In this document: positions 1 through 41,152 of the stretch, piece after piece | Layout: the number at the start of each line of letters is the position of its first letter | Position numbering within the stretch: position 1 is the first letter of the stretch | DNA from: Planctomycetota bacterium | GTDB lineage: Bacteria > Planctomycetota > UBA8742 > UBA2392 | Length of the DNA: 41,152 nucleotides | Direction: 5' to 3' | Assembly (NCBI GenBank): GCA_022071975.1 | Contig: JAJVIO010000007.1 | Location: 113,997-155,148 of the forward strand | Position numbers and translations under genes: made by a program | Notes under the pieces: model-generated | The model's database searches: none | What the model was told of the DNA's origin: nothing | What the model saw: only the letters and a program-made list of their open reading frames with translations

Positions 1-675
1 TTTGTTCGAAGTCGTGCTGATCGAGTGAGGGTCCACCGAGTCGCGCTGCCAGCGATAGCGGCTGTTGCTGTCCGTGCCGCCCAGCACTTCGTTGCCGGAC
101 CAGCCCACGGCCGTGAATGACTCGGTGCTTTCCGCGTCGCGGTTGCGTCTCCAGCGCCCGACGTCATGCGAAACGGAGCGATCGGTGCCGAGCTGCCAGG
201 TGCGCACGGTGGAGTCCGCGCTGCCGCTGGCCAGCCACTCGCCGTTGGCCGAGAACGCCAGGCAGTTCACCTGCTTGGTGTGACCGGCCAGCGTCTGCTT
301 CAGCTTGGCGGCCGCGACGTCCCAGAGGCGGATCTGCGAATCAGCCGAGCCGGAGGCCAGCAGCGCGCTGTCCGGCGAGAATGCCAGGCAGGTGACGGCA
401 TCGGCGTGGCCCTCAAGCCTGGTGACCTTATCGCCCTTGCGCGCGTCCCACAGTGTCAGCGCGTTCTCGGGCCCGCTGGTGGCGATCCACTTGCCGTCGG
501 GCGAGAACGCGGCGGCCTTAAGCTCGGCGCCTGCAAACAGCTCGACGGTGGCCTTGAACGAGACAGCGTAGGCGCCCCAGGCCTCGAACTCGGGCTTGAA
601 CGCGGGCTGCTGGGCGCGGCTTGCGCCCAGGGCCAGGCACAGCAGCAGCGTGACGGCCAGGCTTCGCTTCAGCAT
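1..675 (-). CDS. Secreted WD40-repeat protein (partial, C-terminus beyond window)
   Basis: The frame is open from an ATG at 675 to the window edge (225 codons) with no stop, so only the N-terminal part is present. Residues 1-20 form a signal peptide (basic MLKRS, leucine-rich core, then SRAQ), so the protein is probably exported. WD40 blades follow: one ends LTLWD, one begins at GH 89-90 and ends IRLWD, one begins at GH 131-132 and ends VRTWQ. Such repeats build a beta-propeller used as a binding scaffold; the partner is unknown. GGAGG lies 5 nt before the start. It follows the hydrolase gene by 11 bp, so the two are probably co-transcribed. The part near the window edge is less repeat-like. 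Confidence 0.85.
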   Translation of the reverse strand, partial: MLKRSLAVTLLLCLALGASRAQQPAFKPEFEAWGAYAVSFKATVELFAGAELKAAAFSPDGKWIATSGPENALTLWDARKGDKVTRLEGHADAVTCLAFSPDSALLASGSADSQIRLWDVAAAKLKQTLAGHTKQVNCLAFSANGEWLASGSADSTVRTWQLGTDRSVSHDVGRWRRNRDAESTESFTAVGWSGNEVLGGTDSNSRYRWQRDSVDPHSISTTSNK

Positions 676-686
676 GACGGCCTCCG

Positions 687-1760
687 TTAGCGGTGGTCTT
701 CAAGCCACTGGACGATGTCCCTGATGAAGGCCGGGTCAACGCGCCGATCTTCGAAATACATCTTCATCTCCGAGGGCTTGCCGTTGCAGGGCTTGAACAG
801 GTGGTCGAGGTCGGCGTAGATCTTCAGCTTCACGTCTGCGCATTCGCCGGCCATCAGGTCTTTCACGATCTGCTTCGCGTCGCGCTCGGGCGAGACCTGG
901 AAGTCCGCTGCCCCCTGCGCCACGAACACAGGACACTTCACCTTGGCCTGCAGGGCCGGCACGTCGAGGTTGAAGTGGTCGTGCCACCAGGCCTTGATCG
1001 GCTCCACTTGCAGCTTCCAGGCGTTCTTGAGCGCCGGCGCCGCTGCCGCACCCAGTATATTGAAGTCAGGCTCGCGCCCTTCTTTCACAGCGTCCTGGAA
1101 CTCGCGCTGCGCTTTCAGGTTCGCGTCGCGGGTGGCCTTGGGCAGCTTGGCCATGCTCGCTTCCACTTGCTCCAGCGTGATGTCGTACATGTTGCGCCCG
1201 GCGGCAGCCATGTACACCACACCGGCGATTTCGCTTTCGCCGGCCAGGATCGGCGCGGTCAGGCCGCCTTCACTGTGGCCGATGACGAACACGCGCTGCT
1301 TGTTGACGCCTTCGCGCGCCTTCAGCCAATCCAGGCAGGCGCGCGCGTCGCCGAGCAGGTGGTTGTAGCCGATCTCGGTGGGCTTGACGCCCTCCGCGCC
1401 CATCGGCGTGGCGCCGATGCCGCGGTCGTCCGTGGCCAGCACCACAAAGCCCGCGTTGGCGACGGCGTCCAGCACTTCCCACGTGCCGATGTCCAGCTTG
1501 CCCTGGAAGCCGTGGCGCGTCTGCGAGCCCGAGCCGGACACGAACAGCACCGCGGGCCAGCCCGCCCCGGGCTTGTCGCCCGTCGGCACGCGCAGGGTGC
1601 CGGCGATCTGGAACGCGCCCTCGCCCTCCTTGCGCTCGATGCTGACGTCCTCGGCCGTGAACTTGGCGCCCTCGGGCGGCTGCCAGGCGGGTGCGTCCTG
1701 GCACAGGGTTGCGCCGGCGAGCAGCGCAAGGATCAGCAGGGCGGCGGAAATGCGGGTCAT
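687..1760 (-). CDS. Secreted alpha/beta hydrolase (dienelactone hydrolase/S9-like fold)
   Basis: This 357-residue protein starts at the ATG at 1760, which is preceded by AGGAGGGG; a longer frame starting at 1790 lacks such a site. The N-terminus MTRISAALLILALLAG is a signal peptide. The nucleophile elbow GHSEGG is near residues 161-166 (Ser163), preceded by a DDRGIG segment typical of the fold. A late DLDH motif supplies the likely catalytic histidine. This supports an extracytoplasmic serine esterase or peptidase-like hydrolase; the substrate cannot be read from the sequence. It is the first gene of a short minus-strand unit with the WD40 gene. Confidence 0.85.
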   Translation of the reverse strand: MTRISAALLILALLAGATLCQDAPAWQPPEGAKFTAEDVSIERKEGEGAFQIAGTLRVPTGDKPGAGWPAVLFVSGSGSQTRHGFQGKLDIGTWEVLDAVANAGFVVLATDDRGIGATPMGAEGVKPTEIGYNHLLGDARACLDWLKAREGVNKQRVFVIGHSEGGLTAPILAGESEIAGVVYMAAAGRNMYDITLEQVEASMAKLPKATRDANLKAQREFQDAVKEGREPDFNILGAAAAPALKNAWKLQVEPIKAWWHDHFNLDVPALQAKVKCPVFVAQGAADFQVSPERDAKQIVKDLMAGECADVKLKIYADLDHLFKPCNGKPSEMKMYFEDRRVDPAFIRDIVQWLEDHR

Positions 1761-1808
1761 GGTCCCCTCCTTTGCGCAGGAGACTACCATGGCGGGCGAC
1801 GCAGGTGA

Positions 1809-2048
1809 TCAACCTTTGGTAGTGCGCGTGACGGGCAGGGGCGAATCGGCGGTCCAGCCGCGCTCGGTTTTGACGCGCAGCAGCTCGGCCTCGAGGCGCA
1901 CCAGCGCGGCCAGCGCCTCGGCCAGCCGGGCGCGCGTGTGCTCGACGCTGGAGGCGAGTTCCCCGGGCAGGCGCTGACGGGCGACTTCGAACAACGTGTC
2001 GTCGCCGGTTTCAAGCGCCTTCTGGATGGTGCGGAAGTCGTCTTCCAT
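1809..2048 (-). CDS. Small hypothetical coiled-coil protein, 79 aa
   Basis: A short acidic/basic helical ORF: MEDDFRTIQKALETGDD, then a heptad-like alanine/leucine/glutamate helix (ARLAEALAALVRLEAELL), then a polar tail. It looks like a small coiled-coil protein. The length and helical character resemble an exonuclease VII small subunit, but the family pattern is not evident and no xseA gene is nearby. There is no strong Shine-Dalgarno sequence before the ATG at 2048. It lies 48 bp upstream of the hydrolase on the same strand. A real gene is likely; the function is unknown. Confidence 0.55.
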   Translation of the reverse strand: MEDDFRTIQKALETGDDTLFEVARQRLPGELASSVEHTRARLAEALAALVRLEAELLRVKTERGWTADSPLPVTRTTKG

Positions 2049-2405
2049 GGTGGGGTTCTAACGCGACCGAGGCCGAAGTTTATCCGCACTGCGTGCGGTT
2101 TCGAACTCTTAACACAGTGATCCCGGTCGTCGCGCCGCCCCAAGTGCCGCGACCGTGAAGGCTTTGGACGAAACAGAAAACCTTCTCCACAACCAGAATG
2201 TCAGTTTTGTGTGCGCAAGTTTTGTGCGTTGTTTGCTCCTTTTGATGGTGGACGAAAAATGATCATAGGTTGGAGGTCAGAGGTCAGAGGTCAGGGAGCA
2301 GCACAACGGCCGGATCATCCCGCCGGGACGCCGGCCAAAGCCCTGTCTCCAGCCGCGCGCCTGCGCTTGCGGCTCTTGTTCACCCTGTCGCCTGACAACT
2401 GCCGC
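2049..2405. other. Intergenic region without a supported gene
   Basis: This 357-bp gap lies between two minus-strand genes. The part 2150-2260 is somewhat AT-richer and may hold the promoter of the 79-aa ORF, but I cannot assign -35/-10 boxes. The left end of the 2274-2411 heptad-word repeat fills the rest. A plus-strand open frame over this region is mostly repeat and antisense sequence and is not supported as a gene. Confidence 0.5.
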
Positions 2406-2411
2406 CTAGCC
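2274..2411. repeat. Heptad-word inverted repeat, loosely paired arms
   Basis: The left arm (2274-2301) is three exact AGGTCAG heptads followed by GGAGCAG. The right arm (2385-2411) is CTGTCGC, CTGACAA, CTGCCGC, CTAGCC, also with a 7-bp period. Read in reverse complement it gives words of the AGGCGGC/AGGCGAC type, so the arms are only loosely complementary. The right arm runs over the stop codon (2406-2408) of the neighbouring minus-strand gene. It belongs with the other 7-bp-period elements in this window. Confidence 0.6.
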
Positions 2412-3020
2412 GATCTGCATCCCTGTGTCTTTGATTGCCTGCTCCATCAGCTCTCCGGGCGTTTCTCCTTCCAGGAACTTCTCGGACGCCCGCATCGCGC
2501 GCTTGATGTGCCGGTATTGCAGGCTCTCGCGCCCGAACAGGTGCGGCTTCGTCGCCTGCAGCAGCCTCTCCAGCAGCCGCGCGGCCGCCAGGGTGTAGCG
2601 GATCAGCCCCATCAGCGGGTGGCTGCGCGGCAGCTTCTTGTGCGCGGCCTTGATGTTTTCGCGGATGCGCTCGCCCTCGGGGTCTTGCTCACCGTTCATG
2701 GTTTCATCGGGCGGCGTGTCGGCCGGGGCCATGTCGGGCGCGACCATCTCGCGCACGTCGGCGACGTGGACGCTGGCCAGGATGCGGTTGCCGGTGCGCA
2801 CGATGCCGGCCAGGAAGCGGGTCATCTCGTTGAGGAACCCCATGGCCTCGTCGTCCGTGACGTTGAGGTCGTACTGGGGCACGCGCAGTCCGCCCGAAGC
2901 CGAAGTGTGCGTGGGCGCCGTTCCGGGCTCCGCCTCCGAAGCCGGGGCCGTACCCCCGCCCGCCAAAGCCGCCGAAACAAATCCCGGGTTAGCCGGGCGT
3001 CGAAACTTCTTGTTGCTCAT
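2406..3020 (-). CDS. Conserved-looking hypothetical protein, 204 aa
   Basis: The start at 3020 is chosen because GAAGGAGG lies 5 nt upstream. A longer frame reaching 3308 only translates the REP repeats and is rejected. The protein begins MSNKKFRRPANPGF, has a low-complexity Ala/Gly/Pro/Thr stretch to about residue 45, then a helical region (FLNEMTRFLAGIVRTGNRI), an acidic linker and a basic helical C-terminus (YTLAAARLLERLLQATKP). No signal peptide, membrane segment or catalytic motif is visible. I do not recognise the family. The stop codon lies inside a heptad-word repeat arm. Confidence 0.7.
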   Translation of the reverse strand: MSNKKFRRPANPGFVSAALAGGGTAPASEAEPGTAPTHTSASGGLRVPQYDLNVTDDEAMGFLNEMTRFLAGIVRTGNRILASVHVADVREMVAPDMAPADTPPDETMNGEQDPEGERIRENIKAAHKKLPRSHPLMGLIRYTLAAARLLERLLQATKPHLFGRESLQYRHIKRAMRASEKFLEGETPGELMEQAIKDTGMQIG

Positions 3021-3101
3021 AAAGCCTCCTTCAGCAAAGAACCAAAGGAAGCCTAACAAGGCACGCGACACGGAACGGTTGTTTGCAGTGGCATTCGCGA
3101 A

Positions 3102-3196
3102 GTGGCATTCGCCTCCGGCGAATGAGTGCCACGCGCCTCCGGCGCGTGCCAGCGGCCTGAGGCCGCTGCTACTCATTCGCCGGACGCGAATGCCAC
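3102..3196 (-). repeat. REP cluster, left copy (inverted relative to right copy)
   Basis: In minus-strand orientation this is GTGGCATTCGCG..., then palindrome AGCGGCC-tca-GGCCGCT, then ACGCGCC-gga-GGCGCGT, then ...CGCCGGAGGCGAATGCCAC. The outer ends are also complementary to each other, so the repeat can fold as a cruciform with two inner hairpins. It lies upstream of both the RAYT remnant and the 204-aa gene. Confidence 0.85.
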
Positions 3197-3250
3197 GGCT
3201 GTGTTGCTCTTTTGCTGGAAGCGAATGCCACTTGTGACTACTCTTTTTGA

Positions 3251-3850
3251 GTGCCCAAGCGAGGTCAAATTCAGATTCGAAAGGGTGCCAATCTGCCGCA
3301 TTGGACAAGCGAAGGCGCCGCTTACGCAGTGACCTTTCGCCTGGCTGATTCGTTGCCCGAATCCGCTGTAACGCGGCTCGTAGCGATCAAGGACGAGATT
3401 GAACGAAAGTCCGCAGCCGGCGCCGCAGCGCTGTCACTGGAAGAGCTGGCTCACCGATCATAGGCGAAATCAGAGGCGTTTCAGCGTTTGCTGGATGAGG
3501 GCCACGGCGATTGCATCCTGCGGGATGATCGCGTCGCAGAGGTGGTTGCCGGCGCGCTGCTGCACTTCAACGATCAGCGCTACCGACTTCATGCCTGGTG
3601 CGTCATGCCCAACCACGTTCACGTGGTTGTTGAGCCAATGGAAGGCCATTCACTTTCGAGCATCCTTCATAGTTGGAAATCGTTTACCGCCCACCAGGTC
3701 AACAAGTTGCTCGGACGCGCAGGAACACTCTGGCAGCGCGAGTCCTATGACCACCTGATCCGCGATGCGGCGGACTTCCATCATCATGTAGCCTACGTGC
3801 GCGAGAACCCGATTGCAGCGGGGCTCAAGAACTGGAAGTGGGTTGGGTAG
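3251..3850 (+). pseudogene. REP-associated tyrosine transposase (RAYT, Y1_Tnp), interrupted by an in-frame TAG
   Basis: From a GTG at 3251 the frame reads VPKRGQIQIRKGANLPHW..YAVTFRLADSLP, the usual RAYT N-terminus, and stops at TAG 3461-3463 (codon 71). The same frame then continues AKSEAFQRLLDEGHGDCILRD, the HUH motif MPNHVHVVV, and a C-terminal helix HHVAYVRENPIAAGL that probably carries the nicking tyrosine. Upstream and downstream parts fit one 199-codon transposase, so a single nonsense change explains the break. A start at 3488 would give only the catalytic half. These are single-strand HUH enzymes of the IS200/IS605 superfamily acting on REP hairpins. Probably inactive unless the amber codon is read through. 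Confidence 0.8.
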
Positions 3851-3864
3851 CGGCGTGGCGCGGC

Positions 3865-3959
3865 GTGGCATTCGCGTCCCGCGAATGAGTGCCAGCGGCC
3901 TCCGGCCGCTGGCACGCGCCAGAGGCGCGTGATACTCATTCGCCGGAGGCGAATGCCAC
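3865..3959 (+). repeat. REP cluster, right copy
   Basis: Starts GTGGCATTCGCGTCCCGCG and ends CGCCGGAGGCGAATGCCAC, with inner palindromes AGCGGCC-tcc-GGCCGCT and ACGCGCC-aga-GGCGCGT. It differs from the inverted left copy at seven positions; the changes inside the two inner palindromes fall in their 3-nt loops. It ends 15 bp from the ABC-F stop codon and could act as a terminator for that gene or for the RAYT. Confidence 0.85.
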
Positions 3960-3974
3960 ATTGAATGCCACTAC

Positions 3975-6026
3975 TTACTCCACTGCCGCCGCCAGTTCTT
4001 CCCACTTGGTGTAGGCTTCGGTGATCTGGGTTTTTACGGCCTGGAAGGCCTGGTTCAGCTTCTGGGCTTCTTCGGCGTTGGCTGTGCCTTCGGGGCTGAA
4101 GGCTTTGGCGAGCTCCGCCTCTAACTCCTTCTGCTTGGCCTCGAGCTTTTCGATGCGGGCTTCGAGTGCCTTCAGCTCGGTCTTCAGCTTGTGCTGCTCG
4201 CGCTGTTTGGCCTTCTGCTCTTCCCTCTGCTGCTTGGCCTCGCTGCGGCGCTCGGCCGCTGTCTTCTGCGAGTGCAACTGCAGCGTGCGCTTGGGGCCCG
4301 TGGCGGCCTGGGCGTGCTTCTGTTCCCACCATGCGGCGAAGGTGCCTGCGAAGGGTTTGAGTTTGCGGTCCTCCAGCTCGACCACGCGGTTCACCAGGCG
4401 ATCGAGGAAATAGCGGTCGTGGCTGATGATCAGCAGCGTGCCCTCGAACTCCTCCAGCATTTCCTCAAGCTGCTCGCAGGCCTGGATGTCCAAATGGTTC
4501 GTGGGCTCATCCAGCATCAGGAAATTCACCTTCTCGTGCACCAGGCGCGCCAGCTGCAGGCGCGACTTCTCGCCGCCGCTGAGGGTGCCGATGGCGCGGA
4601 TCAGGTCGTCGCGTGAAAACAGAAAGCGGTGCAGCACCTCCGTGGCCGGCTGGTACTCCAGGCCGCTGACGTTCATGAACCACTGGATCAAACTCAGCGA
4701 TTCATCCAGCGCGTGCTGGTGGATCTGCGAGTAGTCGCCGATCTTCGCGCTCTTGCCCGTGCGCAGCGTGCCGCGCACGTGAAACGGCCCGTCCTGCACG
4801 TCGATCGCCGGGTGCTCCCAGTCGGCATGGTTCAAAATCGCGCGAAACAGCGTGGTTTTGCCTGACCCGTTGGGCCCCACCAGAGCCACGCGCTCGCCGA
4901 AGGTGATGGAGAGCGCGGCGCCGTCTAACAGAAGTCGTTCCGAGTCCCGGGTCCCGTGTGCCGTGTCAACGGCAGTCGCATTTGACACGGGACTCGGGAC
5001 ACGGGACTCAGCACTGACACCGATGCTCAGCCCCTCGATCTCGAGCGCGATGTGGCCGTGGCGCTTGCCGCCGGTGAGCTGCGCGTGGAAGCGGTTCTCC
5101 GATTTGTCCGGCGCCTCGACCTTGTCCATCTGCTCCAGGCGCATGAGCATCGATTTCGCGCGCTTGGCCTGGCCCGGGTCGTCGTAGGCGCGCGCCATGT
5201 CCAGCAGCCGGCGGGCCTGGAACTCGATGCGCTTGATCAGCCGCTGCTGGCTCTTGTACTGGCGTTCCTGCAGGGCCAGCGCTTCCGCCTTCTGGCGCGT
5301 GAAGTCGCTGTAGTTGCCCGCCCAGCGCGTCACCTTGCGCCCGTGCAGCTCCCAGATCTCGGTCACGGTCGCGTCCAGCATGTGGCGGTTGTGGCTGACC
5401 ATCAGCACGGCCGCGCGCGTATTGCGAACGAACTGGATGAACCACTCGATGCCGTCCATGTCGAGGTGGTTGGAGGGCTCATCGAGCAGCATCAGGTCGG
5501 GGTCCTGCAGCAGGATGCGCGCGAGCCCGATGATGTTGCGCTCGCCGCCGCTGAAGCTCTCGATGGGCTGGGTCCAGGCGGCGCGCGGCAACCCGAGGCC
5601 CGTCAGCACCTGCTCGATGCGCTGCTCGACGCTGTAGCCGTCGGCGGTTTCGTGCTCGAGTTGCAGGCGCTCGTACTCGCTGAGCACGTTTTCGCCGGCG
5701 GCCATGCGCTCTTCCAGGGCGTGCAGCTTGGCTTGACGCGTCAAGTCTACCGCGAACAGCTTGCGCATTTCGTCCAGCACGGTGCTGCCGGGTTGGTACA
5801 CCAGTTCCTGGGCCTGGTAGGCGATGTTGAGATTGCGCTGGCGGTGGACTTCGCCGCTGGTGGGCTCGAGCTGGCCGATCAGCAGCTTCAGCAGTGTGGA
5901 CTTGCCGGTGCCGTTCTGGCCTATCAGGCCGATCTTGGCGCCGGGCTCGATGTCGAGTGAAACGCCGCGCAGCAGGTCAGGCCCGCCGTAGTGCATGTTG
6001 AGGTTGGAGACCGTGATCAGCGGCAT
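3975..6026 (-). CDS. ABC-F family ATPase (ribosome-associated type) with an in-frame repeat insertion
   Basis: A 683-residue protein with two ABC ATPase domains and no membrane segments, the ABC-F layout. Domain 1: Walker A GQNGTGKS (36-43), signature SGGERN, Walker B LMLLDEPSNHLD. Domain 2: GPNGSGKT, LSGGEKSRLQLARL, FLMLDEPTNHLD. The interdomain linker is long and charged, and the C-terminus (about 580-683) is a Lys/Glu/Ala coiled coil as in Uup/YheS-like proteins. Family members act on the ribosome or translation. Residues about 340-362, just before domain 2, are encoded by an inverted heptad-word repeat (4942-5009) and have the low-complexity look of inserted sequence. A 7-bp-period repeat also lies just upstream of the start. 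Confidence 0.9.
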   Translation of the reverse strand: MPLITVSNLNMHYGGPDLLRGVSLDIEPGAKIGLIGQNGTGKSTLLKLLIGQLEPTSGEVHRQRNLNIAYQAQELVYQPGSTVLDEMRKLFAVDLTRQAKLHALEERMAAGENVLSEYERLQLEHETADGYSVEQRIEQVLTGLGLPRAAWTQPIESFSGGERNIIGLARILLQDPDLMLLDEPSNHLDMDGIEWFIQFVRNTRAAVLMVSHNRHMLDATVTEIWELHGRKVTRWAGNYSDFTRQKAEALALQERQYKSQQRLIKRIEFQARRLLDMARAYDDPGQAKRAKSMLMRLEQMDKVEAPDKSENRFHAQLTGGKRHGHIALEIEGLSIGVSAESRVPSPVSNATAVDTAHGTRDSERLLLDGAALSITFGERVALVGPNGSGKTTLFRAILNHADWEHPAIDVQDGPFHVRGTLRTGKSAKIGDYSQIHQHALDESLSLIQWFMNVSGLEYQPATEVLHRFLFSRDDLIRAIGTLSGGEKSRLQLARLVHEKVNFLMLDEPTNHLDIQACEQLEEMLEEFEGTLLIISHDRYFLDRLVNRVVELEDRKLKPFAGTFAAWWEQKHAQAATGPKRTLQLHSQKTAAERRSEAKQQREEQKAKQREQHKLKTELKALEARIEKLEAKQKELEAELAKAFSPEGTANAEEAQKLNQAFQAVKTQITEAYTKWEELAAAVE
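4942..5009. repeat. Heptad-word inverted repeat inside the ABC-F coding sequence
   Basis: The arms 4942-4969 (GAGTCCC GGGTCCC ...) and 4982-5009 (... GGGACAC GGGACTC) are 28 nt each and complementary at 25 of 28 positions. They are separated by 12 nt. Both show a 7-bp period. The insertion keeps the ABC-F frame open and adds about 23 residues in the interdomain linker. The loop contains GGCAGTCG, a string also found in the loop of the 21000-21102 element. Confidence 0.85.
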
Positions 6027-6038
6027 AAGTACGGCAGA

Positions 6039-6066
6039 TTACAGGTTTTAGGTTGCAGCTTTCAGG
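6039..6066. repeat. Heptad-word series, single arm
   Basis: Four consecutive heptads TTACAGG, TTTTAGG, TTGCAGC, TTTCAGG lie between the divergent ABC-F and selenoprotein genes, 13 bp upstream of the ABC-F start. No good complementary arm was found nearby, so this may be a decayed or half element. An AT-rich patch at about 6080-6105 follows and may belong to a promoter. Confidence 0.5.
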
Positions 6067-6177
6067 GGGAGCCGCCTGCTTCATATTTAATACGTGTAAG
6101 GATGTCAGCGATTCGTCTACTACTAAGGTGCAACGCGGCAATCGTGTTGCAATAAGTGCATTATTCGGGAGATGCAG

Positions 6178-7179
6178 ATGATTCGGACCAAACGAGGCCT
6201 GCTGCTCGCGCTGCTGGCTGTGTCGTTGGCTCCGGCCGTTTTTGCCCAAGAGAACCAGGTCGGGCAGGAAGCGCCGGAGTTCAAGGCCACAGTATGCGTG
6301 AACCAGCCAGATGCCATCACACTGGAGCAATGTGCCGGCGAGGTAGTACTCATCAAGTATTGGGGCACCCGCTGAGGACCCTGCGTGAAGGCGTTGCCTT
6401 CAGTAGAGGCTCTTTGGCAAAAGAATAAGGATCGGGGTCTTCATATCTTCCTGGTGGAAAGCCAGGGGGGAACCTTGGAGGACATCTCCAAGTACGTGAA
6501 AGACCGCAAGCTGACCTTCCCGGTCGCCATCCGCAACGAGTGCGACTTCAACGGCTACAAGGGCGGCAACGGCCTGCCCTACGCCTTCGTGGTCGGCCCG
6601 GACGGCAAGGTGGCCTGGCAGGGTCGCGACGGCTACGCGGCGGTCATCCAGAAGGAACTTGAGCGCATCAAGTACCCGGGGCTGGGCAAGCTGGACGTGG
6701 CGCCCGAGCTGGTCAAGGCCGCCACGCAGTTCGGCACCGGCAACTATGCCGCCGCCCGCGAAGAGGCCATGAAGGTCAAAGAGAAAGAAGCCGACAACGA
6801 GACGGCCGTGGCGGACGCGGACTTCATCATCAAGCGCGTGGAAGCTCGGGTATCCAACCTTCGCGCGAAGATTGACGACGCGAAGTCCAAGCGCCGCTAC
6901 CACGAAGCGGTGGCGATGCTCGAGGAGTTGTCGGGCAAGGCCTACAAAGGAATGGAAGAGTCGGACAAGGCCGCAGAAGAGTTGAAAGAGCTGAAGAAGG
7001 ACAAGGACGTGAAGGCCGAGTTGAAGGCCTGGGCGGACCTGGCCAAGGTGCTTGAGGCCAACGAGAAGGCCAAGAGCGACGTGGACAAGAAGAAGAACCT
7101 GATCAAGTTTGTGGAGAAGAACGAGGGCATGGCCGCCGCCGATGAAGCCAAGGCGCTGGCCGATGCCATCTCGGGCTGA
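6178..7179 (+). CDS. TlpA-like thioredoxin-fold protein, predicted selenoprotein (TGA = Sec66)
   Basis: Exported protein of about 333 residues whose frame contains one TGA at 6373-6375. I chose the ATG at 6178 because GGGAG lies 6 nt upstream; ATG 6172 abuts it. Order: signal peptide MIRTKRGLLLALLAVSLAPA..FAQ; redoxin start VGQEAPEF; active site IKYWGTR-[TGA]-GPC; thioredoxin remainder (GLHIFLVES, GLPYAFVVGPDGKV); then a helical, Lys/Glu-rich region from about residue 180. The downstream paralogue has VKLWGTHCGPC, so the TGA replaces the first active-site Cys, giving U66-G-P-C69. Similarity continues unbroken after the TGA, and a SECIS-like hairpin follows. Expected role: extracytoplasmic thiol/selenol redox enzyme. 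Alternative: a Cys TGC to TGA nonsense mutation or sequencing error. Confidence 0.8.
6381..6406 (+). promoter_or_regulatory. Candidate bacterial SECIS hairpin
   Basis: Five nucleotides after the TGA (6373-6375) a stem forms: CTGC (6381-6384) with GTAG (6403-6406), a bulged G at 6385, then TGAAGGC (6386-6392) with GCCTTCA (6396-6402). This is 11 bp with one G-U pair and a GUU loop at 6393-6395. Known bacterial SECIS elements lie inside the coding region just after UGA, with a G at the first or second position of the apical loop roughly 16-37 nt downstream; here the loop starts with G after 17 nt. No comparable stem is visible at the same place in the CGPC paralogue. Confidence 0.75.
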
Positions 7180-7203
7180 TTCAGGCAGTCAGGACAATCG
7201 TGA

Positions 7204-7230
7204 AACGACCCGGCTGCCCGCCGGGTCGTT
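7204..7230 (+). terminator. Hairpin terminator after the selenoprotein gene
   Basis: A perfect 11-bp stem AACGACCCGGC (7204-7214) / GCCGGGTCGTT (7220-7230) with a 5-nt loop, ending in TTT. It starts 24 bp after the stop. The T tract is short, so it may attenuate rather than fully end transcription before the next paralogue. Confidence 0.7.
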
Positions 7231-7279
7231 TGCGTTGACGGCTCCGGCTAACTCATTCAACAACAGAACGGAGCCAATG

Positions 7280-8275
7280 ATGAAGACGATGATTGCAATG
7301 CTGCTGGCCTGCGCGCTGGCGCCGGCGCTGCTGGCCGGCAACACACTGACGGGCAAGGAGTGCCCGAACTTTTCGGCCACGCGGTTCATCAACCCGCCGG
7401 CTGACGGCAGGACCAGCTTTGAAGACTGCAAGGGCGAGGTGATCCTGGTGAAGCTGTGGGGCACGCACTGCGGGCCCTGCCTGCGCAGCATGCCGGAGGT
7501 GCAGGCGCTCTGGGAAAAGTTTGAGGGCAAGGGCCTGCACATCTTCATGGTGGAGCGCCAGAACAGCAGCGAGGCCGACATCCAGAAGGTGTACGACAGC
7601 AAGGGGTTGACCTTTCCGCAGGTGCTGGAAGGCGACATGGGCGGTTTCCCCGGCGTGGGAACCATCCCGTACGCCTACGTGATCGGCGTGGACGGCAAGG
7701 TGATCTTCGAGAACAACACCGGCTACGGCGCGGTGATTGAGCGGGAAATCGAGAAGATCAAGTACCTGGGCCTGGGCAAGAACGACGTGGCGCCGGGCCT
7801 GGAGAAAGCCGCCACCAGCTTCGCGAAGAAGGACTACGCCGCCGCCCGCGAAGAGGCCCAGCGGGCTAAAGACAAGGAAGGCGCGGGCGAGGACGTGGTC
7901 GCTGACGCGGACTACATCATCGGCCGCGTGGACGCCGTGATCGCCAACCTGCGCAAGCGCATCGACGCCGCCAAGGCCGAACGCCGTTACCACGAGGCGA
8001 TCGCGCTGCTTGGGGAGCTGTCCGGCAAGGAATTCAAGGGCATGGAGGCGGCAGCCACGGCCGCTGATGAGCTGAAAGAGCTGAAGAAGGACAGAGCGGT
8101 CAAGGAAGAACTGAAGGCCTGGGACGCGCTGGCCAAGACACTGGAAGCCAACGAAAAGGCCAAGAGCGCGGCGGACAAGAAGAAGAACCTGGAGGCTTTC
8201 ATCAAGAAGTACGAAGGCGCGGCGGCAGCCGGCGACGCACAGAAACAACTGGAATCCCTGGGCGCGGAAGAGTAA
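7280..8275 (+). CDS. TlpA-like thioredoxin-fold protein with CGPC active site
   Basis: A 331-residue paralogue of the preceding gene. The ATG at 7280 is preferred because GGAG lies 6 nt upstream; ATG 7277 is possible. It has signal peptide MKTMIAMLLACALAPALLAG, redoxin-like N-terminus, WGTHCGPC with Cys64 and Cys67, GLHIFMVERQ, a cis-Pro region near IPYAYVIGVDGKV, and a C-terminal Lys/Glu-rich helical region (RRYHEAIALLGELSGKEFKG) very like its neighbour. Expected to be an exported thiol-disulfide oxidoreductase; the helical part may be a TPR-like interaction domain. It sits between two similar hairpin terminators, suggesting duplication of gene plus terminator. Confidence 0.9.
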   Translation: MKTMIAMLLACALAPALLAGNTLTGKECPNFSATRFINPPADGRTSFEDCKGEVILVKLWGTHCGPCLRSMPEVQALWEKFEGKGLHIFMVERQNSSEADIQKVYDSKGLTFPQVLEGDMGGFPGVGTIPYAYVIGVDGKVIFENNTGYGAVIEREIEKIKYLGLGKNDVAPGLEKAATSFAKKDYAAAREEAQRAKDKEGAGEDVVADADYIIGRVDAVIANLRKRIDAAKAERRYHEAIALLGELSGKEFKGMEAAATAADELKELKKDRAVKEELKAWDALAKTLEANEKAKSAADKKKNLEAFIKKYEGAAAAGDAQKQLESLGAEE

Positions 8276-8290
8276 TCCGCACAGCGCCCG

Positions 8291-8317
8291 ACGGCCCGGC
8301 CAATGTGGCCGGGCCGT
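8291..8317 (+). terminator. Hairpin terminator after the CGPC paralogue
   Basis: Stem ACGGCCCGGCC (8291-8301) / GGCCGGGCCGT (8307-8317), extendable by one A-T pair, loop about 3 nt, followed by TT then GCGTTG. The sequence after the stem (GTTTGCGTTG) is the same as after the previous terminator. Confidence 0.7.
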
Positions 8318-8386
8318 TTGCGTTGCGGCGGTTTGTCCGTGAATCCTGACGGCAGGGGACTTAACCTGCGTACAGGAGGATGGACC

Positions 8387-9394
8387 ATGCTTACCCGTGC
8401 TGCGCTTGCGCTGCTGGTGCTGCTGGCTTGCCCGCTGTGCGCCGACGCACTGAAGGTCGGCCAGGAAGCGCCGAAATTCAAGGCCGGCGGCAACATCGTC
8501 AACCCGCCCGAGTTCGCCCGCGAACTCAAGGACAGCATCGGCGACGTCATCCTGATCTATGAGTGGCACAACCGCGACGGCACACGCGCCGGCCTGGCAG
8601 ACATCCAGAAATACCACGACAAATGGAACGGCCGCGGACTGCAGGTGTGGACCATCCACCGGCTGGACTTCGAGAAGTACCCCGAAGTTGACATCCTCGC
8701 GCGCAACGAGGGCTGGACCTTCCCCATCTGCATGGGCGGCTTCTATGACGAGAGCAACGACTTCTTCGGCTACAAGGACGGCAAGTCGTTCCGCACCACG
8801 GTGGTAGGTATCGACGGCAAGGTCGCCTACTACGGCAAAGACTCCGGCTGGAAAGCCGCCATGGACGCCGAGCTGGCCAAGGTGGTCTACCCCAACCTGG
8901 GCAAGCACGCGGTGTCCGACGGCGCCAAGGGACCGGCCGGTGACTTCGCCGAGCGCAAGTTCGGCAAAGCGCTGGTTGCCTGCGAAAAGCTGCTGGCCGG
9001 CGAGTTGCCTGACGACGTGAAGGCGGACGTGAGCCTGGTACAGCAGCGCGCGAACGAGCTGGCGGAAAAACGGCTCGAGCGCATCAAGGCCTGGAAGGAA
9101 GACAAACGCTACGACCTGGTGATGAAGACGCTCGAGGCGCTTGCCGGCGAGTACAAGACCCACCAGATCGGCACCGACGCCGAGGCCGAGATCAAGGCGC
9201 TCAAGAAGGACAAAGAGATCAAGAAAGAGCTGGGGGCCTTCGAGGCGCTCGACAAGCTGATCGCCAAGGACGGCAAGACCGATCCCCAGGGCTTCGTCAA
9301 CGCCCTGCGCGAGTTCGCCAAGCAGCAGAACCGCTTCCGTGCCGGCACCGTCGCCACGGAGCTGGCCGACCGCATCAAGGCCTACATGGAATGA
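8387..9394 (+). CDS. TlpA-like thioredoxin-fold protein lacking the CxxC cysteines
   Basis: A 335-residue third paralogue. The start at 8387 follows AGGAGGA at 6 nt spacing. Signal peptide MLTRAALALLVLLACPLCADA, then LKVGQEAPKFKAGG. At the place of WGTxCGPC it reads YEWHNRDGTRAGL (about residues 58-70), so both redox cysteines are missing. The fold otherwise continues (GLQVWTIHRLDFEK, TTVVGIDGKVAYYG) and ends in the same type of charged helical region (RIKAWKEDKRYDLVMKTLEAL). It is probably not a dithiol oxidoreductase; a binding, chaperone or scaffolding role beside the two redox paralogues is an inference. Confidence 0.85.
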   Translation: MLTRAALALLVLLACPLCADALKVGQEAPKFKAGGNIVNPPEFARELKDSIGDVILIYEWHNRDGTRAGLADIQKYHDKWNGRGLQVWTIHRLDFEKYPEVDILARNEGWTFPICMGGFYDESNDFFGYKDGKSFRTTVVGIDGKVAYYGKDSGWKAAMDAELAKVVYPNLGKHAVSDGAKGPAGDFAERKFGKALVACEKLLAGELPDDVKADVSLVQQRANELAEKRLERIKAWKEDKRYDLVMKTLEALAGEYKTHQIGTDAEAEIKALKKDKEIKKELGAFEALDKLIAKDGKTDPQGFVNALREFAKQQNRFRAGTVATELADRIKAYME

Positions 9395-9422
9395 GCCGGC
9401 AGCGCGCTTCGTTGCAACTGGC

Positions 9423-10067
9423 ATGACGGACTTCAACTCCGAGCGCGAGAAGATGGTGGCGCGGCAGATCGCGGCCCGCGGGGTGAAGGACCCGCGGGTG
9501 CTGCAGGCCATGCGCGAGGTGCGGCGCGAGGAGTTCGTGGACGCGCTGCGCGCGCACTATGCCTACGACGACGGCCCGCTTCCCATCGGCAAGGGCCAGA
9601 CCATAAGCCAGCCCTACATTGTCGCCTGGATGACCGAGCTGCTGCAGATCGGGACCGATGACATTGTGCTGGAAATCGGCACCGGCTGCGGCTACCAGAC
9701 GGCCGTGCTGGCAAGGCTGGCGAAACACGTCTACAGCATGGAAAGAATCGCCGAGCTTTCACAGCAGGCCGCGCTGAACCTGGCGCGGGCCGGGGTCACG
9801 AATGTCACGCTGGCGGTTGGCGACGGCTACGAGGGCTGGCCTGAGCACGCGCCCTACCCCTGCATCATCTCGGCGGCGGCGCCGACGGATGTGCCGGAAG
9901 CCTTGACGCGTCAACTTGCGCCGGGCGGTCGGCTGGTGCTGCCGGTGGGCGGGCGCAGCTTCCAGGAGATGGTGCGCGTGACGAAGCAGCCCGACGACAG
10001 CCTGAAGCGCGAATACCTGGGCAACGTAGCCTTCGTGCCGCTCGTGCACGGGATAGAACGCCGGTAG
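9423..10067 (+). CDS. pcm: Protein-L-isoaspartate O-methyltransferase
   Basis: A 214-residue cytosolic SAM-dependent methyltransferase that repairs isoaspartyl residues in aged proteins. Motifs: N-terminal REKMVARQIAARGVKDPRVLQAM, the family signature GQTISQPYIVAWMTELL, the SAM-binding VLEIGTGCGYQTAVLA, and IISAAAPTDVPEALTRQL, followed by PGGRLVLPVG. The length is normal. The ATG at 9423 begins MTDFNSER; a longer frame from 9339 overlaps the upstream gene and adds no conserved sequence. The gene starts 28 bp after the upstream stop and has only a weak ribosome binding site, so it may be co-expressed with the upstream paralogues. Confidence 0.95.
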   Translation: MTDFNSEREKMVARQIAARGVKDPRVLQAMREVRREEFVDALRAHYAYDDGPLPIGKGQTISQPYIVAWMTELLQIGTDDIVLEIGTGCGYQTAVLARLAKHVYSMERIAELSQQAALNLARAGVTNVTLAVGDGYEGWPEHAPYPCIISAAAPTDVPEALTRQLAPGGRLVLPVGGRSFQEMVRVTKQPDDSLKREYLGNVAFVPLVHGIERR

Positions 10068-10077
10068 TGCCTGCGGC

Positions 10078-10389
10078 TCATCGCTCCAGTTCGCGCTGCA
10101 GCCTGTCTACTTCATCAAGCAACTTCAGGAAGCTGCGGCCGAACGCGGTGAGTTCGTACTCCACGCGCGGAGGAACCTCGGGGAAGCTGTGCTTGCGCAG
10201 GATCCCGTAACGCAGCATCTTGTTCAGTCGCTCGGTCAGCACTTTCTGCGTCAAGCCTTCAGCGCTGCGGGCCAGCGCACCGGGCCGGCTCACGCCACCG
10301 CGGATCTGGGCCAGGACATGCAGCGACCACTTGCAGCCGACAATGCTCTCGACCATCCGATGCACGGAAGTTTCTTTTCGGCCAGCCAT
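10078..10389 (-). CDS. HxlR-family winged-helix transcriptional regulator
   Basis: A 103-residue DNA-binding protein with the HxlR pattern: VESIVGCKWSLHVLAQI near the N-terminus, GLTQKVLTERLNKMLRYGIL in the recognition region, then VPPRVEYELTAFGRSFLKLLDEV. Members usually control an adjacent divergent gene in response to redox or electrophile signals. Here the divergent neighbour encodes a small CxxC thioredoxin, and an 8-bp-arm palindrome lies between them. There is no cysteine in the usual N-terminal sensor position; the single Cys is in VGCKW, so the signal is unclear. It is convergent with pcm, 10 bp apart. Confidence 0.9.
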   Translation of the reverse strand: MAGRKETSVHRMVESIVGCKWSLHVLAQIRGGVSRPGALARSAEGLTQKVLTERLNKMLRYGILRKHSFPEVPPRVEYELTAFGRSFLKLLDEVDRLQRELER

Positions 10390-10419
10390 CTCAATTCACA
10401 CCGTTTTGTGGGTACCCCA

Positions 10420-10441
10420 CCGCAAAGTGCCTGCTTTGCGG
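10420..10441. promoter_or_regulatory. Palindromic operator candidate between hxlR-like gene and thioredoxin gene
   Basis: Perfect 8-bp arms CCGCAAAG (10420-10427) and CTTTGCGG (10434-10441) with a 6-nt spacer, in the 112-bp divergent intergenic region. HxlR proteins bind short palindromes near their own promoters, so this is the best candidate site. Promoter boxes were not assigned. Confidence 0.5.
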
Positions 10442-10501
10442 CTTTGGCGGACATCTTACTTTTTCGCCACGGGGGCAGTGATAGACCAACAGGAGAAAGC
10501 C

Positions 10502-10738
10502 ATGAAAAGCAAAGCCGTATTTTACCACGCAGGATGCCCGGTTTGCGTCGCCGCGGAAGAGCAGGTCGCCGCAGCCATTGACAAGTCAAGGTTTGTAGTC
10601 GAGGTGGTGCACCTGGGTGAGCAGAGGGACCGCCTGCCCGAAGCCGAACGCAGCGGCGTAAAGTCCGTGCCGGCCCTGGTATTGAACGGTGCGACCTTCC
10701 ATATCAACCATGGAGCGGACCTCTCGGCGCTGAAGTAG
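10502..10738 (+). CDS. Small thioredoxin/glutaredoxin-like protein with CPVC
   Basis: A 78-residue cytosolic protein starting at ATG 10502, with AGGAGA about 6 nt upstream. It begins MKSKAVFYHAGCPVCVAAEEQV (redox motif C12-P-V-C15), has a central VVHLGEQ strand and the cis-proline segment VKSVPALVLNG typical of thioredoxin-fold proteins. It is shorter than thioredoxin and nearer glutaredoxin or the small-thioredoxin type. Divergent from the HxlR regulator, which probably controls it. The likely role is dithiol exchange in a redox or detoxification response; the partner is unknown. Confidence 0.85.
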   Translation: MKSKAVFYHAGCPVCVAAEEQVAAAIDKSRFVVEVVHLGEQRDRLPEAERSGVKSVPALVLNGATFHINHGADLSALK

Positions 10739-10752
10739 TCACCGTATGCGGA

Positions 10753-10788
10753 GGCCGGGCCTGCATCGCTTGCGGTGCGGGTCCGGCC
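10753..10788. terminator. GC-rich hairpin between convergent genes
   Basis: Outer arms GGCCGG (10753-10758) and CCGGCC (10783-10788), and an inner stem GCATCGC (10763-10769) / GCGGTGC (10772-10778). It lies between the stops of the small thioredoxin gene (plus) and thrB (minus), so it may serve both. There is no clear T tract. Confidence 0.5.
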
Positions 10789-10797
10789 GACGAGTTC

Positions 10798-11793
10798 TCA
10801 AAGCGCTTCGTACAGTAGGCCCTGCTTGTCGATTTCGGGCGTCAGCGCCTGGGCTTCCATGCCGTGGCGCTCGTAGGCCTGCTTCATGGCCTCGGCCACA
10901 GGCTTCATGTCGCCTTTGCCGATGGCGATCATGGCCCCGCCCGCACCGCTGATCGTGACGCCATACGCGCCCGCCGCCGTGGCGCTTTCCACGATGTCGT
11001 CGAAGCCGGCGATCATGGCCTTGCGGTGCGGCACGTGCAGGCGGTCGTCGAAGCCCGCTGAGATGGCCTCGGGCTTGCCGGTTTTCAGGCCGTAGAGCAG
11101 GGTCAGCAGCGCGCGCTGGTTGCTGACGGCTTCGCTGCGCTTCAGCTGCTCCGGCAGCCAGCTGCGGGTTGCGCCGGTGCTCTCCTTCAGCGTCTGGGAA
11201 GGAACTGCCAGCGCCACACGCAGCTCTTCATGCATCTTCAACGGCGTGGCCCGGGCTTCGCCGCCCATCTGCAGCACGGCCTGCAGGCCGCCGTAGGTGG
11301 CGGCCGCGGCGTTGTCCGGGTGGCCTTCGATCTCGTTGGCGTCGTTGAAAACGTCGTCCTGGTCGGCCTTGCCCCTGCGCCACAACTCCGCGATCGCGGC
11401 GCCGGCCACGGTGGCGGCAGCGCTGGAGCCAAGCCCCTGGGCGATGGGAATGGTGCTGGTGATGCGGGCCTTGAGCTGTTTGGGCAGGTAGTACTCGGGC
11501 CCGCCGCGCAGGATGGCCTTCACGAAGGAAGTGGCCAGCAGGTTGGGCTCGCCGGAATGCTCGATGCTGAAGCTCAGCAAAGTGCCGCCGTAGTTGCAGT
11601 TGGGCTCAACGGCCTGGCGCCACCAGTCAAGCGGATCGTCGAAGTCATGCAGCTTGACCTTCTCGGGCGACCACTCGACGGTCGCTTCCAGCCGCAGCTC
11701 AAGCGCCAGGGCCAGCACGTCAAAGCCGGGACCCAGGTTAGCGCTCGATGCTGGAACCGAAATACGTACTTTGTTCACGCTCGACGATGTCAC
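10798..11793 (-). CDS. thrB: Homoserine kinase
   Basis: A 331-residue GHMP-family kinase phosphorylating L-homoserine to O-phosphohomoserine for threonine synthesis. Motifs: N-terminal VRISVPASSANLGPGFDVLALAL, the ATP-binding glycine/serine loop IPIAQGLGSSAAATVAGAA, and the C-terminal GAYGVTISGAGGAMIAI. The start is a GTG at 11793 with AAGGA 8 nt upstream; this overlaps the end of hom by 56 bp. A second GTG at 11778 is possible. The overlap indicates tight co-expression with hom. No threonine synthase gene is in the window. Confidence 0.95.
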   Translation of the reverse strand: MTSSSVNKVRISVPASSANLGPGFDVLALALELRLEATVEWSPEKVKLHDFDDPLDWWRQAVEPNCNYGGTLLSFSIEHSGEPNLLATSFVKAILRGGPEYYLPKQLKARITSTIPIAQGLGSSAAATVAGAAIAELWRRGKADQDDVFNDANEIEGHPDNAAAATYGGLQAVLQMGGEARATPLKMHEELRVALAVPSQTLKESTGATRSWLPEQLKRSEAVSNQRALLTLLYGLKTGKPEAISAGFDDRLHVPHRKAMIAGFDDIVESATAAGAYGVTISGAGGAMIAIGKGDMKPVAEAMKQAYERHGMEAQALTPEIDKQGLLYEAL

Positions 11794-13087
11794 GGTAGTT
11801 GTCCTTGTCCAGGCGGATCAGCTGCACACCGCCCGTTCCATCCTGCCGACCGATTTTTGGAAGCGCCGCCATCATACGGCTTTCTTCGATTACGTCCGTA
11901 ATCACCCCGAGGAAATTCACCCCTTCGTGCTCAAGCTGTGCGTGCGAAAGCACCACCAGCCCCTGCGCCTCCAGTGCGCTGAGGGTGTCGTTGACCTGTG
12001 GCGCATCCACCCGCATGCGCAGGAAATAGCACAGCCGCAGGTTCGCCGTGTCCGCCAGCGACAGCTCCGCACCCGCGCGTTTGAAGCCGGGTAACGTGCC
12101 GACCTGCGGGCGCTGCACCAGCTTCACGATGTCGTTCAGCACGGCGCTGGCCGTTGGCAGCTCGCCGGCGCCCTTGCCCAGGAACGTGAGTTCCTTGAAG
12201 CCGGGCCCCTCCAGGATGATGGCGTTGAACTCGGAGTCCACGTCCGCCAGCAACTCGCCGCGGTGCACCAGCGCCGGGTGCACCCGCAGGCTCAACCCCT
12301 CGTCGCCGCGGCGCGCCGCCGCCACCAGCTTGATGCGGTGGTCCAGCTCGAGCGCGAGGCGGATGTCCACCTGGCTGACCCTGGTGATGCCCTCGGTGTG
12401 CACCTTTTCGGGCGGGACGTACGCCCCGAAGGCCTTGTACGCCAGCAGGGTCAGCTTTTCGGCGGCGTCGATGCCCTCGACGTCGAGCGTGGGGTCCGCC
12501 TCGGTGAAGCCTTTTGCAGCGGCGTCCTTCAACGCGTCGGCGTATTCGCAACCGGCGCGCTCCATGAAGGTGAGAATGTAATTGGTGCTGCCGTTGATCA
12601 CGCCCTTCACCAGGCTGAGCTCTTCGCAGGCCAGGCTGCGGTCCAGCACCTCGATGATCGGGATGTGCGCCGCCGCCGCGGCTTCAAAGCCGATGCCCGC
12701 GCCGCCCTGCGCGGCAGCCTCAACGTAGCGGCCCATGCTGCGTGCCAGGCCCGACTTGTTGGCGCTGACCAGCGGCACGCCGCGGGCAAGGGCCGCGCAG
12801 CCGGCCTCGACGGCGGTGGTGTTGCCGCCCATGACTTCGACCAGCAGGTCGATGCCGGGGTCGTTCGCGACGGCCATCGGATCGGTTGTGAGGGTGACTC
12901 CCGCAAGGTTGACCCCGCGGGGCTTGCCCGGGTCCCGCACGGCCAGGTGGGTCAAACGCAGGTCGAAGCCGTTGGCCCGAAAGTCGGCGTGGTGCTTGTC
13001 CAGCAGCTTCACCACGCCGCCGCCGACCACGCCGCAGCCCAGCATGCCGAGGTTGATGGTTCGCAGGTTTTCGGTTGGTCTGCTCAT
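11738..13087 (-). CDS. hom: Homoserine dehydrogenase (with C-terminal ACT-type region)
   Basis: A 449-residue NAD(P)-dependent enzyme reducing aspartate semialdehyde to homoserine, the branch point to threonine and methionine. The N-terminal Rossmann motif is LGMLGCGVVGGGVVKLL; LLVEVMGG and VSANKSGLAR follow; the catalytic domain carries VKGVINGSTNYILTFME and DPTLDVEGIDAAEKL. The last ~90 residues (LRLCYFLRMRVDAPQVNDTLSALEAQG) look like an ACT domain, usually the threonine feedback site. Normal length. It lies 70 bp downstream of the sulfur-carrier gene, with a GGGGTC-type inverted repeat between. Confidence 0.95.
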   Translation of the reverse strand: MSRPTENLRTINLGMLGCGVVGGGVVKLLDKHHADFRANGFDLRLTHLAVRDPGKPRGVNLAGVTLTTDPMAVANDPGIDLLVEVMGGNTTAVEAGCAALARGVPLVSANKSGLARSMGRYVEAAAQGGAGIGFEAAAAAHIPIIEVLDRSLACEELSLVKGVINGSTNYILTFMERAGCEYADALKDAAAKGFTEADPTLDVEGIDAAEKLTLLAYKAFGAYVPPEKVHTEGITRVSQVDIRLALELDHRIKLVAAARRGDEGLSLRVHPALVHRGELLADVDSEFNAIILEGPGFKELTFLGKGAGELPTASAVLNDIVKLVQRPQVGTLPGFKRAGAELSLADTANLRLCYFLRMRVDAPQVNDTLSALEAQGLVVLSHAQLEHEGVNFLGVITDVIEESRMMAALPKIGRQDGTGGVQLIRLDKDNYRDIVEREQSTYFGSSIER

Positions 13088-13118
13088 GGATTTCGGATTG
13101 AAGAATTTGAGCAGAGAA

Positions 13119-13195
13119 GGGGTCAGGCACCTTTTCCGCCTCGACTCCTGATCCTGGCTACGCCCGGTTCACTCGCGGAAAAGGAGCCAGACCCC
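13119..13195. repeat. GGGGTCAGGCACC-type inverted repeat overlapping the end of the MoaD-like gene
   Basis: Arm 1 (13119-13139, starts GGGGTCAGGCACC, ends TTTTCCGC) and arm 2 (13175-13195, starts GCGGAAAAGG, ends CAGACCCC) are complementary at 19 of 21 positions across a 35-bp spacer. Arm 2 lies inside the MoaD-like coding sequence and covers the codons for GGLAPFPR. Short GGTCAGGCACC/GGAGCCAGACC sequences of this type occur in many bacterial genomes; the family name is not known to me. Confidence 0.8.
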
Positions 13196-13463
13196 CCGCG
13201 ATGGCCGGCACGATCGAGAGGTGGTCGCCGTCCTTGAGCGGCGTGGCGAGGTTGTCCATGAAGCGGATGTCCTCGTCGTTGAGGAACACGTTCACGAAAC
13301 GGCGCACGTTCCCCTGCTCGTCGCAGATGCGGGCCTTGATGCCCTTGTGCGCGGCTTCCAGCGCGTCCAGGGCCTCGCCCACGGTGCGGGCTTCGACGTT
13401 GACCTCGGCCGCATTGCCGGTGAGGTTGCGCAACGGTGTCGGGATACGAATCAGGTTCGTCAT
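13158..13463 (-). CDS. MoaD/ThiS-family sulfur carrier with a C-terminal tail after Gly-Gly
   Basis: A 101-residue beta-grasp protein. The start at 13463 (MTNLIRIPTPLRNL) is chosen over an upstream in-frame start because conserved sequence begins here and AGGGA lies 7 nt upstream. It has RRFVNVFLNDEDIRFM, LKDGDHLSIVPAIAGG. In working carriers the C-terminal Gly-Gly is adenylated and thiocarboxylated; here GG is followed by LAPFPRVNRA, encoded by the 13119-13195 repeat and its spacer. The gene lies just upstream of hom and thrB. Known sulfur-carrier pathways (CysO with Mec, HcyS with HcyD) remove extra C-terminal residues with a JAMM-type protease, so the tail may be processed. Otherwise the protein is disabled. 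Confidence 0.85.
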   Translation of the reverse strand: MTNLIRIPTPLRNLTGNAAEVNVEARTVGEALDALEAAHKGIKARICDEQGNVRRFVNVFLNDEDIRFMDNLATPLKDGDHLSIVPAIAGGLAPFPRVNRA

Positions 13464-13548
13464 GGCAAAGTCCCTGCAGGTTGTGGCCCGTGAGGGCGGG
13501 AGAATAACAAGGAGCAACCACCCTTCCAGTAGGGGTGCGGCGCCCGGA

Positions 13549-13591
13549 AACTACGTGAGGCAGGCGCAACCGGCGCCTGCCTCACGTAGTT
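13549..13591. terminator. Strong 19-bp hairpin terminator
   Basis: Perfect inverted repeat: arms 13549-13567 (AACTACGTGAGGCAGGCGC) and 13573-13591 with a 5-nt loop. It lies 16 bp beyond the stop of the minus-strand TPR/HTH gene and upstream of the MoaD-like gene, so it separates the two transcripts. On the minus strand the stem ends in TTT. Confidence 0.85.
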
Positions 13592-13607
13592 CTTCTGAAC
13601 GGTACTG

Positions 13608-15860
13608 CTAGTTGAGCCCGGCCCGTGCGTACATGCGGTACAGCGTGGCGCGGCTGACGCCAAGCTTTTCCGCCATTTCTTCCTTCGAGAACCCCTGCTC
13701 CTCGAAGAAAATCAGCACGTCCTTGTTGAACAGCGTTTCCATCGTGGCGTGCAGGCCGCGCTCAGCGCCCTGGTCAAGGGCACGGCGGCGGTACTCTTCC
13801 ACCACTGCCTTGCGCGCCGGTGCGGCCCCGGATGCCTCAGGGGCCTCGACGTCACGGTCGGTCAGCAGGAACTGCACGATGGCGTCTTCGCGCGAATCAG
13901 TGTCGCCGACGGCCTCGTAGGTCAGCAGGTCGCTGCCGTCCTTTCGCATCACCATCACGCCGCGCACTTCGTCAGGCTCGCCGCAGGTGCTGGCACGGCG
14001 GACGTTGCCCTGCTGGTCTTCGTGGTAGACGTTCATCGAGTCGATGACATCACCCTCTTCACCAAAGGTCTCCGCGCTGGCTCCGCGCTGGCGCACCCAG
14101 CTCAGCACGTTGAAGCGGGTCTGCAGCATCTCGAACAACTTGGAGGCCTGGGCCGAGCGCGGCGTGGGGATGTCCACGGCGGCCGGAAGGCGGGGGCGCT
14201 GTCCGCGTCCGCGCGCCGGCGGTATCAGGCGGGGCAGCTGGCGCGGGCGATCCTTCTGGAGCTTCTCGATGAACTCGACGGCCTGCTGGACCGTGGGCAG
14301 CTGCGCCGAACGCATGCCGTAAGTAAGCGCGCTCATCGCGTAGCGCATGGCGGCTTCCTGGTCTTTGAACTGGGCGCGACAGCGGGCCATCAGCAGCATG
14401 GCGCGTCCAAGGCGTTCGTCAGTGGTGGCAAGCGCGCCCAGGCGGCGCAGGCGCTTGAAAGCGCCCTTGTAGTCGCCCTTCACGTACAGCCGCGTGGCGA
14501 TTTCATCCAGGTAGGCAGCCAGCGTCTTCTCGCTGACCTTGTCGAGGATTTTCTGGCTGACGTGGCTGAGCAGCCAGTCCGCGCGCTCCTCGAGGTTGAA
14601 GGCCGGGCTGCGCAGCAACTCGACGCGCAGCAGGCGCAGGCGCACCCACTGGTCGGTGTTCTTGCCCACCAGGCGGATGGCACGACGCATCAGGCTGTCG
14701 GCGCCGCGCGGCTCAATACCCTTGGCCATGGCCAGCGTGCGTGACGCCAGAGCCAGCCACTCGATGAACGTGGGGATGGCATACAGCTCGCGGTGGCGCG
14801 ACAGCTCGTCCACCAGCTTCTGGGCCTCCTGGTTCAGGCCCACGGCCGCGCACATGGCGGCAAGCTTGGCCTGGTCCACCTGCTCGGCGTACTTGCCGCT
14901 CTCCAGCGTAAGGCCGAGGCTGATGGCGGCGCGCAGGATGCGCAGCGCTTCTTCATAGTGCTCGGCTTCGAAATGCTCTTCGAAGTGCTTGCGGGCCGGC
15001 TTCACGGCGCGGCGCGGATCGCCGGCGTGCAGCAGCAGCTCGACGCGAGCGTCTGGAATGTCCTCAAGGTCCTTTTCAACTACCGCCAGCAGCGCGTTGG
15101 CGCCGGCCTGCAGCTGCTCGGGCGTGAAAGCGGCGCGCAGGGCGCGAACTACCTCGGCATTCAGCGGCATGATGTTGCCGGCAACCTGGCGGAACAGTGT
15201 GCCGCCGGTGAGAGCGGCAACCGCGCCGCTTCCGCTCCGGGTGTCCTGGGCCAGGCGTTCGACGCTGTGCACCTCGAGCGGGCAGGGCATCAGCGCCAGC
15301 GCCGCCAGCAGGCTGCCGTACTTTTCTCGCAATCCGCCGATTTCGGCCTCGATGGCGGCCGTCGTGGGGTCGCCGGGCCGGCCGGCAACACGCTCTTCAC
15401 GGCTTCCGAGCGTGTTAAGGCGGGTGAGCAATTCCGCGACTTTGGGCTCGTCTGCCGTGTTGCCGGGCACCAGCAGGATGACCTGTGGCATGGGGGGCGT
15501 GGCTGCGACGTCACGGGCCACGTCGGCACAGGCGAGCATGTCCCCCAGCCAGTGAAGGCTTGCAGGGTCAGCCGAGGCCGGATCGGCAATGATCAACGTG
15601 TCGGCGCCGGCGCTCAACAACGTCGGGTCGTCGGTAGGCGCGGATGCACCCAGAGTGTGTCGGGCGTTGGAAAGGATCCAGCTGCGCAGGCTGACCGCGC
15701 CGCGCAGGGCGTGACACGGGGCGTAGACCACCTTGCGCCCCGAGATCGCCTCGGACTGGGCCACTTCGGCCGACCAGCCGAGTAAAGTGTCCAGGCTACG
15801 GTTGGTGGCGATTCGATGCATGGTTCTTGTCGCGATGGAATCAGACACGGCGGTGTTCAT
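13608..15860 (-). CDS. Large TPR-like protein with C-terminal Fis/resolvase-type helix-turn-helix
   Basis: A 750-residue protein. The C-terminus FSKEEMAEKLGVSRATLYRMYARAGL is a clear Fis/resolvase-type HTH. The middle (about 280-560) is alpha-helical with TPR-like pairs (HYEEALRILRAAISLG, RLYVKGDYKGAFKRLRRLGAL). Residues 20-160 loosely resemble a sigma54-activator ATPase region (VVYAPCHALRGA, ADTLIIADP) but lack a Walker A GxxxxGK, so any ATPase domain is degenerate. The Arg/Pro-rich linker RPRQLPRLIPPARGRGQRPR precedes a mixed domain. Likely a transcription regulator. A near-perfect 20-bp palindrome 121 bp upstream is a candidate operator; the target genes are unknown. Confidence 0.75.
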   Translation of the reverse strand: MNTAVSDSIATRTMHRIATNRSLDTLLGWSAEVAQSEAISGRKVVYAPCHALRGAVSLRSWILSNARHTLGASAPTDDPTLLSAGADTLIIADPASADPASLHWLGDMLACADVARDVAATPPMPQVILLVPGNTADEPKVAELLTRLNTLGSREERVAGRPGDPTTAAIEAEIGGLREKYGSLLAALALMPCPLEVHSVERLAQDTRSGSGAVAALTGGTLFRQVAGNIMPLNAEVVRALRAAFTPEQLQAGANALLAVVEKDLEDIPDARVELLLHAGDPRRAVKPARKHFEEHFEAEHYEEALRILRAAISLGLTLESGKYAEQVDQAKLAAMCAAVGLNQEAQKLVDELSRHRELYAIPTFIEWLALASRTLAMAKGIEPRGADSLMRRAIRLVGKNTDQWVRLRLLRVELLRSPAFNLEERADWLLSHVSQKILDKVSEKTLAAYLDEIATRLYVKGDYKGAFKRLRRLGALATTDERLGRAMLLMARCRAQFKDQEAAMRYAMSALTYGMRSAQLPTVQQAVEFIEKLQKDRPRQLPRLIPPARGRGQRPRLPAAVDIPTPRSAQASKLFEMLQTRFNVLSWVRQRGASAETFGEEGDVIDSMNVYHEDQQGNVRRASTCGEPDEVRGVMVMRKDGSDLLTYEAVGDTDSREDAIVQFLLTDRDVEAPEASGAAPARKAVVEEYRRRALDQGAERGLHATMETLFNKDVLIFFEEQGFSKEEMAEKLGVSRATLYRMYARAGLN

Positions 15861-16507
15861 CTCTTGTTTGCTCCCGGGCGGATCGACGGCCGACGCCGTA
15901 AGAGGCGTAGCGGTCGCAGTTTGGCCAAAGGCTGCTGTTGTGACTTGGTTTCGTATCCCATAGCATCACAGCCGCCTTTGTGCAATCCAATTGGAATGCA
16001 GAGGCACAGTCTTGAAAATGAGTATCCGTAAAAGTTCGAACCAACAAGTTAGTTTATTTCATGTCGCATTGGAACTGCAAATCATCCCTTCTGTTTGGAA
16101 GATTCGATGTGGGTCAGTTCGGATACCTGACGTTTGGGTTGTTTTAACGCAGTGCAATCTGGAACCATGCCATCCGTTCAGCTTTTTTTAGAGAATCTCG
16201 CACGACCCTATGCTGCGGTTCAAAAACGACCAGCAAACACGCTGATCCATGAAAATGAAACCAGTAAAGAGATAGAAGTATCACTCTAGGTTCGATCCTG
16301 ACGCTTCGAAACAAAGATTTTCCTCCACCCGAGCAACTTATTTGTCCGCCCCCGCAACCGTGCCAATCACCGCGCTCGCCAAGCCTCGGTCGGGTTGAAC
16401 CCCCAGCCACCCCTGACTAAAGGCGCTTGCAGGCCTGACACGAGACTCCCCCTCAGTCACCACTGACAGCCGCTGCCACCCTTCTTCTTCCTTGCTAGAT
16501 TGCGGGC
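15861..16507. other. AT-richer intergenic region with no supported gene
   Basis: 647 bp between divergent genes, visibly lower in GC from about 15950 to 16340 than anything else here. Two short open frames (15991-16191 plus, 16144-16410 minus) have atypical composition, no ribosome binding site and no recognisable motif, so I do not call them. It probably holds promoters of the TPR/HTH gene and the MMPL gene and may be a remnant of foreign DNA. A T-tract (about 16183-16190) has no convincing stem before it. Confidence 0.55.
15981..16000. promoter_or_regulatory. Near-perfect 20-bp palindrome, operator candidate
   Basis: TGCAATCCAATTGGAATGCA: a perfect 10-bp core TCCAATTGGA flanked by complementary TGCA ends, with one mismatched pair. 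It lies 121 bp upstream of the TPR/HTH regulator start in the AT-richer spacer, a plausible dimer binding site. Confidence 0.45.
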
Positions 16508-19288
16508 GTGACCGAGGAGCCCAAAACCGGACGTCGGCAGCGCGTGCTGATGGCGCTGGCGCGTTTCGTGTGCCGCCGTGCCCTGCTGATCGTGGTGCTG
16601 GGCCTGCTGGCTGCCCTGGCGTCGGTGATCTACACCGGGCTGAAGCTCGAGTTCATCACCGAACGCAACGCCCTGGTCGCCCCGGACGCCGAGTACAACA
16701 AGCGCTTCCTTGAGTTCGTCAACAACTTCGGCGACCAGGAACTGATGCTGCTGATGGTGGCCCCCGCCCCGGGGCCGGTGGGCAACCCGGACTACAACCC
16801 GCCCATCCCCGACCAGCTCACGCGCGACGAAATGAAGCAGGCCGCCTCCGCGATCGTCAAAAGACTGCGCGCGAAGCCCGAGTACTTTCCGGTGGTGATC
16901 GACCGCGTGGACCCGGCCAGCTTCGGCTCCACGCGCATGCTCTATCTGCCCCAGGCCGACCTGGAATCGATCGCCACGCAGGTCGAGGCCGGGCGTCCCC
17001 TGATCCACCAGTTGGCGGAAACACCCAGCTACCCCGGCATGCTGCTCGGCATGCGGCGGGGTATTGAAGAAGGCAGCATGGACAACGTCCCCGACGACGC
17101 GGCACTGACCCGCGCCGGCGATGAGATGGCCAAGCTGCTGGCCGCCATGCACCGCAACCTGGCGGCGCCGTCAGGCGAGCCGCCAATGAAGGACCTGTTC
17201 GCCTTCGACAGCAGCGACCCGGGCCTCGACAAGGACGGCTGGTTCCTGATGTGGGAAGGGCGCCTGCTGTTCGTGGCGATCCGCCCCACCAAAGACCAGG
17301 GCGCGCTGAACCAGATCGAGCAGCCCCTCGCCTACGCGCGCGAAGTGGTCGCCGAAGTGCAGGCGCAGCACCCCAAGCTGGCGATCGGCCTGACCGGACG
17401 GCCTGTGATCTACAGCGACGAAATGGCCGCCAGCGGACGCGACATGACGATTGCCACGCTGTTCGCGATCTTCGCCGTGGGGCTGATGTTCGTGCTGGCG
17501 TTCCGGAGCATCTCGCGACCGCTGCTGGCGGTGGTGTCGCTGGTGCTTGCCCTGTGCTGGACGATCGGCGCGACCACCCTGCTGATCGGCCACCTGAACA
17601 TCTTCGCCATGGTGTTCGGCGTGGTGCTGGTGGGCCTGGGCATCGACTTCGGCATCCACCTGCTCGCGCACTATCGCCACGGCCTCGAACGCGGTCTGGG
17701 CGTGCGCGAAGCGCTGATCGAAGTGTACCGTGAAATCGGCATGGGCACCGTGCTGGGGGCCGTCACCACGGCGGCGGCGCTCAGCACGGCGGCGCTGACC
17801 GATTTCCTGGGCCTGGCAGAGCTGGGCTTGATCTGCGGTATCGGAATCATGCTCTGCCTGGTGGCGATGCTGCTGGTGTTTCCGGCCATGCTGGTGGTGC
17901 TGGACGCGCGCCGCGTGGGCGACGGCGACCCGGCATTGCGCGCCACCATGGCCGAACGCGAAGCCGCCGAGCTGGCAGCGCCGCACCCCGGCACGGGCCG
18001 CTGGCGCAGGTTCGGCGCGCTGGCGGTGGCGCTGCTGATGGTCGCCAGCCTGGCGATCACAGGCATCGAGGTCGCTCGCGGCTGGATACCGTTCGATTAC
18101 AACCTGCTGGAACTCAACGATCCCGGCAGCGAGGGCGTGCACTGGGAAAAACTGCTGATCGACCACGACCAGCGCGCCAGCTACGCCGTCAGCACCAGCC
18201 GCAGTCTCGAAGAGCTGCGCGCCCTGCGCCGGCAGTACGACAAGCTGGCCGAGCAGGGCATCGTGCGAGGCACCGAGAGCATCCTGCCCGAGAACGAGCC
18301 GGCCAAGCGCGAAACCCTGGCGCGCATCGACGCGGCACTGCCGCCTCACTTCGCAGACGTCGGCCTTGCCAGCGATTCCAAAGAGCTGCGCGGCGCTGTG
18401 CGCAAGCTGCAGGCCGCGCTGCGCGAGCTGCAGACCCGCGGCCCCCGCTACGAGCAGGCCTTTGAGCCCGCGCTGGTACAGCTGCAGAACATCTCCAACC
18501 TCTGCCAGCAGCGCGGCCCGGCCGTGGATACGCGCCTGGCCGAAGTCGAGCCGGAGTTCTTCGCCAGCCTGGTCGGCCTGATGCGCAGCCTGAAACGCGA
18601 CGCAAACCCGCCGGCCATCACGGCCGACGGCCTGCCGCCGATCCTGCGTTCACGCTACGTGGGCAAGAACCTCGAGGGCGAAACGTTGTACGCCCTGTAC
18701 GTCTACCCGGCAAAAAACGTCTGGGAGCGCGAGTTGGCCGCCGAGTTCAACGAAGCGCTGCTGGCCGTGGACCCGCAGGCCACCGGCGTGACCATCCAGA
18801 TCCAGGAAAGCGGCTCACTGATTGTCGAAGGCTTCGGCCACAGCGTGCTGTACGCCTTCATCGCCATCGTGGTGCTGCTGGCACTGGACCTCCGCCGGCC
18901 GCTGGCGCTGCTGGTGGCGTTGCTGCCGCTGATTTGCTCGCTGGCGATCCTGCTGGGCGTGATGACCCTGACCGACCTGAGCTTCAACTTCGCCAACTTC
19001 TTCGCCGTGCCGATCCTGATCGGCACCACGGTGGACGCGGGCGTTTACCTGGTACACAGCCAGCGGCACGGCGACGCGCGCCGCACTGTGGCGCAGTCGC
19101 GCCATGCCTGCCTGCTATGCGGCCTGACCACGCTGCTGGGCTTCGGCTCGCTGGTGATCGCCAGCCACCTGGGCATCGTCTCGCTGGGGCTGGTACTTTC
19201 GGTCGGCTGCCTGGCCGGAATCCTGGGCAGCTACTTCCTCGTGCCGGCGGTGCTGGGTTGGTTTAATGAAAGAGGACGCAGGCTGTAG
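16508..19288 (+). CDS. MMPL/RND-family exporter (HpnN-like)
   Basis: A 926-residue inner-membrane transporter with the duplicated RND layout. Half 1: TM1 ALLIVVLGLLAALASVIYTG, a periplasmic domain to about residue 310, then a five-helix block including GVVLVGLGIDFGIHLLAHYRHG and the MGTVLGAVTTAAALSTAAL helix. Half 2: TM7 FGALAVALLMVASLAITGIEV, a second periplasmic domain, then helices VLYAFIAIVVLLALDL to LVLSVGCLAGILGSYFLVPAVLGW. The architecture matches MMPL proteins such as the hopanoid exporter HpnN, though no hopanoid gene is nearby. It exports lipids or other hydrophobic molecules; the substrate is unknown. Start GTG 16508 has a weak ribosome binding site. First gene of a plus-strand run to tatD. 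Confidence 0.9.
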   Translation: MTEEPKTGRRQRVLMALARFVCRRALLIVVLGLLAALASVIYTGLKLEFITERNALVAPDAEYNKRFLEFVNNFGDQELMLLMVAPAPGPVGNPDYNPPIPDQLTRDEMKQAASAIVKRLRAKPEYFPVVIDRVDPASFGSTRMLYLPQADLESIATQVEAGRPLIHQLAETPSYPGMLLGMRRGIEEGSMDNVPDDAALTRAGDEMAKLLAAMHRNLAAPSGEPPMKDLFAFDSSDPGLDKDGWFLMWEGRLLFVAIRPTKDQGALNQIEQPLAYAREVVAEVQAQHPKLAIGLTGRPVIYSDEMAASGRDMTIATLFAIFAVGLMFVLAFRSISRPLLAVVSLVLALCWTIGATTLLIGHLNIFAMVFGVVLVGLGIDFGIHLLAHYRHGLERGLGVREALIEVYREIGMGTVLGAVTTAAALSTAALTDFLGLAELGLICGIGIMLCLVAMLLVFPAMLVVLDARRVGDGDPALRATMAEREAAELAAPHPGTGRWRRFGALAVALLMVASLAITGIEVARGWIPFDYNLLELNDPGSEGVHWEKLLIDHDQRASYAVSTSRSLEELRALRRQYDKLAEQGIVRGTESILPENEPAKRETLARIDAALPPHFADVGLASDSKELRGAVRKLQAALRELQTRGPRYEQAFEPALVQLQNISNLCQQRGPAVDTRLAEVEPEFFASLVGLMRSLKRDANPPAITADGLPPILRSRYVGKNLEGETLYALYVYPAKNVWERELAAEFNEALLAVDPQATGVTIQIQESGSLIVEGFGHSVLYAFIAIVVLLALDLRRPLALLVALLPLICSLAILLGVMTLTDLSFNFANFFAVPILIGTTVDAGVYLVHSQRHGDARRTVAQSRHACLLCGLTTLLGFGSLVIASHLGIVSLGLVLSVGCLAGILGSYFLVPAVLGWFNERGRRL

Positions 19289-19324
19289 CTGTTTGTCTTC
19301 CGGGGCCGGAAGCGAGAGAGCACC

Positions 19325-20176
19325 ATGACCCACCTGTTCCGCGTCATCAGCCCGGCAATCTGCCTGGCGCTGCTGCTGGGCGCCGCCAGCGCCCAGGACA
19401 AGCCGAAAGAGTTCGGCCTGGTCGTCTACAAGCTCGGCGAGCGCTACGCCACGGACGACAAGGCCGGCGCCACCCTCGATGGCTTTACGGACTACCTCGA
19501 CAAGCGCATGCCCGGTTGCGACTTCACACGCATCGGCGTGCGCAACAAGCCTGAAGACGCCCTGAGCCTGCTGAAAGACGACAAGAAACCCGTCGCGGTC
19601 GCCATCGTCAGCCCCGGCTTCTACTTCAAGCACAAGACCGAGCTGAAGCTCACTGCCCTGGCCGAGGCCACCCGCGGCGGCAAAGACGGCGAGCAGTACA
19701 CGCTGGTCGGCGCGGCTGAGATGAAGGAGTACCCGGCCGGCAAGAAAGTCGCTACCAGCATGAGCGCCGACCCTGACTGGCTGAACAAGGCCGTGCTGCG
19801 CGCCCCTGCAGGCGTCAAGCCGGTCGAGTGGGTGCAGTACGACAACCTCAGCGACGCGGCCTACGAGATCATCGACGAAGAGGATGGCGCGCCCGACTTC
19901 GTGCTGGTCGATTCCGTGACCCTTGACGTGTTCGCAAAAGACGACGACCTGAAATCACTGAAGAAAGGTCTGCAGTCAGAGCGCTTGCCACAGGACCTGG
20001 TGGTGGAGATTGACGGCCGCCTCGGTGACAAGCGCGAAGAGTTCCAGAAGCTGATCGGCGCCCTGGACGACAACGAACAGGGCAAGAAGGTGGGTGAAAA
20101 CCTGCAGTCCCCGAAGTTCCCCACGCCGGACACGAAGCGCCTCGAGAAAGTGCAGCAGTGGTACGACGCCGGCTAG
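19325..20176 (+). CDS. Exported substrate-binding-like protein (PhnD-type fold suspected)
   Basis: A 283-residue protein with signal peptide MTHLFRVISPAICLALLLGAASAQ. The mature part has FGLVVYKLGERY, LLKDDKKPVAVAIVSPGFYF and VQYDNLSDAAYEIIDEEDGAPDFVLVD, the alternating pattern of type 2 periplasmic-binding proteins, nearest in feel to phosphonate/phosphite PhnD-like proteins. No ABC permease or ATPase is adjacent, so it may deliver a ligand to, or regulate, the MMPL exporter. The 3' end overlaps the next gene by 19 bp, implying translational coupling. Start ATG 19325 follows GAGAG. Confidence 0.65.
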   Translation: MTHLFRVISPAICLALLLGAASAQDKPKEFGLVVYKLGERYATDDKAGATLDGFTDYLDKRMPGCDFTRIGVRNKPEDALSLLKDDKKPVAVAIVSPGFYFKHKTELKLTALAEATRGGKDGEQYTLVGAAEMKEYPAGKKVATSMSADPDWLNKAVLRAPAGVKPVEWVQYDNLSDAAYEIIDEEDGAPDFVLVDSVTLDVFAKDDDLKSLKKGLQSERLPQDLVVEIDGRLGDKREEFQKLIGALDDNEQGKKVGENLQSPKFPTPDTKRLEKVQQWYDAG

Positions 20177-21012
20177 CCGTCAGCGCAATCACGGCCGTCG
20201 CCGCCCTGGCGGCGCTGCTGGTGTTTCCGGCCGCGTGCAAGCAGGTGCCGGAAGAGGTGCTGCACAACAACGCCAACAAGGAAAACAACAACGTGGACCC
20301 GGTGCCGCTCGCGCAGGATGCGGAGGCCGCGTTTGAGCAGACTCCGCGCACACTGGAGCGAGTACGCATCAGTTCCAGCATGTTCGCGCGCGCGCTTGAG
20401 TATGAAAAGGCCCGCAGTTACGACGCGCTCTGGAAGGCCGCGCGCACGGACGCCTGGCTGGCGGGCTACAGCAGCGACAACGTGGAGCGTGAGCGTCACG
20501 CGCGCAGCGGTCTGGTCTACGCCAACACCGCGCTGAAGCTGAAGCCTGAGGGCGCCGAGGCGCTGTTCTACCACGCCGTGCTGGCCGGTTTTCTGGGCGA
20601 CCTGGACAACGACTACGGCCTGGATGCCGTCAGTAAAATCGAGACGAACACAAAGTTGCTGATCGAGCGCGACCAGGACGTAGCCCACGGCGGCCCCTGG
20701 CGCGTGCTGGGCGTGCTGCAACTGCGAGCGCCGGGGCCGCCGGTCAGCATCGGCAGCCTGCGCAACGGCAAGAAGAACCTCGAAAAGGCGCTGGAGAAAG
20801 CACCGGATTGGCCCGAAAACCACCTGTACATGGCGGAAGCGGAGTTCCTGTGGGCCAAAGACAAAGACAAGCCCGAGTTCGCCCAGCAGGCCCGCGAGCG
20901 GCTGGAGAAGTGGCTGCTGGGTCAGCAGGCAGCAGCGCCGGAAGGCCACGAGTTCGAGTTCGCCGACTGGCAGAAGAAAGCGCGCGCACTAGTGGAGACG
21001 AACAGCAAATGA
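20158..21012 (+). CDS. Putative lipoprotein with helical repeats (TRAP-T/TatT-like)
   Basis: A 284-residue protein starting at GTG 20158 inside the end of the previous gene. The N-terminus MVRRRLAVSAITAV..LLVFPAACKQ is a lipoprotein-type signal with Cys at about 27 (the -3 residue is Pro, which is unusual). The mature region is helical with TPR-like pieces: ARSGLVYANTALKLKPEGAEALFYHAVL, NGKKNLEKALEKAPDWPENHLYMAEAE. This resembles periplasmic TRAP-associated TatT lipoproteins; no TRAP permease is nearby. The last codons and stop lie within the arm of a heptad-word repeat. Confidence 0.65.
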   Translation: MVRRRLAVSAITAVAALAALLVFPAACKQVPEEVLHNNANKENNNVDPVPLAQDAEAAFEQTPRTLERVRISSSMFARALEYEKARSYDALWKAARTDAWLAGYSSDNVERERHARSGLVYANTALKLKPEGAEALFYHAVLAGFLGDLDNDYGLDAVSKIETNTKLLIERDQDVAHGGPWRVLGVLQLRAPGPPVSIGSLRNGKKNLEKALEKAPDWPENHLYMAEAEFLWAKDKDKPEFAQQARERLEKWLLGQQAAAPEGHEFEFADWQKKARALVETNSK

Positions 21013-21102
21013 ACAATAACCAATTACCAATGTTCAATTCACGGCAGTCGGCCGAGTCTGCGCATCGGTAATTGGAAATTGGTTATTGGTAATTCGCTGT
21101 TC
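21000..21102. repeat. Heptad-word inverted repeat between the lipoprotein gene and tatD
   Basis: Left arm about 21000-21040 starts GAACAGCAAATGAACAATAA; right arm 21069-21102 is built of ATTGGAA, ATTGGTT, ATTGGTA heptads and ends GCTGTTC. The arms are largely complementary over about 34 bp across a 28-nt loop. The loop contains GGCAGTCG as in the ABC-F element. The upstream stop codon (21010-21012) is inside the left arm. Confidence 0.8.
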
Positions 21103-21119
21103 AAGACCCATACAAGCTC

Positions 21120-21893
21120 ATGCTGATCGACACCCACTGCCACATCAACTTCCACGACTACGACACCGACCGCGAGGCCATGCTGCAGCGCGCCCTGGAG
21201 CACGGCGTCGAAAAGGTGGTCTGCATCGGCATGCTGCCCGAGGGCGGCCGCGAGGCGCTGGCGCTCGCCCGCAAGTTTCCCGGCCGCGTGTACGCCAGCG
21301 TGGGCGCCCACCCCTATGACGCCGGCAAGTTGGATGCCGCAACCCTGGATGAATTCCGTGCGCTGCTCTCCGAACCGGAGATGGTGCTGATGGGCGAGAT
21401 GGGCATCGACACGGTCAAGGCGCCGGACCCGATTGATGTGCAGGAGAAAGCCTTCGCCCGCCAGTTGGAGCTGGCCGGCGAGCTTGACCTGCCGGTCTGC
21501 ATTCACAGCCGCGACGCATTCAAGCTCTGCGAGCGCGTGATCCGCAGTGTGCACCCCAGGGGCTGGAAGGGCTTCGCCCATTGCTTCAGTGACGGCCCCG
21601 AGGAAGCGCTGGGCTGGAAGGAACTCGGCTTCAAGATCAGCTTCGCCGGCCAGGTCACGTTCAAGAACCAATCCTGCGACACCATCCGCGCGGCCGCGGC
21701 GGTACTAACCCCGGAAGACGTGGTGGTGGAAACAGACGCACCTTTCCTCGCCCCCGCCCCCCACCGCGGCAAGCGCAACGAGCCCGCCTTCGTAAAACAC
21801 ACGGCCGAGAAGCTGGCCGAAATCTGGGGAATCACGGCCGAAGAAGTCTTCACCCGCACCACAGCCACGGCGCGGTCCGTGCTGCGGATTTAA
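21120..21893 (+). CDS. tatD: TatD-family metal-dependent hydrolase/DNase
   Basis: A 257-residue TIM-barrel hydrolase of normal TatD length. Metal-ligand motifs in order: DTHCH (4-8), VGAHPYD, GEMGID (usual GEIGLD), PVCIHSRDA, GFAHCFSDG, and VVVETDAPFLAP. TatD proteins are cytosolic Mg-dependent 3'-5' exonucleases/DNases used in DNA repair and turnover. No tat translocase genes are present. There is no clear Shine-Dalgarno site before the ATG at 21120; the gene starts 18 bp after the hairpin element and may depend on upstream transcription. The stop codon meets the left arm of the next repeat. Confidence 0.95.
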   Translation: MLIDTHCHINFHDYDTDREAMLQRALEHGVEKVVCIGMLPEGGREALALARKFPGRVYASVGAHPYDAGKLDAATLDEFRALLSEPEMVLMGEMGIDTVKAPDPIDVQEKAFARQLELAGELDLPVCIHSRDAFKLCERVIRSVHPRGWKGFAHCFSDGPEEALGWKELGFKISFAGQVTFKNQSCDTIRAAAAVLTPEDVVVETDAPFLAPAPHRGKRNEPAFVKHTAEKLAEIWGITAEEVFTRTTATARSVLRI

Positions 21894-22008
21894 GGGCCAC
21901 AAAAACACGAAAACACAAAAGGAAAGACCACGAAAACTGCTGGGGCCGGCGACCACCGACTCGCTTTTCGTGCGCTTTTCTTTCGTGATTTCGTGCTTTA
22001 GTGGCCCT
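21893..22008. repeat. AC/GA-rich inverted repeat at the tatD stop codon
   Basis: Left arm 21893-21935 begins AGGGCCACAAAAACACGAAA; right arm 21966-22008 ends TTAGTGGCCCT. Over roughly 40 bp the arms are mostly complementary, with a 30-nt loop. The internal words (CACGAAAA, CACAAAAG; CGTGATTT, CGTGCTTT) have a period of about 8 bp. The element begins at the last base of the tatD stop. Confidence 0.8.
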
Positions 22009-22050
22009 CTTGTTTTTCGGCGGACCGCCGAGTAACGGACGGCTGCGATT

Positions 22051-22272
22051 GCCACGCGGGGGCGCAAAGGCGCGAGGCGATTGCACTGGACTGGCCTGTT
22101 TTCGCCGAGGCCGCTGCCTTGAAGACGAATTGACGCGAAGGTCGCGAAGGCACGCGAAGCAAAGCCTTCCCGGGGCAGTTCTTCGCGAACTTCGCGTCAG
22201 CATTTTCCCTGTGGCGCGGGTTCAGGGAGTCGCTCTCGGCAGCACCTTCAGTCCTTTGCGCCTCCGCGTGGC
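22051..22272. repeat. Nested inverted repeats (two hairpins, one inside the other)
   Basis: Outer arms 22051-22070 (GCCACGCGGGGGCGCAAAGG) and 22253-22272 are complementary at 19 of 20 positions. Inner arms 22131-22149 (TGACGCGAAGGTCGCGAAG) and 22181-22199 match at 18 of 19. The inner words GACGCGAAG/GTCGCGAAG/CACGCGAAG repeat every 9-10 bp. No gene is supported here; open frames on either strand are repeat translations. Confidence 0.8.
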
Positions 22273-22307
22273 CTTGTCTCGGTGCTATCGAGGCTGACGC
22301 AACCAAA

Positions 22308-22329
22308 GCCCGGGGTGCAAACCCCGGGC
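22308..22329. terminator. Hairpin terminator candidate, GCAA tetraloop
   Basis: GCCCGGGGT (22308-22316) / ACCCCGGGC (22321-22329): a perfect 9-bp stem with a GNRA-type loop GCAA, in the convergent region between tatD and mutL. No T tract follows. Confidence 0.5.
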
Positions 22330-22363
22330 GAGTTACGATTGAGTCGCGAGCACAGGCTTACCC

Positions 22364-22385
22364 GCCCGGGATTGGCATCCCGGGC
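22364..22385. terminator. Hairpin terminator candidate before the mutL stop
   Basis: GCCCGGGAT (22364-22372) / ATCCCGGGC (22377-22385) with a 4-nt loop, 7 bp beyond the mutL stop codon. It is closely related to the hairpin at 22308-22329, so these may be two copies of a small palindromic repeat as well as terminators. Confidence 0.5.
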
Positions 22386-22391
22386 TCTGGC

Positions 22392-24266
22392 TTAGCGCCG
22401 GTGGAAGATCTTTTCCAGGTCCACGAAGCTTAGCTTGTATGTGGTTGGACGGCCGTGGGGGCATGAAAACGTGTGGGGCACCGTCTCGCCCAGTTGCAGC
22501 AGGTTCTTGATCTGCTGCGGCTCCAGCACGTCGCCGGCCTTGATGGCGGCGTGGCAGGCTACGCTCTCCACCATGCACTTGCGCAGCTCCGTGGGCGTCT
22601 GGGGTTTGCGCCCCTGGGCCAGCTCCTCGAGGATTTCCTGCACAACCTCCAGGTGCTTGCCCCCCACCGAGAACTTGGGCACCGCGCGCAGGGCCCAGGC
22701 CCCATGGCCGAAGGGCTCAAGCTCGAAGCCGAACTCACGCAACGCTTCGCTGTGCGCCTCGGCCAGCGCCGCGGCGGCCAGCGACAGCTCCAGCGGCTGC
22801 GGCACCAGCAGGCGCTGGCGTTCCACGGCCTGGCTGCTGATGCGGTTCTCCAGCAGCCAGTACAGGATGCGCTCGTGGTAGGCGTGCTGGTCGATCACCA
22901 CCATGCCGTCGGCCACCTCCACCACGATGTAGGTCGCGCCGACCTGGAACAGGGCCTTGGCTTGCGCGAGCAAAGGCGGCAGCGAACTGCCTTCCTGCAC
23001 GGCCCTTTCTGCCGCCTGATGCCTGGCGTCTGCCGCCTCAGGCACCCCGTTGTTTGCGGTTCCGACGTCCCGCACCTCATAGCGCGACACCACCGGCCCC
23101 AGGGCTTCGTCCAGCACTCTGCGCGCCTCATCCCAGCGGTGTTCGGCGTCGCGGGCGCGCTGCTCGGACTGCGCGTCGAACAACCTGGGTCTTGACACGT
23201 CAAAGGTCGGCTCATAGTGCGAATCCGGCCTTGCCTGCGGCAGAGCCGGCCCGTGCAGCCGGATGCCCGGCAGCACACCGCTGTTGATCAGCTTCTCGGC
23301 CAGCGCGGACTTGATCAGCGAAAAGATGCGGTTGTGCTCAAGAAACCGCACCTCGGTCTTGGCCGGGTGCACGTTGACGTCGATGCTCTCCGGGTCCACG
23401 GTCAGGAACAGCACCGCCACCGGGTAGCGCCCCGGCGGCAGGAACTCGCGGTAGGCCAGGATCACCGCCTGGATCAGCGAACGGTCCTTGATCGGGCGCC
23501 GGTTCACGAACAGCAGCAGCCCCTTGCTGTTCGGGCGGTGCATGGCGGGCGGCGCGATGTAGCCGTCCAGGCGGCCGTAACTTTCGTACTCGTGCACCTC
23601 CAGCAAACCCTCGTGAAAGCGGTCGCCGTACAGGGCGCGCACACGCTCATCCTGGCTCTGGCCGGCCGGCACGTCGAAGGCCTTGCGCTCTCCGTGGATC
23701 AGCGAGAAGCCGACTTCCGGGTTGGCGGCCGCGATGGATTGCAGCAGCTCGACCACGTGGCTGAACTCGGTGGAGTCGCCCTTCAGCCAGCGGCGCCGGG
23801 CGGGCACGTTGAAGAACAGGTCGCGGATCTCGATCACCGTGCCGGGGGCCCCGGCCGCCTCGCGGATTTCGCCGGCCTGGCCACCGGCGCACTCCAGCTG
23901 CAGGGCCACGGGCGCGTTGCGGGTGCGGGTGGTGATGCGCGCGCGGCTGACGCTCTGGATGCTGGCCAGCGCCTCGCCGCGGAAGCCGTGGGTCAGCACG
24001 CGGAAAAGTTCTTCGACGCTGCTGAGCTTGCTGGTGGCATGGGGCTCGAAGGCCAGTTGCAGGTCCTCGGCGTCCATGCCGATGCCGTCGTCGGCCACGC
24101 GGATCAGGGTCTTGCCGGCGTCCACCAACTGCACATCGACGCGGGTGGCGCCGGCGTCCAGGGAGTTTTCGACCAGTTCCTTGACCACGCTGGCCGGGCG
24201 TTCCACCACCTCGCCGGCGGCGATCTTGTTGGCGAGCTCGGGCGGCAGCAATTGGATGCGGGCCAT
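22392..24266 (-). CDS. mutL: DNA mismatch repair protein MutL
   Basis: A 624-residue protein with an N-terminal GHKL ATPase: IAAGEVVERPASVVKELVENSLDAGA, VADDGIGM, ATSKL and THGFRGEALASI. The C-terminal dimerisation domain has DQHAYHER (from about residue 459), VACHAAIKAGD and CPHGRPT. In endonuclease-type MutL the first motif is DQHA-x2-E-x4-E; here the final Glu is Trp (DQHAYHERILYW), so nicking may be altered although the other motifs remain. The variable linker (about 340-430) contains a 7-bp-period repeat encoding residues 409-420. No mutS gene is in the window. Convergent with tatD. Confidence 0.95.
   Translation of the reverse strand: MARIQLLPPELANKIAAGEVVERPASVVKELVENSLDAGATRVDVQLVDAGKTLIRVADDGIGMDAEDLQLAFEPHATSKLSSVEELFRVLTHGFRGEALASIQSVSRARITTRTRNAPVALQLECAGGQAGEIREAAGAPGTVIEIRDLFFNVPARRRWLKGDSTEFSHVVELLQSIAAANPEVGFSLIHGERKAFDVPAGQSQDERVRALYGDRFHEGLLEVHEYESYGRLDGYIAPPAMHRPNSKGLLLFVNRRPIKDRSLIQAVILAYREFLPPGRYPVAVLFLTVDPESIDVNVHPAKTEVRFLEHNRIFSLIKSALAEKLINSGVLPGIRLHGPALPQARPDSHYEPTFDVSRPRLFDAQSEQRARDAEHRWDEARRVLDEALGPVVSRYEVRDVGTANNGVPEAADARHQAAERAVQEGSSLPPLLAQAKALFQVGATYIVVEVADGMVVIDQHAYHERILYWLLENRISSQAVERQRLLVPQPLELSLAAAALAEAHSEALREFGFELEPFGHGAWALRAVPKFSVGGKHLEVVQEILEELAQGRKPQTPTELRKCMVESVACHAAIKAGDVLEPQQIKNLLQLGETVPHTFSCPHGRPTTYKLSFVDLEKIFHRR
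23008..23042. repeat. Heptad-word series inside the mutL linker
   Basis: Five heptads on the plus strand: TCTGCCG, CCTGATG, CCTGGCG, TCTGCCG, CCTCAGG. They encode the Ala-rich PEAADARHQAAE part of the MutL linker and keep the frame. The words resemble the right arm of the 2274-2411 element. Confidence 0.6.
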
Positions 24267-24344
24267 GGGGCAATAGTAGGGGTCAGCGCGACATCGGCAA
24301 CGCGTGTCGAGGGTATGTTGGCGGGGGTGGAAAAGATCCGTGGC

Positions 24345-24370
24345 AGGACATTTTTCTTGACAGATGTCCT
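24345..24370. promoter_or_regulatory. Palindrome around a TTGACA box upstream of the H1-like gene
   Basis: Arms AGGACAT (24345-24351) and ATGTCCT (24364-24370) flank TTGACA (24357-24362), a perfect -35 hexamer. This suggests an operator overlapping a promoter. No good -10 hexamer lies at 16-18 bp spacing, so the promoter is uncertain. It is 58 bp upstream of the H1-like start. Confidence 0.4.
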
Positions 24371-24427
24371 AAAATTCTTATTGGGCTGTATCTAAGCCTT
24401 TCCTGACACTATCACCGGAGCAGTCGC

Positions 24428-25093
24428 ATGGCGGCAAAGACCAAATCCGGAGTACGCAAGTCCAAGCCGGCCGGCAAGGCCAAGGCCGTTAAGAAGACGG
24501 CCAGGAAATCCGCGAAGAAGGCGGTGTCTAAGGCTGCGAAACGACCGGCGAAAAAGCTGTCGAAGAAGCTGGCAAAGAAATCAGCAGCCAGGTCAGGAAA
24601 GAAGGCGGCTACAAAGCCGGCAAAGAAAGCGCCGAGCAAGTCCGCCAAGAAGTCGGCGACCAGGACGGCAAAAAAACCGGCAACCAAGTCGGGCAAGGCC
24701 GCCAGACAGGAGCTTCCCAAAAGCACCGGGAACTCGCGCAAGCCCGCAAGCGTTAAGCAGCACAGCAAGTCTGGCAACAACACACCCGGGAAGAAGCAGC
24801 CCATGAGCAAGACCAGCAGTGAACCCAAGCCCGCGGCCGGCAAAAAGGCCGACAGCAGGAAACAACCCGTCGCGGCCACCGCCGAAAGCGCCCGCAAGCC
24901 AAAGGCCGGCGCAGTCGCCCCTGAACCCGCTGACGTGGATGAGTATGAGACCATGCGTCAAGCGGCCGTGGAGCCGTTCCGGCGCAGCAAGATGCCCAAG
25001 CCGGGTGCCGCCGGCAGGCTGTTCGACGACGAGGACGACCTGGAGGATTATGATCCCCTGTTCGACGACGTCGGCGAAGAGTCGGACGAGTAG
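24428..25093 (+). CDS. Histone H1-like basic protein with acidic tail
   Basis: A 221-residue protein with a Lys/Ala/Ser/Pro-rich N-terminal ~165 residues made of KKxAKK-type repeats (KSAKKAVSKAAKRPAKK, KPAKKAPSKSAKKSA), as in bacterial H1-like and AlgR3/HctB-type DNA-binding proteins. The C-terminal ~60 residues are different: DVDEYETMRQAAVEPFRRSK, then a strongly acidic tail FDDEDDLEDYDPLFDD. Probably binds and compacts DNA; the acidic tail could self-inhibit or bind a partner. Start ATG 24428 has GGAG 7 nt upstream. The gene ends 4 bp before a heptad-word hairpin. Confidence 0.8.
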   Translation: MAAKTKSGVRKSKPAGKAKAVKKTARKSAKKAVSKAAKRPAKKLSKKLAKKSAARSGKKAATKPAKKAPSKSAKKSATRTAKKPATKSGKAARQELPKSTGNSRKPASVKQHSKSGNNTPGKKQPMSKTSSEPKPAAGKKADSRKQPVAATAESARKPKAGAVAPEPADVDEYETMRQAAVEPFRRSKMPKPGAAGRLFDDEDDLEDYDPLFDDVGEESDE

Positions 25094-25096
25094 ATC

Positions 25097-25221
25097 CAGG
25101 TTTCAGGTGTCAGGTTTCAGGGATCAGGGTGTGAACCCCCTGGGCGTTGAATCGTTGTCCGGCCGTCACAACCAAGGTCTGTTCCGTGCCCTGTAACCTG
25201 AAACCTGAAACCTGTAACCTG
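25097..25221. repeat. Heptad-word inverted repeat between the H1-like gene and tyrS
   Basis: Arm 1 (25097-25129): CAGGTTT, CAGGTGT, CAGGTTT, CAGGGAT, CAGGG. Arm 2 (25189-25221) is the complement: CCCTGTAACCTG followed by AAACCTG heptads. The arms match at 28 of 33 positions across a 59-nt loop. The element fills the whole gap from the H1-like stop to 7 bp before the tyrS ATG. Confidence 0.9.
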
Positions 25222-25228
25222 CCGCGCC

Positions 25229-26461
25229 ATGAGCCCATTCGCACCTGTTGATCAGCAGCTGGCCGACCTGCTGCGCGGCGCCCAGGACGTGATTTCCGAG
25301 CCCGAGCTGCGCAAGCGCCTTGAGAAAGCCGCGCAGACCGGCAAGCCCCTGCGCGTCAAGCTGGGTATTGACCCGTCAAGCCCCGATATCCATCTCGGCC
25401 ACACCGTGGTGCTGCGCCGCCTGCGCGCCTTCCAGGACCACGGCCACCAGGCCGTGCTGATCATCGGCGACTACACCGCCATGGTCGGCGACCCCAGCGG
25501 GCGCAACAAGACCCGCCCCCAGCTCAGCATCGAGCAGGTCGAGCATAACGCGCTGACCTACATCGCCCAGGCCGCCAAGGTGCTGGACATGGAGCGCACG
25601 GAGGTCGTGCGCAACGGCGAGTGGTTCCACACCATGGAATTCCTCGACGTGCTGAAGCTGTCCGCCCGCAGCACGGTCTCCCAGATGCTCGAGCGCGATG
25701 ATTTCAATAAACGCTTCGACGCCGAACAGCCCATCAGCCTGCACGAGTTCCTGTACCCGCTCATGCAGGGCTGGGACAGCGTGATGCTCAAGGCCGACGT
25801 CGAGCTGGGCGGCACTGACCAGCTGTTTAACCTGTTAATGGGCCGCCGCCTCCAGGAGCAGGAGGGCATGCAGCCCCAGGTCTGCATTACCAGCCCCATC
25901 ATCCCGGGCCTCGACGGCGAGCAGAAGATGTCCAAGAGCCTGGGCAACGCCATCGGCGTCAAGGACGAACCGGCCGACATGTTCGGCAAGGTGATGTCGA
26001 TCCCCGACCGGCTGATGCGCCCCTGGTACACCCTGCTCACGCGCGAGCCGCTGGCGCGGATCGACAGTCTGCTGGACGAAAAGCAGACCCACCCGCGCGA
26101 CGCCAAGCTGCGGCTCGCCGGCCTGATCGTCGCGGACATGCACGGCGCCGAGGCGTCTGAAGCTGCCCGGCAGGCTTTCCTGTCCGTGTTCAGCAAGGGC
26201 GGCCTGCCTGACGACATGCCGGAGTTCGAACTGGCGTTGGACGGCAGCGTCGCCGCCTTTGCACTGGTCAAGGACGCCCACAAGGTCTCCGGCGCCGAGG
26301 CGCGGCGGCTGCTGAAGCAAGGCGGCGTCAAACTCGTGCAGCCCGACACCCACGACGAGTTCAGCGTGGATGACGAAAAGGCGGTGTTCACGGCCGCGGA
26401 CCTGCAAGGCCGCGTGCTGAAAGTCGGCAAGCGCCACTTCTACCGGCTGAAGCTGAAGTAG
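25229..26461 (+). CDS. tyrS: Tyrosyl-tRNA synthetase
   Basis: A 410-residue class I synthetase charging tRNA-Tyr. It has GIDPSSPDIHLGHTVVLRRL with the HIGH-type motif HLGH near residue 54, the tyrosine pocket region (FLYPLMQGWDSVMLKADVELGGTDQ), and KMSKS at 233-237. The C-terminal ~70 residues form an S4-type RNA-binding domain (SGAEARRLLKQGGVKL). The VELGGTDQ form and length fit the TyrZ-like branch. The ATG at 25229 has no visible Shine-Dalgarno site; the arm of a 33-bp hairpin ends 7 nt before it, so initiation may be leaderless-like, coupled or controlled by the hairpin. Confidence 0.95.
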   Translation: MSPFAPVDQQLADLLRGAQDVISEPELRKRLEKAAQTGKPLRVKLGIDPSSPDIHLGHTVVLRRLRAFQDHGHQAVLIIGDYTAMVGDPSGRNKTRPQLSIEQVEHNALTYIAQAAKVLDMERTEVVRNGEWFHTMEFLDVLKLSARSTVSQMLERDDFNKRFDAEQPISLHEFLYPLMQGWDSVMLKADVELGGTDQLFNLLMGRRLQEQEGMQPQVCITSPIIPGLDGEQKMSKSLGNAIGVKDEPADMFGKVMSIPDRLMRPWYTLLTREPLARIDSLLDEKQTHPRDAKLRLAGLIVADMHGAEASEAARQAFLSVFSKGGLPDDMPEFELALDGSVAAFALVKDAHKVSGAEARRLLKQGGVKLVQPDTHDEFSVDDEKAVFTAADLQGRVLKVGKRHFYRLKLK

Positions 26462-26524
26462 CAGCCGGTGCAAAACCGCAACGGGGCGTCCCGCCGTTCC
26501 CGAACCGCATCGGTGGATCGCTGT

Positions 26525-26546
26525 TGACGCGGCGCCCGCCGCGTCA
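26525..26546. terminator. Hairpin after tyrS
   Basis: TGACGCGGC (26525-26533) / GCCGCGTCA (26538-26546), a perfect 9-bp stem with a 4-nt loop, 64 bp past the tyrS stop. No T tract follows directly, so it could instead be an operator for the next gene. Confidence 0.45.
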
Positions 26547-26656
26547 CCCGTTAGAATTCCCGTGATGGTTTGGAACAGGAGAGTCCCTGATTCCGTACTA
26601 CTGTTACCACGACACGGCGTGGCGGCGTATCATTGCCGCCTGAATCGGGAGACGTT

Positions 26657-29600
26657 ATGCGCAACAACAAGCTGGTGGTGGCGGTGCTGGTGTTGATCCT
26701 GTTGATCGGCGGCGCTGCCGGGGCCTACCTCATTCTGCAACCGGGTGACCACCCGGCCAACACGCCCCGGGTCGGCGAGCTCGATAGCGGAGAAACGGCC
26801 GGGCCCGGCGACACCGGCGACCCCCTCAGCGCGCTGCCCGGCCCCGGCGTCAACCAGGCCGACAACACCGGACCCGGCGAGAAATCACCCCCCGACGTGA
26901 ACCGCGAGCCGGGCGCCAGTACGCCCGACAACAACACCGACGTGAACAAGCAACCCGTGACACCCGACACCGAACCGATCCCCGCCGAGCCACAGTGGGA
27001 GGAAGTCAACCTCGAGATGACTGTGCACGGGCGCGTCACCTTCAAATCGGATGGGCGCGCCGCCGTGGGCGCCGCGGTCAGCGCGGAGCTGAGCACAGAA
27101 ACCAACATCTGGTGGGGCGGCGGAAGCGGCCCGCAGCCCGAAGCAGACAGCCGGCCCAAGGGCAGCGTCAGCGGCAGCACCACCACGGACGGCGCCGGCG
27201 AATACACGCTGAAACTGGATGTGAAGACGTTTCACCGCAAGTTCCCACCACCCGGCGAGAATGACCGCGGCGCCCCCCTGCCTCGCGGCGGACTGGATTG
27301 GGGCGGCGAGCAGCTGGTGGTGGTCGCCAGCATGTCCGGCTACGCGCCCGCCAGGTCCGCGGGCATCTTCCCGCAGGCCGGACAGGACCAGGAAGTCAAC
27401 CTGAAGCTGGCGATCCCGGCCGCGGTCAGCGGGCGCATCATCGACGCCGTAAGCCGCAAGGGCATCGCAGGCGCGCGCGGTCAGCTGCAGGACGCCGACG
27501 CCTGGAACGATGGCGGCACTGTGCCGCGCATCTTTACCACGGACGAGCAGGGCTATTTCTCGGTCAACTCACTGCCCGCCAGCACCTATGTGCTGACCGC
27601 GCAGGCGACCGGCTATGCCAGCTATAACGGCTGGCAGGGCCAGGGGCGCATCAACCTGGCCGCCGGCGGAGAGAAAGATCTTGGCGATATCGGCATGATG
27701 CCGGCGGCCTCCGTGGTCGGGCGTGTGCTCAGCGGAGATAACGGCCAGCCGCTGGAGGGGGCCAGCGTCTCACTGCGCCAGAACAACCAGTGGGGCGGCT
27801 GGGCCACATCGAGCGCCGTAACCGACGCACAGGGCCGCTTCGAAGTGCGCGACGTTGAGCCTGGCGTCTATACCGTGCGCGCGCAAACCAACGGCTTCGC
27901 GCAACTTGAGCTCGCCAACCAGGCCGTTGAAGCCGGCGCGCGCCTTGACCTGGGCGACCTGAAACTGAACCGCGGCCTGAGCCTCTCGGGCGTCGTAACC
28001 GGGCCCGACGACAAGCCGGTGGTGGGAGCGGCCGTAAGCCTGGGCCGCCCGACAGAGGGTTTCGGCTGGGGCCGCGACGAGGCGGACATCGCCGGCGCGA
28101 CCACGGCCCGGGACGGCGCCTTCACACTGACGGGCGTCAGCGAGGGCAGCCTGCGGCTCTCGGTGCGCGCGGACGCGTTCGCCCCCTACGCCGAGACCAT
28201 CCAGGTCAGCGGCACGCAATCCGGCCTGCGCATCAAGCTCAGCCGCGGCGGCAGTGTGAAGGGCCGCGTGCTCACGGCCGCCGGCGAGCCCGTGGCGGGC
28301 GCGAGCATCAGTGCCATCGACCACAAGTCCCAGGCGTACTCGCTGTTCAAGACCCAGCGCTCAACCATGTGGGGCTTCGCCTTCATGGGCGACGGCAGCC
28401 GCGCCACCAGCGCCGATGACGGCAGCTTCGTGCTCAGCAACGTCCCGGAGGGCACCTACCTCGTGGTTGCCGGCGGGCAGGACAACCAGCCCGCGTTCAA
28501 GGACGACGTGCGCATCGAGAACGACCGCGAAATCGACATCGGCGACCTGCGCCTGCCCGGCAAGGGCAGCGTGCGCATCACCGTTACCGAGGACGGCGTA
28601 CCAGTCCCCGAGCTGAGCGTTTCGCTTTCGCAAGGCATGAACTTCGGCAACGCCAGCGAGCACGAGGGCGTAACTGACGCCATGGGCGTGGCAGCCATCA
28701 AGGACGTGCCGGCCGGCGAATGGTTCATCCGCACCGGCCGCGACGAAGGCACCTTCGACACCGATAACGCCAGGCGCCGTGTACAGGTGAAGGAAGGCGC
28801 GGTGACCGAGTTCGCCCTCGAGCTGCGCCCCAAGGACGGCGTGTACCTGCACGGCAAGCTGACGCTGAACGGAAAGGCCGTGTTCAGTGACATCATCCTG
28901 GTCGGAACGGGCAACCGCGCCGACGTTGTCAAGACCGGCAAACCCGTGGAGGGCGGCTTCTACGAGTTCGTGGGCCTCAAACCCGGCAGCTACGTGCTGC
29001 ACGCCCGCGAGTCAGACCAGCGGATCACCTGCAAGGTCCCCCTTGAGCTGAAGCAGGAGGGCGAGTTCCCCTTCGACCACGACTTCAAGTCTTTCAGCAT
29101 CTCCGGCACCGTCAACACGCCGGAAAACACGCCCGCACAGCGCACCAGCGTCAGCGTCACCATCACTCACGCCGAGAACGAAAAACCGGAGTTCGCCCAG
29201 TGGCTCCGCGGCCGTACAAACCCCGACACCGACGGGCGCATTCGCTTCGACGGCGTGATGCCCGGCCGCTACGTGATCAGCGCCGCGCTGGACGGCGTGG
29301 GCACAGCCACCACGCAGGTCACGGTAGGAGGCGCTGACGAGAGCGGGCTGGTGCTGAACATCGCGCAGAACAGCGGCTCGATCCAGCTCACGGTCTCGAA
29401 GCTTGTCGGCTCGGCTGTCTCGGGCAACGGCTTCGGGCTGGTGTCGCTGGAAACACCGGACGGCGCGGTGGTCAACCTGGGCGAGTCATTCCAGGGCTTC
29501 TTCCTGCTGACTGAGGGCTCGCGCCAGACCATCCCGACCGTTGAGCCGGGCACTTACACGGTGGTGGTGAAGGGCTCCGGCTTCCTGACCAGCCGCAGCG

Positions 29601-29953
29601 CCAACGTACAGGTTGCCAACGGCAAGGCCACCGAGGTTTCGATCGAGCTCACGGCCGCCGCTGAGCTGCAGCTGACGACGAGCAACAGCGAAGTCACGCA
29701 GCAGATGCTGGATGCGGCAACCGTTCGCTATTTCGATGCCGAGGGCGTCGAGCTCGCGCGGGAAAGCAACGTGCTGGACAGCTTCGGCGGCCCGGCGCCC
29801 AGCTTCGAAAAGCCCACGCTGGTAGCGCGCTACATCGGCCCGAAAGTGGCCGAAGTGCGCGTCAAGGTTGCCGGATACGCCGAAGTCAGCATCCCTGTGC
29901 AATTCGCGGCCGGCAAGAAGATTGAAAAGGAAGAGACGCTGGCGGCGGAATAA
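26657..29953 (+). CDS. Large membrane-anchored protein with tandem carboxypeptidase-regulatory/Cna-B-like domains
   Basis: About 1,098 residues from ATG 26657 (GGGAG 5 nt upstream). It has an N-terminal anchor LVVAVLVLILLIGGAAGAYLIL, a Pro/Gly/Thr/Asp-rich stalk (about 30-115), then at least eight beta-sandwich repeats recognised by openings such as VSGRIIDAVSRKGIAGA, VVGRVLSGDNGQPLEGASV, LSGVVTGPDDKPVVGAAV, VKGRVLTAAGEPVAGASI and ISGTVNTPENTPAQ, each ending near a TD..G.F...V..G.Y pattern. These domains are structural or adhesive, not enzymatic. Likely an extracytoplasmic surface or stalk protein. It is flanked by hairpins, suggesting its own transcription unit. Confidence 0.85.
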   Translation: MRNNKLVVAVLVLILLIGGAAGAYLILQPGDHPANTPRVGELDSGETAGPGDTGDPLSALPGPGVNQADNTGPGEKSPPDVNREPGASTPDNNTDVNKQPVTPDTEPIPAEPQWEEVNLEMTVHGRVTFKSDGRAAVGAAVSAELSTETNIWWGGGSGPQPEADSRPKGSVSGSTTTDGAGEYTLKLDVKTFHRKFPPPGENDRGAPLPRGGLDWGGEQLVVVASMSGYAPARSAGIFPQAGQDQEVNLKLAIPAAVSGRIIDAVSRKGIAGARGQLQDADAWNDGGTVPRIFTTDEQGYFSVNSLPASTYVLTAQATGYASYNGWQGQGRINLAAGGEKDLGDIGMMPAASVVGRVLSGDNGQPLEGASVSLRQNNQWGGWATSSAVTDAQGRFEVRDVEPGVYTVRAQTNGFAQLELANQAVEAGARLDLGDLKLNRGLSLSGVVTGPDDKPVVGAAVSLGRPTEGFGWGRDEADIAGATTARDGAFTLTGVSEGSLRLSVRADAFAPYAETIQVSGTQSGLRIKLSRGGSVKGRVLTAAGEPVAGASISAIDHKSQAYSLFKTQRSTMWGFAFMGDGSRATSADDGSFVLSNVPEGTYLVVAGGQDNQPAFKDDVRIENDREIDIGDLRLPGKGSVRITVTEDGVPVPELSVSLSQGMNFGNASEHEGVTDAMGVAAIKDVPAGEWFIRTGRDEGTFDTDNARRRVQVKEGAVTEFALELRPKDGVYLHGKLTLNGKAVFSDIILVGTGNRADVVKTGKPVEGGFYEFVGLKPGSYVLHARESDQRITCKVPLELKQEGEFPFDHDFKSFSISGTVNTPENTPAQRTSVSVTITHAENEKPEFAQWLRGRTNPDTDGRIRFDGVMPGRYVISAALDGVGTATTQVTVGGADESGLVLNIAQNSGSIQLTVSKLVGSAVSGNGFGLVSLETPDGAVVNLGESFQGFFLLTEGSRQTIPTVEPGTYTVVVKGSGFLTSRSANVQVANGKATEVSIELTAAAELQLTTSNSEVTQQMLDAATVRYFDAEGVELARESNVLDSFGGPAPSFEKPTLVARYIGPKVAEVRVKVAGYAEVSIPVQFAAGKKIEKEETLAAE

Positions 29954-29973
29954 GCGACCAAGGCCCTTCGTTT

Positions 29974-30011
29974 GCCCCCGGGGTGTACGCGGCCCCGGGG
30001 GCGTTGCTTTT
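29974..30011 (+). terminator. Rho-independent terminator
   Basis: GCCCCCGGGG (29974-29983) / CCCCGGGGGC (29993-30002) followed by GTTGCTTTT. A 10-bp GC stem with a 9-nt loop and a T-rich tail, 20 bp after the surface-protein stop. Confidence 0.85.
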
Positions 30012-30111
30012 GTGACAACTGCGGCGCTTTTTGGGCCTGCACAGGGCCGGTTTGCGTAATACAGTGATCCTTTACGTCTTGATGGTCCGGGCAGGGCTGC
30101 AGGAGAGGTAC

Positions 30112-31485
30112 ATGAAGGAGCATCTCACGGAGCTGGCCAAGCGCGCCGGCGCCGACTACTGCGAAATCCGCGTGGAAGACAGCCGCCAGACCGCCATCGC
30201 CTTCCAGGGCAAAGACCTCGAGAACGTGCAGGAATCCCACATGTTCGGCGGCAACGTGCGCGCCTGCGTGAACGGCTGCTGGGGCTTCGTCACATTCAAC
30301 GATATCGACACGCTCGAAAGCCGCGTGCAGGAAGCCGTGCGCAACGCCCGCGCGGCGGCGGCTGCCAACATGGAAAAGACCGTGCTGGCGCCCGTTGAGC
30401 CGGTGCAGGACGTGGTGAAGCTCGACCTGAAGGCCGATCCCCGCAAGGTCAGCCTGGAAGAAAAGATCAACCTGTTCGGCGGCTACAACGAGCGCATGCT
30501 CGGCCACGACGGCGTCACCAGCACCAACCTGCGCTACTTCGACACCTTCACCCACCTGTACTTCGCAAACAGCGAGGGCACCTGGCTTGACCGCGAGGCC
30601 ATGGACATGGGCATGGGGGGCAGCGCCGTCGCCCGCGTGAACGGCACTACCGCGCGCGGCAGCGCCAGCGAGGGCGGTCGCGCCGACTTCGACGCCTTCC
30701 GCGGCATGGAAAAGCGCTTCGACAAGGCTGCCCAGGACGCGGTGGAATCCGCCCGCGCCGAGGTGGTGGAGGGCGGCAGCTACACGGTGATCTGCGACCC
30801 GCACCTGGCCGGCGTGTTCGTGCACGAGGCGTTCGGCCACCTGTCCGAGGGCGACAACGTCGCCGAGGACAAGCGCATGCAGGAGGTGCTCAAGCTCGGG
30901 CGCCGCTTCGGCGAACGCTACCTGAACATCTGGGACACCGGCCTCGATTACGGCCTGCGCGGCTACCTGCCCTACGACGACGAAGGCGTGCGAACCCAGA
31001 AGACCTGGCTGATCCGTGAGGGCGAGCTGGTCGGGCGCTTGCACAGCCGCGAAACCGCCGGGCGCATGGGGGAGAAGCCCACCGGCAACGCGCGCGCCCT
31101 GAACTACCGCTTCCCGCCCATCCCGCGCATGCGCAACACCTGCATCGGCAACGGGCCCCACGGCAGCTTCGAGGACCTGATCAAGGACGTGAAGCTGGGC
31201 ATCTACGCCATCGACAGCGCCGGCGGCCAGACCAACGGCGAGCTGTTCACGTTCACCGCCGGGCAGGCGTTCATGATCCGCGACGGCAAGGTCGCCGAGC
31301 GCATCCGCGACGTGACGATCGGCGGCAACGTGTTCGACACGCTTAAAAACATCACGGGCATCGCGGGCGACTTCCACGTGCAGGACGGCGCCGGCGGCTG
31401 CGGCAAGGGCGGCCAGATGCCCCTGCCGGTAAGCCACGGCAGCCCGCACATCCGGATCAGGGACGTCGTGATCGGGGGACGCTAG
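30112..31485 (+). CDS. tldD: TldD-type metalloprotease subunit
   Basis: 457 residues from ATG 30112, preceded by GGAGAG; a frame from 30031 lacks a ribosome site. TldD and TldE form a heterodimeric zinc protease that degrades unfolded peptides and matures some modified peptides. The zinc motif VHEAFGHLSEGD (His238, His242) is intact, marking this as the catalytic subunit. Other family segments: ETGRMGEKPTGNAR-like region (SRETAGRMGEKPTGNAR), FTFTAGQAFMIRDGKVAERIRDVTIGGNVFDTL and the C-terminal GGQMPLPVSHGSPHIRIRDVVIGG. The next gene, 1 bp downstream, is the partner subunit. Confidence 0.95.
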   Translation: MKEHLTELAKRAGADYCEIRVEDSRQTAIAFQGKDLENVQESHMFGGNVRACVNGCWGFVTFNDIDTLESRVQEAVRNARAAAAANMEKTVLAPVEPVQDVVKLDLKADPRKVSLEEKINLFGGYNERMLGHDGVTSTNLRYFDTFTHLYFANSEGTWLDREAMDMGMGGSAVARVNGTTARGSASEGGRADFDAFRGMEKRFDKAAQDAVESARAEVVEGGSYTVICDPHLAGVFVHEAFGHLSEGDNVAEDKRMQEVLKLGRRFGERYLNIWDTGLDYGLRGYLPYDDEGVRTQKTWLIREGELVGRLHSRETAGRMGEKPTGNARALNYRFPPIPRMRNTCIGNGPHGSFEDLIKDVKLGIYAIDSAGGQTNGELFTFTAGQAFMIRDGKVAERIRDVTIGGNVFDTLKNITGIAGDFHVQDGAGGCGKGGQMPLPVSHGSPHIRIRDVVIGGR

Positions 31486-31486
31486 C

Positions 31487-32830
31487 ATGCACAAGGACAC
31501 CAGCAGAACTGTGGAGCAGGGTTCGGTCGGGCGCTTCACCTCGAAGCTGGCCCAGATGGCTGAGGCCTTCGAGATGTACCAGGCCGAGGGGCGTTCGCTG
31601 AACGTGAGCTTCGAGAATGACCGGCTCAGCGAAATCCGCCAGGGCCAGAACTCGGGCGTCAGCATCCGCGCCGTCAAGAACGGCAAGATCGGCTTCAGCT
31701 ACAGCAGCAAGCCCGACGAGCTGGACTACGTCGCCAGTGCCGCAATCCGAATGGCGCCCTACGGCAAGGTTTACGATTATGAGTTCGCCGGCGAGGCCGT
31801 CAGCCCGCACACCCGCCCCTACGACCCATCCTGCGCCGAGTTGAACCCGGACAAGCTGGTGGCCATCTGCAACCACGTGAAGGACACCGTCAAATCGGTC
31901 GATTCCGAGGCGCTGGTTGACTGCTCGGTGGGCGGCGGCGTGGGCAAGTCGCGCATCGTCACCAGCAACGGCCAGGACTGCACTGAGCAGGAGAGCAGCT
32001 TCTCGTTCTTCGTTTCACTGCGACTGGCCGAGGAAGGCAACTTCGTCCAGAACTACCGCTTCGGTATGGCCAACGAGGTGATCCCGGAAGACAAGATCCT
32101 TCAAGAGGCCAAAGACGCCGCCGAGGAATTCCAGATCGCCCGCAAGAACGCGCCGTTTGCCAAGGGCAAGTACCCCGTGCTGTTCGCGCCCTCCGCGCTG
32201 GGCGACATCCTGATGCCGATCGGCGTGTCCGTGAACGGCACGACCATCGAGAAGAAGACCAGCCGCTTCGTCGACTCTCTCGGGGAGAAACTGTTCGATG
32301 AACGCGTCACGCTGGTGGACGACCCGTTCCACCAGGACGGCCCGGGCGGCGGCCTCTACGACGGCGAAGGCGTGCCGACGCAGAAACGCGCGTTCATCGA
32401 GAAGGGCGTGCTGACCGGCTTCATGCACACTCTGTCCACGGCCAAGCGCTGCGGCCACCAGCCCACGGGCAACGCGCAGCGCAGCGTCTCCAGCCAGCCC
32501 TCACCGGGCATGCACAACCTGGTGATGGCCGACGGCAACGACCCGCTGGCTCAGCTGATGGGGAGGGCCCAGGGCGGCCTGTACATCAGCCAGCTGCTCG
32601 GCACTTTCACCAGCAACTTCCTGGCCGGCCAGGTCAGCGGCAACATCTCGCTGGGCTTCCTGGTGGACAGCGGCAAGCGCGTGGGACGCGTCAAGAACTG
32701 CGCGCTGAACGTCAACACTTTCGACCTGCTTAAGTCGGCCATCGTCGGCATCAGCAAGGAGCGCGAGTGGGTCGGCGGTCGTTACCTGCCCTGGCTGCTG
32801 GTGGACGGCGTACAGATCAGCGCGCGCTGA
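31487..32830 (+). CDS. pmbA: TldE/PmbA-type subunit
   Basis: A 447-residue partner of TldD. It shares the fold (LNVSFENDRLSEIRQGQNSGVSIRAVKNGKIGFSYSS; GVPTQKRAFIEKGVLTGFMHTLSTAKR; NISLGFLVDSGKRVGRVKNCALNVN) but has no HExxxH motif; the equivalent place reads ALGDILMPIG. This is the normal non-zinc subunit. ATG 31487 is separated from the tldD stop by one base, so the two are translationally coupled and probably made in equal amounts. A heptad-word repeat starts 8 bp after the stop. Confidence 0.93.
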   Translation: MHKDTSRTVEQGSVGRFTSKLAQMAEAFEMYQAEGRSLNVSFENDRLSEIRQGQNSGVSIRAVKNGKIGFSYSSKPDELDYVASAAIRMAPYGKVYDYEFAGEAVSPHTRPYDPSCAELNPDKLVAICNHVKDTVKSVDSEALVDCSVGGGVGKSRIVTSNGQDCTEQESSFSFFVSLRLAEEGNFVQNYRFGMANEVIPEDKILQEAKDAAEEFQIARKNAPFAKGKYPVLFAPSALGDILMPIGVSVNGTTIEKKTSRFVDSLGEKLFDERVTLVDDPFHQDGPGGGLYDGEGVPTQKRAFIEKGVLTGFMHTLSTAKRCGHQPTGNAQRSVSSQPSPGMHNLVMADGNDPLAQLMGRAQGGLYISQLLGTFTSNFLAGQVSGNISLGFLVDSGKRVGRVKNCALNVNTFDLLKSAIVGISKEREWVGGRYLPWLLVDGVQISAR

Positions 32831-32837
32831 TTGGAAC

Positions 32838-32969
32838 TCAAAATGCAAAATCAAAATCACACGGTTCCCTGCGGTGTGATTCCATGGCAGCTTGTTTAGC
32901 GCCTATCCGGAACCGCGAAGGAAGTCCGCTTGCGCCACTTTGCATTTTTCATTTTGAATTTTGCATTGG
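32838..32969. repeat. Heptad-word inverted repeat whose right arm enters a lipoprotein gene
   Basis: Left arm 32838-32857 (TCAAAATGCAAAATCAAAAT). Right arm 32942-32969 is four heptads GCATTTT, TCATTTT, GAATTTT, GCATTGG. The arms are partly complementary over about 20 bp with an ~84-nt spacer that has its own small stem (CACAC/GTGTG, 32858-32878). The right arm encodes the signal-peptide core of the downstream gene. Confidence 0.75.
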
Positions 32970-33772
32970 CCATGCTGGCCGCCTGCGGAAATCCGCGTGC
33001 CGGCGGCAGCGCTGACACCGACGCCGCGCCTCCAGACAATTCGCCTCGTGCTCGGCCGTCGGTCACGCTGCGCCCGCAGAACAAGGCTGGCGACCAGTTC
33101 CGCACCACCCGCAAGCTGCGCGTCGAGGAACTCACCGAGACCGAGCGCTACCTGACTGAATCCGAAGAAACCACGCTCACCGAGGTGCTGCGCGTTGACG
33201 ACGCCGGCCGATTGCTCAGCGTGCGGCGCAGCTGGTAGTCCAGCTTCACCCGCCTCATCCACGGCTACGGTAAGGGCGAAGAGGCCCGCGGCGCGCTTGA
33301 CGGCAGCGTACTGGAGCTGACCCAGAAGGCCGGCGGCGTTGACGTGAAACGCATCGCCGGCGAGGCAGACGTCCGCGGAGCGAACTTTCTGATCGAGGGC
33401 TTCGATACCGGCCTGCTGCCGCTGGACCCGGTGCGCGAGGGGGACTACTGGCAGCTGGAAGGCAACCGGCTCGGCGGCTTGAACGCGTTCATTGAGGCCA
33501 TGCAATTCAAGATCGAGAAGAACAAGCTGACCTGTCAACTCAGCCGCGTTACGCCGGCCGAAGCCGAAATCTCGCTGGAATGGCGCATCAGCGGTGAATT
33601 GCAGGACGCCGCGGCGGTGCTGGTGTTTTCCGGTGAGCTGCGCTTCGACCGCTCGGTCGGCATGATCAGCAGCTTCAGCCTGAAGGGCGGCCGGGAAGGC
33701 CGCGGCGGCACGCAGATCGAGATCAGTATCGACCGCCGCCCGGTGGAAGGCTGGCTGGACCTGGAAAAGTAG
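32930..33772 (+). pseudogene. Putative lipoprotein gene interrupted by an in-frame TAG
   Basis: From TTG 32930 (GAAGGAAG about 5 nt upstream) the frame gives a lipoprotein signal MRHFAFFILNFALAMLAAC (lipobox LAAC, Cys19), an Ala/Asp/Pro-rich spacer, then RPQNKAGDQFRTTRKLRVEEL..VLRVDDAGRLLSVRRSW and TAG at 33236-33238 (codon 103). The same frame continues as coherent protein (SSFTRLIHGYGKGEEARG, FDTGLLPLDPVREGDYWQL, ISLEWRISGELQDAAAVLVF, VEGWLDLEK) to 33772. The total would be about 280 residues. I do not recognise the family; it looks like an all-beta secreted protein. Probably a recent nonsense mutation, a sequencing error, or amber read-through. Confidence 0.7.
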
Positions 33773-33803
33773 CGCCATGGCCCGGCACGGTGGGGCCGTA
33801 GCG

Positions 33804-34205
33804 CTACTTCTTCGTCACTTTCTTTGAAGGTTTCTTCTTGGCCGCTTCCTGGCCATTGTCCTCCGGCTCGTGCGGATTGAAGCCTATTGCCCGCTCTTCC
33901 GTGGGGCGCACCAGCACGTTGATGCGATAGATGGTCATGTAGCGGATGTAGGCCTGGTAGGTGTTGGTGCAGTCGCGTGTGTCCACGAACGCCGACACCA
34001 GCATGTAGTCCTGCTTCAGCTCAATGATGTGCGACAGGTCCAGCACCTGGCCGGAGGTCAGCATGATCTCAAGCACCGGCGTGCTGTCGTCAATCGCGCA
34101 CACCTGGCGCATGCGGTCAAAAAAGTGGGTCCTGAAGAATCGCGGGCCGAAGGCATCTTCCTCAACACTGCTGCCAGCCGGGTTGATAGGGTAATATCCG
34201 ATCAC
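33804..34205 (-). CDS. Hypothetical protein with lysine-rich tail, 133 aa
   Basis: Start GTG 34205 with AAGGAG 8 nt upstream on the minus strand. The protein (MIGYYPINPAGSSVEEDAFG..) has mixed alpha/beta character: VLEIMLTSGQVLDLSHIIELKQDYMLVSAF and YQAYIRYMTIYRINVLVRP, then a polar C-terminal tail rich in Lys (KKKPSKKVTKK). There is no signal peptide or membrane segment, so it is probably cytosolic. I do not recognise the family. It is divergent from nadE with only 44 bp between starts, so they may share a control region. Confidence 0.7.
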   Translation of the reverse strand: MIGYYPINPAGSSVEEDAFGPRFFRTHFFDRMRQVCAIDDSTPVLEIMLTSGQVLDLSHIIELKQDYMLVSAFVDTRDCTNTYQAYIRYMTIYRINVLVRPTEERAIGFNPHEPEDNGQEAAKKKPSKKVTKK

Positions 34206-34249
34206 GATGACGACTCCTTGTCTGTCGAACCAGGACCCACGTTAGCATC

Positions 34250-35857
34250 ATGAAGCTTGGCCTGCTGCAACTGAACCCCACCATTGCCGACTTTGACGGC
34301 AACCTTGCCGCCATCGAGCGCGCGGTGCGCGATTGCGTAAGCCGCGGCGCCGAGCTGTGCATCGCGCCGGAGCTTGCGGTTTCGGGCTATCCCCCCCATG
34401 ACCTGGTGCTTTACCCGGATTTCCTCGCCGCCAATGAGGCCGCGCAACAGCGCCTTCTGAAGCTGTCCGCCGAGCTCAAGTGCGGCCTGCTGTTCGGCCT
34501 GGTCACCACCAACCCCAATGACTGGGGCAAGCCGCTGCACAACTCGGCGGTGCTGTGCGACAAAGGCGAGCTGATCGCCACCAAGCACAAGGCACTGCTG
34601 CCCACCTACGACGTGTTTGATGAGCGCCGTTACTTCGAGCCTGACCCCACCCCGTGTGTCGCCGTGTTTCGCGGCCGTCGCATCGGGGTGCTGATCTGTG
34701 AGGATATCTGGACGGACTCCGCCCTGCTGGGGCGCATCCCCTACGACGCCGACCCGGCGCTGGCCTGCCTGCGCCACCAGGCGGAGCTGCTGGTGAATAT
34801 CAGCGCCTCGCCCTGGGGCACCGGCAAACACCGCTTGCGTGAACAGCTGGTCAAGTCCGTAGCGAAACGCACCGGCCTCACCACCGTGCTGGTCAACCAG
34901 GCTGGCGCCAACGACGACCTGGTGTTTGACGGCGCCAGCCTTGCGGTCTCCGGCGGAGGCGCTGTGCTGGCGCGCCTGCCCCTGTTTCAAGAACAGGCAA
35001 CCGTACTGGACCTGACAGAGCCGCCCCGGGCGACCGCCTGGCGCCAAGACGACGTAGCAGACGAAATCGACGCACTGCTGCTCGGCATCCGCGACTACTT
35101 CCGGAAGACCGGCTTCAAGAAGGCCCTGATCGGGCTGTCAGGCGGCATCGACAGCGCCCTGGTGACATGCCTCGCCGCCCGCGCGCTGGGCCCCGCCAAC
35201 GTGCACGCCATCAGCATGCCCACCCGTTACTCCAGCAGCGGCAGCGTTGAGCACAGCCGCGAGCTGGCAGGCAAGCTCGGTTGCGGCTTTGAAGTGGTCA
35301 ACATCGATGAAGCCTTCGAAATCCAGCGCAAGCTGGCGGGCTTCCCCGGCGGCTTGCCCGAAGAAAACGCCCAGGCCCGCCTGCGCGGCGTGGTGCTGAT
35401 GACACGCAGCAACGCCGACGGCAGCCTGGTGCTGGCCACGGGCAACCGCAGCGAACTGGCCGTGGGCTACAGCACCCTGTACGGCGACATGTGCGGCGCC
35501 CTCGAAGTCATCGGCGACGTACCCAAGACCCGGGTCTATGAGCTGTCGCGGCGCTTCACCGAGATACCGGAAGCGATCCATACAAAGGCGCCCAGCGCGG
35601 AGCTGCGCCCCAACCAGACCGACCAGGACTCGCTGCCCCCCTACCCGGTGCTGGACGCGATCCTGCAGGCCTACCTCGATGATCACGCCGACCTGGCCGA
35701 GATGGAACGCCGCGGGCTGGACCCGGCCTTGTGCCGCAAGATCGTGCGCATGGTCGAAATCGCCGAATACAAGCGGCGCCAGGCCCCCATCGTGCTGCGC
35801 ATCAGCAAGGACGCCTTCGGCGCCGGGCGCCGCATCCCGGTGGCCAAGCGGCTCTGA
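34250..35857 (+). CDS. nadE: Glutamine-dependent NAD+ synthase
   Basis: A 535-residue two-domain enzyme making NAD from nicotinic acid adenine dinucleotide with glutamine as the nitrogen donor. The N-terminal nitrilase-fold glutaminase has the Glu-Lys-Cys triad: CIAPELAVSGYPPHDL (Glu), KHKALLPTYDVFDERRYF (Lys), GVLICEDIW (Cys). The C-terminal synthetase has the ATP-pyrophosphatase P-loop LSGGIDSALV near residue 298, then TGNRSELAVGYSTLYGD and PSAELRPNQTDQDSLPPY. Its length matches the bacterial short glutamine-dependent form. Cytosolic. No other NAD pathway gene is adjacent. Confidence 0.95.
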   Translation: MKLGLLQLNPTIADFDGNLAAIERAVRDCVSRGAELCIAPELAVSGYPPHDLVLYPDFLAANEAAQQRLLKLSAELKCGLLFGLVTTNPNDWGKPLHNSAVLCDKGELIATKHKALLPTYDVFDERRYFEPDPTPCVAVFRGRRIGVLICEDIWTDSALLGRIPYDADPALACLRHQAELLVNISASPWGTGKHRLREQLVKSVAKRTGLTTVLVNQAGANDDLVFDGASLAVSGGGAVLARLPLFQEQATVLDLTEPPRATAWRQDDVADEIDALLLGIRDYFRKTGFKKALIGLSGGIDSALVTCLAARALGPANVHAISMPTRYSSSGSVEHSRELAGKLGCGFEVVNIDEAFEIQRKLAGFPGGLPEENAQARLRGVVLMTRSNADGSLVLATGNRSELAVGYSTLYGDMCGALEVIGDVPKTRVYELSRRFTEIPEAIHTKAPSAELRPNQTDQDSLPPYPVLDAILQAYLDDHADLAEMERRGLDPALCRKIVRMVEIAEYKRRQAPIVLRISKDAFGAGRRIPVAKRL

Positions 35858-35965
35858 CCGACCGGGCATACCGCCTCCAAATTCCAATTTCCCGTGTCAT
35901 TGCCCCCCGGCCGGTCGCTGCTATCCTGCCGCGTTCGGTTTCCGAGGCTGTAGAGGGACGAATCA

Positions 35966-38854
35966 GTGGCTCTTGAGAACTACACACGCGGCCAGAAGAT
36001 CTTCATGGTCACCCTGGTCGTCATCCTGGCGGCCATGTTCACCGTGACCGGCGCCATGATCACCATTTTCGGGCAGGGCGGCAAAGCCCCACCCGCGGAC
36101 CAGGGCACCCTCGACGGCGAGGCCATCCGCCTGGTCGAATTCAACCGCAAGAAGCGTGCGCTCGGCATCATCATGGGCCTCGACCGCGCCTCCATGCCCA
36201 CTTCGCCGGACGCCCCGGAGTACATCTACGCCCGCGTACCCACGCTGTCGGTTCAGGAACAGTTCGGCCACGACTGGCCCTACAACGCCCAGCGTCCCGT
36301 GGACGCCAGCCTGCTCGAAATCTGGCCCAGCTACCAGGACCAGCACGTGTGGTGCCACATGGTGCTCGCCCGCCGCGCCCGCGAAGCCGGCATTGCCGAG
36401 CGCGGCGCCCCTTACATCGGGCGTGTGATCACCACCCTGATGAACGAAGCCCGCCAGGACATCGACAAGTTCGACGGCCGCGACCTGACCAAAAAATTCG
36501 AAGAAGCATTCGGCAACTCGCTGTCCGAGCTGCTGCCGACGTTCAAAGAAGCCTTCATGGTGCGCGACTACGTGGATTCCCTGGTGGCCGACGAACGCGT
36601 CCGCCTGGCCCAGGTCGCGCGCATCGCCGAGGGCAACAACGAGGAAGTGAAAGCGGAGTACGCGCGCCTGAAGATCGACTACTTCCTTGAGCAGGCCCGC
36701 AAGGACGTGCAGCACGAGAACTTCCGCACGCGCTCTGCCCGCCTGGTGGGCGGCTTCGGCGTGGCGTCACCGGCGTTCGGCTACGATCGCTTTGAAGAGG
36801 CCTACGACAAGAACCGCAGCCGTCACCTCAACGCCGACGCCGCTTTCGGCTTCGACGTCATCCGCGCCTACCCCGACGAAATGGTTTCCGCGGGCGCCGT
36901 GCCCTTCGAGAAAGAGCTGCTTGAGCTGATCTACCGCGCCGTGCGCGAAGAAATGTTCAAGGCCGGCGACGCTGACAAGCAGGCGATTGAAGACCGTCTC
37001 GAACGCGAGCTGAACCGCTACACCCTCGAGAATTCGGAAGCCACCAAGAACTGGGGCGAGGCCGAGCTCAAGAAGTTCAAGGATGACCACCGCGCCGAGA
37101 TGCTGAACTATCGCAGCTTCTACGAAGCAGAGGTGGACCTGAAGGAAGCCCTGATGCGCAAGGGCTCGTTGCAGGCGGCGCAGGCCGCGATCGCCGGCTT
37201 CCAGCGCTTCGTCAACGAGGAGAAGGCCAAGAAACAGCGCCAGATCAGCGCCGAGATCGAGGTGACCCGCAAAGAAGAAGCGGTGTGGGAAGCCATGCGC
37301 ACCTACAGCGAAGACCTGCGCAACCGCTTCGGCACCATGGAAACCCAGCTGCACAGCAAGCTGCGCAGCATCGGCAACCAGCTCGACGCCCAGGCGGAAG
37401 GCGCCGACGCAACCGCCAACTCCAAGGCCATTGAGCGCCTGGTGGACGAATTCGCCCGTGAACTGGGCAACCTGGACCGCGAGCAGATCGAGAGCCTGCT
37501 GTCGGTGGCGCGCGTCAGCGTGCGTCCCCTGGAGCGCGAGCTGAATGACAAGCGCGCCCAGCTTGAGGAGTTCCAGCTTGAGAAAGACCACCGCACTCCG
37601 GACGGCAAGCTGATGACCGAGCAGGAAGTGAACGCGAAGCTCGAGCAGTTCCGCCTCGAGATCAAGGCGATCGAGGAAAAGATCCGCCTGCGTGACGACA
37701 AAACCCCGCGCATCGAGAAGTTTACCGAATCCCTGCGCGCCATGCTGGCCGGCTACGAGCTGGTGATCCGCAACGCCCGCGAAGGCAACCTGGACCTGCG
37801 CCGCGCCGTGCTGCGCGAGTTGCTGGTCGAAATGCCCATTGAGCTGGGCACATTCATCCGCGACAATCGCGACGTGATCGTGCCCCAGGACGAAATCGAC
37901 GAGTACCGCAACCAGGCGGAACTGATCCGCGCCGATTACCAGGCCCGCCAGCGCAACCAGGCCAAGGACGCCGCTGACACCCGCGACTGGGACATCTCCC
38001 GCATCGTGACCGGGCTGAAGCTCAAGGTCGTGGCCGGCGGCAGCAACCTGACCTGGGAAAAAGTGATCGCCGACGAAAACCTCGGCTACCTCGAAAATGT
38101 GGACGGCGCCAGGGAGTTCCTGGAAGAGCCCGCCAACGCCGCCGGCGCCACCAGCAAGATCATGGCCGTGCCCGGCCAGGGCTACGTCATACTGCGCCTG
38201 CGTGACAAGACGCCGAAGTACACACAGGGCCGCAGTGACGCCGCCGACACCGTCACCACCATCGCCGCCATGCGCCGCGCCCGCGAACTCACGGTCGAGG
38301 CCATCCAGCAGCTGCGCCGCGAAATCCTGAAAGACGGCTGGAACGCGGCCATCGAGCGCGCGCGCGGCAAGTACGGCGCCCACTTCGAGGTGCAGACCAC
38401 GCCGTTCATCAACGACAAGATGGACATCCCCGGGGTCTACAGCGACAGCGACAACGACGTTCTGAAGTTCAGCTCAAGCGCCAGCGCCACGGCGCCCGAC
38501 CAGCCGTTCGTCACGCGGCTCAAGGACATCAAGCCGGCCGAGGGCGTCAGTGAGCCCATCCCCGAGAAGTTCAATCCCGACTCGCTGCGCCGTCCGCAGC
38601 ACGAGCAGTGGGCCTACCTGCTGGCCCGCGTGGTTGAACGCCAGGTAGTGCCCCGTCGCCTCAGCAACGACAACCTGAAAGAGCGCCAGTGGGGCAGCAC
38701 ACCGGCCGAGATCTGGCGCAGCCGCCACCTTGCCACCAGTGAGGTGGTGCGCAAGCTGATCGTGCCGGCCGAGGTCCTGGCCGGGCATGAGATCATCCAG
38801 TACAAGCCGGAAGAGCCGGAAGACAACAAGTCCGGTGAAGGGAACGCCGAGTAG
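35966..38854 (+). CDS. Large membrane-anchored coiled-coil protein, SurA/PpiD-like N-terminus
   Basis: 962 residues from GTG 35966 (GAGGGA about 7 nt upstream). One N-terminal transmembrane helix (FMVTLVVILAAMFTVTGAMITIF, about 14-36) is followed by a PpiD/SurA-type start DGEAIRLVEFNRKKRALGI and an extracytoplasmic remainder. The middle is highly charged and helical (about 330-600, for example NDKRAQLEEFQLEKDH), and a C-terminal domain ends VVERQVVPRRLSNDN. I see no parvulin domain, so a chaperone/scaffold role is an inference. Upstream and downstream genes are nadE (108 bp gap) and mobA-like (no gap). Confidence 0.7.
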   Translation: MALENYTRGQKIFMVTLVVILAAMFTVTGAMITIFGQGGKAPPADQGTLDGEAIRLVEFNRKKRALGIIMGLDRASMPTSPDAPEYIYARVPTLSVQEQFGHDWPYNAQRPVDASLLEIWPSYQDQHVWCHMVLARRAREAGIAERGAPYIGRVITTLMNEARQDIDKFDGRDLTKKFEEAFGNSLSELLPTFKEAFMVRDYVDSLVADERVRLAQVARIAEGNNEEVKAEYARLKIDYFLEQARKDVQHENFRTRSARLVGGFGVASPAFGYDRFEEAYDKNRSRHLNADAAFGFDVIRAYPDEMVSAGAVPFEKELLELIYRAVREEMFKAGDADKQAIEDRLERELNRYTLENSEATKNWGEAELKKFKDDHRAEMLNYRSFYEAEVDLKEALMRKGSLQAAQAAIAGFQRFVNEEKAKKQRQISAEIEVTRKEEAVWEAMRTYSEDLRNRFGTMETQLHSKLRSIGNQLDAQAEGADATANSKAIERLVDEFARELGNLDREQIESLLSVARVSVRPLERELNDKRAQLEEFQLEKDHRTPDGKLMTEQEVNAKLEQFRLEIKAIEEKIRLRDDKTPRIEKFTESLRAMLAGYELVIRNAREGNLDLRRAVLRELLVEMPIELGTFIRDNRDVIVPQDEIDEYRNQAELIRADYQARQRNQAKDAADTRDWDISRIVTGLKLKVVAGGSNLTWEKVIADENLGYLENVDGAREFLEEPANAAGATSKIMAVPGQGYVILRLRDKTPKYTQGRSDAADTVTTIAAMRRARELTVEAIQQLRREILKDGWNAAIERARGKYGAHFEVQTTPFINDKMDIPGVYSDSDNDVLKFSSSASATAPDQPFVTRLKDIKPAEGVSEPIPEKFNPDSLRRPQHEQWAYLLARVVERQVVPRRLSNDNLKERQWGSTPAEIWRSRHLATSEVVRKLIVPAEVLAGHEIIQYKPEEPEDNKSGEGNAE

Positions 38855-39442
38855 GTGGGCGTCTGCGCCGTCATTCTGGCGGGCGGCCAGGCCAGCCGCA
38901 TGCAGGGCGAAAAACCCCTTCGCCTGCTGCGCGGAAAAACACTTCTGGAGCACACCCGGGACCTCGTCGCGCCTCTGGCCGACGAGGTCCTGGTCGCTTC
39001 CGGCGCGCGCAACCTGCCGTTGCCCGCGGGTATGCAGGCCGTACCCGACGCGCCGGCATTCGTCGGCCGCGGTCCCCTGGCGGGCATCCTCGCGGGGCTG
39101 CAGGCCACGCGCCATGAGCGCGCCCTGGTGCTGGCCTGCGACCTGCCCAACCTGCCGACCGCTCTACTGAAGCGGTTGCTGGACATGCTCAGCGATGACT
39201 GCCACTGCACCTGGTGCCGCCACGGCGGCCACGATGAACCCCTGGCAGCGGCGCTCAACGTCATGCACGCGCGCGCCGCCGTAGCTAATGCCTTGGCAAA
39301 TGGGGTGCTGAAGGTGGTACCATGCTGGGAGTCGCTGCCTCACCGTGTGCTGGGCGAGGCAGAGCTGGCCGAGTTCGCGCCCCTCGAGCGAGCATTTGCC
39401 AACCTGAACACGCTTGAGGACCTCGAGCGCGAGCAGGGATGA
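38855..39442 (+). CDS. mobA: MobA-like molybdenum cofactor guanylyltransferase
   Basis: A 195-residue nucleotidyltransferase. It starts with VCAVILAGGQASRMQGEKPLRLLRGKTLLEH, the MobA LAGGxSxRMG..K pattern (MG here MQG), then ACDLPNLPTALLKRL (metal-binding Asp) and the C-terminal FANLNTLEDLE matching the usual F-xN-xNTPEDL. MobA transfers GMP from GTP to molybdopterin. The GTG start directly follows the TAG of the upstream gene, so translation is coupled. A related nucleotidyltransferase with another substrate is possible because no other molybdopterin gene is nearby. Confidence 0.85.
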   Translation: MGVCAVILAGGQASRMQGEKPLRLLRGKTLLEHTRDLVAPLADEVLVASGARNLPLPAGMQAVPDAPAFVGRGPLAGILAGLQATRHERALVLACDLPNLPTALLKRLLDMLSDDCHCTWCRHGGHDEPLAAALNVMHARAAVANALANGVLKVVPCWESLPHRVLGEAELAEFAPLERAFANLNTLEDLEREQG

Positions 39443-39511
39443 CACCCCGCCCCTGATTGTGGCCCTTTCCCCCCGGTGTTATCGTCCCGGCCCCGATGTG
39501 AGGCGGCACTG

Positions 39512-40525
39512 ATGAGTCCCGAGCAGAACCCCACAGCCCCCGATGCGGCGGCACAGGCAGCCAAGGTGATCCTGTCGCGCCTGTACGCGCCGATCCTGCC
39601 CGAACTCAAGCAGGTCGAAGAGCTGTACCGGGCCGAGCTCAGCAGCGACGACGCGTACATCGCCAACCTGCTCGAGTACATCGAAGACTACAGCGGCAAG
39701 AAGTTGCGCCCCGCCCTGCTGTTGCTGGCAGGCAAAGCCTGCGGCCAGCTCAGCCACGACCACATCATTCTGGGCGTGGTGGCCGAGATGCTGCACACGG
39801 CCACGCTGGTGCATGACGACATTCTTGACGACGCCCTGCTGCGGCGCAAGCGCGCCAGCATCAACGCGCTGGCGGGCAACGAGGTCAGCGTGCTGCTGGG
39901 CGACCATATCTTTTCGCATGCCTTCGAGATCAGCCTGGAATGCAGCACGCCGGTCGGCGCACGCGAGTTCAGCCGCGCCATGGCCCGCACCTGCTTCGGC
40001 GAAATCATGCAGGTGCACAACCGCAACAACTTCGAGCTGTCCGAGGCCAAGTACTTCGAGATCATCGAGGGCAAAACCGCCGAGCTGTACGCCACCAGCG
40101 CTTCCCTGGGCGCTCACTATTCGGGCGCCGACGAGAAAACGTGCCGCGCGTTCTACGACTACGGCATGAACCTCGGCCGCGCGTTCCAGATCATGGACGA
40201 CCTGCTCGACATGCTGGGCGAGGAGTCGCTGGTCGGCAAAACGCTCGGCAGCGACGTAGAGAAGGGCAAGCCCACCCTGCCGCTGATCCACCACCTCGCG
40301 CACGTGAACGAGGCCGGCCGCAAGCTGGCGCTGAAGGCCGCCAGTGAGGGCAAACGAGCCGAGCTGCTGGAGCTGCTGCACCAGACCGGCAGCTTCAAGT
40401 ACGCCGCCGCCCGCGCCAACGCGTTCGTGGCTGCGGCCAAGAAGGGCCTCGACGTGCTGCCGAAGGGCGAAATGCGCGACCTGCTGTACGAGATCGCCGA
40501 CTTTGTTCTGTCCCGCGAGCTTTGA
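39512..40525 (+). CDS. Trans-polyprenyl diphosphate synthase
   Basis: 337 residues from ATG 39512; a frame from 39476 adds unrelated residues. The two Asp-rich motifs are intact: HDDILDD (Asp102-107) and MDDLLDM (about 229), with GKKLRPALLLLAGKA before the first and KGKPTLPLIHHL after the second. It condenses isopentenyl diphosphate units into a long prenyl chain, typically the quinone tail. Its position upstream of nuoD, a quinone-linked complex I subunit, supports a quinone-chain role. The exact chain length cannot be read with confidence. Confidence 0.92.
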   Translation: MSPEQNPTAPDAAAQAAKVILSRLYAPILPELKQVEELYRAELSSDDAYIANLLEYIEDYSGKKLRPALLLLAGKACGQLSHDHIILGVVAEMLHTATLVHDDILDDALLRRKRASINALAGNEVSVLLGDHIFSHAFEISLECSTPVGAREFSRAMARTCFGEIMQVHNRNNFELSEAKYFEIIEGKTAELYATSASLGAHYSGADEKTCRAFYDYGMNLGRAFQIMDDLLDMLGEESLVGKTLGSDVEKGKPTLPLIHHLAHVNEAGRKLALKAASEGKRAELLELLHQTGSFKYAAARANAFVAAAKKGLDVLPKGEMRDLLYEIADFVLSREL

Positions 40526-40550
40526 GTGGCACGTGTGTTCCGCACATCGT

Positions 40551-40573
40551 GGGGCAGACAGAATGCCTGCCCC
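40551..40573 (+). terminator. Hairpin terminator after the polyprenyl synthase gene
   Basis: GGGGCAG (40551-40557) / CTGCCCC (40567-40573) with a 9-nt loop, followed by TT. It is 26 bp after the stop and separates the gene from nuoD, which would then use a promoter at 40575-40650. Confidence 0.6.
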
Positions 40574-40668
40574 TTCCGCTACCTTTGTCACCCGCACCGC
40601 ACCCTTGCCGCTGGCCCCCGGGGGCTTAAAAGCTAGACTTCGCGCCGAAGGAGCGAGCAAGGACTGCC

Positions 40669-41152
40669 ATGGCTCAGATCGTCGAAAGGCCGGACATTGA
40701 CGCCGGCGAAGACATCACAACGCGGACGCTGAACATCAACTTCGGCCCGCAGCACCCCGCCACGCACGGCACCCTGCGCGTGAAGATGGAGCTGCTGGGC
40801 GAGAACGTGGTGAAGGCAGACCCTGAAATCGGCTTCCTGCACACCGGCTTTGAAAAGCTGGGCGAGTACCACACCTTCAACCAGTTCGTCTGCACCACGG
40901 ACCGCATGAACTACATGAGCCCGTTGTGCAACAACTTCGGGTTCGTGCACGCCGTCGAGGAACTGCTGGACATCGAGCTCACGCCGCGCGCCCAGCACCT
41001 GCGCGTGATCCTGGCCGAGCTCACCCGCATCGCCGACCACGTGATCTGCTGCGGTCTGCAGGCCATGGACCTGGGCGCCTTCACCATCCTGCTCTGGAGT
41101 TTCGTCGAGCGCGAAAAGCTGTACGACCTGTTCGAGATGGTCACCGGCGCGC
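40669..41152 (+). CDS. nuoD: NADH-quinone oxidoreductase subunit D (partial, C-terminus beyond window)
   Basis: Starts at ATG 40669 with AAGGA 5 nt upstream and stays open to the edge (161 codons). The sequence is strongly NuoD: LNINFGPQHPATHGTLRVKMELLGE, DPEIGFLHTGFEKLGEY, YMSPLCNNFGFVHAVEELLDIELTPRAQHLRVILAELTRIADH. NuoD is in the peripheral arm of complex I and helps form the quinone-binding pocket. The family is ~400 residues, so about 60% is missing. Finding nuoD first after a terminator, with no nuoA-C upstream, suggests the nuo genes here are rearranged or split. Confidence 0.95.
   Translation, partial: MAQIVERPDIDAGEDITTRTLNINFGPQHPATHGTLRVKMELLGENVVKADPEIGFLHTGFEKLGEYHTFNQFVCTTDRMNYMSPLCNNFGFVHAVEELLDIELTPRAQHLRVILAELTRIADHVICCGLQAMDLGAFTILLWSFVEREKLYDLFEMVTGA

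Follow-up and report, generated by a model that had tools for sequence, protein, structure and literature searches.

Proteins of the ResA/TlpA/DsbE family are known to carry an N-terminal export signal. The protein described here, predicted from positions 6178-7179 of a 41,152-nt stretch of planctomycete DNA (the window), has in common with ResA/TlpA/DsbE-type oxidoreductases (4nmu, 1st9, 1jfu) a thioredoxin fold and a predicted export signal, but differs from them in a predicted selenocysteine (Sec, U) in place of the first Cys and in an extra helical tail of 165 residues. Against the NCBIfam ResA model (NF002854) it scores 72.4 bits, below the cut-off of 170.

Several described selenoproteins share features with it. 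Entries of the UxxC kind already appear in Table 1 of PMC13188914, both for the TlpA class (cd02966) and for the redoxin class (PF08534), and the earlier note on this DNA, which called Sec in an exported TlpA-type protein unusual, therefore overstated the case. As described in the available text of the sources, the thiol-disulfide isomerase-like selenoprotein of the Sargasso Sea survey (cd02966; PMC13188914, PMC1088965) and the Redoxin family selenoprotein (PF08534; PMC13188914) share with the window protein the UxxC motif together with a TlpA-class or a redoxin-class thioredoxin domain, respectively; the likeness is one of domain class and motif, and these families may overlap with the planctomycete one. 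The UGC-containing TlpA selenoprotein of the same Table 1 and the WAxxUGC ResA-like protein (NF041054), which we would guess to be one family, also place Sec in a ResA/TlpA-like domain, but their motif is UGC and that of the window protein UGPC (20.1 bits against NF041054, cut-off 300). Finally, the VPGUxxT type 1 selenoprotein (NF041382) has a C-terminal helical domain homologous to the tail of the window protein (E 9.2e-24), and such a tail is found in 77 of 101 members of the family studied here. The tail alone matches, however: the active-site motif is different, VPGUxxT is absent from the window protein, and the score of 84.4 bits falls below the cut-off of 350.

Selenoproteins have been reported in two planctomycetes, according to the available text of PMC4807772, and the parts of the open-licence literature searched mention neither the planctomycete family with this tail nor its tandem arrangement. 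Set against the known UxxC TlpA/redoxin kind, compared by description, two things appear to be new: a family that is present in several copies in planctomycetes and ends in a TPR-like tail, and a Cys copy in tandem whose place in the tree is among Sec forms. The family is of interest because of its breadth, its copy number and its Sec/Cys switches. We put at about 93% the probability that 6178-7179 is a selenoprotein gene in which TGA 6373-6375 is read as Sec with the help of a hairpin. The selenocysteine TlpA-like protein proposed in the earlier note is strongly supported, at the level of sequence, by the Sec machinery of the genome, by recurrence of TGA at the same codon and by conservation of the hairpin in the window's family.

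A predicted selenoprotein with a thioredoxin domain and a helical tail

Table 1. Features of the predicted selenoprotein gene and its tandem neighbors (positions in the window)
Feature	Position	Strand	Basis or remark
Predicted selenoprotein gene	6178..7179	+	ResA/TlpA-like thioredoxin domain and helical TPR-like C-terminal domain
Predicted N-terminal signal peptide, MIRTKRGLLLALLAVSLAPAVFA	6178..6246	+	Sequence
TGA, predicted Sec codon, first residue of U-G-P-C (CxxC position)	6373..6375	+	Alignment to homologues
SECIS-like hairpin, loop GUU 6393-6395	6376..6413	+	Folding energy, TTG loop codon bias
C-terminal helical domain, TPR-like, common to VPGUxxT type 1 selenoprotein family	6685..7176	+	
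Tandem paralogue with Cys, WGTHCGPC	7277..8275	+	55% identical to window gene; in the tree, Cys copies cluster within Sec clades
Third tandem paralogue, lacking both active-site Cys, DGTRAGL in motif region	8387..9394	+	

The TGA lies in frame with ATG 6178 and, as the earlier note had it, at the first Cys of WGTxCGPC when set beside the downstream paralogue. The frame indeed stays open beyond it, for 267 sense codons up to the stop TGA 7177-7179; the 268 codons counted previously include this stop. Read through, the product has 333 residues, with U at residue 66 in WGTR-U-GPC. It scores above the curated cut-offs of both the AhpC-TSA (47.8 bits, cut-off 26) and the Redoxin (43.9 bits, cut-off 26.6) profiles and has a ResA-like fold, the thioredoxin fold spanning approximately residues 24-165 with its CxxC position matching that of 4nmu, 1st9 and 1jfu. 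A hydrophobic N-terminal stretch was detected by a crude test in 146 of 153 homologues among the matches listed. Foldseek gave no match of the tail to known structures at E up to 0.001, and we leave its fold unnamed.

In the mechanism that we propose, SelB would bind the apical hairpin and deliver Sec-tRNA, and the predicted N-terminal signal would direct export of the protein. The selenolate of U66 would then attack disulfides and C69 would resolve the selenosulfide, as in CxxC reductases, with electrons probably supplied by a DsbD/CcdA-type membrane protein, while the TPR-like tail may bind a partner or a substrate. Alternatively, Sec could be incorporated into a protein that serves as a peroxidase or handles metal or selenium and is not a disulfide reductase, a function that we consider unlikely for the window protein.

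A hairpin downstream of the TGA

The hairpin begins 5 nt past the TGA and its loop 17 nt past it, the spacing given in the earlier note, and its stem consists of seven uninterrupted pairs around GUU and four more across a one-base bulge. The stretch 6376-6413 folds with -17.9 kcal/mol (z -3.2; none of 200 shuffles as low), whereas the matching region in the Cys paralogue is no more stable than expected (z -0.06). The bSECIS model, as given in the available text of PMC13188914, places a hairpin 16-37 nt after UGA, with G in the first two loop positions, a loop of 3-9 nt and an MFE of at most -7.5, and the window hairpin (GUU, 17 nt, -17.9 kcal/mol) agrees with that description. Rfam gave no match on the window at gathering score, and a permissive scan of 6100-6700 returned four sub-threshold matches with no SECIS family among them.

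Conservation, a point on which the earlier note had made its reading depend, holds in part: the hairpin is kept in the window's family, and the stem covaries in a sister type, but 17 of the 110 TGA relatives among the matches listed are without a model hairpin, nine of them in one group. Our own version of the bSECIS test is weakly specific, accepting 93 of the 110 TGA rows and also 25 of the 43 non-TGA rows (matches listed), and folding energy relative to synonymous sequences separates TGA from other rows weakly (Mann-Whitney p 0.021). Together, these observations suggest that in some lineages the SECIS has another form or goes unrecognized.

Codon choice at the loop bears on the same question. 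Leu occupies the loop codon in 47 of the 56 TGA rows of the window's family and is encoded by TTG in 46 of these 47, compared with 199 of 1656 Leu codons (12%) elsewhere in the same genes; the p value of 1.5e-39 for this bias is inflated by relatedness, but TTG is kept in each of the two main stem types. TTG is absent at this position from all 30 Cys genes, although only four of them have Leu there at all, each time as CTG. The first stem type, that of the window gene, is GAAGGC/GCCTTC with a three-base loop, and the second, its sister, is TGCGGC/GCCGCA with a four-base loop. Covariation was demonstrated for the sister type, not for the stem type of the window gene: over 27 rows, 96.9% of cells are paired, and in three of the six pairs both partners change. 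Such double changes fill 19 cells, where shuffling gives 3.7 on average (0 of 500 shuffles reach 19) and slid controls at most 8. Two of the five measures were unremarkable, namely the number of pairs with both partners changed (equalled or exceeded in 192 of 500 shuffles) and of further pair types (26 of 500). These 27 rows were picked by loop type after the folds had been seen; of the 33 TGA rows whose model loop lies at +16, five that share the same 36 bases and one whose loop differs were dropped. The hairpin of the window's family shows signs of selection at the RNA level.

We note that the group mentioned above, f20, comprises nine TGA members without a bSECIS-model hairpin (L099, L101, L102, L103, L104, L106, L117, L118 and L120). 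selA is present in eight of their nine genomes, and the Sec signal of this group may take another form.

Sec machinery and other candidates in the same genome

All four genes that the earlier note would look for, selA, selB, selC and selD, were found in the genome of the window (4.24 Mb in 91 contigs, 88.7% complete). A tRNA-Sec (73.1 bits, anticodon TCA) lies at the end of contig C28 and again at the start of C48; the two copies (L001, L002) are identical over their overlap and are probably a single gene at which the assembly is broken. The Rfam search for tRNA-Sec is not very selective, returning four matches over its cut-off, of which ARAGORN assigned two to tRNA-Sec (one gene, two contig ends) and the others to tRNA-Leu and tRNA-Ser. 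selA is located beside tRNA-Sec (C28:57500-58858), selB on C56 and selD on C12, each above its curated cut-off. The selD gene (L027) itself has an in-frame TGA at GAG-U-GCK, which fits the UxxK motif given for selenophosphate synthetase in the available text of PMC13188914. If C28 and C48 join, selA-selC would lie approximately 24 kb away from a further Sec form of the family, located on C48.

Searched against its own genome, the window protein gives ten matches. Seven carry TGA at the motif's first position (UGPC in five, UPPC in one, UGHC in one), six of them additional to the window gene, and the three without an internal stop are the Cys neighbor, the Cys-less third tandem gene and a distant match. 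Two further loci of this genome were observed. An exported-looking thioredoxin-like protein on the minus strand of contig C45 (L162, G000, 1300-1900), whose in-frame TGA falls within FTATW-U-GPC and which has an additional region at its C-terminus, is likely a further selenoprotein, and G000:C50:8079-8234 matches the VPGUxxT profile weakly and contains TGA in frame twice.

Recurrence of the TGA across the phylum

A profile built from seven members was searched against 392 sampled genomes of the phylum, taken to be Planctomycetota because two named relatives are MAGs of that phylum, and matched in 308 of them at E up to 1e-15. Scoring was limited to five candidates per genome, and the counts below refer to the matches listed, not to all copies; these come from 84 genomes, 65 with TGA and 19 without. 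After removal of rows without an aligned site and of site-region duplicates, 170 profile alignments gave 153 distinct homologues, in which the site codon is TGA in 110, TGC in 24, TGT in 6 and another sense codon in 13, while TAA or TAG occurs in none. The MAG loci L059 and L060 were taken as duplicates of L030 and L032, and three matches (G068:C95:12852, G068:C95:13918, G120:C3:277516) are covered only partly or not at all by the loci analyzed. Chance is excluded by the recurrence of TGA at one and the same codon in 110 homologues. Two of the outcomes that would have told against Sec in the earlier note, a misread TGA and close homologues that all have Cys, are likewise at odds with TGA in relatives from 65 genomes and with 110 TGA as opposed to 30 Cys homologues.

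selA is present in 61 of the 65 TGA genomes, in 16 of the 19 Cys-only genomes (both sets from the matches listed) and in 245 of all 392. Its presence does not discriminate, and is a matter of consistency, not proof. Three of the four TGA genomes without selA have selB over the cut-off; the fourth, 77% complete, is without it.

Database annotation and the alternative readings of the TGA

Standard gene calling yields a 264-aa ORF from GTG 6385 at the window gene. A search of 5.8 billion proteins, in which the 7995 candidates sharing most words were scored, gave 135 matches, and the best 120 were listed and re-aligned to the query by BLASTP, 88 of them with E below 1e-30. Among these listed close proteins, 77 of 88 begin past the TGA site (56 at residue 70), so that gene callers do split the gene, as had been anticipated. 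The remaining 11 span the site, all with CGPC and 49-55% identical, as expected of the Cys copy; a full-length Sec form was found nowhere among the 120 matches listed.

The called ORF and the database relatives listed, most of which are fragments of this kind, would also fit a TGA that is a genuine stop or an error of sequencing or assembly, the locus being a pseudogene or two separate ORFs. The fragments would, however, begin inside the thioredoxin fold, without its first strands and the signal peptide, and the TGA recurs as described above. In addition, four comparisons of the window gene with its relatives give a dN/dS of 0.06-0.11 for the part before the TGA and of 0.16-0.23 for the part after it; two of the four (L030, L059) apparently involve one MAG. 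We consequently reject a pseudogene or an error on the recurrence in 65 genomes (matches listed) and on dN/dS on both sides, and regard this account as highly improbable.

The frame would also stay open if a reassigned code or a suppressor tRNA gave TGA the meaning of a different amino acid, but this reading is rejected as scarcely credible. TGA terminates the window gene and several homologues, and selA, selB and the DsbD-like gene of the same genome have no internal stops. Within aligned homologues, TGA is confined to the position of the catalytic Cys and to the C-terminal end; where the 110 TGA homologues have further in-frame stops in the aligned part, these come at least 253 codons later, at or near that end. 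Moreover, tRNA-Sec with anticodon TCA is present with selA, selB and selD. Insertion of Sec is thus the preferred reading. If it takes place, dozens of planctomycete redox genes would be stored as headless proteins, many of them named hypothetical, and the phylum would have a multicopy family of selenoproteins with predicted export.

Sec/Cys changes and the tandem copies

In a quick tree, built from 134 of the 140 U/C rows after the six with shorter alignments had been dropped, the Sec and Cys states require 10 changes, of which at least 8 are forced by the starred branches. In a careful tree of 51 of these rows, chosen by locus, seven tandem Cys copies form one clade (100/99); it lies inside a 21-row clade (98/94) whose remainder are Sec forms, and this larger clade belongs in turn to a 28-row group of Sec forms with weaker support (83/90). 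One Cys copy (G136) is placed elsewhere. Nine outside TlpA-like proteins used as root were not monophyletic; we therefore propose a direction of change only for that part of the tree which contains the window gene, with a five-row sister group of mixed state as root.

The simplest reading of the nested clade is that a Sec gene was duplicated and that Sec was then replaced by Cys, and the adjacent Cys copy probably arose in this way. According to the available text of PMC13188914, a 2026 review, Sec-to-Cys replacement is rare in bacteria and documented mainly for FdhA and SelD. With Sec and Cys copies side by side and several switches in the tree, the family offers a natural series for asking why Sec is kept or lost. 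More tentatively, and with more doubt than conviction, we suggest that Planctomycetota hold an ancient, expanded set of exported seleno-thioredoxins, with Sec ancestral in much of the family and repeatedly replaced by Cys, including in the tandem neighbor, and that the trio of Sec, Cys and Cys-less proteins might form a periplasmic redox relay.

Between 6000 and 9600, a search for sigma-70-like promoters found none, and terminator-like sites number two, fewer than in shuffles (mean 4.1). Cys-less third copies adjoin the Sec/Cys pair in further genomes as well (L031, L032, L033). We also note variation at the second Cys of the motif: one TGA member (L093) has Ser in its place (U-G-P-S), and a small Cys clade nested among Sec members (L067, L070, L072) has CxxS, not CxxC, with the motifs CTGS and CTTS.
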